64,000 nucleotides of DNA, taken from NCBI RefSeq assembly GCF_014873765.1, contig NZ_JADBGG010000001.1, positions 186,001 through 250,000 of the forward strand, written 5' to 3'. Below, piece by piece: positions 1 to 64,000 of the stretch (position 1 is its first letter; every line of letters begins with the position of its first letter). The position numbers and the translations under genes are program-made. Under the pieces are notes generated by a model, which worked only from the letters and a program-made list of their open reading frames with translations, was not told where the DNA came from and searched no databases. The stretch comes from Desulfomicrobium macestii. Lineage in GTDB: Bacteria; Desulfobacterota; Desulfovibrionia; Desulfovibrionales; Desulfomicrobiaceae.

Positions 1-2
1 AT

Positions 3-935
3 TTCGCCGGCGGCTTCAACGTCCAGGTCAAGTTCAGTCAGTCCGTTGAACTGGACAAGATCCGCATGGCTCTTGACAGCCCTGCCCTGACCGGTCTGGT
101 GGTCCAGGATTTTGGCGACGCCGGGGATCACGAGGTCCTGCTGCGAGCGTCCTTTTCCGAGCAGACCGCCAATCAGGTCCGTGAAGCCGTGAACACCGGA
201 CTTGAGTCCGCCTTCCCCGGGGTGACCCATGAAATTCAGCGTCTTGAGATGGTCGGCCCCAAGGTGGGCGCCGATCTGCGTGAGAAAGCCCTGGAGGCTA
301 TTTTCTACGCGGTTCTGCTCATAGCCACCTATATCTCCGGACGTTTCGAGCAGAAGTGGATGGTCGCCGGACTCATGGCCGCCGGCCTGGCTTCGGTTGT
401 CTACGTGCTTGATTTTCTCAATGCGCCCACGAGCCTGTCGGTCATCGTCGCGACCGTCGCGGCCCTGGTGCTGTGCGTCGTCTTGCGCCTCAAGTACGCT
501 CTTGGAGCCATTGTCGCCCTTATCCACGACGTCATGATTCCGCTGGGGCTATTTTCCCTGCTGAACAAGGATGTCGATCTGACCATCATCGCGGCGCTCC
601 TGACCATTGTCGGTTACTCCCTGAACGATACCATCATCATCTACGACCGTATCCGTGAGAACATCCGGGCCAAGGTTTCGCCTTCCCTTGACGTTGTTAT
701 CAACAAGTCGGTCAACCAGACCATGTCCCGTACGCTCATCACCGCAGGCACGACCTTCGTGGCCGTGTTCTCCCTGTATGTCTTCGGTGGCGGCGTGATT
801 CATGATTTTGCCCTGACCATGCTCGTTGGCGTCGTGGCGGGCACCTATTCGTCCGTATTCGTGGGTGCTCCGATTCTGGCCTTCTTCAAGCCCCGCATCG
901 ATGTCGATGAGCATCCCGCACCTGCCACTGCCTGA
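3..935 (+). CDS. secF: Protein translocase subunit SecF (5' end outside window)
   Basis: Inner-membrane SecF, the partner of SecD in the SecDF complex that uses the proton gradient to help pull proteins through SecYEG. The reading frame is open from base 3 (FAGGFNVQVKF..., the first periplasmic domain) for 310 residues, so the start codon and first membrane helix lie upstream of the window. The rest shows the periplasmic P4-like domain and then five hydrophobic helices. The family signature GYSLNDTIIIYDRIREN lies near codons 205-221. SecD would be expected just upstream. A strong terminator follows the stop. The family call is firm; only the 5' truncation by the window edge is unusual. Confidence 0.96.
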   Translation, partial: FAGGFNVQVKFSQSVELDKIRMALDSPALTGLVVQDFGDAGDHEVLLRASFSEQTANQVREAVNTGLESAFPGVTHEIQRLEMVGPKVGADLREKALEAIFYAVLLIATYISGRFEQKWMVAGLMAAGLASVVYVLDFLNAPTSLSVIVATVAALVLCVVLRLKYALGAIVALIHDVMIPLGLFSLLNKDVDLTIIAALLTIVGYSLNDTIIIYDRIRENIRAKVSPSLDVVINKSVNQTMSRTLITAGTTFVAVFSLYVFGGGVIHDFALTMLVGVVAGTYSSVFVGAPILAFFKPRIDVDEHPAPATA

Positions 936-961
936 AGTACGGTTCTTTCCTGACATTCATT

Positions 962-988
962 AAGGCGCTCTTCGGGGCGCCTTTTTTT
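962..988 (+). terminator. Intrinsic terminator after secF
   Basis: A 7-bp stem AAGGCGC/GCGCCTT (962-968 with 977-983) closes an 8-base loop and runs into seven T residues. It lies 27 bases after the secF stop and is in the right orientation to end that operon. Confidence 0.9.
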
Positions 989-1299
989 ATCGTGATTGCG
1001 GACCATTGGGTTGTCCTTGCATCTCGGACCGCAAGGTGCCGTGCATTGCAGGATCTAGTATTGTGAAATTAGTAACGAATCAAAGAGGTTTGGAGGGGTG
1101 TTTTGAGAGAAAGTTTGGTGAAAAATGTGACAAAAGGAGCAAGGCGGGCCACGAAAAATCTTAGTTTGCCATTATCCTTGAAACAGTGGTAGGCGAAATG
1201 ATCTTTTCAAGATGAGCCGAGTCTGGTGGTGAAGTCCGATAACTACTCGGAAATTTTCAGCTTAGTGTCATTTTTTAAATGGGAGAAAAGGGAGGATTT
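989..1299. other. Intergenic leader between secF terminator and TauE/SafE gene
   Basis: About 310 bases without a credible gene. The stretch is AT-richer than its surroundings from about 1050 to 1290 and must hold the promoter of the following permease gene, but I could not settle on a convincing -35/-10 pair. A strong Shine-Dalgarno, GGGAGGA, sits at 1290-1296 just before the ATG at 1300. Confidence 0.5.
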
Positions 1300-2544
1300 A
1301 TGTCTAAACGTTTTCGTGTTCTGGTTTTGTCCGCTCTCTTTGTACTTGTGAGCGTTGTCGGCCCCCTCTGGGCTCAGCAGGAAGCTGCCGCGCCTGCGGC
1401 CGCTCAGACGGAAGTAGCCGCTCAGGCCGCTGCCGCCCCTGAAGCTCCCAAGGCTGCCGTCACCGGTTCCAAATTGGAAAAGGCCATTGCCATGGCTCCC
1501 GTGGGAACCGAAGCCGGTCAGATCGATACAGCCAAGCCCGCCGGTTTTCTCGGCATCCCCGGAGCTCCCCAGATCAATCCGATCATGGCGCTGCTCTGGG
1601 CGGTGTGGGTAGGCTGGATTTTCTCCACTGTCGGCGCGTTCGGCGGCGTCATGGCCGGTGTCGGCCACGTTACCGTTTTTGGCCTGGGCGCCTACGCCAA
1701 GGGCTTCAAGACCTCCGCTCCCGACCTGAACAAGACCGTTACCGACTCCATCCGTGCTTCCAACCAGTTCCTTGTCGGTCTGTCCGCACTCATTTCCGCC
1801 ATCAACTATGGCAAGATGGGCCGCCTTGTTCTGCCTTTGGGCCTGGCGCTGGGCGCCGGCTCCCTGCTCGGCGCATGGGGTTCCGCGACCCTGTCGGCCG
1901 GCAAGGTTTCCTTCTCAGCCTACCAGGGCTGGTTCGGTTTCTTCGTATTGGCTCTTGGATGCTACCTGCTGTGGGAAACCTCTCCTGCCGGTCAGTCCAA
2001 AAAGGTCAAGGCCAAGCAGGCCGCACAGGCTTTTGAAGCCGCTGTCAAGGCTCAGCGCACCGGCGGCGGCCCCGCTCCGACCGGCGTCAAGATCCTCGGC
2101 ATCACCTTCTCCAAGGTTCAGTTCACGTTCTGCGGTGTCGAGTTCAGCTTCAATCCCGTGCTGCCCGTGGTCGGCGGTATTGTCATCTCCGCCCTGGCGG
2201 CCTTCCTGGGTGTCGGCGGCGGCTTCCTGCTGGTGCCTTTCCTGACCAGCATCACCCAGCTGCCCATGTACCTGGCTGCCGGCACTTCCGCCTTGGCCGT
2301 TCTGGTCAGCATGGTCACCAGTATCCTGACCCTCATGACCAAGGGCACCCCGGTTGATTGGGTTCTCATCGGTACGGAAATGGTCGGCGTCGCCATCGGC
2401 TCCATCGTCGGTCCGCATACTTCCAAGTATTTTTCCGACAAGCTGCTCAAGCGCATTTTCATCGTTCTTGCTTTCTATGTAGGCATTGACTATGTTTTGA
2501 AGGGTTTCTTTAACGTACGCGTCATCGAAATTCTGTTCGGCTAG
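1300..2544 (+). CDS. TauE/SafE (TSUP) family membrane permease
   Basis: A 414-residue inner-membrane protein of the TSUP (TauE/SafE, former DUF81) family, whose members carry sulfite, sulfoacetate or other organosulfur anions. The ATG at 1300 is chosen over an in-frame ATG at 1279 because GGGAGGA lies 4-10 bases before it and the protein then opens with a normal signal-like helix. A long Ala/Pro-rich stretch (about residues 25-75) follows, before the first conserved helix pair. The second half carries the typical repeat LPVVGGIVISALAAFLGVGG, followed by LVPFL and TSALAVL. Monocistronic: terminators flank it. Export or uptake of sulfite or sulfate is plausible in a sulfate reducer, but the substrate cannot be read from sequence. 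Confidence 0.85.
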   Translation: MSKRFRVLVLSALFVLVSVVGPLWAQQEAAAPAAAQTEVAAQAAAAPEAPKAAVTGSKLEKAIAMAPVGTEAGQIDTAKPAGFLGIPGAPQINPIMALLWAVWVGWIFSTVGAFGGVMAGVGHVTVFGLGAYAKGFKTSAPDLNKTVTDSIRASNQFLVGLSALISAINYGKMGRLVLPLGLALGAGSLLGAWGSATLSAGKVSFSAYQGWFGFFVLALGCYLLWETSPAGQSKKVKAKQAAQAFEAAVKAQRTGGGPAPTGVKILGITFSKVQFTFCGVEFSFNPVLPVVGGIVISALAAFLGVGGGFLLVPFLTSITQLPMYLAAGTSALAVLVSMVTSILTLMTKGTPVDWVLIGTEMVGVAIGSIVGPHTSKYFSDKLLKRIFIVLAFYVGIDYVLKGFFNVRVIEILFG

Positions 2545-2571
2545 GCGCCACTTGTACAAACGAACACACCC

Positions 2572-2603
2572 AATGGCCCCGGCTTTGTCGGGGCCATTTT
2601 TGT
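2572..2603 (+). terminator. Intrinsic terminator after TauE/SafE gene
   Basis: Perfect 10-bp inverted repeat AATGGCCCCG/CGGGGCCATT (2572-2581 with 2589-2598), a 7-base loop, and a T tract to about 2603. Confidence 0.9.
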
Positions 2604-2606
2604 TGC

Positions 2607-3266
2607 ATGGAAACACTACGAAATATTCTTTTGATGATGGACCCCATGTTCATTTGGGGATTTCGCCTCTTCGATCACCCCTGGGGCGGTTTTTTGACGG
2701 GTCTTGCCGTGCTGAGTCTTCTCTGTGTGATCACGGGGGATTTCACATCGCATTTGGCCCGCAGGCTCAATCGCAAGGTGTACGGCAAGTACCGCGATGA
2801 AATGGTCCGCCAGCACAACCTCTCCGTCGAGGCGTTGAAACATTCCGACAAGGATGCGTACAAGGCCGTCAACAGGCAGGCTCACGAAGCATTCGGGAAG
2901 TATTTTTTCAGCCAGGCCGGAGCGTTCACCCTGTCCATCTGGCCGCTTCCTTTCGCCATGGCCTGGCTGGACATCCGTTTTGGCGGCATTCCGATCACGT
3001 TGCCTTTTGCGGTACCGGGCGTCGGAGACAGCGTCTTTTATCCGTTTTTCTTTTTTCCCATATACATTGCCTTGCGGATTTCTTACGGGAAAATTATGCG
3101 CCGCTTTCCGTTCTATCGGCGCATACTGGACTGGAGCAAGCACGGCAACGAAACGCAGATGGTTCCCTTCATGGATTTGCTCAAGCCTTCGACCGGGGTT
3201 GCCCCCGGTAACCCCGAAGAGGATGGGCGCCCATCCGGCGGGCCTGAGGATACACCCCGAAAATGA
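2607..3266 (+). CDS. Three-helix membrane protein with Oxa1/EMC3-like topology
   Basis: A 219-residue membrane protein that I do not recognise as a named family. It shows one helix (about residues 28-50), a charged, probably coiled-coil segment (about 51-95, rich in K, R, E, Q), then two further hydrophobic segments (about 103-125 and 138-160) and a hydrophilic Pro/Gly-rich tail. The order TM, cytosolic coiled coil, TM, TM is that of small Oxa1-superfamily members (EMC3, TMCO1, DUF106). That is a topology argument only. The start is uncertain: the ATG at 2607 lies directly behind the preceding terminator without a clear ribosome site, and ATGs around 2634-2640 are alternatives. Confidence 0.65.
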   Translation: METLRNILLMMDPMFIWGFRLFDHPWGGFLTGLAVLSLLCVITGDFTSHLARRLNRKVYGKYRDEMVRQHNLSVEALKHSDKDAYKAVNRQAHEAFGKYFFSQAGAFTLSIWPLPFAMAWLDIRFGGIPITLPFAVPGVGDSVFYPFFFFPIYIALRISYGKIMRRFPFYRRILDWSKHGNETQMVPFMDLLKPSTGVAPGNPEEDGRPSGGPEDTPRK

Positions 3267-3348
3267 CCGCGCCGTTTGGCGGCATCGTTTCGGGCCTGGC
3301 CGCGCGTTCGCGGAAGAGGCGCCTGACGGATTTGGCAAGGGGAGGTAG

Positions 3349-5049
3349 ATGATGCGACAGTCAGGACTTTTTTCGCACTGGAGTTTCGAGTCGTTCGCAC
3401 CCGGATCGATTCCCCGGCCCAAATACAATGCCTTTCACCGGATACATCGTCAGACCAGCACCTGCCTTGAATTTCTGGCCCACTTCGAGGACCTGTCCAT
3501 GGGCGGGGCAGTGGTGGACTGGTGTCGTGTTTCGGGGTTGGCGAATCAGCTGTGCTCCGCCATTCGCGATCTTGTGGACCAGTTGCAGGTGATGAACCCC
3601 GTGGAGTTCATGGACGCCCACGACTGGGTCGCGAAATTGAGCTTTTATACCCGCCTGTCCACTGAACACGCGGCCACGTCCGCCAATCCCCCGTATCTGC
3701 TGACGCTGGATTCGCCGCAAGGCAAAGCCTCCTTCTCCTGGATTTCAAAGCGTCTCGACCCATTGGACCCTGGCCCGGTTCTCGTGCTCACGCCGTCTTT
3801 GTTTCAGTATTTCATTGAGGCCAACGACATGCGTCATGATCTGGACGAGTTGTTGCGCCAGTTGGATCTGATGGATGAGCCCGCCACCGAAGATTTGGGC
3901 AGGAGCGCCCGTGAGCTGATACGCGGAGGATCGTTGCCGCACCGGTTGCTCACCGAGATGGAGATCGCGGCCGTGGAACTCGCTCCGGGCGGCAGGTTTC
4001 TCGAATTGCGCGTGTTTGCCGGCAGCGGCGACGATGCCGTCATGATCGGCAAGGTCGGAGGAGTGCGGCCCACCGAGTTCATCACGGCGTGGCTTGAAGC
4101 CACGGCCTGCAAGTTTTCGCCCTCGGCGCTCGCCCTGCGCCTCTCCAAGGGGCTTGCCGACGAGGAACATCCGCTCACAGTGGCCGTTTTTCCGGTCGAT
4201 ACGGCCTCGGAATCACGGAACTGCGCCCTTTGGGATGGCGTTCCCGATTCGGCGGCCCTGGTCGCGCGTCTGGATCAGATTCTGCCTCGCGTCACCAGGT
4301 TGCACGTTTTCAAGGATCAGGGCGAGGCCTTGCGCCCTGAGCATTGCCGCTCCCTGCACGATCTGATCTGCCTGTGCATGGAACGGGGGCTGGCCCAGAT
4401 TTTTGCCTTTGCCGGGGAACCTGCCCGGGGCCTGGCCGGAATCAAGCAGCTTCGACTTGAAATTCCCGTGGTCATCAACATCTTCAATCTGGGCGGCGGG
4501 CTTTTTCCGTCGGCGGCGGAGCGGGCCGTCATCTCAACGGAGGATGTCCGTTCCATCCCTGCCTGGTCGTTGCTTCTGGGGCTGGTCTGTCCTGCGGTGT
4601 CCTGGTCCGGCGCGCGTCACGAAGAGACCCCGTCGGTGCCGCATTACAGCAGCTACGCGGTTCTTTCCCAGTTCTTCATGCACTGCACCTTGCGGCTTGA
4701 GCAGAACCTGTATGTCGCGGAATGTTCGTGCGAGGATGGCGTGGAGAAGTACGTGCGCTTTCGTTTCAAGGGCGGGACGGGAACCAGGGCGCAACGGCGG
4801 AGCAGGCTCGGGATCATGCGCCTCATCCTTGAAAGGGAAGGGTTCACGGTCACCTCGCGCGGAGATTATCTTGTGGCCCTGCGCAGCGGCGAGGAAGATG
4901 TCCTGCTGCAGCGCAACCTGGTTTGCCTTGGCCTTTTGACAGCCTGGGTGCAGTCTTCGGGAGTGGAAGTCCTGGGGGGCATGTCACCCGAGCAGGGACG
5001 CGACCTTTTTCGGGAGCTGTTCACCGATTTTCTTTTTGATCCAAGCTAG
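3349..5049 (+). CDS. PEP-synthase-like pseudoenzyme (degenerate PEP/pyruvate-binding protein)
   Basis: A 566-residue protein preceded by GGGGAGG. It aligns without gaps to the start of the PEP-synthase-like protein at 63277: both share LxxHW near residue 10, AP at 16-18, KYxxF at 25-29, MNP near 83 and PPYLLTLD/PPYVLSLD near 112. It then continues collinearly through an eroded ATP-grasp region: GGKAANL has become QGKASFS, and RSSALAED has become RVFAGSGD. KFSP near residue 250 matches the family only from memory. The swivelling catalytic-His domain seems absent; a C-terminal domain with YVRFRFKGG (about residue 465) follows. The lost motifs argue against catalysis. A regulatory or scaffold role is inference. 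It converges on nadB. Confidence 0.7.
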   Translation: MMRQSGLFSHWSFESFAPGSIPRPKYNAFHRIHRQTSTCLEFLAHFEDLSMGGAVVDWCRVSGLANQLCSAIRDLVDQLQVMNPVEFMDAHDWVAKLSFYTRLSTEHAATSANPPYLLTLDSPQGKASFSWISKRLDPLDPGPVLVLTPSLFQYFIEANDMRHDLDELLRQLDLMDEPATEDLGRSARELIRGGSLPHRLLTEMEIAAVELAPGGRFLELRVFAGSGDDAVMIGKVGGVRPTEFITAWLEATACKFSPSALALRLSKGLADEEHPLTVAVFPVDTASESRNCALWDGVPDSAALVARLDQILPRVTRLHVFKDQGEALRPEHCRSLHDLICLCMERGLAQIFAFAGEPARGLAGIKQLRLEIPVVINIFNLGGGLFPSAAERAVISTEDVRSIPAWSLLLGLVCPAVSWSGARHEETPSVPHYSSYAVLSQFFMHCTLRLEQNLYVAECSCEDGVEKYVRFRFKGGTGTRAQRRSRLGIMRLILEREGFTVTSRGDYLVALRSGEEDVLLQRNLVCLGLLTAWVQSSGVEVLGGMSPEQGRDLFRELFTDFLFDPS

Positions 5050-5091
5050 GGCCCTGCCGGGTCTGACTTCGGCCGCGATCAGCCGGGCCTG

Positions 5092-6678
5092 CTAGTTCTT
5101 TCGGAAATGGCAGCCCCGGCTGTTTTTGTTGCGCAAGGCCGCCGTGGTCACGATGTAGGCGGTCTGGCAGCCGTGGAAGAGATCCACCGACTCCTTGCAG
5201 ATGCGGATTGATTTGTAGAAGGAGTGCAGCCGCTTGTTCAGGTTGCGCAGGTCTTCGAAGGCCCGCTCCAGGCGCGGGGTGGTGCGCATGATGCCCATGT
5301 AGTTCCACATGGTGTGCCTGATGGTCGCCCAGTCCTGGTTGATGAGCGCCGGGTCCTCCATTTCGGTCCTGCCGGAGGTGATCCAGTCGGCGATGGAATC
5401 CTGGAGCCGCTGGCACAACTGGCATGATCCTTCATAGCGTTCATGGATGTCTTCCGCCGCGTTCATGCCCCACAAAAGCCCTTCCAGAAGTGATGTCGAG
5501 GCCAGACGGTTGGCCCCGTGCACGCCCGTGCAGGCGATTTCGCCGGCGGCATAGAGCCCGTCGAGGGTGCTTCGGCCCCTGTTGTCGACCAGTACCCCTC
5601 CGCAGGAATAATGCGCGGCGGGCACTACCGGGATGGGATCCTTGGACATGTCCACGCCGACTTGCTTGCACTTCTCGTAAATTGTCGGGAAGCGTTTGCG
5701 CAGGTTCTGATCCACGTAGTTGGCGGCGTCCAGAAATACGCAGTCCTCTCCGGTCTTGAGCAGTTCGTCGACGATGGCCCGGGTCACGATGTCGCGGGGG
5801 GCCAGTTCCATGCGCTCGTCATAGCGGGCCATGAAACGCTCGCCCTTGGCGTTGAAGAGACGGGCCCCTTCGCCGCGAACGGCTTCGGAGATGAGAAATT
5901 TGCGATCCGCGCGGTGGAAAAGCGAAGTGGGATGAAACTGGATGTATTCCAGATTCATGACCGTCGCGCCCGCTCGGTGGGCCATGGCCATGCCGGACCC
6001 GATGGAGGACGAGGTGTTGGTCGTGTGCAGGAATATCTGTCCCAGCCCGCCGGTGCACAGGACCGTGTAATCGGCCAGGATGGTGTTGGGTTCGTTGGTC
6101 TCCGAATTGAAGACGTAGGCTCCGACGCACTGGTTGTTCAACTGGTAGCGGAATTCCAGTTTGGTGGAGTGGTGGCGCGTGGCCAGAAGGTCGATGGCCG
6201 TCCGGTTGTAGAGGGTGCGGATATTGGGGTGGATCAGCACTTCGCGGACCAGGCTGTCCTGGATTGCGCGCCCGGTGTAGTCGGCGCAGGTCAGGATGCG
6301 ATGCACCGCGTGGCCGCCTTCCTTGGTCAGGTACCAGTCTCCCTGTTCCGTGCGGTCGAAGGGCACCTGCACGCGCTCGAAGAGGATTTTTTCCACTGCC
6401 TTCGGGCCGTCCTCGCACAGGTGGCGTACGGCCGGTTCGTAGTTGTACTCCCACCCGGCGGTGCCGATGTCCTTGGCCAACTTTTCAGGAGAGTCCTCGT
6501 TGCTGCTGTAGACGATGCCGCCCTGTGCCAGGGCTGTATTGCCGTTGTCCAGAGAGGGGCCCGAAGAGAGCAGGGTCACTTCGTGTCCCTTGTCGGCCAG
6601 GCAGATGGCTGCGGTGCAGCCTGCGATTCCCGAGCCGATGACCAGGACTTCGGTTTTCATGCGGGTGGGTGTTGTCAT
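5092..6678 (-). CDS. nadB: L-aspartate oxidase
   Basis: A 528-residue FAD enzyme that oxidises L-aspartate to iminoaspartate, the first step of de novo NAD synthesis; in anaerobes fumarate replaces oxygen as acceptor. The N-terminal dinucleotide fold has GSGIAG at residues 15-20. The FAD/substrate region keeps AAHYSCGGV (about 350) and the capping-domain GEGARLF, and the C-terminal three-helix domain is complete. It is the last gene of nadC-nadA-nadB and starts 10 bases after the nadA stop. A second possible Met start seven codons in (MKTEVLVIG) would suit a shorter form. Function is firm. Confidence 0.96.
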   Translation of the reverse strand: MTTPTRMKTEVLVIGSGIAGCTAAICLADKGHEVTLLSSGPSLDNGNTALAQGGIVYSSNEDSPEKLAKDIGTAGWEYNYEPAVRHLCEDGPKAVEKILFERVQVPFDRTEQGDWYLTKEGGHAVHRILTCADYTGRAIQDSLVREVLIHPNIRTLYNRTAIDLLATRHHSTKLEFRYQLNNQCVGAYVFNSETNEPNTILADYTVLCTGGLGQIFLHTTNTSSSIGSGMAMAHRAGATVMNLEYIQFHPTSLFHRADRKFLISEAVRGEGARLFNAKGERFMARYDERMELAPRDIVTRAIVDELLKTGEDCVFLDAANYVDQNLRKRFPTIYEKCKQVGVDMSKDPIPVVPAAHYSCGGVLVDNRGRSTLDGLYAAGEIACTGVHGANRLASTSLLEGLLWGMNAAEDIHERYEGSCQLCQRLQDSIADWITSGRTEMEDPALINQDWATIRHTMWNYMGIMRTTPRLERAFEDLRNLNKRLHSFYKSIRICKESVDLFHGCQTAYIVTTAALRNKNSRGCHFRKN

Positions 6679-6688
6679 GGCGAATTTC

Positions 6689-7702
6689 CTAACTGCAGGC
6701 GGTCAGCATGCGCTCAAGGGCGATGCGGGCGGGCCGGGCTATGTGTTCCTCGACCCGAACCGGCAGGGCGGTATCGAGCTCCTGCAACATGCGGGCGAGG
6801 TTTGTTTCGTTGACCTTGGCCATGTTCGAGCACAGGGCCCTGCGCAACGGCCGGATGGTCTTGTCGGGATGTCTGGCCGCCAGACGGTTGACCAGGCTCC
6901 ATTCTGTTCCGACATACACGGTGCTGCCGCTTTTCGCTTCGGCCACAGCCTTGATGAGGAAGGTGGTCGAGCCGGCTCCGTCGGCCATGGACACGACTTC
7001 AGGGTCGCATTCCGGGTGCACGAAGATCAGGGCATGGGGCTCGCTTGCGCGGATGGCCGTCACCTGTCCGGCATTGAATTTGGCGTGGACGGCGCACAGG
7101 CCCGGCCACAGGTACAGTTTGCGTGTAGGGTCGGCCGCGGGCACGAAGCGCCCCTGACCCCGAATGTCGAGCCGCTCGATCTCGCTTTCGGACAGGCCGA
7201 GGATGCGGGCCGTGTTGCGGCCGAGGTTGGCGTCGGGCAGAAAGAGGACTCCGTCCCCCTGGGCAAGGGCCCAGCGCAGCATGGTCGGGGCGTTGGCCGA
7301 GGTGCATACGCTGCCGCCATGGTTGCCGCAGACGGCCTTCACGGCGGCGGACGAGTTGACGTAGGTCAGGGGGATGATGCGCGCCCCGTCGCGGTTGAGT
7401 CGCGCCAGGACCTCTTCGGCCAGGAGGGCCGGAACCATCTCGGCCATGACGCAACTGGCTCCAGGGTCGGGGATGTGCACCTTCTGTTCGGGCCTGGCCA
7501 GGATGGCTGCCGTTTCGGCCATGAAATGCACCCCGCAGAACACGATGTGCCGCGCCTCAAGGCCGTCGATGTGCCTGGCCAGTTCCAGGGAATCTCCCAG
7601 GATGTCGGCGTGCCGGACAACCTCGTCGGCCTGGTAATGGTGGGCGAGGATGCACAGCTCTTTGCCGAGCCTGTCCCTGATGGCGGAAATTTTCTGGTTC
7701 AT
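6689..7702 (-). CDS. nadA: Quinolinate synthase
   Basis: A 337-residue [4Fe-4S] enzyme that condenses iminoaspartate with dihydroxyacetone phosphate to quinolinate. The start is the ATG at 7702, which overlaps the nadC stop as ATGA; a 105-codon upstream extension in the same frame only shadows nadC. The N-terminus has the expected HHYQADEVV. Three cysteines stand in the cluster-ligand contexts: FCGVHFMAE (about 56), GSVCTSANA and HPECDPEV. Translational coupling to nadC and close spacing to nadB suggest the three enzymes are made together. The cluster is oxygen-sensitive, in keeping with an anaerobe. Confidence 0.96.
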   Translation of the reverse strand: MNQKISAIRDRLGKELCILAHHYQADEVVRHADILGDSLELARHIDGLEARHIVFCGVHFMAETAAILARPEQKVHIPDPGASCVMAEMVPALLAEEVLARLNRDGARIIPLTYVNSSAAVKAVCGNHGGSVCTSANAPTMLRWALAQGDGVLFLPDANLGRNTARILGLSESEIERLDIRGQGRFVPAADPTRKLYLWPGLCAVHAKFNAGQVTAIRASEPHALIFVHPECDPEVVSMADGAGSTTFLIKAVAEAKSGSTVYVGTEWSLVNRLAARHPDKTIRPLRRALCSNMAKVNETNLARMLQELDTALPVRVEEHIARPARIALERMLTACS

Positions 7703-8571
7703 GCATTCTCCCGGGAGCTTTGTGTCAGGCGCATGGAGAAGTCCGCGACGGTGGCGGAGTGGGTGATGGCGCCGGTTGAGATGAACGTCGGCCGCAGTTC
7801 GGCCAGGGGGCGGATGGTCGCCAGGGTGACATTGCCGCTGATCTCCGATTCGATGTGGGGCGGGATGAGCCGCAGCGCCTCGGCCGCGGTGTCCACGGGC
7901 ATGTTGTCGAGCATGATGCGCTGGGGCGAGAGACTCACGGCCTCGCGCACGTGTTCGAGCGTGCGGCATTCCACTTCCAGGGGAGGGCAGACGTCGTAGG
8001 CTTTTCTGAGCGCGCACACGGCGGCGGTGATGGAACCCGCCTGATCGATGTGATTATCCTTGAGCATGAGCATTTCCTCAAGGTTGGCCCTGTGGTTGTG
8101 CCCCCCGCCCATGCGTACCGCGTATTTTTCCAGATAGCGTTGGCCGGGGGTGGTCTTGCGGGTATCGAGCACCCGCACTCCGGTTCCTTCCACAGCCTGC
8201 ACGAAGCGGCTGGTTGCGTTGGCCACGCCGGAGAGATGGCAGATGAAATTCATGATGACCCGCTCAGCCTTGAGCAAGATGGGTGCCGAACCTCGGATGC
8301 GGGCAACCTCCTGTCCGCGCGCGACAGCGTCCGCGTCCGAGGCGAGCAGGGTCACGACGGGCCTTGGGCCGCGCATGCACTCAAAGACGATGTCGATGAG
8401 CGGCAGGCCCGCGACCAGGGTCTCTTCCTTGGCCACGATGGATGCTTCCAGCTGTGAGGCGGGCGGGAACAGGGCTTCGGAGGTCAGATCGCGTCCGTCT
8501 TCCTCCAGGGCGAGGTCCACGAGGCGGTGCAGCAGGGCCAGTCGGTCGTCGTTGAAATAGAGAGAAAACAT
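7699..8571 (-). CDS. nadC: Nicotinate-nucleotide pyrophosphorylase (quinolinate phosphoribosyltransferase)
   Basis: A 290-residue enzyme that turns quinolinate and PRPP into nicotinate mononucleotide, CO2 and pyrophosphate. Family motifs are present: DTRKTTPG near residue 136, GGGHNHR near 154, MLKDNHI near 168 and the late LDNMP barrel segment. It is the promoter-proximal gene of nadC-nadA-nadB, and its stop overlaps the nadA start. The 180 bases between it and the divergent gene at 8752 must hold both promoters. No NrtR- or NiaR-type operator was identified by eye. Confidence 0.95.
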   Translation of the reverse strand: MFSLYFNDDRLALLHRLVDLALEEDGRDLTSEALFPPASQLEASIVAKEETLVAGLPLIDIVFECMRGPRPVVTLLASDADAVARGQEVARIRGSAPILLKAERVIMNFICHLSGVANATSRFVQAVEGTGVRVLDTRKTTPGQRYLEKYAVRMGGGHNHRANLEEMLMLKDNHIDQAGSITAAVCALRKAYDVCPPLEVECRTLEHVREAVSLSPQRIMLDNMPVDTAAEALRLIPPHIESEISGNVTLATIRPLAELRPTFISTGAITHSATVADFSMRLTQSSRENA

Positions 8572-8751
8572 GCCGGATTCCTTGCGCAGGAGGGTGATTG
8601 GTTTGGCTGTTGACTAGGAAAAGGACCACCCGTCGTCAAGCCGTAACTGGGCCATCCGCGGGTTGCGCTTGCAGGTGCTGCGTGTCATGTTGGCGCATGC
8701 GTTGTATCCAAAAGAACCAGTCGCTTAAAGCGCCTGTGAACGGAGAATGAA

Positions 8752-11349
8752 ATGACCTGCATCGAGCCGCTCCTGGCGAAGGTGACAAAACAAGCCTCAC
8801 CCAGGTTGCTGAGTAACGGCTTCGTCTGCTGGCTGGTGCATTCGCAGCCTCTGCCAGTCAGTTTTCTTCAGACCCTGACTGATATCGGCGGCTGGTCTCT
8901 GGCGGAGGAAACATCGCAGACCCTGTGGTTTTTTCCTTCCTCCGAAGTCATGCTCGGGCTGGCCAGACTCTACAACTGGGCCAGGCTTCATCCCATGGCC
9001 ACGAGCGTGACCGTCTTCGAGGGCAGCCTCATCGTCGATGATAAGCTTGGCCAATCCCTCAAGGTCAAGTCCGAACTGCACTCCCTCTGCGTCGAATTCC
9101 CCAAGAGACTCGTTGTCCGCGTCAGCGCGCGCATGCGGGAACTCGGACGAACCCTGACCGGCCTGGCCTTCAAGCACGTGCAGAGCCCGGACGGTCTTTT
9201 GGGGGACTGGTTCGAGCTGGAAGGCAGCGAGCAGGTCAGCGTATCCTACAAGTTGAACTGGCTTTGGGTCATCCGTCCTCAGGGCTCCCGGCAGGACAAG
9301 ACCTTCACCAAGGGTTGGCGGGCCTACTTCGACCGGCTGGAAGCGATCTTCCAGCAGTACAAGGTCTCCTATCTGCTGGCGGAGGATCTGAACCTGGTTC
9401 TGCGAGTGACTTCGCCGCGCGTCATGGGCGCCCTGACCTCGGAACTGCTGAGCATGATCGACGACAAGGAGAAGCCGGCCTGGCCTTGCAAATACATGGC
9501 CGTCGAGATGGGCGACCAGCCCTTCACTCCAGAATTTGCGAGCAAGGTCCGTTATGTCGTGGACTCCCTTGAGTCCAATGCCCTGCATCTGCCCCTGGCC
9601 ACGATTTTCCAGATAGCCGACTCCAGGATCGCGCCGGTGGATTCACGCGCTTCCATGGACAATTCCAAGCTGTCCGACCTGTTTCAGGTTCGTTTCCATT
9701 CCAGCAAGTGCGGGCGGCGGCGCGGCAGCCTGAATGTTTTTCTGCCTACGAGCCTGATTTCCGGTGGCGAGAGCCCCTGTTTCTATTGCGGACTGCGTTC
9801 GCACCAGCCGCGAAAATGCCCCTCGAGGATGCTGCAGTCCGGAAACGTGCAGGTCACGGACATGACCCGCTTTGCCCGCCTGGATCTTGACGCTCTGCCC
9901 GGAATCCTGGCCGGGATTGAAAAGCAGGTCGCCCCCGACGTCATTCGCGGTCTGAACATGTTGCTGGGGGAAAAGACCGATCCGGGGCTGGTCGTCCGGT
10001 CCATGTTCGAGGTCGACATGATCTGCCAGCTGCGCATGATGGCTTCCGTCTGGCGCGCCAAGGGCAAGGAATGGCCGCGAGGGATAGAAGAGCAGCGGCC
10101 CCAAAGCGAGGCGCAACTCTGGGAGGCCTTGGAGGCTTTGCGCACGGGGAGTCTGGAGCGGGCCATGGAAAAGGTCGATCATGTCGTGCTCAGTTCGCCC
10201 AAGAATTATCAGCCACGGGTGCTCCTTGGTTTCATGGCCATGGAGCGCGATGAGTTCAAGCGTGCCATGGGCTTCTGGGAGGAGGCCGAGAGCCTGGCCT
10301 ATACCAGTCTGCAGCGCTCCTACATCCAGCTTCTTCAGGGCCGCCTGCGGGAGGTCTCGGGCGACTACCCCGAAGCCATCCGCCTTTACGGCCGGGCGCT
10401 CGGGGAATCCCCCCGGTTCAGTCAGGCCCGCTACAGGCAGGCCGTCTGCCTGATCAAGTCAGGATATCTCAACGAAGCCCAGGCGCTCATCCGTGAGCTG
10501 ATCAAGGACAATCCCGACTACTTCAGCACCGTGCTGCTCGACACCGAGCTGGAGGGCGGGCGTTCCCATCTGTTGAGCGACCTGTGGGAGATCTGGGATG
10601 ATGCAAGGGCCCGTTCCCATGAGATCATCGGCGCGGTGGAGCACCTGCCGGACCTGCTGGACAAGTGGTTGCCTTCCGACCACGACGCCTACAACATGTT
10701 CCATGTGCGCATCGAGGATTTGAACAGCTATGCCGGGGTCAACAACTACGTCTCCATGGCCAAGCTGCTGCGCGGCACCATCGCCATCCGAGCGGACATC
10801 CAGGCCCGGGTCAAGAAGGACATCAAGGAGCTCGCCAACCGCCGTTCGGCCATTCGCGAGCGGCTCAAGAAGATTCAGCGTGAGGCGTCCTGGTTCCCCT
10901 TTCCGTCGATGCTCGGGTCTTTCACCAAGCTCTTCAATGCATGCGGCGAGGGAGTGAGTCTCATCGGCCATCTTGACCTCTACGTTCCCGACAAATTCAG
11001 GCAGGGGCACGAGGCCATGCGCCAGGCCGAACAGAACCTGGACAAGCTCGAAAAGAAGCTGCTCTTTCTTCAGGGCGTGCGAAACGGCATCCTTTTCCTG
11101 CTACTGTCCGGCAAATATCTGCTCATCTTCGAGATCATCGCCTTGCTTTTGGCCGGAGGCGTGTCCCTGGGACTTTACTATCTGGCTCCGGATCAGGTCA
11201 TCCTGGGGCGGAACCTGCGACAGGAACGATGGCTGATCCTCAACATCACGCTCATCTTTTTTTCCTTTCTCGCCTTCGTCGCCACGGCCATCAAGGCCGC
11301 GTCGAACTTCGAGACCTACAAGAACGAGATCCTGGACAAGGGGGACTGA
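8752..11349 (+). CDS. Large TPR membrane protein with CCHC zinc-knuckle motif
   Basis: An 865-residue protein of unknown function. Residues 1-340 form a globular region I do not recognise. It ends in CFYCGLRSHQPRKC, an exact CX2CX4HX4C arrangement (C343, C346, H351, C356) as in retroviral-type zinc knuckles. Residues about 430-620 look like tetratricopeptide helices (RAMEKVDHVVLSSPKNYQPR, YPEAIRLYGRALGESP). A basic coiled-coil region follows (about 685-770), and then two hydrophobic segments near 780-805 and 825-845, so the protein is probably held in the inner membrane by its C-terminus with the bulk in the cytoplasm. The glycosyltransferase gene follows after 84 bases and may be co-transcribed. 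Confidence 0.75.
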   Translation: MTCIEPLLAKVTKQASPRLLSNGFVCWLVHSQPLPVSFLQTLTDIGGWSLAEETSQTLWFFPSSEVMLGLARLYNWARLHPMATSVTVFEGSLIVDDKLGQSLKVKSELHSLCVEFPKRLVVRVSARMRELGRTLTGLAFKHVQSPDGLLGDWFELEGSEQVSVSYKLNWLWVIRPQGSRQDKTFTKGWRAYFDRLEAIFQQYKVSYLLAEDLNLVLRVTSPRVMGALTSELLSMIDDKEKPAWPCKYMAVEMGDQPFTPEFASKVRYVVDSLESNALHLPLATIFQIADSRIAPVDSRASMDNSKLSDLFQVRFHSSKCGRRRGSLNVFLPTSLISGGESPCFYCGLRSHQPRKCPSRMLQSGNVQVTDMTRFARLDLDALPGILAGIEKQVAPDVIRGLNMLLGEKTDPGLVVRSMFEVDMICQLRMMASVWRAKGKEWPRGIEEQRPQSEAQLWEALEALRTGSLERAMEKVDHVVLSSPKNYQPRVLLGFMAMERDEFKRAMGFWEEAESLAYTSLQRSYIQLLQGRLREVSGDYPEAIRLYGRALGESPRFSQARYRQAVCLIKSGYLNEAQALIRELIKDNPDYFSTVLLDTELEGGRSHLLSDLWEIWDDARARSHEIIGAVEHLPDLLDKWLPSDHDAYNMFHVRIEDLNSYAGVNNYVSMAKLLRGTIAIRADIQARVKKDIKELANRRSAIRERLKKIQREASWFPFPSMLGSFTKLFNACGEGVSLIGHLDLYVPDKFRQGHEAMRQAEQNLDKLEKKLLFLQGVRNGILFLLLSGKYLLIFEIIALLLAGGVSLGLYYLAPDQVILGRNLRQERWLILNITLIFFSFLAFVATAIKAASNFETYKNEILDKGD

Positions 11350-11433
11350 TGCCCCGCGCCCCGCATGCAGCGGTCGCCCCGACGGCGGCCCGAACCCCCG
11401 TGTTTTTGGCACGCCTTTTGTTCATTGCCTAGA

Positions 11434-12966
11434 ATGCATACTCTGGTCATCAATTTGACCCGCTTCGGCGATCTGCTGCAGACTCAGCCTGTCTTCAGCG
11501 GATTGCGACGGCGGGGCGACAGCGCGGGGCTGGTCTGCCTGGACTCCTTCAAGGGCGCGGCGGGCCTGCTGCGCGATGTGGATCAGGTCCGGGCCCTGCC
11601 CGGGGCGCGTCTTCTGGCCCAACTGGATCGGGGCTGGCCTCTGGCCATGGAGGAACTTGTCTCCTGGCTGGATCAGTGGCGACAGACTCCCTTTGACCGG
11701 ATGGTCAACCTCACGCCGACCCTTTCCGCACGGCTGCTGTCCCGCGCCATGCATGACGGGCAGGTGGAGGGTTTTGGCCTCGATAGCCATGGTTTTGGCG
11801 AGTACTCCACGCACTGGGCGACTTTTCTGCAGGCGGCCTCCGCCCATCGCGGGTGCAGCCCCTTCAACCTGGTCGACCTGTTTCAGCGTGTGGCCGGTCT
11901 TGATCCGGGAGAATTCAGATTGAAGACGCCCGAGGCTCCCGCGCTGGCGGCGGCGGATGAACTGCTTGGCGGCACGGGGCGGCGGGTGGCCTTTCAGCTT
12001 GGGGCCAGCCAGGACTACAGACGCTGGCCCGTGGCCTCCTTCGTGCGCGCCGGGAGCGTGCTGTGGTCAAGGACCGGGCGCATGCCCGTGCTCCTGGGAA
12101 CGGCGTCGGAGAGCCATCTGGCGCGGGAATTCATGGACCTGGCCGACTACCCCTGCACGGACCTGACCGGCCGGACCGATCTTTCGACGCTGGCGGCGGT
12201 GCTGAAGCGCATGGATCTGCTGCTGACCAACGACACGGGCACCATGCACCTGGCGGCGGGCCTTGGCGTGCCGGTGGCGGCGATCTTCCTGGCCACGGCC
12301 CAGCCTTTCGACACCGGGCCCTATCTGGAGGGCAGCCTGAGCCTGGAGCCCGATCTGCCCTGTCATCCGTGCTCCTTCGGGGAGAAATGCCCCCATGGAC
12401 TGATCTGCCGCGATTCCATCGAGGGCGAGGCCGTCGGGGACATGCTGGTCGGGTATCCTGATGGGCAAGCCTTGAGCGTCGCGCCCGGTTTCAAGGGACG
12501 GATCTGGCAGGCTCGGCGTGATGAGTCCGGATTCATGGATCTTTTTTCCGTGTCCGGCCACGAGGGCCAGGATCGCAGCCGCTGGATCAGGATTCAGCGC
12601 GAGGTCTATCGTCAATTTCTTGACCAGAAGCCCGGTGCGGGAAATTTTTCCTGGCCCGGGCCGGGTTCCGATTTCCGCGATGCCCTGGTGCGCGATCTTG
12701 AACACGCCGCCCTCATGTTGACCCTGGTCGAAGAGCAGGGCCGGATTCTGGCGCTCCGTCCGGATGCGCCAATGAAACCGAAATTTCTCGTCAACTGTCA
12801 GAATTTAGAGGATTTTTTTTCGCGCAACCCCTCGCTTGGGATACTTGCTCCCATGTGGCGCTTCCAGTCCAGGGCCGAGTCCGTGAGCATGGCGGCTTTT
12901 CTTGAATTGTGCGCTAGGTACCGTGGTCTGCTCGATGTTTTCAGGCATCGGCTTGCGCTGGCATGA
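11434..12966 (+). CDS. Glycosyltransferase family 9 (heptosyltransferase-like) protein
   Basis: A 510-residue protein opening MHTLVINLTRFGDLLQTQP, the usual start of family 9 enzymes that move ADP-heptose onto LPS core or other acceptors. The second Rossmann domain has FQLGASQDYRRWP (about 185) and the nucleotide-sugar site DLLLTNDTGTMHLAAGLGVP (about 265). A cysteine-bearing segment CHPCSFGEKCPHGLIC follows, and a roughly 170-residue C-terminal extension of unknown role lies beyond the catalytic fold. The ATG at 11434 is chosen because earlier in-frame codons lack family similarity. Next to a flagellin-chaperone-like gene, an acceptor in the envelope or flagellum is conceivable, but this is inference. 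Confidence 0.85.
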   Translation: MHTLVINLTRFGDLLQTQPVFSGLRRRGDSAGLVCLDSFKGAAGLLRDVDQVRALPGARLLAQLDRGWPLAMEELVSWLDQWRQTPFDRMVNLTPTLSARLLSRAMHDGQVEGFGLDSHGFGEYSTHWATFLQAASAHRGCSPFNLVDLFQRVAGLDPGEFRLKTPEAPALAAADELLGGTGRRVAFQLGASQDYRRWPVASFVRAGSVLWSRTGRMPVLLGTASESHLAREFMDLADYPCTDLTGRTDLSTLAAVLKRMDLLLTNDTGTMHLAAGLGVPVAAIFLATAQPFDTGPYLEGSLSLEPDLPCHPCSFGEKCPHGLICRDSIEGEAVGDMLVGYPDGQALSVAPGFKGRIWQARRDESGFMDLFSVSGHEGQDRSRWIRIQREVYRQFLDQKPGAGNFSWPGPGSDFRDALVRDLEHAALMLTLVEEQGRILALRPDAPMKPKFLVNCQNLEDFFSRNPSLGILAPMWRFQSRAESVSMAAFLELCARYRGLLDVFRHRLALA

Positions 12967-13024
12967 ATGTTGATTAGTCCGGGACATACGGCAAAATTAT
13001 TCCCAGTAGGCGGAGGACAGGAAA

Positions 13025-13642
13025 ATGATCATTATAGACGGCCAGCAGAGCCCACTTGAGGTTCGTCAATTCGAAAATCTTGAACAGATCATCGAAAAAG
13101 TCATGGAAGACATACGCATGAACAGTCGTATCGTGACCGATGTCCTGGTCAACGACGAGGCTTTTTCGGAGATTTACCCTCATCAGGCCGAGGACATGGA
13201 CGCCTCGCATATCAATCGGGTGGAAATTGTTTCCGTGCCCACCACTGAAATGGCCCAGGACATCACCCGCGAATTGTACAAGGTCGTGACCCTGATGGGC
13301 AAGGCCGGGCGGCAGGTGGCGGATTTCTTCCGTCAGGCGGATGATGATCAGGCCCTGGAGCTTTATGGCGACCTGCTGGAAGTGAACCGCGATTTTTTGA
13401 ACATGGTCGGCGTGCTTCGCAATGAATTCGCCACGGACACCTCCGCCGAATTCGAAGCGTCGCTGTCGGATCTTTCGTCTCTTTTTTCGGAGATGATCGA
13501 GATTCAGGAGAACGAGGATTGGATTCTGCTCGCGGATCTGCTCGAGTACGAATACCTGCCCGTGGTCGAGAAGACCAAGAACATGGTCGCCCGCTTGCGC
13601 GAGTCGGTCAGGGTTTCGGCCAGGAAGGAACAGAATGGCTGA
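13025..13642 (+). CDS. Conserved acidic hypothetical protein, possibly flagellum-associated
   Basis: A 205-residue acidic, mostly helical protein with no signal peptide or membrane helix. Its short N-terminal region (MIIIDGQQSPLEVRQF... to about residue 45) looks like a small beta-rich module. The remainder is amphipathic helix, including QADDDQALELYGDLLEVN. A good ribosome site (GGACAGGAAA) precedes the ATG. It overlaps the next gene, a FlgN/FliT-like protein, by 8 bases, so the two are very likely made together. I know similar pairs from Desulfovibrionales but no assigned function. Confidence 0.65.
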   Translation: MIIIDGQQSPLEVRQFENLEQIIEKVMEDIRMNSRIVTDVLVNDEAFSEIYPHQAEDMDASHINRVEIVSVPTTEMAQDITRELYKVVTLMGKAGRQVADFFRQADDDQALELYGDLLEVNRDFLNMVGVLRNEFATDTSAEFEASLSDLSSLFSEMIEIQENEDWILLADLLEYEYLPVVEKTKNMVARLRESVRVSARKEQNG

Positions 13643-13985
13643 ATCACGCGACACCTACGATCACATCATGGCGCTTGGCCAGGAAGAGCTGGGGCTGATC
13701 GCGAGCCAGGATGCCGATCGTCTCGGGACGGCGGTTCGGGAACGGGAGACAGCCATCATGGCCTTCATGAACTGCGACATGGGCGAGCAGGACAAGGTTT
13801 TCCTGGAAAAGCTCAAAAGCATCCAGGACATGAACACGCACCTGCGCCATGAGGCCAGGGCCCTGCATCAGTCTTTGAAGGAAGAGCTTTTGAAGGTGCG
13901 TCAGGAAAACAAGCGCATCGGGGGGTACCGAAACGGCGCCCTGATAACGCCCCTGGGCCGCCACGCATTGAGTCGCAAGGGTTGA
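13635..13985 (+). CDS. FlgN/FliT-like small helical protein (putative flagellar chaperone)
   Basis: A 116-residue all-helical protein whose length, heptad-like pattern and C-terminal sequence (ENKRIGGYRNG near 95-105) fit the FlgN/FliT class of export chaperones that keep hook-associated or cap proteins unfolded. The start overlaps the end of the preceding gene by 8 bases. No flagellar structural genes lie in the immediate neighbourhood (motAB are 39 kb away), so the client is unknown. Similarity in this class is always weak, hence moderate confidence. Confidence 0.6.
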   Translation: MAESRDTYDHIMALGQEELGLIASQDADRLGTAVRERETAIMAFMNCDMGEQDKVFLEKLKSIQDMNTHLRHEARALHQSLKEELLKVRQENKRIGGYRNGALITPLGRHALSRKG

Positions 13986-13992
13986 ACCGGGT

Positions 13993-14014
13993 GCCGCTCC
14001 AGTGCCGGAGCGGC
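13993..14014. terminator. Hairpin between convergent genes
   Basis: Perfect 8-bp inverted repeat GCCGCTCC/GGAGCGGC around a 6-base loop, directly between the end of the FliT-like gene and the pgeF stop. No T tract follows on either side, so it may be a processing or stabilising hairpin rather than a strong terminator. Confidence 0.5.
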
Positions 14015-14751
14015 TACCTGATCCAGATGACGCCCACCTGACGGCCGGTGATTTTGTCACGGCGGTAGGAAAAGAACTCCGGGGACGAGGCCGTGCACAG
14101 GTCCAGCGCAAAGATGTTGCCGGAGGGAATGCCCGCCTCGATGAGCTGCTCGCGGGTCAGGCTCCACAGATCCATGCAGCGCGTGGCCGGGTTGAAGCAG
14201 GATGAGAATCCCGGGCCCCATTCGGTCTCGAAATTGACAAATTCGCTCCTGCCCGGGCCAAGGCTCGGGCCGCGCACGGCCATGATCCCGGAAGGATCAA
14301 GGCCGTAGGCGGCGCAGAAGTTGCGCACTCCGGCGGCGGGAAAGTTGACGGCGTTGCCTCTCCACCCGCAGTGCAGGGCGGCAACGTGCCGTCCGGCGGC
14401 GTCCGCCAGCAGAATGGGCTGACAGTCCGCGGTCTTGATGACCAGTCCGTGCCCGGGCCGGTCCGTGCCCAGCCCGTCCCCCTCCAGTCTTGCCCCTTCA
14501 AAGCAATCATCCTCCAGATTCATGTGCATGGTCTGTCCGTGCACCTGCCTCAGTTCCTGCCAGACTTGAAAGCCCAGGGCCGTGCGCAGTTCCGCCCTGT
14601 TGGCCAGGACGGCCTTCTCATCGTCTCCGACCTCAAGCGACATGTTGGACTCGGCGTAGGCGCCCGTGCCGTGACCGCCCTGCCGGGTGGTGAAGACGCA
14701 GCCCACATTGTCAAGGCCAGGGAAGTGAAAGTCGATATATTTCAAAGACAT
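14014..14751 (-). CDS. pgeF: YfiH/PgeF-family multicopper-oxidase-fold (laccase-domain) protein
   Basis: A 245-residue member of the YfiH/PgeF/LACC1 family; characterised members act as purine nucleoside phosphorylase/deaminase or as a peptidoglycan-editing factor that removes wrongly placed serine. The zinc-binding His-Cys-His set is in place: RQVHGQT (about 68), KTADCQPILLAD (about 106) and ALHCGWRG (about 125), followed by RGPSLGPG. Its ATG overlaps the end of the 5-formyl-THF cyclo-ligase gene by 10 bases, so the two form a coupled pair. Confidence 0.92.
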   Translation of the reverse strand: MSLKYIDFHFPGLDNVGCVFTTRQGGHGTGAYAESNMSLEVGDDEKAVLANRAELRTALGFQVWQELRQVHGQTMHMNLEDDCFEGARLEGDGLGTDRPGHGLVIKTADCQPILLADAAGRHVAALHCGWRGNAVNFPAAGVRNFCAAYGLDPSGIMAVRGPSLGPGRSEFVNFETEWGPGFSSCFNPATRCMDLWSLTREQLIEAGIPSGNIFALDLCTASSPEFFSYRRDKITGRQVGVIWIR

Positions 14752-15344
14752 GACTGTGTCTCCGCAAGGATGTGCAGGATGGATTCAGGGGTGACGATCA
14801 TTTCCACCGGCCTGTCCCATGGCTCGACCGGAATGCTGTCCAGGACCTGGAAGGCGTAGGCCGGACCCACCAGCAGGGGGGCGTGGCCGAGGGAGGGCAG
14901 AAAGCGGTCGTAATAGCCGCCTCCGAAGCCGAGGCGGTATCCGCGCCGGTCGAAAGCCAAGGCCGGAAGAATGATGACCTCGGGCCGTGGGACCGGAACC
15001 AGCCGGGCCCGATCGGCCCGAGGTTCGATCAGGCCGAAGCAGCCGGGGCCCAGTTCCTCGCGGGAGGTTACGCTGTACGCGTCCATTATGCCGGGGGCGT
15101 TGTCGCGGCAGCCGGGCAGAAGGACTTCGCTGCCGCGCGCCCAGAAATGGTCCAGCAGGGGCCACGTATCGACTTCGCCCCGGGCCGGAAGATAAAGCAT
15201 GACGCTGGAGGCGAGGCGGATGCGCTCCAGGGAAAGCAGGTTGTCCCGGATGCGGGCGCTGTCTTCCTGCACCAGGTTCAGGGGCAGATTCTGACGTTGT
15301 CTGCGCAGGGCAATTCGCAGAAGGTTTTTGCTGGACTCTTGCAT
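14742..15344 (-). CDS. 5-formyltetrahydrofolate cyclo-ligase
   Basis: A 200-residue enzyme that converts 5-formyl-THF to 5,10-methenyl-THF with ATP, salvaging a dead-end folate. The family signature GYRLGFGGGYYDRFL lies at about residues 134-148, and the N-terminal LRIALRRQRQNL matches the usual RxxRR helix. The start is taken at 15344; an in-frame ATG 12 codons further upstream (15380) is possible but has a less family-like N-terminus. It is translationally coupled to pgeF. Confidence 0.92.
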   Translation of the reverse strand: MQESSKNLLRIALRRQRQNLPLNLVQEDSARIRDNLLSLERIRLASSVMLYLPARGEVDTWPLLDHFWARGSEVLLPGCRDNAPGIMDAYSVTSREELGPGCFGLIEPRADRARLVPVPRPEVIILPALAFDRRGYRLGFGGGYYDRFLPSLGHAPLLVGPAYAFQVLDSIPVEPWDRPVEMIVTPESILHILAETQSCL

Positions 15345-15411
15345 GACGTGAGGCGCTCCTTTACCATGCCGTGAAAACACGACATTTACTCAAAGAGGGG
15401 ATGACAGGCAA

Positions 15412-16080
15412 ATGGCAAACCGCTTTTGGATAGTTTTTGGGGACATTCACGAACGCATCGGGGCCGTGGAGCGGATTGACGATCTCGGCCGCGCCGACGG
15501 AGTTTTTCTGTCCGGGGATCTGACCAATCTGGGCACGCGCGATGGCGCCGGGCACATCGTGTCCGCCGTGGCCGCGATCAATCCGCGCATCCATGCCCAG
15601 ATCGGGAACATGGACACGCCGGCCGTGGATCGGGTGCTCACCGAACAGGGCATCAACGTTCACGGCCAGGTCGTGGACCTGGGCGGCGGGATCTGTCTGG
15701 CCGCCGTGGGCTATTCCACTCCCACGCCCTTCGGCACTCCTTCCGAGGTTGACGAAAGCCAGATCTGCCAGTGGATCCACGACGTGCTGGAGCGTGCCGG
15801 AGCCTTCGAGCACGTCATTCTCATGGTACACACCCCGCCGCGCGCGGAAGTGGTCGACAAGCTGCCTTCGGGAGCCCATGTCGGCAGTCCGGGGGTGCGT
15901 GCGCTGATCGAGAAGTACCAGCCTGCCATCGTCGTCACCGGCCATATCCACGAAGGGGCCGGCGAGGAGATGATCGCCCGGTCACACGTGCTGAATCCCG
16001 GAGCCTTTGCCCAGGGCGGGTATGTGCGCATCGACGAGACTCCGTCGGGCCTTGTGGCGGTCTTGCGGAGCGTGGCATGA
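15412..16080 (+). CDS. Calcineurin-like metallophosphoesterase
   Basis: A 222-residue two-metal phosphoesterase. Its motifs are in order: FGDIHER (8-14), SGDLTN (34-39), IGNMD (about 63-67, the GNHD position with Met for His), VHTPP (about 142) and TGHIHEGAG (about 178). The H-to-M change in the GNHD motif is seen in some relatives and may tune activity. The stop overlaps the exonuclease III start as ATGA, indicating a two-gene operon. The substrate is not evident. Confidence 0.88.
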   Translation: MANRFWIVFGDIHERIGAVERIDDLGRADGVFLSGDLTNLGTRDGAGHIVSAVAAINPRIHAQIGNMDTPAVDRVLTEQGINVHGQVVDLGGGICLAAVGYSTPTPFGTPSEVDESQICQWIHDVLERAGAFEHVILMVHTPPRAEVVDKLPSGAHVGSPGVRALIEKYQPAIVVTGHIHEGAGEEMIARSHVLNPGAFAQGGYVRIDETPSGLVAVLRSVA

Positions 16081-16850
16081 TCCTGCGCATGTATTCCTGG
16101 AACGTGAACGGATTCCGGGCCGTCCTTGGCAAGGGCTTCCGCGACTGGCTCGACCGGGCCGCACCCGACGTGCTCGGTCTGCAGGAGGTCAAGGCCGAGG
16201 AGGACCAGGTCGGCGGGGATCGTCTCTTTGACGGCTATCACTGCTACTGGAACGCCGCGCGCAGCAAGAAGGGCTATTCCGGCACGGCCTGCTACAGCCG
16301 CCCTGAGCCCCTGGCCGTGCACCGGGGCCTGCCCGATGCGCGTTTTCAGGGCGAGGGCCGGGTCATCCGCCTTGAGTTCGAGAAATTTCATTTTTTCAAC
16401 ATCTATTTTCCCAACGGCCAGATGAGCCAGGATCGCCTCGATTTCAAGATGGGATTCTACGACGCTTTTCTGGAGCACGCCCAGGAGCTAAGGCGGGAGA
16501 AGCCTATCGTGGTCTGCGGGGATTTCAACACCGCCCACCGCGAGATCGATCTGAAGAATCCCAAGGCCAACGAGAAGACGTCCGGTTTTTTGCCCATCGA
16601 GCGGGCCTGGCTGGACCGTTTCGTGGCCCACGGTTATGTGGACACGTTTCGCCACTGTCACGGAGACGTGGAGGATGCCTACTCGTGGTGGACGTACCGC
16701 TTCGGGGCCAGATCGAGAAACGTGGGGTGGCGCATCGATTATTTTTTCGTCTCCGAGGAACTTCGCGGCGCGGTCAGGGATGCTTGGATCGACGCCGATG
16801 TGCCCGGGTCCGACCATTGCCCTGTAGGGCTGGCGCTTGAATTGCCGTAA
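16077..16850 (+). CDS. xth: Exodeoxyribonuclease III / AP endonuclease family
   Basis: A 257-residue exonuclease III-family enzyme that cuts DNA at abasic sites and trims blocked 3' ends in base-excision repair. Catalytic landmarks are YSWNVNGFRA (about 6), LQEVKAEEDQ (about 39), a long GDFNTAHREIDLKNP (about 147), RIDYFFVSEEL (about 219) and PGSDHCPVGLAL (about 241). The ATG at 16077 overlaps the metallophosphoesterase stop; an internal Met four codons on (MYSWN) could also serve. Complete and normal in length. Confidence 0.95.
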   Translation: MILRMYSWNVNGFRAVLGKGFRDWLDRAAPDVLGLQEVKAEEDQVGGDRLFDGYHCYWNAARSKKGYSGTACYSRPEPLAVHRGLPDARFQGEGRVIRLEFEKFHFFNIYFPNGQMSQDRLDFKMGFYDAFLEHAQELRREKPIVVCGDFNTAHREIDLKNPKANEKTSGFLPIERAWLDRFVAHGYVDTFRHCHGDVEDAYSWWTYRFGARSRNVGWRIDYFFVSEELRGAVRDAWIDADVPGSDHCPVGLALELP

Positions 16851-16887
16851 TAATAATGGGGAACTCTTATGAGAAGGATGGACGCTG

Positions 16888-17475
16888 GTGAGTAAGCGCG
16901 ACGAGATCCTGGCGGCGGCCCAGTCCCTTTTTGCCGAATACGGCTACGCCGGAACGACCATGCGCATGATCGCCGAGCGTGCGGGAGTGGCGTTTGGACT
17001 TGTGTCCCATTATTTCGGAAACAAGGAAAAGCTGTTTCTGGTGGCCGGTCACGAGATGATCGACGCCATGCTGCTGGGCATCAGACGGGACGCGGAGGCG
17101 GCGCAAAACGGATTGCAGGCTGTGGATATTTTCGTGAATTCCTACCTCTCCTATACCCTGGCCAACCGGGCGACCTTTCCCACCCTCATACGCTGCTCGC
17201 CTTTCAGCGACGACAATCCGCATCTGGATCGCCACAAGATCGGCGCGAAATTCGAGGAATTGATCAGGGAAATCGAGGTGAATCTGGCGCGAGGCATCGC
17301 CGACGGAACCATCGCCCAGGTTCCGGTCAAAGACTGCGCGCTCATGATCTACGCGGCCATGGTCGGGGCGGTTCGCACGGTTTTTCTGAGCCCCTTCGGA
17401 GATCCGGGACTTTTCGAGGAGACCCGCAGGTTCATTCTGCGGTCGCTGCGCCGTAGTGATAAAATGGAGGTGTAA
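16888..17475 (+). CDS. TetR/AcrR family transcriptional regulator
   Basis: A 195-residue regulator starting at a GTG. The N-terminal helix-turn-helix is typical: ILAAAQSLFAEYGYAGTTMRMIAERAGVAFGLVSHYFGNKEKLF spans residues 7-50. The C-terminal ligand/dimer domain is all helical and carries no recognisable ligand signature. No efflux pump or other obvious target lies beside it; the gene upstream is xth (37 bases away) and downstream is a convergent gene. Nearby ATGs at 16869 and 16878 are out of frame, which supports the GTG. Confidence 0.9.
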   Translation: MSKRDEILAAAQSLFAEYGYAGTTMRMIAERAGVAFGLVSHYFGNKEKLFLVAGHEMIDAMLLGIRRDAEAAQNGLQAVDIFVNSYLSYTLANRATFPTLIRCSPFSDDNPHLDRHKIGAKFEELIREIEVNLARGIADGTIAQVPVKDCALMIYAAMVGAVRTVFLSPFGDPGLFEETRRFILRSLRRSDKMEV

Positions 17476-17530
17476 GCCCTTTTCGGCTCGATGGTGGCGG
17501 ATCGGGCGTGTCGCCAAGTCTTTGCCAAGC

Positions 17531-18568
17531 TCAGGCGTTTTTCAATGATCCGCCGAAAAATTCCCTCACAGAACTGAAATTGCAGATGATTGCGTCCCAC
17601 ATGCGCAGAGCGTCTTCTCTGGCCTCGATTCGGCAGGACATTTTGATCTGTATGTGCGGTTTTTGCGGGTCCCCGCCTGCGCCTTCATACTCCCAGCAGG
17701 CCGTTAGCCTGGGGACATCGGGACAGTCCTTGTCCTTGGGTTGGAGGATGTAAATCTCCTCCAAGCCTTTCAATCCGGCCAGGACGTTTTCTCGTGAGCG
17801 CAGAATTTTCAGTTCGATCCGGTACTTGCTGGTCACCGGTTTGACGGCTTCAGTGATGCGGGGCGGGTCACAGGGATGAGCGAAAAGATGGGCGTCAAAG
17901 CGAAGGCGAATCCTGTGCAATGATTCGGACGGCGGACGTTCCAGGCTCATGCCGGCTTGTTCGCTCCATGTTTTCAAGCCTTCGACTCTCCCTGCGGAGA
18001 AAAAAAAGCCGGTTGGCGAAACAATCTCGTTGCCGTGATGATACTTTCTGAAAAGGTTCAGGATCGGCCCGTTTACGGTGAGGCATGGTCCGCACGTGTC
18101 GAAGGGCCGGTTTTCTGTCAGACACAGGATAACTTCCGGCATGCCTATATAGACTTCAAGGTTGTGATCGGCCCTGCTGCCGTTGCAACAGCGCAACATG
18201 GACGGAAATCCGAAGAGGTCGCTGACATCCGTTTCGTCCCATCTCTCACGGACAGACAGCCCCTTGATTTCGTTTGCCATGCCTGCTTTCGTCCCGAGCG
18301 ATTCCTTGAGCGCGTCCAGGTTGCGCTTATTTAGTCCGGGTTTCCAGGGAATCTCCTCGACGGCTATGCCGTTGACTTTAAACCAAGTCGCGGAAAGCTC
18401 CATGCTTTCGTGTACGGGTAATACGAACCGTCCCACTGGGCGCAAGATCACGGGGCAAGGCGGGAGTTTCGCATCGGGGGCGACAGTGTCGGTAACCATG
18501 AAATGGAACCCTCCCAAAAAAAGATTGGCAAGCAGGATCTGCAAAGATGTCACTGCAAAACCGGACAA
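17531..18568 (-). CDS. Tli4-like putative T6SS immunity protein
   Basis: A 345-residue protein with an N-terminal hydrophobic leader, hence probably exported. Two stretches recall the Tli4 immunity family, which protects against Tle4-type phospholipase effectors. One is VGRFVLPVHESMELSATWFKVNG (about residues 46-68), the GRYxxDxPxxxxxS-type opening. The other is the C-terminal REDALRMWDAIICNF, the closing ALxxWDxIxxxxR pattern. The match is from memory and not computed. The gene is visibly AT-richer than its neighbours, stands alone, and has no effector, VgrG or T6SS gene nearby, which fits an acquired orphan immunity gene. It may equally be an uncharacterised periplasmic protein. Confidence 0.5.
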   Translation of the reverse strand: MSGFAVTSLQILLANLFLGGFHFMVTDTVAPDAKLPPCPVILRPVGRFVLPVHESMELSATWFKVNGIAVEEIPWKPGLNKRNLDALKESLGTKAGMANEIKGLSVRERWDETDVSDLFGFPSMLRCCNGSRADHNLEVYIGMPEVILCLTENRPFDTCGPCLTVNGPILNLFRKYHHGNEIVSPTGFFFSAGRVEGLKTWSEQAGMSLERPPSESLHRIRLRFDAHLFAHPCDPPRITEAVKPVTSKYRIELKILRSRENVLAGLKGLEEIYILQPKDKDCPDVPRLTACWEYEGAGGDPQKPHIQIKMSCRIEAREDALRMWDAIICNFSSVREFFGGSLKNA

Positions 18569-18676
18569 TGTGAATTTTGTCCCGATTTTAAGGTAAAATC
18601 AATCTTTGTAATGGTAGGATTTTCTGTATTCTGCCGTTAGCGACGCACTTTCGGCATACCGAAAAGGTACTTCCGC

Positions 18677-19027
18677 CTAGAAATTGAAGACTTTCGCTTC
18701 CGCGGCCAAGTCGATCAGGTGTGGTCCCCCGTCCAGAGCCATGTTGGCGTAGAACCGCGCTTCGTCCACGCCCCTGTTTCTCGCGCACGGCGTGCAGATT
18801 CCGATTTCGATTTCCTCTTCGACAAGATAGGGCAGATAGTCTCCCGGACAGTCGCCGGTCAGGGTCTTCTGGCCCGTGTCCCTGGACATGTCCGCCCAGA
18901 GCACTCCTCCGTCGATGAAGAACAGGTTGACATGGTGCCCTTTGGAGTGGGCGATGCGAGCGAACTGAAAACAGCGGGTCGCCGCCTCGTTATCGTCCTT
19001 GCCGAGAATAAACAGGAATTTGGCCAT
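18677..19027 (-). CDS. DsrE-family protein
   Basis: A 116-residue single-domain protein of the DsrE/DsrF fold. It begins MAKFLFILGKDDNEAATRCFQFARIA and has the classical layout of a GxDD-type opening, a buried strand (HHVNLFFIDGGV) and a cysteine in IGICTPCARNRG (about residue 80), the place where some relatives carry a persulfide. DsrE-type proteins act in sulfur relay or oligomeric scaffolding. It is not next to dsrAB here, so a role in dissimilatory sulfite reduction cannot be assumed. It is divergent from rtcB. Confidence 0.85.
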   Translation of the reverse strand: MAKFLFILGKDDNEAATRCFQFARIAHSKGHHVNLFFIDGGVLWADMSRDTGQKTLTGDCPGDYLPYLVEEEIEIGICTPCARNRGVDEARFYANMALDGGPHLIDLAAEAKVFNF

Positions 19028-19186
19028 TTCATCCTCCCGTGTTACGAATGCGCTTCACTAGAATGCTTCATTCGTAAAATCAATGCATTCTGAGAAGGAC
19101 CTCTTGGAAAATATACGCGAATACGTGCGTTGTTCTGTATCTTGGCCGCGCTCGGTCAATATTCCAGCTTTCCCTCTCTTGGAGAA

Positions 19187-20611
19187 ATGTCAAAAAACGG
19201 ATACGTGAATTTCATGTCCATGAACAGCCACAATACGGAAAAAAAGCTGCCGTTTCGTCCGGTAGCCCTCGGCATTCCTGAGCGTCTTATGCCCGTGGTC
19301 CTCGATTGCGCGCGGCAACTGGAAGGGGAGGGGGTACGCGGCAAGGCCCTGCGCCGTCTTTTCGTCCGCCTGGCGCAGGATCCGAAGTCGTTCGCGGACC
19401 ATCCGGTCCTGGGCGGCCTGGCCGGGATGCTTGGCGGCGAGTCGTCGCCGGGCGCGGCCTTTTCCGTGACGGAGGTTCCCTGGCGGGCCTGGGGCGAGGA
19501 TCTCGACCCCAAGGCGGTGCAGCAGCTTCGTGACGGATGCGGCTTGCCGGTGGCCGTGAGCGGGGCGCTCATGCCCGACGCCCATGTCGGTTACGGCCTG
19601 CCCATTGGCGGCGTGCTGGCCGTGACGGAAGCGGTCATCCCCTACGGCGTCGGCATGGACATCGCCTGCCGGATGAAGATGAGCGTTTTTGCGGTTTCCC
19701 CGGATCTGGTCGATACGAACGGCGACGAGCTGGCGCGGGCCATCGAGCAGGAAACCTGCTTCGGGGTCGGCGGTCAGTTCAAGGTCCGCAAGGATCATGC
19801 GGTCATGCACGAGGACTGGGGCTTTTCCCCCGTGCCGCGGCGGATGCACGACACGGCCTGGGCCCAGCTCGGGACCAGCGGCTCGGGCAATCATTTCGTC
19901 GAATGGGGCGTACTGGATGTGCCCAGGGCCATGCCGGGCCTGCCCGAGGGCACGTATCTGGCACTCATGTCCCACAGCGGCAGTCGCGGCACCGGCGGGG
20001 AAGTGGCCAAGTACTACAGCGCGCTGGCCAGACGCCTGCATCCGGAGTTGCCGCGCGCCCTTGGGCATCTGGCCTGGCTGGGGCTGGATACGGACGAAGG
20101 GCGGGAATACTGGGCCGCCATGGAGCTCATGGGTCGGTACAGCGCGGCCAACCATGCTCTCATCCATGCCGCCGTGGCCGGGCGTCTTGGTCTGACGCCG
20201 CTTTTCGGCATCGAGAATCATCACAATTTCGCCTGGCGGGAGATTCACGACGGGCGTGAGGTCATCGTGCACCGCAAGGGCGCGACCCCGGCCGGGCGGG
20301 ATGTTTTCGGAATCATTCCCGGAACCATGGTCGATCCGGCCGTTGTGGTCGAGGGGCTGGGCAACCCGATGTCCCTGTGCTCGGCGGCCCACGGTGCGGG
20401 CCGGGTCATGAGCCGCAAGGAGGCCCTTGCGCGCTTTCGCAGGTCCGATCTGGAGCATGTCCTCAAGGAGCGGAGGGTGCGGCTCCTGTCGGGCGGGCTC
20501 GACGAGGTGCCCATGGCCTACAAGGACATACGGGAAGTCATGGCCGCGCAGGCCGATCTGGTGCGTATTCGCGGAACTTTTTTACCGCGCATCGTGAAAA
20601 TGGCGAAATAA
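19187..20611 (+). CDS. rtcB: RtcB-family RNA ligase
   Basis: About 474 residues; RtcB joins 2',3'-cyclic-phosphate and 5'-OH RNA ends using GTP and Mn2+. Metal and guanylylation motifs are present: PDAHVGYGLPIGGV (about 124), GVGMDIACRMK (about 147), GTSGSGNHFVEW (about 228), HSGSRGTG (about 258), ENHHNFAWRE (about 344) and SAAHGAGRVMSR (about 405). The DIACR segment replaces the usual DIGCG, marking a variant subgroup. The start at 19187 is preceded very closely by GGAG; internal ATGs at 19214 and 19220 are alternatives. No rtcA is adjacent. It lies 10 bases upstream of the aspartokinase gene. Confidence 0.93.
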   Translation: MSKNGYVNFMSMNSHNTEKKLPFRPVALGIPERLMPVVLDCARQLEGEGVRGKALRRLFVRLAQDPKSFADHPVLGGLAGMLGGESSPGAAFSVTEVPWRAWGEDLDPKAVQQLRDGCGLPVAVSGALMPDAHVGYGLPIGGVLAVTEAVIPYGVGMDIACRMKMSVFAVSPDLVDTNGDELARAIEQETCFGVGGQFKVRKDHAVMHEDWGFSPVPRRMHDTAWAQLGTSGSGNHFVEWGVLDVPRAMPGLPEGTYLALMSHSGSRGTGGEVAKYYSALARRLHPELPRALGHLAWLGLDTDEGREYWAAMELMGRYSAANHALIHAAVAGRLGLTPLFGIENHHNFAWREIHDGREVIVHRKGATPAGRDVFGIIPGTMVDPAVVVEGLGNPMSLCSAAHGAGRVMSRKEALARFRRSDLEHVLKERRVRLLSGGLDEVPMAYKDIREVMAAQADLVRIRGTFLPRIVKMAK

Positions 20612-20621
20612 GGAGAAAAGC

Positions 20622-21719
20622 ATGGCCCTTGTCGTTCAGAAATACGGAGGCAGCAGCGTGGCCACCCCGGACAAGATCCGGGATCTGGCGCGGCGCATCG
20701 TGGCCAGGCACGAGAGCGGCGACAAGGTGGTCGTTGTGGTATCGGCCATGGGCAAGAGCACCGACGCGCTGGTCGGTCAGGCCCGGGAGCTGGCCCAAAA
20801 CCCCGACCCGCGCGAAATGGACATGCTCGTCTCGGCCGGGGAACGCATCTCCATCGCCATGATGAGCATTGCCATAAACGGCATCAGGCCTGGCCTTGCA
20901 GTGTCTTTCACCGGTTCGCAGATCGGGCTGATCACCGACTGCAATCACGGGGACGCCAGGGTTCTGGAGATAAAGGGCGATCGTCTGCGCGAGGCTCTGG
21001 ATCAGGGCCGCGTGGTTGTCGTGGCCGGATTTCAGGGCGTGTCCACGGCCAGGGAGATCACCACCCTTGGCCGGGGCGGCTCGGACACCACGGCCGTGGC
21101 GGTGGCGGCGGCCCTTTCGGCCGACGTGTGCGAGATATATTCGGATGTGGACGGGGTCTACACTTCGGACCCGCGTCTTGCGCCCTCGGCCCGTCGTCTG
21201 GACACCGTGGACTACGAGACCATGCTTGAGATGTCCGCCGCCGGGGCCAAGGTCCTGAAGGACGACGCCGTGGAGTATGCCCGTCGTCTGGGGGTGCGCA
21301 TCGCCGCCGGGTCCAGCAGTTCCGGGCTCATCGGCACCATCGTTTCCAACGGGAACCTGAACCGCGATACCCTGCAGGCCATGGTCTATCATGACCGCCT
21401 GCGCTGGATCGCCTGTGAAGCGGGCGTGCCCCTGCCTCCGGACTGCCGGTTGTGTCAGTCCGTGGAGGGTCTGCGTGTCGTCATCGTGGACGAAAAACAT
21501 GCCGGAGCCCTGGAAGGGGTCCCGTGCGTGAGCCTGTCACTCATCGGTTCGCGGGTGGCGGCGCAGCGCGACCGTGTCAGCGCGGTGCTGGCGCGTCTGG
21601 AAGAGTCCGGGAACCGCGTGCTGGCCATCAGCAGCACGGCCACTAAGTATGAGATTTTTCTGGAAGACGCGGTGCCGCAGCCCGTGGTGGCCGCGATCCA
21701 CGACATGCTTTTCGCGTAG
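20622..21719 (+). CDS. lysC: Aspartate kinase with shortened regulatory region
   Basis: A 365-residue aspartokinase, which makes aspartyl-4-phosphate for lysine, threonine, methionine and diaminopimelate. The kinase domain is complete: VVQKYGGSSVA (4-14), FTGSQIGLITD (about 97), TLGRGGSDTTAVA (about 147) and SDVDGVYTSDPR (about 172). The C-terminal part is only about 120 residues. The first ACT domain lacks the usual DxPGxAxxIF-type core and is reduced to a stretch around CRLCQSVEGLRVVIVDEKHAG, while the second (VSLSLIGSRVAAQRDRV...ISSTATKYEIFLED) is recognisable. Standard enzymes are about 400-410 residues. It may respond differently to lysine/threonine feedback. Confidence 0.92.
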   Translation: MALVVQKYGGSSVATPDKIRDLARRIVARHESGDKVVVVVSAMGKSTDALVGQARELAQNPDPREMDMLVSAGERISIAMMSIAINGIRPGLAVSFTGSQIGLITDCNHGDARVLEIKGDRLREALDQGRVVVVAGFQGVSTAREITTLGRGGSDTTAVAVAAALSADVCEIYSDVDGVYTSDPRLAPSARRLDTVDYETMLEMSAAGAKVLKDDAVEYARRLGVRIAAGSSSSGLIGTIVSNGNLNRDTLQAMVYHDRLRWIACEAGVPLPPDCRLCQSVEGLRVVIVDEKHAGALEGVPCVSLSLIGSRVAAQRDRVSAVLARLEESGNRVLAISSTATKYEIFLEDAVPQPVVAAIHDMLFA

Positions 21720-21739
21720 AGCGCGGCGATGGGCGATGA

Positions 21740-21773
21740 AACCCCCGTGTCTGGAGACGGCGCGGGGGTTTTC
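21740..21773. terminator. Terminator between lysC and USP genes
   Basis: Inverted repeat AACCCCCG/CGGGGGTT (21740-21747 with 21763-21770) followed by TTTT on the plus strand, and preceded by AAA that reads as UUU on the minus strand. It can serve both convergent genes. Confidence 0.8.
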
Positions 21774-21779
21774 TGGTTC

Positions 21780-22646
21780 CTAGTGGCAGATCCACAAGGT
21801 CGTGGATTCGAGTTGTTTGAGCAGGTTCATGCTGACCGAACCCAGAAGGTGCAGGGTTCTGCTTTCTCCCCGACCCGTGCGCCCCGTGGCCAGGACTCCG
21901 TATCCGCCTTCCCGGGCCACGCTCAGGATGGTGTCCGTGATGCTGGTGCATTTTACAATCTTCTGATGAATGCGGCGTCCGGCAACGCCGTTTTCTTCGA
22001 GCATGCGCCGGGCCTGGGCCAAGGCGTCCTCCGGGACTGCCGGGGATGAGCCGCAGGCCACGTGCAGCAAGGTGATCTCGTGTTCGGGGGCGTTGGCGAG
22101 CATGAAGCCGACATGGTCGGCGCAGCGCAGGCTGGCGGGAGAGCCGTCGGTGCAGAGCAGCACGCTTGGAGCGGGTTTTTCGTCACTGCGACAGATCCAC
22201 AGGGGGATTTCCATGGGCGTAGTGAATATCTGTTTGCTCACGCTTTCGTCGATAAGCTCTTCCAGGCGGGACAAGCCCCTGCGGCCCAGTGCGATGGCGT
22301 CATAGATGCCGGCGATGCCTTCCTGAATGATGTCCTTGGCCGTGCCGAGCTGTTTGAAGGTGATTTTCTTGTGGATGTTGGCCCGGGGGAAATGCTTGTT
22401 CACAAGCAGTTCTTCGGCCCTGTCGAGGGCAGTCTGGGCCAGGCTTTTGGTCTGGGTTTCCCTGCGGCTCAGGTTCCCGTAATCCTGGATTATCTCCGCC
22501 TCGGTCAGCCCTGCCTTGGGATTCGGGGCGACGTAGAGGAGGGTCAACTGCGGGTATTCGGCGGTGGCAAAGAAGCCGGCAACGAATCGTACGGCCTGCA
22601 AGGAGCTGAAGTCATCACTTACGGTCAACAGAATATGTCTGTCCAT
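21780..22646 (-). CDS. Tandem-domain universal stress protein
   Basis: A 288-residue protein made of two UspA domains. The first (1-150) opens RHILLTVSDDFSS and ends with the nucleotide-loop-like ALGRRGLSRLEELIDESVSKQI. The second (about 158-288) opens SVLLCTDGSPAS and ends ATGRTGRGESRTLHLLGSVSMNLL, a good GxxGx9GS ATP-binding pattern. The second domain is therefore likely to bind ATP and the first less clearly so. USPs modulate survival under stress by unknown direct targets. It stands alone on the minus strand, convergent with lysC. Confidence 0.92.
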   Translation of the reverse strand: MDRHILLTVSDDFSSLQAVRFVAGFFATAEYPQLTLLYVAPNPKAGLTEAEIIQDYGNLSRRETQTKSLAQTALDRAEELLVNKHFPRANIHKKITFKQLGTAKDIIQEGIAGIYDAIALGRRGLSRLEELIDESVSKQIFTTPMEIPLWICRSDEKPAPSVLLCTDGSPASLRCADHVGFMLANAPEHEITLLHVACGSSPAVPEDALAQARRMLEENGVAGRRIHQKIVKCTSITDTILSVAREGGYGVLATGRTGRGESRTLHLLGSVSMNLLKQLESTTLWICH

Positions 22647-22732
22647 GTGGCTATCCTCGTGCGGTGGGTTTCAATATGTTGTGATGTAGAGCAAAGCACG
22701 GGGGCTTGCAATCGCGGGAGACTTTATTCGCT

Positions 22733-24844
22733 TCATTCCTGTGACGCTGCCTCGATTTGAACGACCGTCGTCTCGTTGTCCGTGACGCTGAAAGGAGTCA
22801 GCCGGACCGTAACGCCGCTGTCCTCGCGCCTGGGTTCAAGCAGAATGTAGTCTCCGGGTTGCATGGCGCAGGTCAGGCCGTCCCGGGTTTTTTCCCAGGG
22901 CAGGTCATCGAGGGTGCGCAGGAAGCCTTCATCGATTCCGGCTACGCCGAAATCCTGCAAGGGGCGCAAGTCCTTGCCTCCCGTGACGTGCAGCGCGCCA
23001 CGGGCCGGCACGGCGGCTTGCATCTCCCAGAATTGCCAATTCACGCCGTCAAAATACTCCACGCCCTTGAAATCAACAGCGCAGCGGGCTGGAACGCCCA
23101 TGGTGCGCAAGGCTGCCGCGGCCAGCACCGCCTTGTCCGAAGTCGAGGAACAAAAACCGCCTGCAAGGGTTTGACCTGGGGTCAGGGGCGGGCCAAACAG
23201 GGTTGCCGGCAGGATGGGCAGGCCGTCGATGCGGGACCGGATGGCCTGCATCTTTTTTTCGAGGGGCAGGCCAATGTACTTTTCGAGCCACGGAAGCAAC
23301 TGGGCGCGCCATGGTGACCATGGTTCAAGATGAAGCCTGGGGGAGAGCACGAAGCGGGTGAAGATCTCATCGTCATAGGAGAGACTGGCCTTGGCCGAAG
23401 CCTCCCTGGCAAAGGTCGCAAGCTCGATGTCGCGGGGCAGGCTGCCGGGTTCGGCTTGCAGCAGGTCCTTGTCGTCGAGGCCGGTCAGCACGGGCACGAG
23501 CCAGGGCGTGGATGGACCGGCGGGCTGATCCAGAAGGCGCAGCCAGTGCGGGGTGCTTTCTCCCGCCAGGGCCAGACGTTCGCGCAGCGGCGCTGGCAGG
23601 TCGCGCAGAAATGGCTCCCAGCGCTGCTCGCGCTCCTTGCGCAGGCGTTTGAGCCTTGTGCTTGTCGAGATATTGAAAGCGCTTTCAGCGGGGCCGGGAT
23701 GGGAAAAGCGGATGGATTCGGGGAGTGCGCGGGGAGCGTCGGCCTGGAGCCGAACCCGCGTTTCGTCCATGTCCCGGGTGTCGAGCAGGGTCCAGGCGAG
23801 ACCGCCGTCGGCGACGCAGGAAACGAAGAAGATCCCGGGGCCGAGGACGACCCTGGCCATGCCGTCGTCGTTGGTGACGGCCTTGGTCACGGGTCTGAGG
23901 CCGCCCAGGGAATAGACGCAGAAGAACACGTCGCGGCCCGCATCGGGCTGGTCGTCGGCCAGGCGCACGCTGACCTGGACCGGGGTGCCCCGCGTGTAGG
24001 CGGAGGTATTGTCGACGAGGGCGAAGCCGGTACCCATGCGGTACACCGCCGGGTCCTGGGGCTGGCCAAAGACATACGCCACGACCTTGGCCATGCGCGG
24101 CGCCTCGGCCGCGAACCAGGTCTGGTTCAGGGTGGAAAACTCAGTCCCGCTTTCCAGGAATTTCCAGCCGTCCCTGGTCCAGGCTTCGACCCAGGCATGG
24201 TTGCCGTCGGTGTGCTGCCACCACGGAACCATAGCCTGGCGCACCGGCAGGCCCACGGCGCGGGCCGCTGCCAGAAAGAGGATGTTCGTTTCCTCGCAGC
24301 GCCCATATCCGGCGTCGAGGATGGACATCACTCCCAGGTCGCGGCGGGAGGTGGGGCGGTATTGGGCCTTTTGCGCGCACCATTTGCCAACGCGCGCAAG
24401 CGCTTCCTCCATGCTCCCGGCCGTGGCGCACAGCGGGGCCAGTTCGGCGAAGAGCATGGCCCGATGAGGCTGGAAGGGCTCCTGGCTGGCGCGGTGCGGC
24501 AGGACGTAGTGCAGGAAGGTGTCCCAGGGAACTGTCTTGCCCCAGGGCATGGCATCTCGCGCCAGGAATGCATAGTCCAGGTTTTCGCTCAGCGCGCGGG
24601 CGTCCATGGACAGCCTGTCGGCCGGGGGTAGGTTATCCAGCAGAAAGCGCGCGGCCAGGGATTTTTCCGGATCTTCAAGGTACATGTTCTCGAAGGCTTT
24701 CAGTTCGTCCGCGTTGGGGTTGGCGGCGTCCGGGATGGAGAACGAGGTCGAGAGGCCCGGTGCCGGTTGGCGTCCGGCGCAGCCTCCGAGAATGACGAGC
24801 AGAACGAGGAGCTTGACGAGGGTGGGGAGCTGTAAGGTGTTCAT
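22733..24844 (-). CDS. Transglutaminase-like domain lipoprotein
   Basis: A 703-residue protein whose signal peptide ends in ILGGC (C22), a clear lipobox. A transglutaminase-like fold lies at about residues 190-240: DAGYGRCEETNILFLAAARAVGLPVR supplies the catalytic Cys and DGNHAWVEAW the His. A middle region (about 265-345) looks like a beta-sandwich. Near residue 575 a second region (GGFCSSTSDKAVLAAAALRTMGVPARCAV) resembles another transglutaminase Cys helix but lacks a following HAWxE, so it is probably a degenerate second copy. It probably acts on peptides at the envelope. The start at ATG 24844 is preferred over the TTG three codons earlier. Confidence 0.85.
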   Translation of the reverse strand: MNTLQLPTLVKLLVLLVILGGCAGRQPAPGLSTSFSIPDAANPNADELKAFENMYLEDPEKSLAARFLLDNLPPADRLSMDARALSENLDYAFLARDAMPWGKTVPWDTFLHYVLPHRASQEPFQPHRAMLFAELAPLCATAGSMEEALARVGKWCAQKAQYRPTSRRDLGVMSILDAGYGRCEETNILFLAAARAVGLPVRQAMVPWWQHTDGNHAWVEAWTRDGWKFLESGTEFSTLNQTWFAAEAPRMAKVVAYVFGQPQDPAVYRMGTGFALVDNTSAYTRGTPVQVSVRLADDQPDAGRDVFFCVYSLGGLRPVTKAVTNDDGMARVVLGPGIFFVSCVADGGLAWTLLDTRDMDETRVRLQADAPRALPESIRFSHPGPAESAFNISTSTRLKRLRKEREQRWEPFLRDLPAPLRERLALAGESTPHWLRLLDQPAGPSTPWLVPVLTGLDDKDLLQAEPGSLPRDIELATFAREASAKASLSYDDEIFTRFVLSPRLHLEPWSPWRAQLLPWLEKYIGLPLEKKMQAIRSRIDGLPILPATLFGPPLTPGQTLAGGFCSSTSDKAVLAAAALRTMGVPARCAVDFKGVEYFDGVNWQFWEMQAAVPARGALHVTGGKDLRPLQDFGVAGIDEGFLRTLDDLPWEKTRDGLTCAMQPGDYILLEPRREDSGVTVRLTPFSVTDNETTVVQIEAASQE

Positions 24845-25079
24845 GGAGGACAATGTAGCGGTGGAACCAAGACGCTGTCCAGAACGGGCTTGCGGTCTTG
24901 GACCGGTATTTTTGTACGGACGGCGATGCTTCGAGGAGGGAGAAACGGCCTCCGGGAAGGTTCCCGAAGGTCACGATTTTTTCCGGGCAAATCCTGGTGG
25001 ACTCGTCTGGTCTCGGCAGATAAACAAAGGCGTTTCAAGAGGTTTGATCCCCATTTCTCTAGCATTCTGGAAGCTGCCC

Positions 25080-26615
25080 TTGTCCACCAACCGAACCATC
25101 GCCAAGAACGCATCCATCGTTTCCGGCGCCACCATGCTGAGCCGGGTGCTCGGGCTCGTGCGTGATCTGATCATGGCCTACGCCCTGGGCGCGTCCGTGC
25201 TGGCCGACGCGTTTTTCGTGGCCTTTCGTGTCCCCAACCTGCTCCGCAGTCTCTTTGCCGAAGGCTCCCTGACCATGGCCTTCGTGCCTACCTTCGTCAA
25301 AATCCGGCAGAGCGAGGGCGACGGGGCGGCCTTCGTGCTGGCCAGATCCATCCAGTTCTGGCTGCTGATCATCCTCGGCCTGCTGACTGTTTTCGTACTG
25401 CTCTTCCCCAAGGCCGTGACCCTGCTCATAGCCTCGGGTTTCGCGGCCAAGCGGCCGGAGCTTTTCGAGCTGACCGCGAGTCTGGTCCAGATCTGCTTTC
25501 CCTACATCCTGTTCATTTCCGGAGTTGCCCTGTGCATGGGCATCCTGAACAGCATGGGGCATTTTCTCATCCCGGCCCTGGCTCCGTGCATTCTCAACAT
25601 CGTGCTCATAGCCGCAAGCCTCCTGGCCATAAAGGTCGGCGGGAACGTGGCCGTGTACCTGGCCTGGGGTGTGCTTGTGGCCGGAATCGGACAATGGCTC
25701 CTGCAGCAGCCCATCCTGCGCTCCAAGGGTTTTTCCTGGATCGGGCCGGTGGAGCCGACGGGACCGGGCGTGCGGCGCATCGGCACGCTCATGCTGCCCA
25801 CCATCCTGGGTTCCGCCGTGTACCAGATCAACATCCTGATCAGCACGGGCATGGCCTCCTTTCTGCCCGAGGGATCCGTGTCGTACCTCTATTACGCCGA
25901 CCGGCTCTTCCAGTTTCCCCTGGGCGTTTTCGGCGTGGCCGTGGGCGTGGCCACCCTGCCTTCGCTGTCCATTCTGGCCGCGCCCGAGAAACGCACGGAG
26001 TTCCGGGAAACACTGGCCACCTCCCTGGGCCTGACCCTGTTCGTGAACCTGCCCGCCGCCGCGGGCCTGGCCGGATTGTCGCTGCCCCTGGTGGACCTGC
26101 TCTTCGGACGCGGGGAGTTTTCTTCGGCGGCGGTGCACGGCACGGCCATGGCCCTGCTTGGCTACGTGGTCGGCCTGCCCGCCTTTTCGAGCGTGCGCTC
26201 CCTGGCCTCGGCCTACTATGCCCTGGGCGACACCAAAACCCCGGTGCGCGTGGCCCTGGGAAGCCTGTGCGTTTTCGTGGTTGCCGGCTACACGGGCATG
26301 CAGGTGCTCGGGCACGTGGGCCTGGCCCTGGCCTCGTCCCTGTCGGCCTGGATCAACGTGGTGCTCCTTGGTTTCCTGCTGCGGCGGCATTGCGGAGCCT
26401 GGTTCCGGGTGAATCGCGACATGGTCGTCTCGTTCGCCCTGAGTCTGGCCATGCTCGGCGGATGCTGGATGAGCACCCGGCTCGGCCCGATCTGCCTGCT
26501 CTTCATCCCCGTCTGGGCGGCCCTGTACATGGGGGCGGCCCTGCTTCTGAACGTAAGCCAGGCGCGGCTTTTCGCCAACGTGCTGGGCAGGCGGTCCTGG
26601 CGCAAAAGAGCCTGA
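25080..26615 (+). CDS. murJ: Lipid II flippase MurJ
   Basis: A 511-residue polytopic membrane protein with about 14 helices, which flips undecaprenyl-PP-linked peptidoglycan precursor to the outer leaflet. Family features are SGATMLSRVLGLVRD near the N-terminus, ADAFFVAFRVPNLLRSLFAEGS (about 40-61), the periodically charged central cavity helices and DRLFQFPLGVFGVAVGVATLP (about 280). I place the start at the TTG at 25080, because GGAAG sits at 25069-25073, six bases before it, and this gives the normal N-terminal length. The ATG at 25134 would remove part of helix 1. Confidence 0.94.
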   Translation: MSTNRTIAKNASIVSGATMLSRVLGLVRDLIMAYALGASVLADAFFVAFRVPNLLRSLFAEGSLTMAFVPTFVKIRQSEGDGAAFVLARSIQFWLLIILGLLTVFVLLFPKAVTLLIASGFAAKRPELFELTASLVQICFPYILFISGVALCMGILNSMGHFLIPALAPCILNIVLIAASLLAIKVGGNVAVYLAWGVLVAGIGQWLLQQPILRSKGFSWIGPVEPTGPGVRRIGTLMLPTILGSAVYQINILISTGMASFLPEGSVSYLYYADRLFQFPLGVFGVAVGVATLPSLSILAAPEKRTEFRETLATSLGLTLFVNLPAAAGLAGLSLPLVDLLFGRGEFSSAAVHGTAMALLGYVVGLPAFSSVRSLASAYYALGDTKTPVRVALGSLCVFVVAGYTGMQVLGHVGLALASSLSAWINVVLLGFLLRRHCGAWFRVNRDMVVSFALSLAMLGGCWMSTRLGPICLLFIPVWAALYMGAALLLNVSQARLFANVLGRRSWRKRA

Positions 26616-26691
26616 CTTGAACTGCGCGCGCTTTGACGTTAGGCTTGTCGTTTCCATTCACCACAGAAAAACCGACCAATGAGGACCACAT

Positions 26692-27915
26692 ATGATCCGC
26701 ATCAATGAAAATTATCTCAAGCTCAAGGCTTCCTACCTTTTTGCCGACATCTCCCGGCGCGTGACCGCTTTCCAGCAGGCCAACCCCGACAAGAAGATCA
26801 TCCGCCTCGGCATCGGCGACGTGACCGAGCCACTGCCCGAAGCGGTCGTGGCGGCCTTTCACAAGGGCGTGGACGAGATGGCCGACGCCGGAACGTTTCG
26901 CGGCTATGGCCCGGAGCAGGGCTATGATTTTCTGCGCGACCTGATCGCAAAAGAGGATTTCCAGTCGCGCGGGGCGGACATCTCCGGCGACGAGATCTTT
27001 GTCAGCGATGGGGCCAAGTGCGATACCGGCAACATCCAGGAGCTTTTTGCCGGAGACATCCGCATCGCCATCCCCGATCCGGTCTATCCGGTCTACGTCG
27101 ACACCAACGTCATGGCCGGGCGCACCGGGCAGAACGTGGACGGCCGCTACGAAGGGCTCGTCTATCTTGATGGCACCCGGGAAAACGGCTTCATTCCCGA
27201 ACTGCCCGGGGAGCCCGTGGACCTCATCTACCTGTGCTACCCCAACAACCCCACCGGCGCGACCATCACCAGGCCCCAGCTCAAGGCCTGGGTGGATTAC
27301 GCCCGCGAGAACAAGGCGCTCATCCTTTTTGACGCCGCCTACGAGGCCTTCGTCCGCGATCCCGAGCTGCCCAGATCCATCTATGAGATCGAAGGCGCGC
27401 GCGAGGTGGCCATCGAGTTCCGCTCCCTGTCCAAGACCGCCGGGTTCACGGGCACGCGTCTGGCCTTCACCGTGGTGCCGAAGACCTGCATGGCCTACGA
27501 CAGCCAGGGGGGCGCGCACAGCCTGCATGCCATGTGGAACCGCCGCCACACCACCAAGTTCAACGGCGTGTCCTATCCGGTGCAAAGAGCCGCCGCGGCC
27601 GTATATTCGCCCGAGGGCAAGGCGCAGTCCAGGGCGCTGGTGGATCACTACTTGAACAACGCGGCCATCATCCGCAAGGAAATGACCGCGCTTGGCTACG
27701 ACTGCGTCGGCGGCGAGAATTCGCCCTATGTCTGGATCGACGGCAAGATGGGCTCATGGGATTTTTTCGACATGCTCTTAAGCAAGGCCGCCGTGGTCTG
27801 CACTCCGGGTGCCGGCTTCGGATCCTGCGGCGAAGGCTACATCCGCATCTCCGCCTTCAACAGTCTGGCCAACGTCCAGGAGGCCATGGAGCGGCTGCGC
27901 GCCGTCCTGAAATAG
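26692..27915 (+). CDS. dapL: LL-diaminopimelate aminotransferase
   Basis: A 407-residue PLP enzyme that converts tetrahydrodipicolinate directly to LL-diaminopimelate, the short lysine/peptidoglycan route used by many anaerobes. The N-terminal [14 protein letters not shown] and [11 protein letters not shown] segments are diagnostic. The PLP lysine sits in [12 protein letters not shown] (about residue 244) and substrate-binding CYPNNPTGA lies near 182. It makes the product that feeds MurJ-exported peptidoglycan, 76 bases downstream of murJ. The methyltransferase gene follows one base after its stop, so the two are co-transcribed. Complete, normal length. Confidence 0.96.
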
Positions 27916-27916
27916 C

Positions 27917-28717
27917 ATGACCACGACGGCCGAGGAACAGGCCCGGCGGAATTTTCCGCGCGGGCTCTCCCAGCCGGAGACGGGTTTTCGTTTTTCCATG
28001 GACGCGCTGCTCCTGGCCGCCTTTGCCGGGCGGGAGCAGGTGCGTGGCCGGGTTCTGGACCTGGGGACCGGATGCGGGGTGGTGGGGCTTGGATTGGCCC
28101 TTGACCACCCCGATTTTTTTGGGGTCGGCCTGGATCTGAACCCGGACATGCTGCGCCATGCGCGCGAAAATGTCCGCCGCCTGGGTTTTGACGAACGCTT
28201 CGCCCTGCTTCGGGCCGACGTGCGCGGGCCGTGGGGCCTTGCGCCTGAAAGCATGGATCTGGTGCTCTCGAATCCGCCGTACCGCGATCCCGGCCGAGGC
28301 CGGACTTGCCCGGACGAGAGCAAGACGCTGGCGCGCTTCGAGCACCGGGCCGGGCTTTCGGATTTTGTGCGGGCCGCCGGGTATCTGGTGCGCAACCGCA
28401 AGAGTTGCGCCTTCATCCATCTGGCCGAAAGAATTGACGAATTGCTGGACCTGCTGCGCGCTTCCCGGCTTCAGCCCAAGGAACTGCTCTTTGTGCATCA
28501 GCGCCATGACAGCACGGCCCGGCTGGTGCTTGTGCGCGCCTTCAAGAACGGCGGGGCGGGCCTTGCGGTGCATCCTCCCCTGATTCTGCATGAGGGCCGG
28601 GGCAGCCAGACGCGCCTGACCGCCTCGGCGCTGTCATTCTGCCCACGCCTGGCCTGCAACGCGGACCCCGGAAACAGGAATTCCCGCACAAATGGCGGGA
28701 ATTCGAAAAAGCCTTGA
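27917..28717 (+). CDS. TrmN6-like SAM-dependent methyltransferase
   Basis: A 266-residue N6-adenine-type methyltransferase. The SAM pocket reads VLDLGTGCGVVGLGLAL (about 45-61) and the catalytic motif LSNPPYRDPG lies at about 116-125. The N-terminal QPETGFRFSMDALLLAAF matches the tRNA1(Val) A37 methylase (YfiC/TrmN6) family; the substrate is therefore probably tRNA but not proven. It follows dapL at once. A perfect 10-bp inverted repeat (28678-28704) lies inside the last codons, unusual for coding DNA. Confidence 0.85.
   Translation: MTTTAEEQARRNFPRGLSQPETGFRFSMDALLLAAFAGREQVRGRVLDLGTGCGVVGLGLALDHPDFFGVGLDLNPDMLRHARENVRRLGFDERFALLRADVRGPWGLAPESMDLVLSNPPYRDPGRGRTCPDESKTLARFEHRAGLSDFVRAAGYLVRNRKSCAFIHLAERIDELLDLLRASRLQPKELLFVHQRHDSTARLVLVRAFKNGGAGLAVHPPLILHEGRGSQTRLTASALSFCPRLACNADPGNRNSRTNGGNSKKP
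28678..28704. repeat. Perfect 10-bp inverted repeat at end of methyltransferase gene
   Basis: GAATTCCCGC (28678-28687) and GCGGGAATTC (28695-28704) flank a 7-base loop. It lies within the final coding residues and upstream of the stop. No T tract follows (GAAAAA instead), so it is more likely an mRNA 3'-end stabiliser than a classical terminator. Confidence 0.6.
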
Positions 28718-28736
28718 ACCGGACGTGATCCGGAAC

Positions 28737-28877
28737 TTATTTGCTCATGCGGCCGATGATGAAGGAAATGAGGGCCGTGGCGAACAGCAGGCCGAGGACG
28801 TAATCCGTGTCCAGGGCTGCCTGCAGGGTGGTGGTGATTTCGACGAAGGTGTCCTTGATGGGATAATGCTCTTCCAT
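28737..28877 (-). CDS. Small single-helix membrane protein (46 aa)
   Basis: A 46-residue protein, MEEHYPIKDT..., with one hydrophobic segment near the C-terminus (about residues 27-42, YVLGLLFATALISFIIG) and a short RMSK tail. I do not recognise it. Support comes from a good Shine-Dalgarno (GGAG five bases before ATG), which is duplicated just upstream, and from its position 83 bases behind the CBS-ACT gene in the same direction. The N-terminal 26 residues look amphipathic. It could be a small regulator or subunit of a membrane complex. Confidence 0.65.
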   Translation of the reverse strand: MEEHYPIKDTFVEITTTLQAALDTDYVLGLLFATALISFIIGRMSK

Positions 28878-28904
28878 GGATGCTCCTGCCTGGATGCTCC
28901 TGCC
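28877..28904. repeat. 14-bp tandem duplication covering a ribosome binding site
   Basis: TGGATGCTCCTGCC occurs twice in direct succession (28877-28890 and 28891-28904). On the minus strand this gives two GGCAGGAGCATCCA units, each with a GGAG Shine-Dalgarno core, immediately before the ATG of the 46-aa gene. Confidence 0.9.
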
Positions 28905-28960
28905 GACATGAACGGGGCCCGTGAACGTGTCCACGGGCCCCGGGGTGATGGCAAGCGGAT

Positions 28961-29626
28961 TTAGTTGAGGTTGTCCCGAACCCAGAAGGTCAGGTTGTAT
29001 TTTTCGGTCAGTTCCTTTTGCAGTTCGTTCAGTGCGGACTTGTCCATGTCCATGATGCGGATGAAGACTTGGCGGTAGCCCTTCTCGACCTTGTCGTAGG
29101 AGGTCAGGATGGAGCTGATGCGGGCTTTGTGTCCGCGAATGCAGTCGAGCACTTCCTTCAGGCTGCCTCGAACGTCGGAAAGTTGGAGGCCGATCTGTAT
29201 TCCGCCGTGGTAAACGCCTGTGTTGCTCAGAAGTACGCTGTAGACTTCGTTCTGGGTCATGATGCCGACCAGTTCGTCCTTGTCGTTCAGCACGGGCAGG
29301 CCGGAAATTTTCTTGTCGTGCATGATGGCCGCGCACTTCACCACCGTGTCCGATTCCCTGATGGTTATGGGATTCGGGGTCATGATGTTTTTGACCTTGA
29401 TCTCGGAGAGCAGGTAGTAAAGCTCGTGCACGTCAAGGGTCGTGGCCTTGGAGGGGGAGGCTTCCTTCACGTCGCGGTCGCTGAGCATCCCGAGCAGCTT
29501 GCCCTTTTCATCGACCACGGGCAGACGGCGGATGCCTTTTTCCTTCATCAGCTTGGCCGCTCTCATCATGGAGGTTTCGGGGTCCACCGTGACAACGTCC
29601 TTGGTCATCCATTCCTTTATGATCAT
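28961..29626 (-). CDS. CBS-pair and ACT-like domain protein (AcuB-like)
   Basis: A 221-residue cytosolic protein with two CBS domains (about 1-60 and 75-135: VKDVVTVDP-style openings, IRRLPVVDEKGKLLGMLSDRDV and ISGLPVLNDKDELVGIMTQNEV). A C-terminal ACT-like domain follows (about 145-215: IQIGLQLSDVRGSLKEVLDCI...QVFIRIMD). CBS pairs sense adenylates, and ACT domains bind small metabolites. The architecture matches AcuB-type proteins, whose exact job is unclear. It heads a likely two-gene unit with the 46-aa membrane protein. Confidence 0.88.
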   Translation of the reverse strand: MIIKEWMTKDVVTVDPETSMMRAAKLMKEKGIRRLPVVDEKGKLLGMLSDRDVKEASPSKATTLDVHELYYLLSEIKVKNIMTPNPITIRESDTVVKCAAIMHDKKISGLPVLNDKDELVGIMTQNEVYSVLLSNTGVYHGGIQIGLQLSDVRGSLKEVLDCIRGHKARISSILTSYDKVEKGYRQVFIRIMDMDKSALNELQKELTEKYNLTFWVRDNLN

Positions 29627-29736
29627 GTTATTTCTCCTTGGAGGCGGGTTGCCGCCCTAGATGAGGCAATGTTGCTTTCAAAGCAGTGGAAATTGCATGT
29701 AAGTTGTTCATGGAATAATACCTTTTCAGCATTCCG

Positions 29737-30549
29737 TCAAAGGCTCCGTGCCGAATTGCAGGCAGCTCCGGCATAGATTTCGGGTCTTCGATGAGCCAGG
29801 GCCGGGATGTTTCGGCGGATGGCGGTCAGTTCGGCCAGATCGATGCTGCCCAGGGTCAGGCCCTCGCGCATTTCGTCCGCCAGGGTGATTTCGCCGCCGG
29901 GAGTGACGAAGAGGGACCGTCCGCCAAAAGGAAAGGCTCCTTGGGTTCCGACCCGGTTGGCGCCCAGCAGATAGCACTGGTTTTCAAGGGCCCGGGCCGT
30001 GCAGAGGGTCTGCCAGATGTCCGTGCGCACCCGGGGCCAGGCCGAAGCCAGGAGCATGGCCTGGCTTCCGCCGAGCGCCTGCGCCCGGTAGAGTTCGGGA
30101 AAGCGCAGGTCGTAGCATATGGAGAGGCCGAAGCGGATTCCCTCGAAGTCGAAACAGACGATCTCGCCGCCGGGACTGAAGACCCCGGTTTCGTCGGCAT
30201 CCGTGGCCGTGAAAAGATGGATTTTGCGGTAGGTGGCCAGGATGTCGCCTTTCGGGCCGAAGGCCACCAGCGCATTGGCCAGTCCGTCCGGCCCGGGCAG
30301 GCACACGCCGCAGGCCAGGCAGAGTTCATGCTCCCGCGCCAGTTCCGAGAGTTCGTCCCGGACCCTGGGCCACCAGTCGCGGCCGCCGAGCGCGATGGCC
30401 GGCATGTCGTAGCCGAGGTCCGATATTTCCGGAAAGAGCAGCAGGCGGCAGGACGCTTCGGCCCCCACCCGGACCGCGGCGCGGATCTTGTCCAGATTGC
30501 CGCGCACATCTCCTGGAAGTCCGGACAGTTGAACTGCGGCGATTTTCAT
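29737..30549 (-). CDS. Carbon-nitrogen hydrolase (nitrilase superfamily)
   Basis: A 270-residue amidase-fold enzyme with the full Glu-Lys-Cys triad: LLLFPEISDLGYD (Glu about 41), TYRKIHLF (Lys about 109) and LSICYDLRFPELY (Cys about 143). CYDLRFPE and YRKIHLF place it near the Nit1/YafV/omega-amidase group, which hydrolyses deaminated glutathione or alpha-keto amides. The substrate is not decided by sequence alone. It is divergent from larC, with 51 bases between the starts. Confidence 0.9.
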   Translation of the reverse strand: MKIAAVQLSGLPGDVRGNLDKIRAAVRVGAEASCRLLLFPEISDLGYDMPAIALGGRDWWPRVRDELSELAREHELCLACGVCLPGPDGLANALVAFGPKGDILATYRKIHLFTATDADETGVFSPGGEIVCFDFEGIRFGLSICYDLRFPELYRAQALGGSQAMLLASAWPRVRTDIWQTLCTARALENQCYLLGANRVGTQGAFPFGGRSLFVTPGGEITLADEMREGLTLGSIDLAELTAIRRNIPALAHRRPEIYAGAACNSARSL

Positions 30550-30600
30550 GTGATACCCCCCAAGCTGAACACGTCACGAATTCGAATTATGAGGAAACAC

Positions 30601-31743
30601 ATGCCCGAGTTGCATCTTGATTGTCCAGCCGGGATCGCCGGCGATATGTTCCTGGCGGCCATGGCCGACCTGGGAGTGGAGCTGGCCCCCTTGCACGCCG
30701 CTTTTGCCGGGGCCGGAGTAGATGTCGAAATCGCGGCCCTTGAAGCCCGTGACAAGGGCATACGCGGCAAACGCATGCACATCGCCGCCCCCCATGCCCA
30801 GCCCCTGCGGCATCTGGCCGACCTGACGGCCATTGTGCGGGCCTTGCCTTTTTCGGAGAATGTCCGTTCACGCAGCGAGGCCGCCCTTGAGCGTCTGGCC
30901 GAGGTCGAGGCGCGGGTGCATGGCTGCGCGGTGGCTGATGTGCACTTTCATGAAGTCGGGGCCGTGGACACGCTGGTCGACGTGGTCGGGGCCTTTTGGG
31001 CTCTGGAAGTGCTTGGTGTCGTCCGCGTGACCTGCTCCCGCTTGCCCTGGTTTTCGGGCACGGTGCAGTGCGCGCATGGGCTCATGCCCCTGCCCGCCCC
31101 GGCGACGACACTCCTTTTGCAGGGAAAGCCCGTGTACCCGACGGAGCTGGTCGGGGAGCTGATCACCCCCACGGGCGCGCTTCTCCTGGACCGGATGGTC
31201 GACGAGTTCACGTCAGGTCCCACTGGATGTCTTGAGCGCTCCGGGCTTGGCCTTGGGACCATGGAGCTGCCCACGGTCAACGGCCTGCGCGTCCTGCTTC
31301 TGGCCGGGGACGGGCCGGGGCTGGAGCGGGTCACGGTGCTTGAGACCAATGTCGATCATCTCACGGGGGAGGAGATAGGCGGGGTTTTTAACGTGTTGCT
31401 TGATGCCGGGGCGCTGGATGTGCTTTTCCTGCCCGGAGTGATGAAGAAAAACCGGCCCGGGGGACTTTTGCAGGTGCTGTGCAGGCCCGGGGATCTGGCT
31501 CGTATCCGCGATCTGACCTTTGCCCAGACCATGACCCTTGGGCTGCGCATGACCGAGACGACCCGCGCCGTGCTGCCCCGCGCCGCGTCCACGCGGCCCA
31601 CGCCCTGGGGCGATGTGGACGTCAAGGAAACCGTCATCGGAGAGGAAAATTACGCCCGCCCCGAATTTGAGGCCCTGCAGGCCCTGGCCAGACGCACGGG
31701 CCGCTCCGTGGCCCAGTTGCGCTACCTGCTGGACAAAGACTGA
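30601..31743 (+). CDS. larC: Nickel insertion protein LarC (nickel-pincer cofactor nickel chelatase)
   Basis: A 380-residue protein that inserts nickel into pyridinium-3,5-bisthiocarboxylate mononucleotide to complete the nickel-pincer cofactor of lactate racemase-like enzymes. The opening HLDCPAGIAGDMFLAAMADLG and HFHEVGAVDTLVDVVG (about 110-125) are family marks, and LETNVDHLTGEEIG (about 250) opens the C-terminal domain. LarC is split by a programmed frameshift in some species; here it is one frame. The ATG at 30601 is chosen because GAGGA precedes it by five bases. larA, larB and larE are not in the window. Confidence 0.92.
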   Translation: MPELHLDCPAGIAGDMFLAAMADLGVELAPLHAAFAGAGVDVEIAALEARDKGIRGKRMHIAAPHAQPLRHLADLTAIVRALPFSENVRSRSEAALERLAEVEARVHGCAVADVHFHEVGAVDTLVDVVGAFWALEVLGVVRVTCSRLPWFSGTVQCAHGLMPLPAPATTLLLQGKPVYPTELVGELITPTGALLLDRMVDEFTSGPTGCLERSGLGLGTMELPTVNGLRVLLLAGDGPGLERVTVLETNVDHLTGEEIGGVFNVLLDAGALDVLFLPGVMKKNRPGGLLQVLCRPGDLARIRDLTFAQTMTLGLRMTETTRAVLPRAASTRPTPWGDVDVKETVIGEENYARPEFEALQALARRTGRSVAQLRYLLDKD

Positions 31744-31810
31744 ATGCCGGCCCGGGTGTTGCGGTCCGCGCGGTCCATCCGGTCCATTTCGTCCATCGCT
31801 CCGATCCTGA

Positions 31811-32275
31811 TCAGTACCCGCGTCCGGTAAGCAGCCGGTCCAGCTGATTGGAAAATTCCTGCCGATCCCGGGCGCCAAGGGCCGAAGGCCCGCCGGTCAT
31901 GACCCCGCACCCGCGCATCTCGTCCAGAAAATCGCGCATGGTCAGGCGGCTGCGGATGTTGTCCGGCGTGAACAGTTCGCCCCGTGGACTAAGGCCCAGT
32001 CCGCCCTTTTCGATGACCCCCGAAGCCAGCGGGATGTCGGTGGTGATGACCAGGTCTCCGTCGCGGGCCTGCTCCACGATGGCCAGGTCCGCTTTGTCGA
32101 AACCCGCGCCGACCTGCACGAAATCGATGAATTCGGATTTGGGCACGGGGAAGCGTGAATTGGCCACCAGGATGAGCCGCACCTTGCGCCGGTCGGCCGC
32201 ACGGTAGAGGATGTCCTTGATCACCCTGGGGCAGGCGTCGGCATCAACCCAGATGCGCATGGGCGTGTCGATCAT
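31811..32275 (-). CDS. yaiI: YaiI/YqxD family protein (UPF0178, DUF188)
   Basis: A 154-residue protein with the PIN-like UPF0178 fold: [19 protein letters not shown] near the start, [27 protein letters not shown] in the middle (acidic residues in the PIN-style cluster) and the late [16 protein letters not shown]. The family is broadly conserved, likely a nuclease or RNA-related protein, but its substrate is unknown. It starts either at 32275 or at the internal Met six codons later (MRIWVDAD). Only 3 bases separate it from the U32 gene upstream, so the two are probably co-transcribed. Confidence 0.92.
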
Positions 32276-32278
32276 GAT

Positions 32279-33532
32279 TCAGCCTTCCTGGCCGTTGTGG
32301 GCGTCGGGCAGGTGGGCGCGCAGGAAGATGCCCGGTTCAAGCTCCGGATGGTCGCAATGCAGGAGCAGGCGCAGCCCGCTGTGGGCGGTGCTCAGGTGAA
32401 AGCCTTCCTCTTTTTCAACGCCATAGTCCCCGGAGGCCAGCAGCGGGCGGCGCAGGCCGGGGAGCACGATTTCAAGAGGGGCGCCGACCTGAAAGCGGCA
32501 CTTGACGTCCATGAGCCACAGCCCCGGACGCACGGGTTCGATCAGCTTGGCGACGATATTTTTTTTGAGATTTTTGGGCAGGGCGGGGCGCAGGGTGATG
32601 CGCTCGGGGGTGAAGAATCCGGTTGAGAGCGACCGCGTGCCGAGTTGCTGCAATTCCTCAAGATACAGTGCGGGGCGAAACGCGCCCTGTTCCAGATCGT
32701 TCAATGCCGTGCGGTAGATGTCCGTGACCTGGGCCAGATAGGACGGCGTCTTCATGCGTCCCTCGATCTTCAGGCTGCTTATGCCCGCTTGCCGGAACCA
32801 GCGCAGGTACTTGATCAGACACAGGTCCTGGGCACCCATGATCTGCGTGTACTGCTCGTCCTCGCAGACCTCCCACATGTCCTGGCCCGGGCGCAGGCGT
32901 TCTTCCAGACGAACGGCGGTGATCTTGTAGTCGAAGCGGCAGGGGTGCGTGCACAGGCCCAGGTTGCCCGAACGCTGGTTCAGGTGCGCGGACAGCAGGC
33001 AGCGACCCGAGATGGCCATGCACATGGCTCCGTGCACGAACACCTCCAGTTCAAGATCACGAACTTTTTGCGCCATGGCCCGGATGCGACCGGCGCCAAG
33101 CTCCCTGGCCACATTGACCCTGCGCACGCCCTGATCCCGCCAGAACATGGCCGAGGCGGAGTTGGACGTGTTGGCCTGGGTGGAGAGGTGGATGGGAATG
33201 TGCGGAATTCTTTTTCGGGCCATGGCCACGATGCCGGGGTCGGCGATGATGACGCCGTCCACGTTGCAGGCGTCGATCTCTTCCAGATACCGCTCCACGT
33301 CGCTCAGGTGCTCTTCCCAGGCCAGCAGGTTCAGTGTGAAGTAGACCTTGGCCCCGTGCCGGTGCGTCTCTTTGACCGCATTTTCAAGTTCGGGGAATGA
33401 GAAGCCGTCGCTTTTGGCGCGCAGGCTCAGGGACTGGCCGCCAAGATAGACGGCGTCGGCGCCGTAGCGCAGGGCCGTGGCCAACTTGTCCGGGCTGCCG
33501 ACAGGGACGAGAAGTTCGGGGGATGGTGTCAT
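32279..33532 (-). CDS. Peptidase U32 family protein
   Basis: A 417-residue protein of the U32 group (RlhA, TrhP/YegQ, UbiU/V relatives), most of which are Fe-S tRNA/rRNA or ubiquinone hydroxylases rather than peptidases. The signature is VFVHGAMCMAISGRCLLSAHLNQRSGNLGLCTHPCR (about 164-200), with four cysteines in the expected spacing. The N-terminal LLVPVGSPDKLATALRYGADAVYLGG and C-terminal beta-barrel are normal. Length and C-terminus suit the tRNA-uridine-hydroxylation (TrhP-like) type best. It lies between the PHP gene and yaiI on the same strand with minimal gaps. Confidence 0.9.
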   Translation of the reverse strand: MTPSPELLVPVGSPDKLATALRYGADAVYLGGQSLSLRAKSDGFSFPELENAVKETHRHGAKVYFTLNLLAWEEHLSDVERYLEEIDACNVDGVIIADPGIVAMARKRIPHIPIHLSTQANTSNSASAMFWRDQGVRRVNVARELGAGRIRAMAQKVRDLELEVFVHGAMCMAISGRCLLSAHLNQRSGNLGLCTHPCRFDYKITAVRLEERLRPGQDMWEVCEDEQYTQIMGAQDLCLIKYLRWFRQAGISSLKIEGRMKTPSYLAQVTDIYRTALNDLEQGAFRPALYLEELQQLGTRSLSTGFFTPERITLRPALPKNLKKNIVAKLIEPVRPGLWLMDVKCRFQVGAPLEIVLPGLRRPLLASGDYGVEKEEGFHLSTAHSGLRLLLHCDHPELEPGIFLRAHLPDAHNGQEG

Positions 33533-33535
33533 GTG

Positions 33536-34408
33536 TTACGAGCAGGTTGGAAATTGAAAACCGAGTTTTTGACGTGCTTCCTTCATGCGCCGCACCAGCT
33601 CGTAGGAGGGGCGCAGGCCGCCCTTGCCCCGGCCCAGGGCGATGCCCCGCTTGTTGTCGCCATGAAAGTCCGAGCCCGCGCTCGGGAGCAGGTCCAGCTT
33701 GTTGCACAGGCCTGCGTAAAAATTTGTCTGGGCCTGGGTGTGCATGGAATAAAAGACTTCCATGCCGTCGAGGCCGAAATCCTTGAGCTCGCGCAGCACG
33801 TTCTCCACCTCGTCTTTTTCGAGCTTCAACGTGCAGGGATGGGCCAGGATGACCGTGGCCTGTTCGTCTTTAAGAAGCTCGATGGCCTCGCGGGGGCGGA
33901 GTTTTTCCTTGGGTGCGTAGCCCTTGGTGCCGGGCCGCAGCCAGTTCAGGAACGCATCCTGGAAATTGATCGCGAAGCCTTTTTGCACCAGCAGTTGCGC
34001 GAAATGGGGACGACCTATGGAACCGCCAGTGGTGATATCCTCCAGTTCGGTGTGGGTGATGTCCACACCGTAGGAGTTCAGGTTGGCGATGATGTTTTCG
34101 TTGCGCGCCGTGCGCAGGTCGCTCAGGCGGTCCAAGGTGGCTTGCAGGCGCGGCGGGTGCTGGGGCAGCCACAGGCCCAGCAGATGCATGCTGCCGCGTT
34201 CGAATTCAACGCTCAGTTCGCACCCCCCGATGACTTCCAGGCCGAGTTCGCGTCCTGCGGCGCAGGCTTCGGGCAGCCCCATGACCGTGTCGTGGTCGGT
34301 CAGGGCGATGGCCTTGAGGCGTGCGGCAACGGCCGCGGCGACGAGCTCCGAGGGACTTAAAGTGCCATCGGACGCGGTGGAGTGGGTGTGAAGATCTATT
34401 TCCGGCAT
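33536..34408 (-). CDS. PHP-domain phosphoesterase
   Basis: A 290-residue PHP-fold metal hydrolase. Its metal motifs are IDLHTHSTASDGTLSP (4-19), ALTDHDTVMG (about 35-44), GCELSVEF (about 62), ILAHPCTLK (about 190) and GSDFHGDNK (about 248). These match the RNase AM/YciV type, which removes nucleotides from 3'-phosphoadenosine or 5' ends of RNA. The start is at 34408, the Met directly before the PEIDLHTHS motif. The U32 gene begins 3 bases after its stop. Confidence 0.9.
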   Translation of the reverse strand: MPEIDLHTHSTASDGTLSPSELVAAAVAARLKAIALTDHDTVMGLPEACAAGRELGLEVIGGCELSVEFERGSMHLLGLWLPQHPPRLQATLDRLSDLRTARNENIIANLNSYGVDITHTELEDITTGGSIGRPHFAQLLVQKGFAINFQDAFLNWLRPGTKGYAPKEKLRPREAIELLKDEQATVILAHPCTLKLEKDEVENVLRELKDFGLDGMEVFYSMHTQAQTNFYAGLCNKLDLLPSAGSDFHGDNKRGIALGRGKGGLRPSYELVRRMKEARQKLGFQFPTCS

Positions 34409-34472
34409 AAGCTCATGGGTACGGCAGGGGCCGGGGGATGACAAGGGTGTTTGCCAGGCCGGATCCGGCGAC

Positions 34473-34505
34473 AAAAAAACGGCACGCGTTGAATTGCGCG
34501 TGCCG
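34473..34505 (-). terminator. Intrinsic terminator after infA
   Basis: Inverted repeat CGGCACGCG/CGCGTGCCG (34480-34488 with 34497-34505). On the minus strand it is followed by seven U residues (the A run at 34473-34479). It lies just downstream of infA. Confidence 0.92.
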
Positions 34506-34525
34506 GGAATTCTCGACAGGGGGGA

Positions 34526-34744
34526 TTATTTGAAGCGGTAGGTGATTCTGCCGCGAGTCAGGTCATAGGGAGAAAGCTCCAGCTTGACCCTGTCACCGGG
34601 CAGGATGCGGATGTAGAACTTGCGCATCTTTCCTGAGATGTGTCCAAGCACCTGATGGCCATTTTCCAGACGAACCAGAAACATGGCATTGGGCATGGCT
34701 TCCTCGACGACACCTTCAACTTCGATAGACTCTTCCTTGGCCAT
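34526..34744 (-). CDS. infA: Translation initiation factor IF-1
   Basis: The 72-residue OB-fold factor that fills the ribosomal A site during initiation. It begins [22 protein letters not shown] and ends [15 protein letters not shown], practically the family consensus. It is monocistronic with its own terminator. The 278 bases between it and the divergent sensor kinase hold its promoter, which I could not pin down. Confidence 0.97.
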
Positions 34745-35022
34745 ATAAAACGGATACCTTCTCTGTTTACAGTAGTTTTTTGTTTAAAGACAGAGTTCCT
34801 TACCCGCTTGATTGACAAATGACAAGGGCGGATATCCCGTTGCAATGGACACCGCTACGCGCAGGGCGCGGGATGCGCCTTGTCCGAGGGGATTTTTCGG
34901 GGCTGGACTCCAAAGTGCGGGGAATATTTTTCCTCGAAAGATGAACCTGTTTGCGCTATGGGAAGGTACGAAACCAGCTTTGCTTTGCGCCTGACACCTC
35001 TGTCCACAAGGATCGGTTCCCC

Positions 35023-37632
35023 GTGGCTCCCAGGAAATCTCTCTCCAAGCGTCTCTCCCTTTCTTTGGGACTGCTGAGCACGGTCATCATCCTTGCCGTT
35101 TCGACGCTGGTCTTCCTTTTTCTTTCGTGGCGGGTGGGCAACCAGATGCGTGAACGGGCCGAGAGCACCATCACATTTCTGGCTCAGGCCCTTGAAGCCC
35201 CGCTCTGGGCCCTTGACCGGGAAAGTGCGGCGGCGGTGGCAAAGGCCACGAGCATGGACGTGCACGTCGGCCTGCTGGAGTTGCGGGATGCCCGGGATGA
35301 AGTGTGGTTTGCCCACGGCACCGGCCAGGCGCTTTTCATCATCCGCGAGGCCGAGATCAGGCACGATGGGCAGGTCATCGGTTTCATCCGCCTGGGCCTG
35401 GAGGATTCCGCCCGGCAAAGGACCCTGGTCGGCATCGGTCTGGCAGGCGGCGGCATCGCCCTGCTTGTCATCGTGGCGCAGTATTGCCTGGGCAGGCGCC
35501 TCATGCGCCACTATTTTCAGACGCCTTTCGCGGCCCTTGATTCCCTGGTCGGGGCCTATGCGCGGGGAGAGTATACCCAGACCGACCCCGGGGTCTATTA
35601 CACGGAGTTCGAGCCGCTGGTGCGTGGGTTTCTGGACATGGGACGCACCATCCAGCGGCAGGTCAGCGCCCTGGCCGAGAGCGAGGAGAAGTACCGGGTG
35701 ATTTTCGATCATTCTCCCGTGGGAATTTTTCGTACCACCCTGGACGGGAAGCTGCTGGAAGGCAACGCCGCGCTGCGCGGCATGTTCGGCTATTCTTCCC
35801 GCGAGGATTACCTTGCCTCCAGCGGACTTCGGGTCGAGTCGGTCTATGCGGAGCCTTCGGCTCGCGAGGCATATTTGCGAGCGCTGCTGTCTTCCGAAGG
35901 TGCTTTGAGCATGGAGGTGGAGTTCGTGCGCAAGGACGGCTCGCACTTCGAGGGCGTCCTGACCGCTTCGATTCAGCAGGACGCACAAGGCCGTCCGCTG
36001 TTCTTGAACGGCGTGGTCGAGGATGTCAGTGCTCGCAAGCAGGCCGAACGCGAGCTTGCCCTGGAGCGGATGCTGACCCAGGCCATCTTCGAGAGCGTGC
36101 CCGGACTTTTGTTTTTGTACGACAGCAAGGGCAGGCTCGTGCGCTGGAACAGGGCGCACGAATCGATGACCGGATTCTCGGCCGACGAGATGCTGGGGCG
36201 CAGTATTCTCGACTGGTTTGGCGGGCGGGAGCCCCATGCCTCCAATATTCGGGCCGCACTTGAAAGGGGCCTCAAGGATGGGATGGCCACGGTCGAGGCC
36301 GAAATGCTCACCAGGGACGGGCGAGCCGTTCCCTTCTATTTTTCCGGAGTGGCCGTGGTCATCGACGGAAAAACCTATCTGACGGGCATCGGCATCGACA
36401 TTACGGAGCGCAAGCAGGCCGAAGAGCGACTGCGACAGTCGGAAGAGAAATTTTCGCAGCTGTTCAGGCTTTCGCCCGATGTCATCATTCTCATGAACCT
36501 GGCCGAGGGGCGGATCATCGACGTCAACGAAGCCTTTTCCCGGCTGACGGGCTTCGCCCATCATGAGGCCGTGGGCAAGACCGCGTTTGAGCTTGGGCTC
36601 TATGCCGATCCGGCCATGCGCGAGGTTGTGCGGCGGCGCATGCAGCAGAGCGGACAGATCGACAACATCGATTTTTCCCTGGGATGCAAGGGTGGAAAAG
36701 CGATTTCGTGCGTGCTTTCAAGCCAGCTTCTGACGGTTGATGACGAGAAATGCGTTCTGGCCGTGCTGCATGATGTCACGGAGTTCAAGCATATGCAGGA
36801 ACTCATGATCCAGAGCGAAAAGATGATTTCCGTGGGCGGGATCGCGGCAGGCGTGGCCCATGAGATCAACAATCCGCTCGGCATCATCATGGTCAGCAGC
36901 CAGAACCTCGTGCAGAGAAGCCGGCCGGATTTTCCCAAGAACATCGAGGCGGCCCAAGGTATCGGCCTCGATATGGATTTGTTCGATCGGTATATGCGAA
37001 TCCGGGGGCTCTACGATTTTATCCGCAATATCCAGGATGCTTCCGTGAGAGCCGCGGACATCATCCGGCACATGCTTGATTTTAGTCGCCGCAGCGAATC
37101 AAAGCGCAGCCTTTGCGATCTGCGCGCCGTCATCGAACGGGCCATGCTGTTGGCGGACAAGGACTACGACCTGAAGAAGAGTTATGATTTCAATCGGATA
37201 GAAATTGTATGGGAGTGCGCTGATAATTTTCCCGCCGTCAGGTGCACGGAGACCGAAATCGAGCAGGTGTTTTTGAACCTGCTGCGCAATGCGGCCCAGG
37301 CCATGGCTTCGGCCCGGCCGGAGGTGGTGAGGCCGCGCATCGTGGTGCGCATGAAGACCGAGGCGGATCATGTGGTGCTGGAAGTGGAAGACAACGGCCC
37401 GGGCATGCCGCCCGAAGTGCAGCGCCGGGCCTTCGAGCCGTTCTTCACCACAAAGCCGCCGGGAGTGGGCACGGGGCTCGGCCTTTCCGTGTCCTATTTC
37501 ATCATCACCCGTGGCCACGATGGCAGGATGCGTTTGGAGTCCCGCCCAGGCGAAGGCACGCGCTTCATCATCGAACTCCCGGTCCTTGGGTCCGGCCGTA
37601 AAAAAAAGGGCGAGTGCATCCACGAATCATGA
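35023..37632 (+). CDS. Membrane PAS sensor histidine kinase (orphaned from its regulator)
   Basis: An approximately 869-residue kinase. Two membrane helices (about 15-37 and 145-168) flank a periplasmic sensor. Three PAS units follow (about 215-345, 350-470 and 475-600), then the H-box in ISVGGIAAGVAHEINNPLGI (about 620) and an HATPase domain with LNLLRNAAQAM, VEDNGPGMP and TKPPGVGTGLGLSVSY. Between H-box and N-box is an insert with RPDFPKNIEAAQGIGLDMDLF. The GTG at 35023 is preferred over an ATG at 34951: AAGGA precedes it and the first helix then lies near the N-terminus. Its stop overlaps a 14-codon response-regulator stub as ATGA. Confidence 0.9.
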   Translation: MAPRKSLSKRLSLSLGLLSTVIILAVSTLVFLFLSWRVGNQMRERAESTITFLAQALEAPLWALDRESAAAVAKATSMDVHVGLLELRDARDEVWFAHGTGQALFIIREAEIRHDGQVIGFIRLGLEDSARQRTLVGIGLAGGGIALLVIVAQYCLGRRLMRHYFQTPFAALDSLVGAYARGEYTQTDPGVYYTEFEPLVRGFLDMGRTIQRQVSALAESEEKYRVIFDHSPVGIFRTTLDGKLLEGNAALRGMFGYSSREDYLASSGLRVESVYAEPSAREAYLRALLSSEGALSMEVEFVRKDGSHFEGVLTASIQQDAQGRPLFLNGVVEDVSARKQAERELALERMLTQAIFESVPGLLFLYDSKGRLVRWNRAHESMTGFSADEMLGRSILDWFGGREPHASNIRAALERGLKDGMATVEAEMLTRDGRAVPFYFSGVAVVIDGKTYLTGIGIDITERKQAEERLRQSEEKFSQLFRLSPDVIILMNLAEGRIIDVNEAFSRLTGFAHHEAVGKTAFELGLYADPAMREVVRRRMQQSGQIDNIDFSLGCKGGKAISCVLSSQLLTVDDEKCVLAVLHDVTEFKHMQELMIQSEKMISVGGIAAGVAHEINNPLGIIMVSSQNLVQRSRPDFPKNIEAAQGIGLDMDLFDRYMRIRGLYDFIRNIQDASVRAADIIRHMLDFSRRSESKRSLCDLRAVIERAMLLADKDYDLKKSYDFNRIEIVWECADNFPAVRCTETEIEQVFLNLLRNAAQAMASARPEVVRPRIVVRMKTEADHVVLEVEDNGPGMPPEVQRRAFEPFFTTKPPGVGTGLGLSVSYFIITRGHDGRMRLESRPGEGTRFIIELPVLGSGRKKKGECIHES

Positions 37633-37673
37633 TCATCGACGATGAGGAACACATCCGCTTTTCTCATGGTTGA
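37629..37673 (+). pseudogene. 5' remnant of a response regulator gene
   Basis: The ATG at 37629 overlaps the kinase stop (ATGA) and opens MIIDDEEHIRFSHG followed by TGA. IIDDEEHIR is the standard first strand and acidic pocket of a receiver domain, so this is the first roughly 12 codons of a response regulator whose remainder has been deleted. Twelve bases later the convergent selO gene ends. The product cannot function; the kinase therefore has no cis-encoded partner. Confidence 0.75.
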
Positions 37674-37684
37674 TGGTCAACGCG

Positions 37685-39160
37685 TCATGTTCCGCAGAAT
37701 GTCCGGTAATCGGCGTCAAGCGGAGCCGGATTGCGGTAGCGCGCGTGTTCGGGCCGGTCCTCGAAGGGGGTGGACAGGGCGTCCAGAAGTCGCTTCATGG
37801 GCTCAAGGTCGTTTTTCAGGGTTGCCGCTTCCAGCGCTTCCTCCACGCGGCGGTTGCGCGGGATGACGGCCGGGTTGTGCGCGCGCATGAGAATGCGCGA
37901 CTCCTCGGGTGTCTCGTGCTGTCGGGCCAGCCGCGCTTCCCAGCGCTCTCGCCAGCGCATGAAACCGATGTCGCGGTAAAATGAACCATCCGGAGTCTCT
38001 TCCGTGAGCCCGCGCAGCGTCAGGGTATAGTCCGCGCCGCCTTCCTGCATGAGCTTCAGCAGCTCCTGGGTCAGGGACGCGTCCTCGTCCTCGGCTGTGA
38101 ACAGGCCAAGTTTGTCCCGCATGCCTTCAATCCAGTGTCGCCGGAACATCGCCGGAAATTCCTCCAGGGTCTCCTGGGCCAGCACCGTGGCCTTTTCCTC
38201 ACGCTCATGCAGCAGCGGGAGCAGGGTTTCGGCCAGGCGTGTCAGGTTCCATTGGGCAATGGAGGGCTGGTTGCCGTAGGCATAGCGTCCGTCGCGATCA
38301 ATGGAGCTGAATACGGTGGCCGGGTCGTATGCGTCCATGAACGCGCATGGGCCGTAGTCGATGCTTTCTCCGCACAGGGCCATGTTGTCGGTGTTCATGA
38401 CTCCGTGGATGAAGCCGACATGCAGCCAGCTGGTCACGAGCCGGGCCTGGCCCTCCATGACCGCGCGCAGCAGTTCGAGGAAGGGGTTCCTGGCCTCGGC
38501 AAGTTCCGGGTAATGTCGGCGGATGGTGTATTCGGCCAGGATGCGCAGGTCCTCGGTCTTGCCGCGCGCCGCAAGGTATTCAAAGGTGCCCACGCGGATG
38601 TGGCTGCTCGCCACGCGGGTCAGGACGGCTCCCGCCAGGGTTGTTTCGCGGTGTACGGGTTCGCCGGTGGTGGCCACGGCGAGGCTGCGCGTGGTCGGGA
38701 TTCCAAGGGCGTGCATGGCCTCGCTGATGACGTATTCGCGGAGCATGGGCCCAAGGGCCGCGCGTCCATCGCCCCGGCGGGAAAATGGGGTCTGGCCCGA
38801 GCCCTTGAGCTGGATGTCGAAGCGCTCGCCCCTGGCGGTGACATGTTCGCCAAGGAGAATGGCGCGGCCGTCGCCGAGCATGGTGAAATGTCCGAACTGA
38901 TGCCCCGCGTAGGCCTGGGCAATGGGGTCCGCTCCTGCGGGGAGGCTGTTTCCGGCAAAAACGGCGGCCCCTTCCGGACCGTCGAGGCTGTCCGCATCAA
39001 GGCCCAGGGACGACGCCAGTTCGCGGTTCAGGAGGGCAAGGCCCGGCTTTTTTACCGCAATGGGCTTTTGACGCACGAAAAGTGATTCGGGCAGACGGGT
39101 GTAGGTATTGTCGAAATTCCAGCCTTGTCCGGCGAGTGGATTTTGATCTTGAGAAGACAT
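37685..39160 (-). CDS. selO: Protein adenylyltransferase SelO (YdiU family)
   Basis: A 491-residue pseudokinase-fold enzyme that transfers AMP to Ser/Thr/Tyr of target proteins, linked to redox stress. Family motifs are AQAYAGHQFGHFTMLGDGRAILLGE (about 82-106), QLKGSGQTPFSRRGDGRAAL (about 117-136), HGVMNTDNMALCGESIDYGPCAFMD (the ATP-binding metal site, about 250-275) and YGNQPSIAQWNL. The C-terminus ends TFCGT: the redox residue is cysteine at third-last position, where many homologues carry selenocysteine. It converges on the response-regulator remnant. Confidence 0.95.
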   Translation of the reverse strand: MSSQDQNPLAGQGWNFDNTYTRLPESLFVRQKPIAVKKPGLALLNRELASSLGLDADSLDGPEGAAVFAGNSLPAGADPIAQAYAGHQFGHFTMLGDGRAILLGEHVTARGERFDIQLKGSGQTPFSRRGDGRAALGPMLREYVISEAMHALGIPTTRSLAVATTGEPVHRETTLAGAVLTRVASSHIRVGTFEYLAARGKTEDLRILAEYTIRRHYPELAEARNPFLELLRAVMEGQARLVTSWLHVGFIHGVMNTDNMALCGESIDYGPCAFMDAYDPATVFSSIDRDGRYAYGNQPSIAQWNLTRLAETLLPLLHEREEKATVLAQETLEEFPAMFRRHWIEGMRDKLGLFTAEDEDASLTQELLKLMQEGGADYTLTLRGLTEETPDGSFYRDIGFMRWRERWEARLARQHETPEESRILMRAHNPAVIPRNRRVEEALEAATLKNDLEPMKRLLDALSTPFEDRPEHARYRNPAPLDADYRTFCGT

Positions 39161-39424
39161 GGCGCTCCAGTGGGGTTGGATGCAAAAAAGGGATGCTCTT
39201 GAGAGTGATTACTGTTTTTGTATTCGAACCGCAATGACGGCATGGCGATACCAATCGGCAGGGCTTTCGAGAGATCGCTTTCGGGACGGCGGAGTTCGGG
39301 AGGAAGAGGCCGGAGGATGGCAGTCGGGGCGTAAACCGGCTGTCCAGTCTGTTTCGGGCTGGAGCGTGCCTAGCGCCATTGGTGTGACGATGCCTCTGCC
39401 TTTATGACTACGATGCGGGTCGTT

Positions 39425-39883
39425 CTAGTCGAAACAGAATTCGAGGGTGAACTTTCCAGCCTGACAGGAGAAGGGGATGGCGATGGCCCGCGCCGAGGTC
39501 CGGTATGATATGGAGTGGTTGTCTCCCATGATGACCGACGGTGTGGAGCCTTGCAGCTTAAAGCCCAGATCGACCAGCCCGACCCGTGCATGGCCGGAGA
39601 TCATGTTCGTGATTTCGCCCATGGCGTCCTGCACGTCCTGCACGACATCCTCGATGGCGTCGCCGAGCATTTGCCGGACTATGTAAACGGCCGTGTTCTT
39701 GTCGAAAGAGATGCAGAAAGTCCCTTTTTTGTCGCCGGTGATGCCGATCAACGCGGAAACACAGCCGCAGGCAATCTTGTCTTTTTTCACATAGGGCGGG
39801 CCAGCCACGACCTCAAGAGCCGCAGTGGCGGAGAGTACATGCTTGGTTGCGCTTATGAAAGGTTTGGCCAAATCGGGGCTCAT
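39425..39883 (-). CDS. cheX: CheX-like CheY-P phosphatase
   Basis: A 152-residue chemotaxis phosphatase of the CheC/CheX/FliY family. The single active-site helix reads DAMGEITNMISGHAR (about 87-101), holding the ExxN pair that dephosphorylates CheY-P; CheX has one such motif and CheC two. The surrounding alpha/beta fold is complete. There are no other che genes here, so the receiver it serves is encoded elsewhere. Monocistronic by position. Confidence 0.9.
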   Translation of the reverse strand: MSPDLAKPFISATKHVLSATAALEVVAGPPYVKKDKIACGCVSALIGITGDKKGTFCISFDKNTAVYIVRQMLGDAIEDVVQDVQDAMGEITNMISGHARVGLVDLGFKLQGSTPSVIMGDNHSISYRTSARAIAIPFSCQAGKFTLEFCFD

Positions 39884-40402
39884 TGAACACTCCTTGGGTG
39901 GTTTGAGAATAGAAAGCGCTTTTTGCAGGATGCATCGCGTTCTATTTCAACCAAAGGTCCTTTTTCACTTTTGTGCAAAAACAAATGCTGTAGTTGTTAA
40001 ATCTAAAGTCTTAATACTGGTGAATGTCAATAGGTCTATGTGTAAGACATTTGAAATGTAACACGCCAAGTCACGATGCAGGATAAATCTTTGTCATACG
40101 TCGTTCCGGTTCGTTGCTAAATTCTTTGAAGTTCGTGATTGGCCGATTTGAACGCAACGACGTCAAGCGAATTTTTGTATGCGGTCCCTCGCGTTCGTCC
40201 ATGTCGTGCAAGCCGGATGTTCGCGATGTCGTCCATTCCGGCATGCAGCGGGGCTTGCGCATGGAAGCGGTTTGACTATCAAGCCTCGGACGCTGTAAGA
40301 AGCGGTTACTTTTCCCAAAGGATTGCTCCGTCTGACAGATGTCGCCGGTGTGCGCCGGGAAGTAGCGGAGCTTGTGACCGTAATCTCATGGAGGCTTGAA
40401 GC
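39884..40402. other. 519-base intergenic region, AT-rich then structured
   Basis: No credible gene. The first half (to about 40060) is clearly AT-rich and must contain the cheX promoter; it includes a small palindrome ACATTTGAAATGT at 40047-40059. The second half is GC-richer and contains possible leader structure: GCTCCG (40325-40330) can pair with CGGAGC (40366-40371) around a GC-rich inner stem. It ends with a strong ribosome site, GGAGG, before the ATG at 40403. Short open frames in it show no coding character. Confidence 0.45.
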
Positions 40403-40801
40403 ATGAATCGACAAAAATGGTTTTTCAACACGCGCGTGTGCTGGCCGATTCTGGTCGCTTATCTCTTTATCGCTTTCATTCCGTCCAACGCCGATGCCTT
40501 TCTGGCGCAAAGCCGCCTGTCTTCGGGCGAGATCGTGTCCGAGCGCAGCGCCGACATCGCTTCCATCCAGAGCGCCCTGGAGAACAAGGTCGTGACCCAG
40601 CGGCTGGCTGACTACGGCCTGACTCCGGAAGAGGTGGACGCCAAGCTCGGTTCGCTTTCCGACGAGCAGCTGCATCAGCTGGCCGGTCTCTCCGGCGACG
40701 TGGGCGGCGGCATTCTCGGGGCGGTCATCGCGGTCCTGCTGGTCATTTTGCTGGTCGTGCTCATCCTGCACATAAGCGACAAGCGCATTGTCATCAGCTA
40801 G
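40403..40801 (+). CDS. PA2779-family membrane-anchored secreted protein
   Basis: A 132-residue protein with a signal peptide (about 1-31, ending SNADA). A conserved exported helical region follows (VSERSADIASIQSALENKVVTQRLADYGLTPEEVDAKLGSLSDEQLHQLA), then a Gly-rich turn and a C-terminal membrane helix (about 102-124) with the short tail HISDKRIVIS. This is the layout of the PA2779 family of unknown function, which I know to sit beside PA2778-type C39 peptidases. GGAGG precedes the ATG. The end overlaps the next gene. Confidence 0.8.
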   Translation: MNRQKWFFNTRVCWPILVAYLFIAFIPSNADAFLAQSRLSSGEIVSERSADIASIQSALENKVVTQRLADYGLTPEEVDAKLGSLSDEQLHQLAGLSGDVGGGILGAVIAVLLVILLVVLILHISDKRIVIS

Positions 40802-41333
40802 AGCGCTTTGCCCGCTGCTCCTGATTCTGGTGTTCTCCTGTGCGGGGTGTATGCAGCGCCCCGCCTTTCAGCCGGTTCAGGACTCTTTTCCCCGTGCGGT
40901 GCGCCTACAGGTTCCGTTCGTTCCCCAGACCAAGGTCAATGACTGCGGACCGGCGGCCCTGGCCTCGGTGCTGGCTTTTCACGGCAGGAATGTTGCGCTG
41001 GATGAAGTGACGCGCCGCGTCTTCACCCCGGGCCTTGAGCGATCGCTGCTTCCCGACATGGAGAACCATGCCCGGTCCCTGGGTTTCACGACCCGATCCG
41101 GGCGCGGCGACCTGGACATGGTCCGCGCAATGATCGACTCTGGAGGGCCGGTCATCCTCATGCTCGACATGGGCACGAAGATGTTCAGCCAGGGGCATTA
41201 CGTGGTTGTCTATGGATACGATTCCGCCGGGCTGCTCATGCACATTGGAACCAGCGGGGACATGTTCCTGCCCGACCGCGAGCTGCTCGACCGCTGGGAA
41301 CGCATGAACCGACTATATCTGTTTCTGGAGTGA
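40788..41333 (+). CDS. PA2778-like C39 cysteine peptidase lipoprotein
   Basis: A 181-residue predicted lipoprotein (leader then CAGC, C21) carrying a C39-like papain-fold domain. FVPQTKVNDCGPAALASVLAFHG (about 44-66) supplies the catalytic Cys with the preceding Gln as oxyanion residue; QGHYVVVYGYD (about 138-148) supplies the His. It uses a TTG start at 40788 inside the end of the PA2779-family gene, a 14-base overlap. Relatives in Pseudomonas are one chain with TPRs; here the TPR part is the next gene, 3 bases on. It probably cleaves an envelope or secreted peptide; the target is unknown. Confidence 0.82.
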   Translation: MSSARALCPLLLILVFSCAGCMQRPAFQPVQDSFPRAVRLQVPFVPQTKVNDCGPAALASVLAFHGRNVALDEVTRRVFTPGLERSLLPDMENHARSLGFTTRSGRGDLDMVRAMIDSGGPVILMLDMGTKMFSQGHYVVVYGYDSAGLLMHIGTSGDMFLPDRELLDRWERMNRLYLFLE

Positions 41334-41336
41334 ACC

Positions 41337-41897
41337 GTGCGCCTTGCATGCTGTCTTGTCCTTTGCTTCGCCTTTGCCCTGGGCGGCTGCGCCACGCCCA
41401 GGATTGTCGTGCTCTCCGATCCGCTGGATGCCAGGGAGCACAATGATCTGGGGGCCTCCTACGAGGCCTCCGGAGAACTTGATCTGGCCCTCGGGGCCTA
41501 CGAAACCGCGGCCGCCAGGGACCGCTCCTGGGATCAGCCGCTCATCAATCTGGGCAACGTGCACGCGGCCCTGGGTGATTGGAAAGAAGCCGCGGCCAGT
41601 TACCGGCAGGCCCTGAAGCGAAATCCAGAAAATCCTGAAGCCATGAACAATCTGGCCTTTGCCCAGACAAATCTGGGGCAGGAGCGGGACGCTCTGAAAT
41701 GGTCCGCCCAGGCTCTGAAGATCGAGCCCGGCAACGTGCTTTTCAAGAGCACCCGGGCGCTGGTCCTGTCCCGAACTGGCGAGAAAGCCGAGGCTTTGAG
41801 GCTTTTGGACGAGGCCGTGCGGGATTTGCCGGGCGAGGACCCGCTACGCGAAGAAATAATCGCCCTGCGCCACCGGATCGCAGGGTTCGCACCTTGA
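41337..41897 (+). CDS. TPR-repeat lipoprotein
   Basis: A 186-residue lipoprotein (GTG start; lipobox LGGC, C18) with about four tetratricopeptide units from residue 33 on (EHNDLGASYEASGELDLALGAYETAA, PLINLGNVHAALGDWKEAAASYRQAL, AMNNLAFAQTNLGQERDALKWSAQAL). It starts 3 bases after the C39 peptidase stop, so it is part of a three-gene operon and is likely the interaction module for the peptidase at the same membrane. Confidence 0.85.
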   Translation: MRLACCLVLCFAFALGGCATPRIVVLSDPLDAREHNDLGASYEASGELDLALGAYETAAARDRSWDQPLINLGNVHAALGDWKEAAASYRQALKRNPENPEAMNNLAFAQTNLGQERDALKWSAQALKIEPGNVLFKSTRALVLSRTGEKAEALRLLDEAVRDLPGEDPLREEIIALRHRIAGFAP

Positions 41898-41947
41898 AAG
41901 ATCCCGCCGTTGACCTTGGGTTTGGAACCGACTAAGCACCACGACAG

Positions 41948-42023
41948 AAGTTAGGGGTGGCTCGCATGAGTCTGAGATTATACCCTTTGAACCTGATCTG
42001 GATAATTCCAGCGTAGGAAAACG
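41948..42023 (+). promoter_or_regulatory. TPP riboswitch (THI element)
   Basis: The conserved THI core is present: GGGGTGGCTC, then CTGAGATTATACCC, TTTGAACCTGATCTGGATAA and TTCCAGCGTAGGA. P3 forms from GGCTC/GAGTC around GCAT. It lies upstream of thiC and is followed by an intrinsic terminator, so high thiamine pyrophosphate should reduce thiC transcription. Confidence 0.96.
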
Positions 42024-42047
42024 AAAAAACATGGTGACGCTCGTGCG

Positions 42048-42079
42048 GCCGTTTTCCTTTGCTGGAGAACGGCTTTTTT
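42048..42079 (+). terminator. Riboswitch-controlled terminator before thiC
   Basis: Stem GCCGTTTTC/GAGAACGGC (42048-42056 with 42065-42073, one G-U pair), an 8-base loop and six T residues. It sits between the THI element and the thiC start, the expected place for the expression platform of a transcriptional off-switch. Confidence 0.88.
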
Positions 42080-42099
42080 CATTTTCAACCGAGGTCAAC

Positions 42100-43389
42100 A
42101 TGACACAGTCGAGTTTAGCCCGAGAGGGAACGATTACCCCTGAAATGCGGGTAGTGGCGGAGAAGGAGAGTCTGGATCCTGAAATCATCCGTGAGGGCGT
42201 TGCGCAGGGGCGGATCGTCATTCCAAAAAACGTGGGGCGGACTTTTTCCGTCGAGGGGATTGGCGCGGGCCTGAAAACCAAGGTCAACGCCAACATCGGT
42301 ACATCCGGAGTGCAGGGTGCGCTGGATATTGAGTTGGCCAAGCTAGACGTCGCGGTCAGGGCCGGAGCGCACAGCGTCATGGACCTGTCCACGGGCCGCG
42401 ATCTGATGACCACCAGGCGTGCGATCCTGCATCATTCGCCGGTCATGGTCGGGGCCGTTCCCCTGTATGCGGTGGCCGCCGATCTGGTCGATGCCGGACA
42501 AGGAATAGAAGCCATGACCGCGTCCTTGCTGCTCGAATCCATCGAGGCGCAGTGCGCGGAGGGGCTTGATTACATTACCGTGCACTGCGGAGTGACCCGC
42601 CAGGCCGTGGCCAGGACGCATGGGCAGGATCGGGTGGCCGGGATCGTCAGCCGGGGCGGGGCGCTCCTGGCGGCCTGGATGGAACGCAACAACCGTGAAA
42701 ATCCGTTGCTGGAGGAATTCGACAGACTCCTCGACATCGCGTTCCGCTTCGATGTCACCCTGAGCCTGGGTGACGGACTGCGCCCCGGAGCGGTCAGCGA
42801 CGCCACGGACTCCGCGCAGATCCAGGAGCTGCTGGTCATCGGGGAACTGGGCAGGCGGGCCAGGGCCAGAGGTGTCCAGGTCATGATCGAGGGGCCGGGA
42901 CACATGCCCCTGAATCAGATCGCGGGCAATGTCATGCTGCAAAAGCGCATCTGCGACGGCGCGCCCTTTTATGTGCTGGGCCCTTTGACCACGGACATAG
43001 CGCCCGGGTACGACCACATCACCGCCGCCATCGGAGGGGCTGTCGCGGCGGCCGCGGGTGCGGATTTTCTGTGCTATGTGACTCCCGCCGAGCATCTCTG
43101 CCTGCCTGACATGGACGATGTGCATCAGGGCGTGATCAGTACGCTCATCGCGGCGCATTCCGGTGATATCGCCAAGGGCGTTCAAGGCGCCATGGACAGG
43201 GACCGCGCTTTGTCCGTTTGCCGCAAGGAACTGGACTGGGAAGGCATGTTCGCGGCGGCCCTGGATCAGGATCTGCCCCGGCGCCGCTGGGAGGAAAACC
43301 GCGCCAGCGAAGGAAAGACCTGCACCATGTGCGGCAAGCTCTGCGCCATGGATGCCCACAATTCCCTGCGTCGGGGATGCCCTTCCTGA
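42100..43389 (+). CDS. thiC: Phosphomethylpyrimidine synthase ThiC
   Basis: A 429-residue radical-SAM enzyme that rearranges aminoimidazole ribotide to the HMP-P pyrimidine of thiamine. The start is the ATG at 42100 (GAGGT just upstream); an in-frame ATG at 42031 would put the coding region through the attenuator. Motifs include NANIGTSG (about 68), MDLSTGRDL (about 99), HCGVTRQA (about 166), [11 protein letters not shown] (about 268) and the C-terminal cluster site CTMCGKLC (about 409). The spacing there is CX2CX3C, one residue shorter than the CX2CX4C of E. coli ThiC. The E. coli-type N-terminal extension is absent, as in other short anaerobic ThiC proteins. Confidence 0.95.
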
Positions 43390-43451
43390 ATGACGGACCG
43401 CAATATCCGGCCCGTCGCCGTATTTTGACGAGGCGGCAGGCACGGAGGTTC

Positions 43452-43502
43452 GCAATGCGCCCCGATCCCCCTTTAGGGTAACCAAGGATCGGGGCGCATT
43501 GC
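43452..43502. repeat. Perfect 17-bp inverted repeat after thiC
   Basis: GCAATGCGCCCCGATCC (43452-43468) is exactly repeated in reverse complement at 43486-43502 around a 17-base spacer. It lies between thiC and the P-type ATPase gene. There is no T tract, so it is either a T-less terminator, an RNA-stabilising hairpin or a protein site. Confidence 0.9.
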
Positions 43503-43615
43503 CTTGAGCGTTCTCCGGCGTTACCGTGAAGGGGATTTCACAAACAGCGCTCTTGCAACCGATCCCTCCTCAGCAGGCGTGCGGCGGCTGCGGAGGGTCC
43601 GACAGGAAAGAGAAC

Positions 43616-46387
43616 ATGACCGATTTCCCCGGCAATGAACACAGAACCTGGCACGCGCTTCCTGTCTCGGAAGTCCTGGTCGCCCTGGATTCAAGGGCCG
43701 AGGGCCTTGCGACCGCCCAGGCCCGCCATCGCCTGTCCGCCTGCGGGCCCAACGAGATCAGTGCCTCCGCGGGAGTCAGCCCGTGGCGGTTGCTTCTGGC
43801 CCAGTTCAGGAGCCTCATCGTCTGGATTCTCGTGGTTGCCGCCGTTGTTTCCGGGATGCTCGGGGAGGCCGTGGACGCGTTCGCCATCCTGGCCATTGTC
43901 GTGCTCAACGCGGCCATGGGCTTCTATCAGGAGTATAACGCCGAAAAGTCCATCGCGGCCCTGCGCAGGATGGCCGCGCCCCAGGCCAAGGTGCTGCGCG
44001 ACGGGCGCGTGACCGCCGTCGCGGCGGCCAAAGTCGTTCCCGGGGATGTGCTCGCCCTGGAAGCCGGCGACCTGGTGGCCGCTGACGCCCGCCTTTTCGC
44101 ATCAACGGCCTTCTCGTGCGTCGAGTCGGCCCTGACCGGGGAGTCCGACGCCGTGGACAAGGACGCCAGGGCGGCCTGCGCATGCGAGACACTGCTGGCG
44201 GACCGTTTGAACATGATTTTCATGGGCACGAGCGTGGCCACGGGCACGGCCAGGGCCGTGGTCACGGCCACGGGCATGGGCACGGAACTGGGCCGCATCG
44301 CGCAGCTCATCGAGACGGGGGAGGAGGACACGCCGCTGCAGAAGAAGCTCGACGCCTTCGGCCGCGTGCTGATCTGGGCGACTCTGGGCATCGTGGCGCT
44401 GCTGTTCCTGCTGGGGTACCTGCGCGGCAGCGCGCCTTTCGAGCTTTTTCTGGGCGCCGTCAGCCTGGCCGTCGCGGCCGTGCCCGAGGGCCTGCCCGCC
44501 GTGGTCACGGTGGCCCTGGCCCTGGGCGTCTCGCGCATGGCCCGCCGCCGCGCCCTGGTGCGCAGCCTGCCCGCCGTCGAGACGCTGGGTTCGACCACGG
44601 TCATCTGCACGGACAAGACCGGCACCCTGACGGCCGGGGAGATGACCGTGCGGGCCCTGTACGCCGCCGGGCAGGCTTTCGAGGTCACGGGCGAGGGCTA
44701 CGCGCCGGATGGCGAGGTGCTGGCGGGCGGGGGAGCCCCGGATGACCGGCAGCGGGAAGTTTTGCTGGAACTGTCCTCGGTCCTGCTGGGCTGCAACAAC
44801 GCCCGCCTGGCCGAGAAGGACGGGACGTGGAGCGCGGTGGGCGACCCCACCGAAGCCGCCATGCTGGCGGCCGGGGCCAAGGCCGGCGGCGATCCGGACG
44901 GTTTTGACGCCGCCATGCCGCGCGTGCACGAGATCCCCTTCGACTCCGACCGCAAGCTGAGCACCGTTGTCCGCCGCATGCCGGACGGAACGGCCCGCGC
45001 CCTGGTCAACGGCGCGCCCGACGTGCTCCTGGAGCGCTGCACGCGCATCCTTGCCCCCGAGGGAGTTCGCCCCATGACCGACGGGGACCGCCGCAACATC
45101 GCCGCACAAAACGCAGCCATGGCCGGCCAGGCCCTGCGTGTCCTGGGCTCCGCCCGCCGCGATCTGGATGAAGCCGACCTCTCCGGGGCTCTCGCCCGGG
45201 ACTGCGCCGTCCCCGCCTCCCGCCCATCGCGGACGTCACCCCAAACGCCCAACCCCATCGAGCAGGACCTGACCTTCATCGGCCTCTGCGGCATGTACGA
45301 CCCGCCGCGCCCGGAAGCCGGGGAAGCCGTGGCCAGATGCCGGGCGGCAGGCATCCGCGTGGTCATGATCACCGGCGACCATCCGCACACGGCGGCCGCC
45401 ATCGCCCGTGAACTGGGCATTTCTGCCGAAGGTCAGGCTGTGTCCGGGGCAGAGCTGAATGCCATGAGCGACGGGGAACTTGCCCGGCGCGTCACGGGTA
45501 TCGACGTCTACGCCCGTGTCACGGCCGAACACAAGCTGCGCGTCATTCGCGCCTGGAAGGAGGGCGGGGCCGTGGTGGCCATGACCGGGGACGGCGTCAA
45601 CGACGCACCGGCCGTCAAGGGCGCGGACATCGGCATCGCCATGGGCCGCAGCGGCACCGAGGTCACGCGGCAGGCCTCGGACATGGTCATCACCGACGAC
45701 AATTTCGCCACCATCGTGGACGCCGTGGAGGAGGGCCGGGGCATCTTCGACAACATCCGCAAGACCCTGCAGTACCTCCTGGCTGGCAACACCGGCGAGC
45801 TGCTGCTCATGGCGTTCTGCGTCATTATCGGCCTGCCCGTGCCGCTGCTGCCCATCCACCTGCTGTGGATCAACCTCGTCACCGACGGCCTGCCTGCCCT
45901 CTGCCTGGCCACGGACCCCATCGATCCCGAGGTCATGCAGCGCCGCCCCCGCTCCCGGACAGAGGGCATCACGGACGGCAGCTTCCTGGGCGGCATGTTC
46001 CTTACGGGAGTGCTGACCGCCTCGGCAGCCTTCGCGGCCTATCTCCTCGCTCTGCACGGGGGCAGCGTGGAAACGGCCCGCTCCTGGGCCTTCACGGTCC
46101 TTGTCGTGGCCGAACTCCTGCGCTCCTTCGGCGCCCGCAGCGCGACCAGGCCCGTCTGGCGCATGTCCCTGACGGCCAACATGCGCCTGGTGCTGGTGGT
46201 GGCCCTGACGCTGGGCGTGCAGGTGCTGAGCCAGCACAACGAGGTGCTGGGGCGTTTCCTCAAGACCGTGCACATCCCTGCTGCCGACGCGGTCCTGCTC
46301 TTCGCCCTGGGCGCGATTCCCCTGCTTGCCCTCGAAGGGCTGAAGGTCATGGGCCGGGTGTTTTCGGAAAGGGGTATGAAGTCGTGA
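43616..46387 (+). CDS. P-type Ca2+-type cation-transporting ATPase
   Basis: A 923-residue P2-type ATPase. It has an N-terminal cation-ATPase domain (WHALPVSEVLVALDSRAEGLATAQARHRL), an actuator with ESALTGESDAVDKDA (about 165), a membrane core with PEGLPAVVTVALALGVSRMARR (about 290), the phosphorylation site CTDKTGTLTAGEMT (about 328), the hinge TGDGVNDAPAVKGADIG (about 655) and a six-helix C-terminal domain with LWINLVTDGLPALCLATDP. These mark Ca2+-ATPase relatives (PacL/SERCA-like); Ca2+ or Mn2+ efflux is likely. AGGAAAGAG precedes the ATG at 43616; an in-frame GTG at 43526 would add 30 residues. Its GC content looks above that of its neighbours. Confidence 0.92.
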   Translation: MTDFPGNEHRTWHALPVSEVLVALDSRAEGLATAQARHRLSACGPNEISASAGVSPWRLLLAQFRSLIVWILVVAAVVSGMLGEAVDAFAILAIVVLNAAMGFYQEYNAEKSIAALRRMAAPQAKVLRDGRVTAVAAAKVVPGDVLALEAGDLVAADARLFASTAFSCVESALTGESDAVDKDARAACACETLLADRLNMIFMGTSVATGTARAVVTATGMGTELGRIAQLIETGEEDTPLQKKLDAFGRVLIWATLGIVALLFLLGYLRGSAPFELFLGAVSLAVAAVPEGLPAVVTVALALGVSRMARRRALVRSLPAVETLGSTTVICTDKTGTLTAGEMTVRALYAAGQAFEVTGEGYAPDGEVLAGGGAPDDRQREVLLELSSVLLGCNNARLAEKDGTWSAVGDPTEAAMLAAGAKAGGDPDGFDAAMPRVHEIPFDSDRKLSTVVRRMPDGTARALVNGAPDVLLERCTRILAPEGVRPMTDGDRRNIAAQNAAMAGQALRVLGSARRDLDEADLSGALARDCAVPASRPSRTSPQTPNPIEQDLTFIGLCGMYDPPRPEAGEAVARCRAAGIRVVMITGDHPHTAAAIARELGISAEGQAVSGAELNAMSDGELARRVTGIDVYARVTAEHKLRVIRAWKEGGAVVAMTGDGVNDAPAVKGADIGIAMGRSGTEVTRQASDMVITDDNFATIVDAVEEGRGIFDNIRKTLQYLLAGNTGELLLMAFCVIIGLPVPLLPIHLLWINLVTDGLPALCLATDPIDPEVMQRRPRSRTEGITDGSFLGGMFLTGVLTASAAFAAYLLALHGGSVETARSWAFTVLVVAELLRSFGARSATRPVWRMSLTANMRLVLVVALTLGVQVLSQHNEVLGRFLKTVHIPAADAVLLFALGAIPLLALEGLKVMGRVFSERGMKS

Positions 46388-46498
46388 GGGGGGCATGAGC
46401 ACGGGACCGGCCGTTCGCCGGGACCAGGCGAGACCCGCATCGGGCGGGGGCCGCCAGGCTGGGCCCGGGCCGAAACGTCCGGCGTCGGGCGCGTCCGT

Positions 46499-47188
46499 CT
46501 AGTTCAGGTCGACGACCTGGCTTTGCCCGGAGATGCTGACGTCCTTTTGCGATACGAACCCGTCGCCCACGATCTTCACGGAATATTCGCCGCAGGGCAG
46601 GGGCGTGTTTTCAAGGTCATGGGGCGAGACGCTCTTCATGAGGACCAGCCTGCCGGACCTGCGGTTCCGAAGTGTCACACAGACGGGTCGCATGGATGAG
46701 AAGAGGACCCTTGAGACCTCGCCCGAGGTTTTCGTTTCGATGGGGAAGCATTGGGGCGGGCCACTTTCCGGCATGTCGGCGGGTGCTGGGGAAGAGGGCG
46801 TGGCCAGGCGTGCCATGGTTCTCGATTGCGCCGCCTGTCGCGCTATTTCGGCCGGGTCCGCCCCGACAACCTCGATCTGGATGATCTGCCACCACCGGGA
46901 GCGCTTCGGCGCCCTGAACCCGCCCTCGAACGTTTCGCCCTGGCCCGAGAACGTTTTTTTGCGAATTGTCACCCGGTGCGTTTTGCCTTCATCGTTCTGC
47001 ACATGGATGACCGCCTGAAAGGGCGCCCTGACCGGCCCGCCGCTGACCCTCCCGCTGACCCGCACCTCCGTGCCCTTCTGCCACGCGTGGACGTTGGAAA
47101 ACGCATGCCCCTTGACCCGCCAGACGCCTTCGGCGACGGCGGCGGAGCAGAGAAGAAGGAAAAAGAGGGTGAGGCAGGCCTGTTTCAT
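46499..47188 (-). CDS. Secreted hypothetical protein
   Basis: A 229-residue protein with a clear signal peptide (MKQACLTLFFLLLCSAAVAEG, cut near residue 20). The mature part starts with a beta-rich domain (VKGHAFSNVHAWQKGTEVRVSGRVSGGPVR..., about 22-90), a linker rich in Ser/Pro, and a second beta-rich domain with CVTLRNRRSGRLVLMKSV and CGEYSVKIVGDGFVSQKDVSI (about 160-229), which resembles a carboxypeptidase-regulatory or PEGA-like fold. No enzymatic motif is visible. It is isolated, convergent with the ATPase gene and divergent from the radical SAM gene. Confidence 0.65.
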   Translation of the reverse strand: MKQACLTLFFLLLCSAAVAEGVWRVKGHAFSNVHAWQKGTEVRVSGRVSGGPVRAPFQAVIHVQNDEGKTHRVTIRKKTFSGQGETFEGGFRAPKRSRWWQIIQIEVVGADPAEIARQAAQSRTMARLATPSSPAPADMPESGPPQCFPIETKTSGEVSRVLFSSMRPVCVTLRNRRSGRLVLMKSVSPHDLENTPLPCGEYSVKIVGDGFVSQKDVSISGQSQVVDLN

Positions 47189-47464
47189 CGGTTTCGGTCC
47201 CGTGGTTGGCGGTGTGCGGCGGCCGGAGCCCGGGGTGTTCCCGTTCGGCTCAAAGGGGGATAGGGTATTTCCGGGTTCGTGCATATCCGGAAAGATCGGA
47301 TTTTCGCATTTTTATGGGCAAGATGATGCGCAGCGACACGTCATGCCGCCTACGCAGTGTTGCGAATCCGATCGCACCGCGCCGCAGGGTCGCGCTGCCT
47401 CCGGCCAGTCCGGACGGTGCGTTCCCTGAAACCGTCCCCTGTCGCAACCTTTTCGGAGGAACTC

Positions 47465-48448
47465 ATGAATATGGCCGAGAGCCGCAGGGATCCCGCAGAG
47501 CAGGCCCCGCAGCGTCAGGCGTTCGAGCCGGCCTATCGTGCCCTCCACCGCACGGGCGAGCTGCGCCGGCGCGCCGGTGCCCTTTGGGCCATGATGGGGG
47601 GATGCCGCCTCTGCCCCCGGGAGTGCGGGGCCGAGCGGCTGCAGGGGGATCGCGGGTTCTGCCGCGCCCCGGGCACGCGGCTCGTCATCTCCTCCTACGG
47701 TGCCCATTTCGGGGAAGAGCGGCCCCTGGTGGGACTGAACGGGTCCGGGACGATCTTCTTTTCCCATTGCAGCCTGCGCTGCTCCTTCTGCCAGAACTGG
47801 GAGATCAGCATTTCGGGGGAGGGCATGGAGCAGAGCGTCGAGGAACTGGCCGGGCTGATGCTCTGCCTGCAGGACGCGGGTTGCCACAACATCAACCTGG
47901 TCACGCCCACGCACTACAGCGCCCATATCCTCGGCGCCCTCGACATCGCAGCCGCCCGCGGCCTGCGCCTGCCGCTGGTTTACAACACCTGCGGCTGGGA
48001 GAGGCTTGAAATCCTCGGGATGCTGGACGGGGTCGTGGACATCTACATGCCGGATTTCAAGTATTGGGATGCGGAGATGGCGTCGAAGTATTCGGCAGGG
48101 GCGGCGAGTTATCCGGAACTGACGGCCAAGGCCATCCTCGAGATGCATCGCCAGACAGGCCCGGCGCAATATGCCGGGGGCGGAATCATGCAGCGCGGGC
48201 TCATCATCCGGCATCTTGTCTTGCCGAACAATGTCGGCGGATCGGAAATTATCATGGAATGGATCGCTCAAAATCTTCCTGCGGATACATACGTAAACAT
48301 CATGGCGCAGTACCATCCCGAATACAAGGCTCTGGAGTATCCGGAACTGTCCAGAACAATTACTTCAGCGGAATATGCGGCTGTTGTCGAAAAAGCGAAA
48401 AAGCTGGGCCTTGTGAATCTCGATATCCAGGACCGGTGGCTGCTTTGA
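47465..48448 (+). CDS. Radical SAM protein, PflX/pyruvate-formate-lyase-activase-like
   Basis: A 327-residue radical SAM protein. The cluster site is CSLRCSFC (CX3CX2C, about residues 97-104) in FFSHCSLRCSFCQNWEIS. An N-terminal cysteine-rich segment (CRLCPRECGAERLQGDRGFC, about 42-61) could hold a second cluster, as in the PflX/COG1313 family. GGAGG lies five bases before the ATG at 47465. PflX proteins are annotated as activases but their true partner is unknown, and no glycyl-radical enzyme is adjacent. Rex follows 154 bases downstream. Confidence 0.88.
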   Translation: MNMAESRRDPAEQAPQRQAFEPAYRALHRTGELRRRAGALWAMMGGCRLCPRECGAERLQGDRGFCRAPGTRLVISSYGAHFGEERPLVGLNGSGTIFFSHCSLRCSFCQNWEISISGEGMEQSVEELAGLMLCLQDAGCHNINLVTPTHYSAHILGALDIAAARGLRLPLVYNTCGWERLEILGMLDGVVDIYMPDFKYWDAEMASKYSAGAASYPELTAKAILEMHRQTGPAQYAGGGIMQRGLIIRHLVLPNNVGGSEIIMEWIAQNLPADTYVNIMAQYHPEYKALEYPELSRTITSAEYAAVVEKAKKLGLVNLDIQDRWLL

Positions 48449-48602
48449 GGCGGGAAATTGGTGCGGTGCGGCAATGCCGGAAAAGCGTTTCGAACCGGAT
48501 GGTCGCGACCCGCACCGGATGCACTGAATTATTTCTTGACCGCAGTGCATTTGATGGGCGAACTTTCTTCTGTTTCACACCAGCACGCGAGGTATCCGCA
48601 TC

Positions 48603-49247
48603 ATGGCAAACACGAAAAAACGCCCGAAGATCGACAAGAAGAACCTCATCATCCGGCGTATGTCCACATATCTGCGCACATTGGACCACCTTCAGAACAA
48701 GGGCGTGAAGGTCATTTCGTCCGCGGACCTGGAAAAGATCGATGGCGTGACCCAGAGCTTGGTCCGCCGGGATTTCGCCGAGTTCGGGTCCTTCGGAGTC
48801 CGGGGCGTCGGCTACCATGTGCCGGAGCTGCGCGAGCAGATCGCCCGGATTCTCGGATCTGACCGGCACTGGAAGGTCGCCCTGATTGGAGCCGGAGGCT
48901 TGGGCAGCGTGCTCATGCATTCGGCGTCCTTCAAGAAACGCAACCTGGAGGTGGTCCAGATTTTCGACCACGCCGGCGCCAGCGTGGGCACGTCCATCGA
49001 AGGCATTCCTGTCCATGACATCGCCAACCTCGAACAGGAGCTGGACGCAAGCCGCATCGACCTGGCCATCATTGCCGTCCCGCCTCCGGAAGTCCAGGGC
49101 GTCATCGACCGCCTTTCGCAGCTGGGCGTCCGAGGAGCTCTCTATTTCGCTTCCCGTCCGGTGCGGGTCCCGGAAAACATGGTGGTGCTGAATATGGACA
49201 TCACCGTGGAACTCGGAGTGCTGACCTACCAGCTGCTGGAGTCCTGA
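48603..49247 (+). CDS. rex: Redox-sensing transcriptional repressor Rex
   Basis: A 214-residue repressor that binds DNA unless NADH is high relative to NAD+. The winged helix (about 15-75) holds VISSADLEKIDGVTQSLVRRDFAEFGSFGVRGVGYHV, and the Rossmann domain starts VALIGAGGLGSVLM (about 96-109). The C-terminal domain-swapped helix ends VLTYQLLES. In Desulfovibrionales Rex controls sulfate-reduction and ATP-synthase genes. No autoregulatory Rex box was found in the 154-base upstream region by eye. Confidence 0.94.
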   Translation: MANTKKRPKIDKKNLIIRRMSTYLRTLDHLQNKGVKVISSADLEKIDGVTQSLVRRDFAEFGSFGVRGVGYHVPELREQIARILGSDRHWKVALIGAGGLGSVLMHSASFKKRNLEVVQIFDHAGASVGTSIEGIPVHDIANLEQELDASRIDLAIIAVPPPEVQGVIDRLSQLGVRGALYFASRPVRVPENMVVLNMDITVELGVLTYQLLES

Positions 49248-49399
49248 GCTCTTGATCCGCCACATTGTGATGACGGAGACGGAAGGATGCGGTCACGATG
49301 CTTGCGGGCATGTCGCGAGGCTTGATCACGATGGACCGCAGTATTGCAGGAAATGCGCTGTGCTTGCACGTTGTTCGAAGACACGCCGCCGGGCATCGT

Positions 49400-50059
49400 T
49401 CAGCCAAACATGCGGCCTGTTTTCTTCCGTTGCAACCGGCCCAGAATCAGGCCCAGGAGCAGACTCGCGCCTACGACGCCCGCGCCGGTGAGGAACCACC
49501 TGAACTGCGTGTCACCGCTCAGGTCCCTGTTCTTCATCTCCAGGACTTCTGCCCGCTGCGCCGTTTGGGCCTGCAGCGCGGTGAGTTCATCATGGGCTCT
49601 CTTCAAGTCCACATAGGCCTTCGATCCACGTTCCAGTTCTGCGTACCGCTGCTGCAACGAGGCCAGTTCCGTCTCGGCGCGGTTCAGGCGGTCCAGCAGC
49701 GCCTGGTTTTCCCCGGCCGTGGCGGAAGTCTTTTCGGTCATCTCGGCCATTCTGGCGCGCAGGGCTTCATTCTCCCTGGCGAACCGTTCCACCTGAAGGG
49801 CGGCCGGGGCCGTCCTGGTCAGATACCGGGCCAGCACCCACCCTTCCACGCCTTCGGCCCGCACGAGGGACCAGTCCTTGTCGTTTTTGACCACCTCCAC
49901 CGGCGTGCTGGAGGGCAGCATCTTCAGGATCTTGTTGCTGTTGCTCGGCCCAGAGCGCAGTGTTATCTCGAAAACGTCAGTCACGTAGGCGGTCTGCGCG
50001 TGAGCCGCGCCCACGATCAAGAGTACCGCCATCATGGCCAGCATCACATATCTTTTCAT
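49400..50059 (-). CDS. SH3b-domain, membrane-anchored protein (TIGR04211-like)
   Basis: A 219-residue protein with a signal peptide (about 1-22, GAAHAQ). A bacterial SH3 domain follows (about 24-88: YVTDVFEITLRSGPSNSNKILKMLPSSTPVEVV...GWVLARYL), then a long coiled coil (about 100-180) and a C-terminal membrane helix with the tail RLQRKKTGRMFG. This SH3-coiled coil-TM layout is that of the YgiM/TIGR04211 group. The SH3 part would contact cell-wall peptides on the periplasmic side. The start at 50059 has AAGGGG upstream. Confidence 0.85.
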   Translation of the reverse strand: MKRYVMLAMMAVLLIVGAAHAQTAYVTDVFEITLRSGPSNSNKILKMLPSSTPVEVVKNDKDWSLVRAEGVEGWVLARYLTRTAPAALQVERFARENEALRARMAEMTEKTSATAGENQALLDRLNRAETELASLQQRYAELERGSKAYVDLKRAHDELTALQAQTAQRAEVLEMKNRDLSGDTQFRWFLTGAGVVGASLLLGLILGRLQRKKTGRMFG

Positions 50060-50363
50060 GTCATCCCCTTGAAGTTCATGGCCGTACAAGACCACCTCAT
50101 TCTTCCTTGCAAGAGGTGGTACCAGTCCCCATTCCTGCCAGATCAGGCATGACGAGTCAAAAGTCATGCGAGCGGTCATCCCGGCCTGGACATCGTGCAT
50201 CTTGTCTTTCGTGGCGGAGACGATGCCAATGTCGTGTGGCGGGAAGATGCAGTCTTCGGTTGAACGTGCCGGCTTCGCACGAAGCTGTTTTCATTTTTTT
50301 CGAATTGCAATTTTTTGTTTGACAATGTTTGCCCCGCTGTCTAGTAAGCCCTTCTGTTTGCGC
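50060..50363. other. Divergent spacer: SH3b gene and tRNA promoters
   Basis: About 300 bases with no credible gene. The right end carries the tRNA promoter described separately. The region from 50285 to 50325 is strikingly T-rich. No repeat or hairpin of note was found in the rest. Confidence 0.5.
50319..50347 (+). promoter_or_regulatory. Sigma-70 promoter of tRNA-Lys
   Basis: TTGACA at 50319-50324 and TAGTAA at 50342-50347 are separated by exactly 17 bases. The -10 element ends 16 bases before the first tRNA base, which allows a short 5' leader. The upstream T-rich stretch would act as an UP-like element. Confidence 0.8.
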
Positions 50364-50439
50364 GGGCCAATAGCTCAATTGGTAGAGCATCTGACTCTTA
50401 ATCAGCAGGTTCAAGGTTCGATTCCTTGTTGGCCCACCA
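50364..50439 (+). tRNA. tRNA-Lys (anticodon CTT)
   Basis: A 76-base cloverleaf with GGGCCAA/TTGGCCC acceptor stem, D-loop AGCTCAATTGGTAGAGC, anticodon loop CTCTTAA (CTT), T-loop GGTTCGATTCC, discriminator A and encoded CCA. It is followed by a strong terminator, so it is a single-gene unit. Confidence 0.96.
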
Positions 50440-50450
50440 CCGAAAAATCA

Positions 50451-50478
50451 GGCTGCATCGTTCGCGATGCAGCCTTTT
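50451..50478 (+). terminator. Terminator after tRNA-Lys
   Basis: Perfect 10-bp stem GGCTGCATCG/CGATGCAGCC closed by a TTCG tetraloop, followed by TTTT. Confidence 0.93.
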
Positions 50479-50699
50479 CGACTTTTTTCGCCCGCATTAT
50501 TTCCTTTGCATTCCCCCTCAAAGGGGCTTATGGCTCACCTCTCTCGCGTGAGCAGACTTGAGCCTTGAAGCCTTGCGGACCCTGTCCGGCAACGGCCCGT
50601 CATCATCTCGTCTTGGAGATTTTCCATTCTTCCGGCAAGTCCGGCCTTCGATTGTTCATCACGCCAGTCGTTGATTTTCCTCCAACCACAGGACCATTT

Positions 50700-52034
50700 G
50701 TGGATTTTTCCTCTTTTTCTTTTGACCAGCGTTTGAACGTTGGCATCCGTGACTGCGGCTATGTTACTCCCACCCCCATTCAGATTCAGGCCATTCCGTC
50801 GGTGCTCGCCGGCAAGGATGTCCTTGGACTGGCCCAGACCGGCACCGGCAAGACCGCTGCTTTTGCCCTGCCTCTGTTGCAGCGCATGATCACTGACGGC
50901 ATTTCCGTGCGCGGCCCGGTTCGGGTGCTTGTGCTGGCCCCTACCCGTGAGCTGGCGCTCCAGATTCACGAGACTTTCATTTCTCTCGGCAAACAGACCG
51001 GCATCCGCTCCGCGGCTGTTTTCGGCGGCGTTGGCGAAACTCCGCAGGTCAAGGCCGCCCGTTCGGCGAGTGTCCTGGTGGCGTGCCCCGGACGTCTGCT
51101 TGACCTTGTCAACCGTGGCCTGGTGGACTTGTCCCATGTAAACGCCCTGGTCCTCGACGAAGCGGACCGCATGTTCGACATGGGCTTTTTGCCCGACCTG
51201 CGTCGCATCATGGCCAAATTGCCGGCCAAGCGCCAGAACCTCCTCTTTTCCGCGACCATGCCGCCCGAAATCCGTAAGATCGCGGATCAGGTTCTGGTTC
51301 AGCCTGCCGTGGTGCAGGTTTCCAACACGGCTCCGTCGGAAAAGATCCAGCATGCCCTGTACCCGGTTTCCGCCGGACAGAAGATGGCTCTGCTCGAAGC
51401 TTTTCTGGGTAGGACTCCGCATGACTGCGTGCTCATCTTCACCCGCACCAAGCATCGGGCCAAGAGTCTTGCCCGCAAGCTGGAACAGAAAGGGATGCTC
51501 GCGACGTCCTTGCAGGGCAACCTGTCCCAGAATCGCAGACAGGAAGCCCTGGATGGCTTTCGCAGCGGCAAATACAGGATCATGGTCGCCACCGATATCG
51601 CGGCTCGCGGCATCGACTGCGTACGCATTTCCCATGTCGTCAATTTCGATCTGCCGGATACGGCCGAGAGCTACACGCACCGCATCGGACGCACCGGCCG
51701 CGCGGACAAGAGCGGCCAGGCCATAACCCTGGTCACCCCGGAAGACTCCGCCCAGATCAATGCCATCGAGCGCATCCTGGGCGGCCGACTGGAACGCATA
51801 CGCCTTGAAGGGTTCGCCTATTCAAACGGCGGTGACGAGGCTTCCTTTGAAGAGCCCCGTCCAGCCCGTGCTCCCGGCAGAACCCCCGGTCGCAACGCCC
51901 CTGCCGGAAGATCCGGACGGCCCGCACCGCGAAATGCCTCTGATTCGCGCTCACCTGCTGGACGTTCCGGAAGTTCGCGTCGGTCATGCGCTCCGGGCCG
52001 GAGCGTGTTCGGAGTGGCTGCTGCCGCTTCCTGA
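50700..52034 (+). CDS. DEAD-box RNA helicase (RhlE-like)
   Basis: A 444-residue RNA helicase. The ordered motifs are FDQRLNVGIRDCGYVTPTPIQIQAIP (Q motif), AQTGTGKT (motif I), PTRELALQ (Ia), LDEADRMFDMGF (II, DEAD), SATMP (III), FTRTKHRA (IV) and HRIGRTGRADKSG (VI). A basic, Arg/Pro/Ser-rich tail (about 395-444) follows, as in RhlE/DbpA-type cold-shock or ribosome-assembly helicases. I start at the GTG at 50700: AGGA lies 6 bases ahead and the Q motif then begins near the N-terminus. Confidence 0.92.
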   Translation: MDFSSFSFDQRLNVGIRDCGYVTPTPIQIQAIPSVLAGKDVLGLAQTGTGKTAAFALPLLQRMITDGISVRGPVRVLVLAPTRELALQIHETFISLGKQTGIRSAAVFGGVGETPQVKAARSASVLVACPGRLLDLVNRGLVDLSHVNALVLDEADRMFDMGFLPDLRRIMAKLPAKRQNLLFSATMPPEIRKIADQVLVQPAVVQVSNTAPSEKIQHALYPVSAGQKMALLEAFLGRTPHDCVLIFTRTKHRAKSLARKLEQKGMLATSLQGNLSQNRRQEALDGFRSGKYRIMVATDIAARGIDCVRISHVVNFDLPDTAESYTHRIGRTGRADKSGQAITLVTPEDSAQINAIERILGGRLERIRLEGFAYSNGGDEASFEEPRPARAPGRTPGRNAPAGRSGRPAPRNASDSRSPAGRSGSSRRSCAPGRSVFGVAAAAS

Positions 52035-52070
52035 AACTGGACCCTTGGCCTGAACGGCTGTTTTCCAGAT

Positions 52071-52113
52071 AAAAAAATAACCCCCTGCGCGTATCTGCGA
52101 GCAGGGGGTTATT
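52071..52113. terminator. Bidirectional terminator between helicase and motB
   Basis: Perfect inverted repeat AATAACCCCCTGC/GCAGGGGGTTATT (arms about 52076-52088 and 52101-52113). A seven-A run on its left gives a U tract for the minus-strand motB transcript. The right side has a weaker TTATTT for the helicase. Confidence 0.9.
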
Positions 52114-52148
52114 TGCGTCGTGGCAAGGACTCAGCGCAAGGACCGGGC

Positions 52149-53051
52149 TCAATGCCTGGAGGGCAGGGGCGGGGCGCCTTGTGGCACCGCAGGCACGGCG
52201 GTTCCATTCATGAGTGGATTGACCGACAGCTGACCATTTTGTCCTGATGTCGAATTCACGTCCACGGGGCTCCGCGTCGGGTCGTTGAAGAGGAGAATGC
52301 TGACCCTGCGGTTGCGGGGATCTTCAGGATTTTCGCGGATCAGTGGCTGCGTGGCGGCATATCCCGCAACCCTGACCATGCGTTTGGGGTCCACTCCGAA
52401 TTCCTGGAGGATGACGCGCGCGGATGATGCGCGGTCCGTGGAAAGTTCCCAGTTGGTGTAGCGGGATTGCGGCCCCCCAAGGGGCACTGCGTCGGTATGG
52501 CCTTCGACGGCAACCTGATTGGGCAGGTCGCGTACGGTGTCCGCGATGACTTTGAGCACGTTTCGCGCATCTCCGGTCAATTGCGAGCTGGCCGAATCAA
52601 AAAACGGGTTGCCCTCTCCGTAAAGCATCTGGATGCGCACGCCGTTGTCAAAGGTGTCGATGATGAGCTCCTCCTTGTATTCCTTCAGGCGCTCCTCGAT
52701 CATCTTGGCCATGGCTTCCTTGAGGATTTCCTCCTGGGATTTGCCTTCGGCGTACATGCCCGTCGTCCCTTCCATGATGAGCGGGGTGAACTGCGATTCG
52801 GAGGCTCCCTGACCGCCGGCCCCCATGCTCATGGAGGGAGGCAGCCCATCTATGACCGAAAATTCCTTGAAATAGATGGACAATTGCTCTTTCTTTTCTT
52901 CGCTTACGTTGTTCAGAAGCCACATCAGCAGGAAGAAGGCCATCATGGCCGTGACGAGGTCCGCGTAGGCGATTTTCCAGGCGCCTCCGTGATGTCCACC
53001 GTGTCCGCCTTTTTTGACCTTCTTGATGATGACAGCTTTTTTTTCGGCCAC
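52149..53051 (-). CDS. motB: Flagellar motor protein MotB
   Basis: A 300-residue stator subunit with a basic cytosolic start rich in Gly/His (KKGGHGGHHGGAWK) and one membrane helix, AYADLVTAMMAFFLLMWLL, holding the proton-binding Asp. A periplasmic plug/linker and an OmpA-type peptidoglycan-binding domain follow (about 140-250: NPFFDSASSQL...VEGHTDAVPLGG...NWELSTDRASSARVILQEFGVDP). A Pro/Gly/Asn-rich tail ends the protein. Its start lies 2 bases after motA, giving a tight operon. The His/Gly-rich N-terminus is a local peculiarity. Confidence 0.96.
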   Translation of the reverse strand: MAEKKAVIIKKVKKGGHGGHHGGAWKIAYADLVTAMMAFFLLMWLLNNVSEEKKEQLSIYFKEFSVIDGLPPSMSMGAGGQGASESQFTPLIMEGTTGMYAEGKSQEEILKEAMAKMIEERLKEYKEELIIDTFDNGVRIQMLYGEGNPFFDSASSQLTGDARNVLKVIADTVRDLPNQVAVEGHTDAVPLGGPQSRYTNWELSTDRASSARVILQEFGVDPKRMVRVAGYAATQPLIRENPEDPRNRRVSILLFNDPTRSPVDVNSTSGQNGQLSVNPLMNGTAVPAVPQGAPPLPSRH

Positions 53052-53053
53052 GG

Positions 53054-53905
53054 CTATTTCTTGCGCACTGCGCTTTCGAGTTCTTCAAAGGTGGGGCGGG
53101 CCGAGCTGGGCACGGCGCGACGGGCAGCCTCAAGGGCCAGGGCAGGAGCCCAACCAAGGGCGAAGGACATGATGGCGGTCTTGGCCACATTCAGGAGCGT
53201 GTGCTGGTCCCGGACCTGGTGTTCGACGTTGGTGGCGAACGGAGCGACGAAGCCGTAAGCCATCAGGATGCCGAAGAATGTTCCGACCAGGGCCGCGCCG
53301 ATGTGCGCGCCCAGGACCTCCGGCGGCTCGTTGAGCGCGCCCATGGTGATGACGACGCCGAGCACGCAGGCCACGATGCCGAGGGCGGGCATGGAGTCGG
53401 CGAGTTTGTTGATGGAACCGGCGGCGATCATCTCCTCTTCGTGATGCGCTTCCATGTCGATGTCCATGATGGATTCGAATTCATGGGGTTCCATGCCGGC
53501 CATGGCGTAAGTCTTTACGTTGTCGCAGATGAAATCGAGCACATGGTGGTTTTTGATCACAAAGGGGTAGGGCGTGAAGATGCTGCTTTCCTTGGGCTTG
53601 TTGGCGTGGCTTTCGAGCGCGATGATGCCTTCATGTTTGGCCAGGGTCAGCAGGTCGTAGAGCGCGCGCAGCAATTGGAGATATTCGTCCTTGCCGGGAG
53701 CCTTGGCCTTGAAGGCGCTGGCGAAGCCGCCCATCGTCAGCTTGATGACCTTCATCGGCGAGGCGATGAGGAAGGTGCCGATGGCAGCGCCGAGAATGAT
53801 CACGAATTCCGCGGGCTGCCACAGGACGCTGAAGTTTCCGTGGGCCATCATGTAGCCGCCCGCTACGCAGCCCATAACAACAATTAAGCCAATGATCGCA
53901 AACAT
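53054..53905 (-). CDS. motA: Flagellar motor protein MotA
   Basis: A 283-residue stator subunit with four membrane helices (about 5-25, 30-50, 165-185, 200-220) and a large cytosolic loop that contacts FliG. Conserved features include LGAAIGTFLIASP, the loop with MEAHHEEE and the pore helix ADSMPALGIVACVLGVVITMGAL (about 165-190). It makes the ion channel with MotB, driven most likely by protons. It is the first gene of motA-motB. With cheX and a FlgN/FliT-like protein it shows the organism is motile. Confidence 0.96.
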   Translation of the reverse strand: MFAIIGLIVVMGCVAGGYMMAHGNFSVLWQPAEFVIILGAAIGTFLIASPMKVIKLTMGGFASAFKAKAPGKDEYLQLLRALYDLLTLAKHEGIIALESHANKPKESSIFTPYPFVIKNHHVLDFICDNVKTYAMAGMEPHEFESIMDIDMEAHHEEEMIAAGSINKLADSMPALGIVACVLGVVITMGALNEPPEVLGAHIGAALVGTFFGILMAYGFVAPFATNVEHQVRDQHTLLNVAKTAIMSFALGWAPALALEAARRAVPSSARPTFEELESAVRKK

Positions 53906-54092
53906 CGCGCAGTAACCCGCCTCTCTCTTTTAATTGAAATTCGTCTTGAATCGTGTTGGCGGACTATCGCCGTGGCAACAAGCGTATTCATTTACCGAAA
54001 AACAGATGAAACGTCTAACCCCGAATTTCAGCCTTTTGTCCGAACGCATCCGAAAAAAGCCTTCGGGGTGAGCGTTTTTTCTGTATTCATGC

Positions 54093-55418
54093 TCAACGCG
54101 TCTGTCCGCGAATGGCCTTGACCCGTTCCAGGTAGGCGGCGGCTGAAGCGTCGTCGCCTGCGTCCTTCAGGGTGAAGGCCAGCGCCTCCAGAGTGTCGGC
54201 CACCGGGAGCGCCGATGTGCCAAGCAGTGTCTCGCGGATGGACAGGGCCCGCATGAGCAAGGTCCTGGCCTGCTGAGGATCCCCGAGCTTGCGGTTGACC
54301 ACGCCCAGATTGTGCAGAAGCTGGGCCACATCGCCATGCTCTTGTCCGAGACCTGCTTCGTTGATGGCCAGCGCCCGTTCGTAAAGCGCTCTGGCTTCGG
54401 CAAATCGACCTTGGGCATAGTGAACAGAGGCCAGATTGCCAAGGGAAATTGCAATGTCGAGATGGTCTGTCGGCAATGTCTGCTCCTGCAGCCGCAGCGC
54501 CCGGGTGAGCAGTTCTTCGGCTTCGTCGAGCCGCCCCTGCCTTCGCATCAGGTTGCCAAGGGTCGTGAGCGGGAGGGCCAATCGCACGCTGTCCCGGCCG
54601 TATGCGGTCTCCCCGATGTTCACGGCCCTGCGCGCCAAAGGCTCGGCGTCGGCGATCATGTCCTGGGCCATGAGGACTTCCGCCAGGCTGGTCAGAGTGC
54701 TGATCAACCATGGGTGCAGAGGCCCCAGAGCCGCTTCCTTGATGATCAGCGAACGTTCAAGCAGTTCCCGCGCCTGGGGAAAGTTGTTGCGGGCCTGTTC
54801 TATCCCGGCCAGATTGTCGAGGGTGCGGGCGACCTGCGGGTGGTTTGCACCCAGTTTTTCTTCCCGTATGGCCAGCGCCCTCCGCAGCAGTTTGTCGGCC
54901 TGATCCAGGAGGCCTCTGCGCAGGTAGAGTTCGCCGAGGTTGTTCAGGGTCTCGGCAAGGTCGGCGTTATCGGTTCCAAACCCGGCCTCCCGGATTTCAA
55001 GCGCCCTGATGAACGTGTCTTCCGCTTCCGAGGGCCGGTTCATGTCCGCGTAAAGCTCTCCGAGATTGCTTAAGGTCGTGGCCACTTCGGCGTGATTGGG
55101 TCCCAGGACTTTTTCGCGCATGGCCAGGGCTCTTTCAAGCGCAGTCCTGGCTTCCTCGAATCTGCCCAAAGCCGCGTAGGTCACGCCCAGATTGTTCAGC
55201 GAAGTCGCCAGGTCGGCGTTTTCCCTGGGCATGAACCCCTGTGCCAGTGCGACCCCTTGCAATGCCGTGGTCAAGGCCTGGTCATGGGAACCCTTGGTGT
55301 GCAGCGCGATGAATTCCCTGTTCAGGATCAGCCATTTCTCCTGCCCCGCCGAGGAGGTAGCCTGGTGCCCGGCGCAGGCCGGGATCAAAAAAAACAGCAG
55401 CAGAAGCAACGGTTTCAT
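54093..55418 (-). CDS. Kinesin-light-chain-type TPR lipoprotein
   Basis: A 441-residue lipoprotein (lipobox IPAC, C15) made almost wholly of about nine 42-residue TPR units of the kinesin-light-chain kind (ATTLSNLGELYADMNRPSEAEDTFIRALEIREAGFG, ARTLDNLAGIEQARNNFPQARELLERSLIIKEAALG and so on). The repeats are very regular, which suggests recent tandem amplification or strong selection for a superhelix. No catalytic domain is fused. It probably acts as a protein-binding scaffold on the membrane. No clear partner is adjacent. Confidence 0.88.
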   Translation of the reverse strand: MKPLLLLLFFLIPACAGHQATSSAGQEKWLILNREFIALHTKGSHDQALTTALQGVALAQGFMPRENADLATSLNNLGVTYAALGRFEEARTALERALAMREKVLGPNHAEVATTLSNLGELYADMNRPSEAEDTFIRALEIREAGFGTDNADLAETLNNLGELYLRRGLLDQADKLLRRALAIREEKLGANHPQVARTLDNLAGIEQARNNFPQARELLERSLIIKEAALGPLHPWLISTLTSLAEVLMAQDMIADAEPLARRAVNIGETAYGRDSVRLALPLTTLGNLMRRQGRLDEAEELLTRALRLQEQTLPTDHLDIAISLGNLASVHYAQGRFAEARALYERALAINEAGLGQEHGDVAQLLHNLGVVNRKLGDPQQARTLLMRALSIRETLLGTSALPVADTLEALAFTLKDAGDDASAAAYLERVKAIRGQTR

Positions 55419-55518
55419 GGAAAATCTCCAGATGGTGTTTAAAGTCCGATTTCTACCCAAGTCGCGCCGCAAGCACAATAATCCCTTGTCCCCATAAACC
55501 GGTGCGGGGGAGCTGGAT

Positions 55519-57150
55519 TCAGGCTTGGCCCGGCATCACGGCGCTGACGATCCAGTCGATGGAGCGGCCGGTGCGCAGCCCGGTGTCGATGATCCAGTCC
55601 GGCGGGACGCGCTCGTTTTTGCGGGCGTTGGAGATGGCCGCGGCGGAGACATTGAGGAAAGAGGCCAGCTCGCGGTCGGTGCGTGTGCCCGAGGCCAGCT
55701 TGAGCCGTTCGATGACCATGGTCGCCTTGCGCAGGCCCACCTGTTCGGTGATGTCGCGCACCACCACATACATGCGCGGTTCGCCGTAGATGGCATCGTG
55801 AAAGAGCAGCCGGGCCAGGATGGTGGAGTAGTTCCCGGCCTGATTGCGGATGCGGCATTCCAGGTGCTGTTCGCGCCGTTCGCGCAGGACGAGGTGCATG
55901 GCCTGTCGCACGGCGGGCAGGTCGTCCGCGTGCAGGAGATCGAGCACCGGGCGCATGTCGAGGGTGTAGGCGTCAAAGGTTTGTGGTTGTCCATATATGG
56001 AAGGGTTCAGGGTTTGGGCGGAGCGACGCAGGATGCGGCCCTGGTCGTCGCTGACCACAACCACGTCCTCCTCCCGGACGCGCAGCTGCTCCATGAAGGC
56101 GTTTTCCTGCAGGACCTTGGCTGAGATATCCTGGGCAATTCCCAAAAGACCGATGACCTCCTGGCGGTCGTCGTCGAAGATGGGACGGCGGATGACCCTG
56201 TACCAGACCTGCGGGTCGGTCAGATGGGGAACGGCTGGATGGAGGAGTTCCTGCTTTTCCTCGAAGACCTTGAGCGCCGCCTCGATGGGAAAGCGGGCCT
56301 GCTCGGGTTCCAGAAAATCGTATTCGCTTTGCCCGATGACTTCGGTACGATCGCGCTTGTAGGCCCTCAGATAGGCCTGATTGGCGGCGACGATGCGCAG
56401 GTCCCGTCCGCTGACCCAGGCCAGGTCGGGCAGGGCGTCGACGATGCGCGTGAATTCACCTGCCAGCTTGGAGGAAAAGGTGAAGGGCCGCTGCTGAAAG
56501 AATCCGCTGTAGGCAAGAATCCGTCCGTCCGTTCCCCGGATGGATTCGGCGCTGTACCACAGTGTCAGCGGAGAGCCGTCCTTGCGGCGCAGGGTGACGG
56601 CTCCGTTTTCGACTTCGTTGCGTTCGTTGAGCTGGTTGACGATGCGCTTGCGCGAGGCGGCGGTGTAATAGAACTGTCTTGCGGGCCTGCCGACAAGTTC
56701 GTTCAGGGTATAGCCGCAGATGGCGCACAGAGCCGGACTGGCGGCCTGGATGATGCCGCTCGGCAGGACCGTGAATCCCATTTCCTGACCGGGGCCGGTG
56801 GCCCTGAAGGTGCCCCAGGCCAGCGTGATCGCGCCGTCCGTGGCCGGGATGCCGATGAATTTCCAGCTTACATGGCGAGTGCCCGCGCCGTCGGGGAGGA
56901 TGACCCGCAACCTGGCCTCGCGTACGGGCGGAGTGTCCTTGGGCAGGCTTGAGAATTCCTTGCTCCGGACTTCTGCCTGCAATTGTTCGATGATGTCCTG
57001 GGGCGCATAGCTTCTGAACGGAGCGCTTTGGATATTGCGCACCGCCTCGTTGGCAAAAAGCACCTCGCCCGTCTGATCGAGGATCAGGGCCAGATCGTTC
57101 GTGCTCGCGAGTCGCGGGGAGTAGAAGTTCAGAAGGTCGCTTACGGTCAT
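55519..57150 (-). CDS. Multi-PAS sensor fused to a phage CI-repressor-type HTH
   Basis: About 543 residues. At least three PAS domains follow one another: about 12-120 weaker, about 125-230 with PSGIIQAASPALCAICGYTLNEL, about 235-355 with VDALPDLAWVSG, and a fourth with DIRPVL-like edges near 360-465. The C-terminal about 65 residues (VIERLKLASGTRTDRELASFLNVSAAAISNARKNERVPPDWIIDTGLRTGRSIDWI) match the CI-repressor helix-turn-helix family, so this is a one-component regulator that senses through PAS and binds DNA through a phage-type domain. Start at ATG 57150; a TTG eight codons earlier is possible. Confidence 0.82.
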   Translation of the reverse strand: MTVSDLLNFYSPRLASTNDLALILDQTGEVLFANEAVRNIQSAPFRSYAPQDIIEQLQAEVRSKEFSSLPKDTPPVREARLRVILPDGAGTRHVSWKFIGIPATDGAITLAWGTFRATGPGQEMGFTVLPSGIIQAASPALCAICGYTLNELVGRPARQFYYTAASRKRIVNQLNERNEVENGAVTLRRKDGSPLTLWYSAESIRGTDGRILAYSGFFQQRPFTFSSKLAGEFTRIVDALPDLAWVSGRDLRIVAANQAYLRAYKRDRTEVIGQSEYDFLEPEQARFPIEAALKVFEEKQELLHPAVPHLTDPQVWYRVIRRPIFDDDRQEVIGLLGIAQDISAKVLQENAFMEQLRVREEDVVVVSDDQGRILRRSAQTLNPSIYGQPQTFDAYTLDMRPVLDLLHADDLPAVRQAMHLVLRERREQHLECRIRNQAGNYSTILARLLFHDAIYGEPRMYVVVRDITEQVGLRKATMVIERLKLASGTRTDRELASFLNVSAAAISNARKNERVPPDWIIDTGLRTGRSIDWIVSAVMPGQA

Positions 57151-57219
57151 GGATTCACCGACGCTGTATGGCAAAAGGGATTATTCATAAAAAATGAATA
57201 TAAAAGATATAATAGTTCA

Positions 57220-57247
57220 TTGACGTTTTATTTCTGCCTGCTACAGT
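57220..57247 (+). promoter_or_regulatory. Candidate promoter of FadL-like gene
   Basis: TTGACG (57220-57225) and TACAGT (57242-57247) with a 16-base spacer, 52 bases before the ATG. The upstream 57181-57219 stretch is very AT-rich (TATAAAAGATATAATAG) and could also serve the divergent PAS gene. Confidence 0.45.
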
Positions 57248-57298
57248 CTCCGGGCTCTGTCAACGTTGGCGGGGCAAATCACAAGCGGGAGAAGAGAA

Positions 57299-58522
57299 AT
57301 GCGAAGATGGATTTTTGTGCTGTGCGTTGTTCTTTGGCCATTGCAGGGTTGGGCCGCAGGCTATGGCGTCTATGAATGGAGCGCCAGGGGCAACGCCTTG
57401 GGCGGGGCCATGGTGGCCCGGGATGGGGATCCTTCATCCGTGGCCTACAACCCGGCCTGCATCACCGACGTGCCGGGCGGCCAGATTCAGATCGGAGCCA
57501 CGGCCATCGCCCCTTCGGCGACCATGGACGTCAAGTCCGGCACGGCGGACGACATGGATTTTGCGGATTCGGTCTGGGGACTGCCCACGATGTATTACAC
57601 GCAGCAGCTCTCGGACAATTATTGGTTCGGACTGGGCATTTTTTCCCGGGTGGGCCTGGGCACCGAATACGAGGACGCCGATACTTGGGCCGGCCGCTAC
57701 AACTGCTCCCGCGCCGCCATCCAGTCCGTGTCCATCAATCCCAATCTGGCCTTGAGGTTTTCCGACGCCTTTTCGCTGGCTGTGGGCGTTGAGGCCACGT
57801 ATCTGAATTTCGAGTACGACATAAGCTTCGCGCCGGGTGCCGAGTATCTGCATGAAATCGCCGCCGATGGGTGGGGCTACGGCATGAATCTCGGTGCGCG
57901 TTACCGGCCTTTCGACTGGCTTGCGTTCGGTCTTGCCTGGCGCAGCGAAATCCAAATGACGGTTCACGGTGACGGAGATTTCACGCAGAAAGGTTCGACG
58001 GCGCTTCCCTTCAAGAGCACGGATGTGACCGGCACCGAGCCTGTCCCCGAATCCGTGACCATGGGCGTCATGGTAAAGCCCGTGGAGCGTTTGAGCCTGG
58101 AGTTCGATGCGGTCTGGACAAGGTGGAGTTCCTACAAGTCCCTGATCGTGAACTATGACGATAGGCAAGCCTTTGGCTACAAACTGGAAAGCGACAAGAA
58201 CTGGAACAACACATGGAGATTTCAATTTGGAGCCGAATACGCCCTGACCGATAGCGTCGATCTGCGTGCCGGCTATGTCTATGACCAGTCTCCGGTCAAT
58301 GACGACTACGAGGATTATGCCGTGCCCTGCACCGATCGGCAGATCGTGACCTTGGGCGCCGGCTGGAAGATAAACGACACTTGGGTCGTGGACGCGTCCT
58401 ACGGTTATCTATGGATGAAAGACCGCAAATACGAGGCAAGAGAAGAGGCGAAAATCATTGAGCTGACCCGTGAAGACGCTCATGCTCACATGGCGGGCCT
58501 GAGCGTGACCTACAGGTTTTGA
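57299..58522 (+). CDS. FadL/OmpP1-family outer-membrane channel
   Basis: A 407-residue outer-membrane beta-barrel of the FadL/TodX family, which takes up hydrophobic molecules. The signal peptide (about 1-20, LQGWAAG) is followed by the family start YGVYEWSARGNALGGAMVARDGDPSSVAYNPA, the N-terminal hatch with its NPA motif. Amphipathic strands follow, ending in the C-terminal aromatic VTYRF. GGGAGAAGAG precedes the ATG at 57299. In an anaerobe such as this a hydrophobic carbon source is plausible but the ligand is unknown. Confidence 0.92.
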   Translation: MRRWIFVLCVVLWPLQGWAAGYGVYEWSARGNALGGAMVARDGDPSSVAYNPACITDVPGGQIQIGATAIAPSATMDVKSGTADDMDFADSVWGLPTMYYTQQLSDNYWFGLGIFSRVGLGTEYEDADTWAGRYNCSRAAIQSVSINPNLALRFSDAFSLAVGVEATYLNFEYDISFAPGAEYLHEIAADGWGYGMNLGARYRPFDWLAFGLAWRSEIQMTVHGDGDFTQKGSTALPFKSTDVTGTEPVPESVTMGVMVKPVERLSLEFDAVWTRWSSYKSLIVNYDDRQAFGYKLESDKNWNNTWRFQFGAEYALTDSVDLRAGYVYDQSPVNDDYEDYAVPCTDRQIVTLGAGWKINDTWVVDASYGYLWMKDRKYEAREEAKIIELTREDAHAHMAGLSVTYRF

Positions 58523-58548
58523 AGCCCGGTTGCTTTTTTCTGTGTGAC

Positions 58549-58594
58549 AAAAAAGGCCGCCGCGTCCGAAAATGGCGCGGCGGCCCTGTTTTTT
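58549..58594. terminator. Bidirectional terminator between FadL-like and HDOD genes
   Basis: Perfect GC-rich inverted repeat GGCCGCCGCG/CGCGGCGGCC (58555-58564 with 58576-58585) flanked by an A run on the left and CTGTTTTTT on the right, so it can end both convergent transcripts. Confidence 0.92.
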
Positions 58595-58608
58595 GGCGCC
58601 GTGGTGAA

Positions 58609-59475
58609 TCAGCGAAACATCTTCAGGATCTTGTCCAACTGGTCCATGACGTCCGCCTTGATGTCATCTTCGTTGACTCCGGACAGGTCCAGAACGTTGC
58701 CTTGCAGCCAATACCCGGGAGGGGAATCGGGCAGCGCGGCGTATCCGTATTCCTGGGCCAGGTGGCGGGCAAGACGCAGCAGGGAATGCAAGGTGCGGCT
58801 GTCTGTATCCAGGCTCGGTTCGGGCACATGGTAGGATGAGATGATGTCGGGCACGAAATCCGGAAAGCCCCAGCGTTTGACCATTTCCGCGCCCAGTTCA
58901 AAGTGGTCGAAGCCGTCGAAGAGTTCTTTTTCACGCGCGAAAATGTCCGGCAGCGGCTGCGAGAGGTCTTCGGCGATGAATTTTGCGAACGCATCATAGT
59001 AGTTGATGGCGAGCACCGGAATGCCGATGACGTGCATGAGGCCCAGGGGATAGATCATGCCGACCATATCCATGGGCAGGGCCTTTACCTGCGGACAATC
59101 CTGAATGAGGCGCTGCATGGTCAGCGAGACGGCCAGATTCTGTTTCCAGATGGCGCGCAGGAGCTTGTTGATTTCGGCGTTGTCGGATCTGAAAGCCGAT
59201 TCGAGGACCACATGGAAGATGATCCGACGGATTTCCTTCATGCCAAGCCGGTTGAGCGCGACTCTCAAATCCGAGATTTCCGTAATGCCGGCGAACAAGG
59301 GGGAGTTGGCGCAGGCCAGGATGGAGCCGAAGATGGCCGGATCCAGCTCGACGGTCCGGGCGAAGGCTTCCATATCGGGGCTCGGAGCGTTGATCAGTTT
59401 CATGAGTTCCATTCCGACGGCTTTCACGCCCGGAATGTTGAAGTCGATATGGGCAAGTCGTTTGACCGAGTGCAT
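58609..59475 (-). CDS. HDOD-domain signalling protein
   Basis: A 288-residue protein dominated by an HDOD domain (about 15-215), a relative of HD phosphohydrolases without the HD metal pair. It has the familiar elements DPAIFGSILACANSPLF (about 45-61), LGMKEIRRIIFHVVLESAF (about 77-95) and GFDHFELGAEMVKRWGFPDFVPDIISSYHVPE (about 188-220). HDOD proteins are adaptors in motility, c-di-GMP and other signalling. No output domain is fused. It is divergent from the PhnD-like gene, with 296 bases between. Confidence 0.88.
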   Translation of the reverse strand: MHSVKRLAHIDFNIPGVKAVGMELMKLINAPSPDMEAFARTVELDPAIFGSILACANSPLFAGITEISDLRVALNRLGMKEIRRIIFHVVLESAFRSDNAEINKLLRAIWKQNLAVSLTMQRLIQDCPQVKALPMDMVGMIYPLGLMHVIGIPVLAINYYDAFAKFIAEDLSQPLPDIFAREKELFDGFDHFELGAEMVKRWGFPDFVPDIISSYHVPEPSLDTDSRTLHSLLRLARHLAQEYGYAALPDSPPGYWLQGNVLDLSGVNEDDIKADVMDQLDKILKMFR

Positions 59476-59771
59476 GGTTGTATCCGGTGTTGAGGGTTGT
59501 TGAATTGGTATTCAATACAATGTCGGGGGCCGCGCATCAAGCCTTGATAAAGTCAAAGGGGTTTGATTTCTTGAAAAGAGCCCCGGGGCAGCCTCAAGGC
59601 CGACCGTTCATTGCGCCGTGCGGGTCCGCGGCGTCCCGTTTTCATGCCGCTTTCACGTGACGCGGGGGGGGCGGAAGTGCGCAGGCCAAAGGATGAAGAA
59701 ACCTTCTGGTTGTTGGTATTGTCCTTTTGGAGTACGTGCATTGGTATCAATTCCATTGCTGAAGAGGGATC

Positions 59772-60695
59772 ATGACGCTAGCGCGACTTCCGATTTTCAT
59801 ACTGCTCTTCTTCATGGCCGCCTGTACGGAAAACGAGCCCGTCGTGAAGGTGGACATGTCAAAGGTCGAAAGCGTGGCTCCGCTCGGTTCGACCTCGGCC
59901 ATCACCTATGCCTATCTGCCCCAGTATTCCCACTCCGTCTCCTTCGAACGTCATCGCCGCCTGCTCGAATACCTGCGGCACAAGACCGGGCTGTCCCTGC
60001 GACAGGTCTTTCCCAATACATTCGCCGAGCATGTCAAGATGGTGGAACGCGGCGAGATAGACATCTCCTTTACCAATCCTTTCGTTTACATATCCTTGGC
60101 CAGACTGGGCTCCGAAGCCTTCGCGCGCGTCGTGGAACCTGACGGGGGGGCCAATTTTCAGGGCCAGATCATCGTGCGCGCCGACAACCCCGCCATAAAC
60201 AGCCTTGCGGACTGCCGGGGAAAAAGAATCATTGCCGTTGACCCCAATTCCGCCGGGGGTTTTCTGTATCCTTTCGGACTGTTTTTCGATCACGGCATCA
60301 CGCAAAAGGATTTTCAGGAGGTCGCCTTTGCCACCGGCGCGGGGGGAAGGCAGGAAGCGGTGGTCCTGGCCGTGTACACGGGCGCCTATGATGTCGGCAC
60401 CATCCGCAAGGGCACGCTTGATATCGTGCGCGACAAGATCGACCTGGACCAGATCCGCGTGCTCGCGGAAAGCCGTCCGTACCCGGGGTGGGTGTACTCC
60501 GTGCGCAAGGGTTTTGATCCGGCCATCAAGGACAAGATCGCCCGGGCCCTGCTGGACCTGAGCGCAAGCCGGCACGATGATGCTCCGGTTCTTGCCGCCG
60601 CCGGAATGATCGACATCATTTCCGCCCACGACGAGGACTATGAGCCAATCAGAACCTTGATACGACGCCTTGGCCTGAATGGGGATTTTCAATGA
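59772..60695 (+). CDS. PhnD-like periplasmic-binding lipoprotein
   Basis: A 307-residue lipoprotein (FFMAAC, C18) of the phosphate/phosphonate-binding PhnD type: YLPQYSHSVSFERHRRLLEYLRHKTGLSLRQVFPNTFAEHVKMVERGEIDISFTNPFVYI (about 56-115), then NSLADCRGKRIIAVDPNSAGGFLYP (about 141-165) and DVGTIRKGTLDIV. No ABC permease or ATPase follows; the next gene is a histidine kinase whose ATG overlaps the stop as ATGA. It therefore probably acts as the ligand-binding sensor of that kinase rather than as part of a transporter. Confidence 0.88.
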   Translation: MTLARLPIFILLFFMAACTENEPVVKVDMSKVESVAPLGSTSAITYAYLPQYSHSVSFERHRRLLEYLRHKTGLSLRQVFPNTFAEHVKMVERGEIDISFTNPFVYISLARLGSEAFARVVEPDGGANFQGQIIVRADNPAINSLADCRGKRIIAVDPNSAGGFLYPFGLFFDHGITQKDFQEVAFATGAGGRQEAVVLAVYTGAYDVGTIRKGTLDIVRDKIDLDQIRVLAESRPYPGWVYSVRKGFDPAIKDKIARALLDLSASRHDDAPVLAAAGMIDIISAHDEDYEPIRTLIRRLGLNGDFQ

Positions 60696-62725
60696 AGTCC
60701 CTTTTTTCCAGACTCAAATTCGAGACCAAGCTCAATCTGGGCATCATTGCCATCGTGCTCGGCATGGCGTCGGTCCTGTTGCCCGTCGTGGCCAAGATGA
60801 CGTCTTCGGCCCTGGTGACGGAGAACAAGCTGCGCGGGGCCGCCTTGGTCGAGAGCCTGGCAGCCCGCGCCGTGAATCCGCTTTTGGCGCAGGATTATCT
60901 CGTGCTGAGAAACCTGGTCGGTGAAATCGGCGACGTGGTTTACGCCTTTGTCCAGAACGCGGACAACCGGGTCGTCACCCATTCCTTCGCCAAGGGCTAT
61001 CCCGTCGAGCTGGTGGACGCCAACCGGGTCGGCAGCAATGAGCGGGTCAATGTCCAGCTCATCGATACGGGCCAGATCTTCGTCTACGATTTTGCGGCGC
61101 CCATAATGGTCGCGGGAGAGCGCATCGGGACGGTGCGCATCGGGTTGTCCAAGTCCCGCCTGAACGCAACCACCAAGCAGTTCGTCTCGGCCCTGGCGAC
61201 CATGTTCGGCGGGGTGCTGCTCGCGGCCATGGCCCTGGGCAGCATTTTTGCCCGGACGGTGACCCGCCGTCTGGCCAAGCTTCGCGCTCATGCCGAGGAT
61301 CTGGTGACGGGGAGCCTCGACAACCTGGCCGTGTTGCCGGGTGAGCATTTCTGCTGGGAGATCATGAACTGCAAGGAGACAAGCTGTCCTGCCCACCATG
61401 ATCGCGTGCGCCGTTGCTGGCTGGTGCCGGACACGAAGTGCGCCTGTCATGCATGCATAATCGGGCCCAAGCCCTCAAGTTGCAGGGATTGTCCGGTTTT
61501 TCTGCAGAATGTGGGTGATGAAATTCAGGATCTGGCCGAATCCCTTGATTTCATGGCCTTTACCCTGCGCGACCACATTCGAGGCCTGCGTGATGCCGAG
61601 CAGACCCTGACCAACCAGCAGCGCCTTCTGTCCACGGTGCTGGACATGAATCCCGATCTCATCTCCCTGGTGGACACTCGCATGATCTACCAGACATCCA
61701 ACCGGGCTTTTGCGCAGAGCGTGGGCAAGACCGTGGCTGAGATCAGGGGGCTCAACGATTTTCACCTGTTCTCGGAAGAAGAGGCGGAGCGCAGAAATCT
61801 CGAAGGCCGGGAGGTGCTCATCACCGGTGAGCGCGTGGACAGGCAGGAACGCGTCGACGGTCCTGACGGCCGCAAGTGGTTCCATGTCGTCCAGATCCCG
61901 GTGCATGATGAATCGGGCCGCATCGTGAGCCTGCTGCGCATGGACAGGGATGTCACGGACATCAAGGAATACGAGCAGCAACTCATCCAGGCGCAGAAGA
62001 TGGAATCCATCGGCAAGCTGGCCGGAGGGGTGGCGCATGAGATCAACACCCCGCTCGGGATCATCCTCGGGTATTCCCAGCTTTTGAAGGAGGATGCGCC
62101 GCCAGACAGCCAGTTGAGCCAGGATCTGGCCGTTATCGAGAAGCAGACCAAGGTCTGCCGCAAGATTGTGGCCGACCTGCTGGGTTTCTCCCGGCAGGGG
62201 CAGACCGACAAGCGGGAGATGTGCTTCAACAACTCGGTCATGGAGTCCGTGAGTCTGGTCCGGCATTCATTCGAACTGGACCGGGTACAGATCGTGACCA
62301 GGCTTGATGACAGCTTTCCCATCATTTACGGCGACCCGGAGAAGCTCAAGCAGGTCTGGATAAACCTGCTCAACAACGCCAAGGATGCCATGCCCGAGAG
62401 CGGAGGCGTCATCGTGGTGGTCACCAAGCTCAAAACCCCGCTCGGGATCGTCACGCTCGATGTCGCCGACAGCGGCACCGGGATTGACGAAGTGTCCCTG
62501 AAAAAGATTTTCGATCCGTTCTACACCACCAAGTCGGTGGGCAAGGGGACGGGACTCGGGCTGTCCGTGTCCTTTGGCATCGTCAAGGATCACATGGGTG
62601 AGATTCGCGTGGACAGCCCGTTGCCATCGGATTTCGACCTTCCGCCCCTGCCTGAGGGGGCCGTGAAGGGTCCGGGGACGATATTTACTGTTGATATTCC
62701 CCTGGATCACGGATCCGAGTATTAG
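60692..62725 (+). CDS. Sensor histidine kinase with cysteine-rich (two-CW) insert
   Basis: A 677-residue membrane kinase with a first helix at about 15-35, a periplasmic double-Cache-like region (about 40-160), a second helix (about 168-190) and a HAMP-like segment. A cysteine-rich insert spans residues 221-267: nine Cys and two CW pairs (CWEIMNC, CPAHH, RCW, CAC, CRDC). A PAS domain follows (about 300-420), then the H-box GKLAGGVAHEINTPLGI (about 440) and an HATPase with NLLNNAKDAMPE, DSGTGI and GKGTGLGLSVS. The insert resembles the two-CW metal/redox module. It is translationally coupled to the PhnD-like gene. Confidence 0.9.
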   Translation: MKSLFSRLKFETKLNLGIIAIVLGMASVLLPVVAKMTSSALVTENKLRGAALVESLAARAVNPLLAQDYLVLRNLVGEIGDVVYAFVQNADNRVVTHSFAKGYPVELVDANRVGSNERVNVQLIDTGQIFVYDFAAPIMVAGERIGTVRIGLSKSRLNATTKQFVSALATMFGGVLLAAMALGSIFARTVTRRLAKLRAHAEDLVTGSLDNLAVLPGEHFCWEIMNCKETSCPAHHDRVRRCWLVPDTKCACHACIIGPKPSSCRDCPVFLQNVGDEIQDLAESLDFMAFTLRDHIRGLRDAEQTLTNQQRLLSTVLDMNPDLISLVDTRMIYQTSNRAFAQSVGKTVAEIRGLNDFHLFSEEEAERRNLEGREVLITGERVDRQERVDGPDGRKWFHVVQIPVHDESGRIVSLLRMDRDVTDIKEYEQQLIQAQKMESIGKLAGGVAHEINTPLGIILGYSQLLKEDAPPDSQLSQDLAVIEKQTKVCRKIVADLLGFSRQGQTDKREMCFNNSVMESVSLVRHSFELDRVQIVTRLDDSFPIIYGDPEKLKQVWINLLNNAKDAMPESGGVIVVVTKLKTPLGIVTLDVADSGTGIDEVSLKKIFDPFYTTKSVGKGTGLGLSVSFGIVKDHMGEIRVDSPLPSDFDLPPLPEGAVKGPGTIFTVDIPLDHGSEY

Positions 62726-62890
62726 GACCAATATTGACGGCCTGTGTCGCGTGCCGGGCAAGTCTCCGGCAGGCCGGGAATCAGGCGGGCACATTTCGGA
62801 CACACCCCGTGCGCACCGGCTTTGGGTGCAGGTGCACGGTCCGGGGCGTTCATGCCCCGCAGGTCAAGAATCTATCTTAAGGAGAGGTGC

Positions 62891-63280
62891 ATGGCATCGA
62901 TTATTGTTCTGGATGATGTTTCAGATGCGGGAGTCCTGGTGAAAAGGATCCTGGAGCGTCAGGGCCATCAGGTCACGGCATTCACCGAAGAGGAGGAGGC
63001 CATCCGCCACGCGGCCAAGGGCGCCACGGATCTTGCGATTCTGGACATCAAGCTGAAGAGGATGACCGGAGTCGAGGTGCTGGCGGAGATGAAGAAGTTC
63101 GCCCCCCGGATCAAGGTCATCATGCTGACGGGATATCCCACTCTGGAAACGGCACGGGAATCGCTCAAGCTGGGAGCCAGCGAGTACTGCGTCAAGCCCA
63201 TCGACAAGGAAGAACTCGAATCCAAGGTCGCGGATGTATTGAGACAGGATGTCGCCGATCTGCAGGATGAGGTTCCATGA
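62891..63280 (+). CDS. Single-domain response regulator
   Basis: A 129-residue receiver domain without an output domain: IIVLDD (4-9), phospho-acceptor in LAILDIKLKRMTGVEVL (Asp about 52), MLTGYPTLETA (about 79) and CVKPIDKEEL (about 102, Lys). GGAGAGG lies just before the ATG. It is 165 bases behind the kinase and overlaps the PEP-synthase-like gene as ATGA. It must act by protein contact; the adjacent PEP-synthase-like enzyme is a candidate target, though no direct evidence exists. Confidence 0.93.
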   Translation: MASIIVLDDVSDAGVLVKRILERQGHQVTAFTEEEEAIRHAAKGATDLAILDIKLKRMTGVEVLAEMKKFAPRIKVIMLTGYPTLETARESLKLGASEYCVKPIDKEELESKVADVLRQDVADLQDEVP

Positions 63281-64000
63281 CCGCTTCCCGTCTGCTACGG
63301 CACTGGTTCACCCGGCTGGTGGCTCCAAACAGGCTCATCCGTGAAAAATATGAGCACTTCAAGGAGCTGCTGGACAGCGACGCCAGGGCCCTGGATCTGA
63401 TCGCGGATCTCGAAGCTCCCATATACGGCTACGATCCGGCGGACGTGGCCCGGGTCAGGGTTCTGACCGGGCAGCTTGTGGAGGCTGTCCGCGCCATGAC
63501 GACCAGTCTCTACGACATGAACCCCCATGCATACGCCGATCTTCCGGGGGCGCTGGAGCGCATCGCCACGGAAATTTCGGTTCTGGTCACGCAGCCGCCG
63601 CTCGATTTCGGGCCTCCCTACGTGCTTTCCCTGGACGAAGCCGCGGATCATCCCGGCCAGGTCGGAGGAAAAGCGGCCAATCTGTCCATCGTGCGCCGCA
63701 ATGGTGTTGCGACACCGCCGGGATTTGTCATCACGGCCTCGGCGTTTGCCCGCTATCTGCGGGACAATGACCTGGAAAAGGAAATCGAGAAGCGTTTCGA
63801 GGACGTTTCCCTGTCCAACAATGACGCCATTGTCCGCGTGACCGGAGAATTGCAGGAACTGATCCTTGCGGCCAAGGTTCCCGCCGACATCGCGGACGAA
63901 ATTCTGCGCGCCGTGGAGGACCTGAATCTTGGGGACAGGCATCTGGCGGTGCGATCGAGTGCCCTGGCCGAGGACGGAGACATCACCTTTGCCGGTCAAT
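63277..64000 (+). CDS. PEP/pyruvate-binding (PEP synthase-like) enzyme, 3' end outside window
   Basis: The frame is open from ATG 63277 to the window edge (241 residues seen). A helical N-terminal domain (1-115) leads into the nucleotide-binding ATP-grasp region of pyruvate-water dikinase type: PPYVLSLDEA (about 114), GGKAANLSIVRRNGVATPPGFVITASAF (about 133-160) and AVRSSALAEDGDITFAGQ (about 224-241). These conserved residues suggest an active enzyme that makes PEP or phosphorylates another substrate. Its start is coupled to the receiver gene. The swivel and C-terminal domains lie beyond the window. It is collinear with the degenerate protein at 3349. Confidence 0.9.
   Translation, partial: MTASRLLRHWFTRLVAPNRLIREKYEHFKELLDSDARALDLIADLEAPIYGYDPADVARVRVLTGQLVEAVRAMTTSLYDMNPHAYADLPGALERIATEISVLVTQPPLDFGPPYVLSLDEAADHPGQVGGKAANLSIVRRNGVATPPGFVITASAFARYLRDNDLEKEIEKRFEDVSLSNNDAIVRVTGELQELILAAKVPADIADEILRAVEDLNLGDRHLAVRSSALAEDGDITFAGQ

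Follow-up and report, generated by a model that had tools for sequence, protein, structure and literature searches.

At the 3′ end of the window, by which we mean the whole 64,000-nucleotide stretch of Desulfomicrobium macestii DNA analyzed here, the forward strand encodes in order a PhnD-like lipoprotein, a histidine kinase (HK), a single-domain receiver (REC) and a PEP-synthase-like (PPS-like) enzyme (Table 1). The coordinates confirm the layout described in the first-pass annotation: the four genes are co-directional, a 4-base ATGA overlap joins PhnD to HK (at 60692) and another ATGA joins REC to the PPS-like gene (at 63277), and 165 bases separate HK from REC, which is preceded by the Shine-Dalgarno sequence AAGGAG. 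The PPS-like gene is complete in the genome, encoding 817 residues and ending 1.7 kb beyond the window edge (L009:8731). There it overlaps, again by ATGA, the gene for a dual-specificity phosphatase (DSP), followed by CheX, which is found at the 3′ end of the operon in the Desulfomicrobium genus. The next gene, icd, was rejected as an operon member because an intrinsic terminator separates it from CheX and its adjacency is limited to one genus. Scanning this region for sigma-70 promoters gave a single match, fewer than the shuffle mean.

Table 1. Features of the window (positions counted from its first nucleotide)
Feature	Position	Strand	Evidence or remark
TauE-family permease, 421 aa	1279..2544	+	PF01925 match at G000:C1:187591; DVU0251 position
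Small membrane protein, 219 aa	2607..3266	+	DVU0250 position; hydrophobic stretch
Catalytically dead PPS relative, 566 aa	3349..5049	+	Residue comparison
PhnD-like periplasmic lipoprotein, 307 aa	59772..60695	+	Pfam Phosphonate-bd 2.4e-62; lipobox Cys18
Sensor HK, 677 aa	60692..62725	+	Pfam sCache_3_2, weak HAMP, PAS, HisKA, HATPase
REC, 129 aa	62891..63280	+	Response_reg 6.9e-24; phospho-acceptor Asp52
PPS-like enzyme, first 241 codons	63277..64000	+	Pfam PPDK_N + PEP-utilizers; window edge cuts gene

The signaling residues are in place. HK contains H-, N- and G-boxes, with His449 in HisKA, and a Cys-rich 'two-CW' stretch of nine cysteines between residues 221 and 267. REC residues D8, D9, D52, T80 and K102 are invariant among 27 homologues (mean column identity 70%). 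Pfam detects no DNA-binding output domain in REC, only the receiver domain, as had been noted earlier, and thus the output is probably not transcription. DSP contains the active site motif HCX5R (HCRHGIGR at residue 95), with His95, Cys96 and Arg102 invariant among the homologues aligned.

At the other end of the window lie a TauE-family permease, a small membrane protein and a relative of the PPS-like enzyme. The permease matches the genes found upstream at other loci where these are full-length (phmmer 1e-122 to 1e-166), and the small membrane protein matches those of 23 loci (6e-18 to 5e-67) and no Pfam or NCBIfam family. The PPS relative retains its N- and C-terminal regions but has lost the ATP-site residues and the phospho-His domain; in Pfam, PPDK_N falls below the cut-off and PEP-utilizers is absent. 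Relatives of this dead type also adjoin TauE at L135, L137, L141, L143 and L082. In other genera, TauE and the small membrane protein are encoded directly upstream of PhnD (~20 loci), the small protein lying between the other two, and outside Desulfovibrionales TauE also precedes PPS or PPS-DSP.

Conservation and identity with the nitrate cluster

The genes are co-conserved: the order PhnD-HK-REC-PPS-DSP, all on one strand, recurs at 46 of 60 Desulfovibrionales loci, far more often than expected by chance, with DSP kept at 55 and REC at 53. The association of the enzyme with kinase and receiver that had been claimed is the rule, with exceptions: PPS-DSP alone is found at a minority of loci (6 of the 59 uncut by a contig end). 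REC and PPS overlap or are separated by a short gap at most loci, in agreement with the claimed coupling of receiver to enzyme, and REC stays beside PPS at loci that lack PhnD-HK (L100, L104 and L112). At a few loci (L096 and L092), a longer, probable NtrC-type regulator replaces the receiver. The seeming loss of REC at L077, L101, L120, L122 and L109 is an artefact of ORF calling, as tblastn finds REC there with 68-88% identity. Five genomes (G005, G011, G016, G246 and G092) have PhnD, with HK wherever the locus was read, but lack PPS-DSP, and TauE is present without the sensor-PPS module in genus g12.

The operon is the counterpart of the 'nitrate cluster' DVU0251-DVU0245/Dde_0597-Dde_0605 (Korte et al. 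2014, PMC4001038), whose five-gene sensor-enzyme part is DVU0249-DVU0245/Dde_0601-0605. PhnD-like corresponds to DVU0249, HK to DVU0248, REC to DVU0247 and PPS-like to DVU0246. Loss of the cluster renders Desulfovibrio nitrate-resistant, as reported for D. vulgaris and D. alaskensis only (PMC4001038). Insertions in DVU0246, 0247, 0250 and 0251 each abolish nitrate inhibition, as does loss of DVU0249 by pooled fitness, whereas the DSP mutant reported beside them was still nitrate-sensitive (fitness -6.04) and the DSP mutant of G20 was resistant (+2.08). For DVU0250, pool and isolate results were of opposite sign, and G20 mutants were mildly sick on thiosulfate (PMC4001038). A search of open-access papers for later work on the cluster yielded only this 2014 study and one passing mention.

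The sensor, the enzyme and their neighborhoods

The nearest solved relatives of the PhnD-like protein are PhnD/PtxB/HtxB, together with AioX and ArrX. Four genes for PhnE permeases are spread over three loci of the D. macestii genome. Every one of these loci has a PhnD of its own, and none of the PhnE genes adjoins the focal PhnD-like gene. A missing ABC transporter was accordingly rejected, as no ABC system elsewhere in the genome claims the protein. This agrees with the earlier suggestion that it serves as the kinase's sensor, for which there are precedents: AioX and ArrX are PhnD-fold sensors of oxyanions (PMC5908839), and TtrS and ThsS are PhnD-fold sensor kinases for tetrathionate and thiosulfate (PMC5408782). 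We propose that the PhnD-like lipoprotein is an oxyanion sensor. Its only cysteines are Cys18, in the lipobox, and Cys148, of which only Cys18 is invariant.

The PPS-like enzyme contains an ATP-binding PPDK_N domain (PF01326, 1.1e-59) and, as the full-length gene confirms, the phospho-His swivel domain (PF00391, 9e-17). The ATP-site residues K132, R226, E232-D233, E386, Q398 and R400 and the catalytic His485 are invariant in 52 homologues. The 'PEP/pyruvate-binding' function assigned at first is not supported, since Pfam detects no PEP-utilizers_C barrel. Its position is taken by a 268-residue C-terminal domain that belongs to no Pfam family and contains invariant polar residues. The AlphaFold model (pLDDT 86.6) has rifampin phosphotransferase (RPH) and PEP synthase as its closest structural matches. 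Neither VIA-align (best Z 5.5) nor Foldseek (best E 0.024) gave a convincing match to the C-terminal domain, a result that does not in itself prove a new fold. The enzyme also misses the PEP synthase equivalog TIGR01418 (221.8 bits against a cut-off of 739.75) and, judged by its sequence, is not a PEP synthase.

PPS-family genes tend to lie near anion transporters. In 11 genomes, 31 of 48 are within 10 kb of a TauE or SLC13 transporter where 3.5 were expected, although these trials are not independent because the genomes are related. At L081 and L083, the genes preceding PPS-DSP look like those of a TRAP transporter. Of 65 TauE-bearing loci, 32 encode a PhsA-like reductase or its FeS partner no more than 6 kb from TauE, compared with 9 of 95 TauE-less loci that have a PhsA-like gene. 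For a family that has no PEP-binding part and goes together with anion transporters, the name PEP synthase would be misleading.

Proposed mechanism and alternatives

The first-pass annotation envisaged control of carbon flux, in which the sensing line would regulate a PEP synthase. The enzyme does have the PPDK_N and phospho-His domains, and icd adjoins the operon in Desulfomicrobium, but icd lies past the terminator and is adjacent in that genus only, the barrel is missing, the equivalog score falls far short, and both the transporter neighbors and the nitrate genetics point elsewhere. We therefore regard carbon-flux control as very improbable. Instead, identity with the nitrate cluster, the TauE homologues and the paralogues beside anion transporters indicate that the operon, as a Desulfomicrobium-type nitrate cluster, probably controls a TauE-family anion transporter, the ion being likely a sulfur oxyanion.

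In the mechanism we propose, the lipoprotein would bind an extracytoplasmic oxyanion, in all likelihood one of sulfur (thiosulfate, for example), and act on HK, which, its residues and those of REC being intact, would phosphorylate Asp52. The tight gene coupling suggests that phosphorylated REC binds and switches the PPS-like enzyme. By analogy with PEP synthase and RPH, the enzyme would pass phosphate from ATP via His485 to an acceptor. Its unusual C-terminal domain would hold this acceptor, which may be the permease or the small membrane protein. DSP would counteract the enzyme and CheX, where present, would reset the receiver, such that the permease is active only while its ion is sensed. 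If nitrate leaks in via the permease, as we propose, losing any of several components would give resistance.

There are two other readings. The enzyme could phosphorylate a small molecule, either the imported ion or a metabolite, with DSP taking the phosphate off again and the two-component part only activating. Both closest structural matches are small-molecule enzymes, and the C-terminal domain has invariant polar residues that could form an acceptor site. However, paralogues adjoin several transporter families, which does not suggest a single substrate, and the dead relative retained beside TauE more resembles a regulator or scaffold; we judge this reading unlikely, though deserving of some weight. 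Less plausible still is that the receiver has separate targets, such as a distant regulator, with the enzyme merely co-transcribed and the nitrate phenotype reflecting altered TauE expression. The probable NtrC-type regulators found in the receiver's place fit such targets, but REC is tightly linked to PPS, even where PhnD-HK is absent, and loss of PPS by itself yields the nitrate phenotype (PMC4001038).

Several observations speak against the anion-transporter model: the ~57-kb separation, PhnD without PPS-DSP and TauE without the module and, among the mutants, the resistance of the G20 DSP strain, the opposite signs for DVU0250 and the pseudogene status of DVU0248.

How nitrate arrests sulfate reducers is of practical weight for souring control, and for the cluster, known genetically since 2014, the open-access literature covered offers no functional explanation. 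Our model offers testable wiring from sensor, kinase and receiver to ATP-dependent phosphotransferase, phosphatase and permease, and points to a widespread PEP-synthase-related family without the PEP-binding part that is associated with anion transporters. More tentatively, and with real doubt, PPS-like proteins might form a new class of regulatory phosphotransferases, a receiver-switched ATP-His-acceptor relay with an undescribed acceptor domain, opposed by DSP and assisted by dead paralogues, the family gating anion transporters in sulfate reducers and their relatives.

Comparison with known systems

The D. macestii operon shares with the nitrate cluster the PhnD-like, HK, receiver, PPDK-like and DSP genes in the same order and strand (PMC4001038, Table 3), and homologues of TauE and the small membrane protein are present in the same window. 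In the cluster, TauE and DVU0250 are directly upstream, whereas in D. macestii they are ~57 kb away beside the dead PPS relative. D. macestii also adds CheX and has an intact HK, whereas DVU0248 is annotated as a pseudogene.

Similar to RPH and PpsA, the PPS-like enzyme combines ATP-grasp and swiveling phospho-His domains (RPH 5hv3: Z 36.9, rmsd 3.2, 391 residues aligned). Its acceptor region is the 268-residue C-terminal domain, whereas theirs is a RIF-binding domain or a TIM barrel, and its AlphaFold model has an extra N-terminal helical region of ~105 residues.

As in AioX-AioS-AioR and ArrX, a PhnD-fold binding protein without an ABC permease is encoded with, and serves, a histidine kinase (PMC5908839). 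However, AioX binds arsenite via Cys106, for which the focal protein has no equivalent, its sole non-lipobox cysteine (Cys148) not being invariant, and the output there is a DNA-binding regulator rather than a single-domain receiver and an enzyme. TtrSR and ThsSR (PMC5408782) share with this system PhnD-like sensing for a kinase and a PhsA-type reductase that is often encoded close by, but their PhnD-like domain resides within the kinase rather than in a separate lipoprotein, and their regulator activates transcription, whereas the focal receiver lacks an output domain.

Gene organization and conservation of the operon

The four genes at the right end of the window are arranged as the first-pass annotation described, its two ATGA overlaps and 165-base gap proving exact when the sequence was re-read, and the gene for the PEP-synthase-like enzyme (PPS), whose completeness it had left to be checked, is complete in the genome sequence (817 aa) and includes His485. 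Two further genes follow, encoding a DSP phosphatase and CheX. Between CheX and icd lies a strong T-run hairpin (AAACCCC-GCGA-GGGGTTT-TATTTTTTG), so the operon is most likely transcribed as PhnD-HK-REC-PPS-DSP-CheX, where HK is the histidine kinase and REC the single-domain receiver. Almost every locus of the window's genus has an HDOD-domain gene diverging from the operon, a gene not seen at the same place in the other genera of the loci compared.

Positions of the operon and related features (window coordinates unless another locus, L, is named)
Feature	Position	Strand	Remarks
TauE homologue	1279-2544		phmmer 1e-122 to 1e-166
Small membrane protein homologue	2607-3266		phmmer 6e-18 to 5e-67
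Dead PPS relative	3349-5049		566 aa; after small membrane protein; ATP-site residues lost, whole phospho-His domain gone
HDOD-domain gene	58609-59475	-	
PhnD-like lipoprotein	59772-60695	same as other three operon genes in window	
HK	60692-62725	same	
HK Cys-rich 'two-CW' stretch	61350-61500		flanked by HAMP and PAS; residues 221-267 hold nine Cys
REC	62891-63280	same	
PPS-like gene	from 63277, past right edge	same	
DSP-PTPase	directly 3' of PPS-like gene		ATGA overlap; 346 aa; C-terminal part Cys-rich
CheX	3' of DSP		CheY-P phosphatase family
SLC13-kinase-PPS set	L132:8568-17810		
Dde_0597-like (by position) protein	L143:4701-5474; L082:11606-12484; L141:5177-5977		

Judged from their sequences, the catalytic parts of HK, REC, the enzyme and DSP are intact. 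HK contains the H-box (His449), N and G boxes, REC residues D8, D9, D52, T80 and K102 are invariant in 27 homologues, the ATP-site residues and His485 of the enzyme are kept in 52/52 homologues compared, and DSP carries an HCX5R motif and additional invariant Cys in its C-terminal part. Of the aligned proteins, REC shows the highest conservation: its mean column identity is 70%, versus 35% for the enzyme alignment, which takes in paralogues. The Cys-rich stretch of HK is possibly a metal or redox sensor.

Across 60 enzyme-bearing loci, one per genome and covering six family labels of the Desulfovibrionales, tblastn (same strand, ≤10 kb) placed DSP near the enzyme in 55, REC in 53, PhnD in 49 and HK in 48. 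All five genes occur together in 46/60, so the neighbourhood conservation that remained to be checked extends across the order; of the loci without the full set, L075 is truncated at a contig end. Ten of the 60 loci have CheX and icd, every one in the window's genus. Outside the order, PPS-DSP adjacency persists, with DSP directly 3' in 61/80 named loci, many from Desulfobulbaceae, Desulfobacteraceae and similar groups. Among 36 genomes picked for absence of the focal enzyme, only two had a DSP orthologue (1e-50 or better), directly 3' of a diverged PPS in G028 and at a contig end in G152. PhnD-HK pairs without the enzyme are found in L134, L140 (PhnD-HK-REC-CheX) and L138, where the pair directly adjoins the genes of a PhsA-like reductase and FeS partner.

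The enzyme and its association with transporters

The enzyme contains PPDK_N and a swivelling phospho-His domain. Since a Pfam search found no PEP-utilizers_C and the score against the PEP synthase model (221.8 bits) falls below the 739.75 cut-off, it is not a PEP synthase. In its AlphaFold model (pLDDT 86.6), residues 112-525 align with rifampin phosphotransferase (RPH) at Z 36.9 and with PEP synthase (PpsA) at Z 32.1. The C-terminal 268 residues, modelled separately (pLDDT 88.6), belong to no Pfam family in the 90 members checked and gave no confident match in structure searches (best Z 5.5; Foldseek E 0.024); H576, D577, R580, H583, E584, H705, R739 and D791 are invariant. In RPH and PpsA the phosphate acceptor sits in the third domain, which suggests by analogy that the C-terminal domain of the focal enzyme may likewise hold an acceptor.

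Genes with this C-terminal domain lie ≤10 kb from a TauE or SLC13 transporter in 31/48 cases, against 3.5 expected from uniform placement in 11 genomes whose relatedness makes the trials non-independent; the association spans seven genera and several paralogue groups. PPS paralogues in the window's genome adjoin SLC13 proteins, TauE, kinases and receivers, and in L081 and L083 PPS-DSP follows genes that by eye read as a TRAP transporter. The line from periplasmic sensor to phosphoryl-transfer enzyme drawn by the first-pass annotation stands; its carbon-flux reading fails, as the enzyme has no recognisable PEP barrel and its family associates with transporters. In L132, two tandem PPS-like paralogues come after a kinase gene and one for an SLC13 transporter of the sodium:sulfate symporter type, and a receiver is close by; this set may be a second transporter-control system acting in parallel.

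The TauE permease and a candidate ion

In ~20 loci, the two genes directly upstream of PhnD encode a permease of the TauE family and a small (~200 aa) membrane protein; in the window, their homologues lie at the opposite end from the focal operon. Intermediate arrangements show that the TauE, small protein, PhnD-HK and PPS genes belong together: TauE-small protein-PhnD-HK-dead PPS is divergent from REC-PPS-DSP in G017 (L082), and the same series occurs in G123 (L143) with PPS-DSP elsewhere. Outside the order, PPS comes directly after TauE and the small protein in L155, L159, L160 and L187, and a more distant TauE relative precedes PPS-DSP in L195, L200, L210 and L218. The dead PPS relative, a long intact ORF in which several otherwise invariant polar positions of the C-terminal domain have changed, is retained beside TauE in the window's genus and other genera. 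A protein resembling in position the DUF169 protein Dde_0597 precedes TauE in several genera and has no NCBIfam match.

A thiosulfate-reductase-like molybdoenzyme (441-544 bits against the PhsA model, under its 694 cut-off) or FeS partner occurs ≤6 kb from TauE in 32/65 TauE-bearing loci, and a PhsA-like gene in 9/95 TauE-less loci. The window's genome carries an 88% identical PhsA-like gene at another site. Among known PhnD-type kinases, ThsS senses thiosulfate and TtrS tetrathionate (PMC5408782). Our best guess for the ion is thiosulfate or a related sulfur oxyanion. Phosphite or phosphonate would seem an unlikely ligand, since SAGG(F/Y) stands in the focal PhnD-like family where PtxB has STSSH.

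Relation to the nitrate cluster

The same gene set and order are found in the nitrate cluster (DVU0251-DVU0245 in D. vulgaris, Dde_0597-0605 in D. alaskensis G20; PMC4001038), the equivalence to DVU genes being based on gene order and domain content in that paper, not sequence comparison. D. vulgaris insertions in TauE, DVU0250 (the small membrane protein), the receiver and the PPDK-like gene grew as well in 100 mM nitrate as in its absence, and pooled scores gave the same nitrate effect for the PtxB/PhnD-like gene; in the DSP mutant, nitrate inhibition persists (fitness -6.04) (PMC4001038). Its authors proposed a leaky thiosulfate transporter and recorded a mild defect of the G20 mutants on thiosulfate (PMC4001038). 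Because several components share one phenotype and the D. vulgaris phosphatase mutant does not, a linear activating pathway with the permease as its end point fits; the receiver would contact the enzyme, and control through a putative phosphorylation target would be positive. This pathway is weakened by the G20 DSP mutant, which is resistant (+2.08 with nitrate), and by DVU0250, whose signs are opposite between pool and isolate (PMC4001038). The focal locus is a split variant of this cluster, which is known from genetics but unexplained in its biochemistry.
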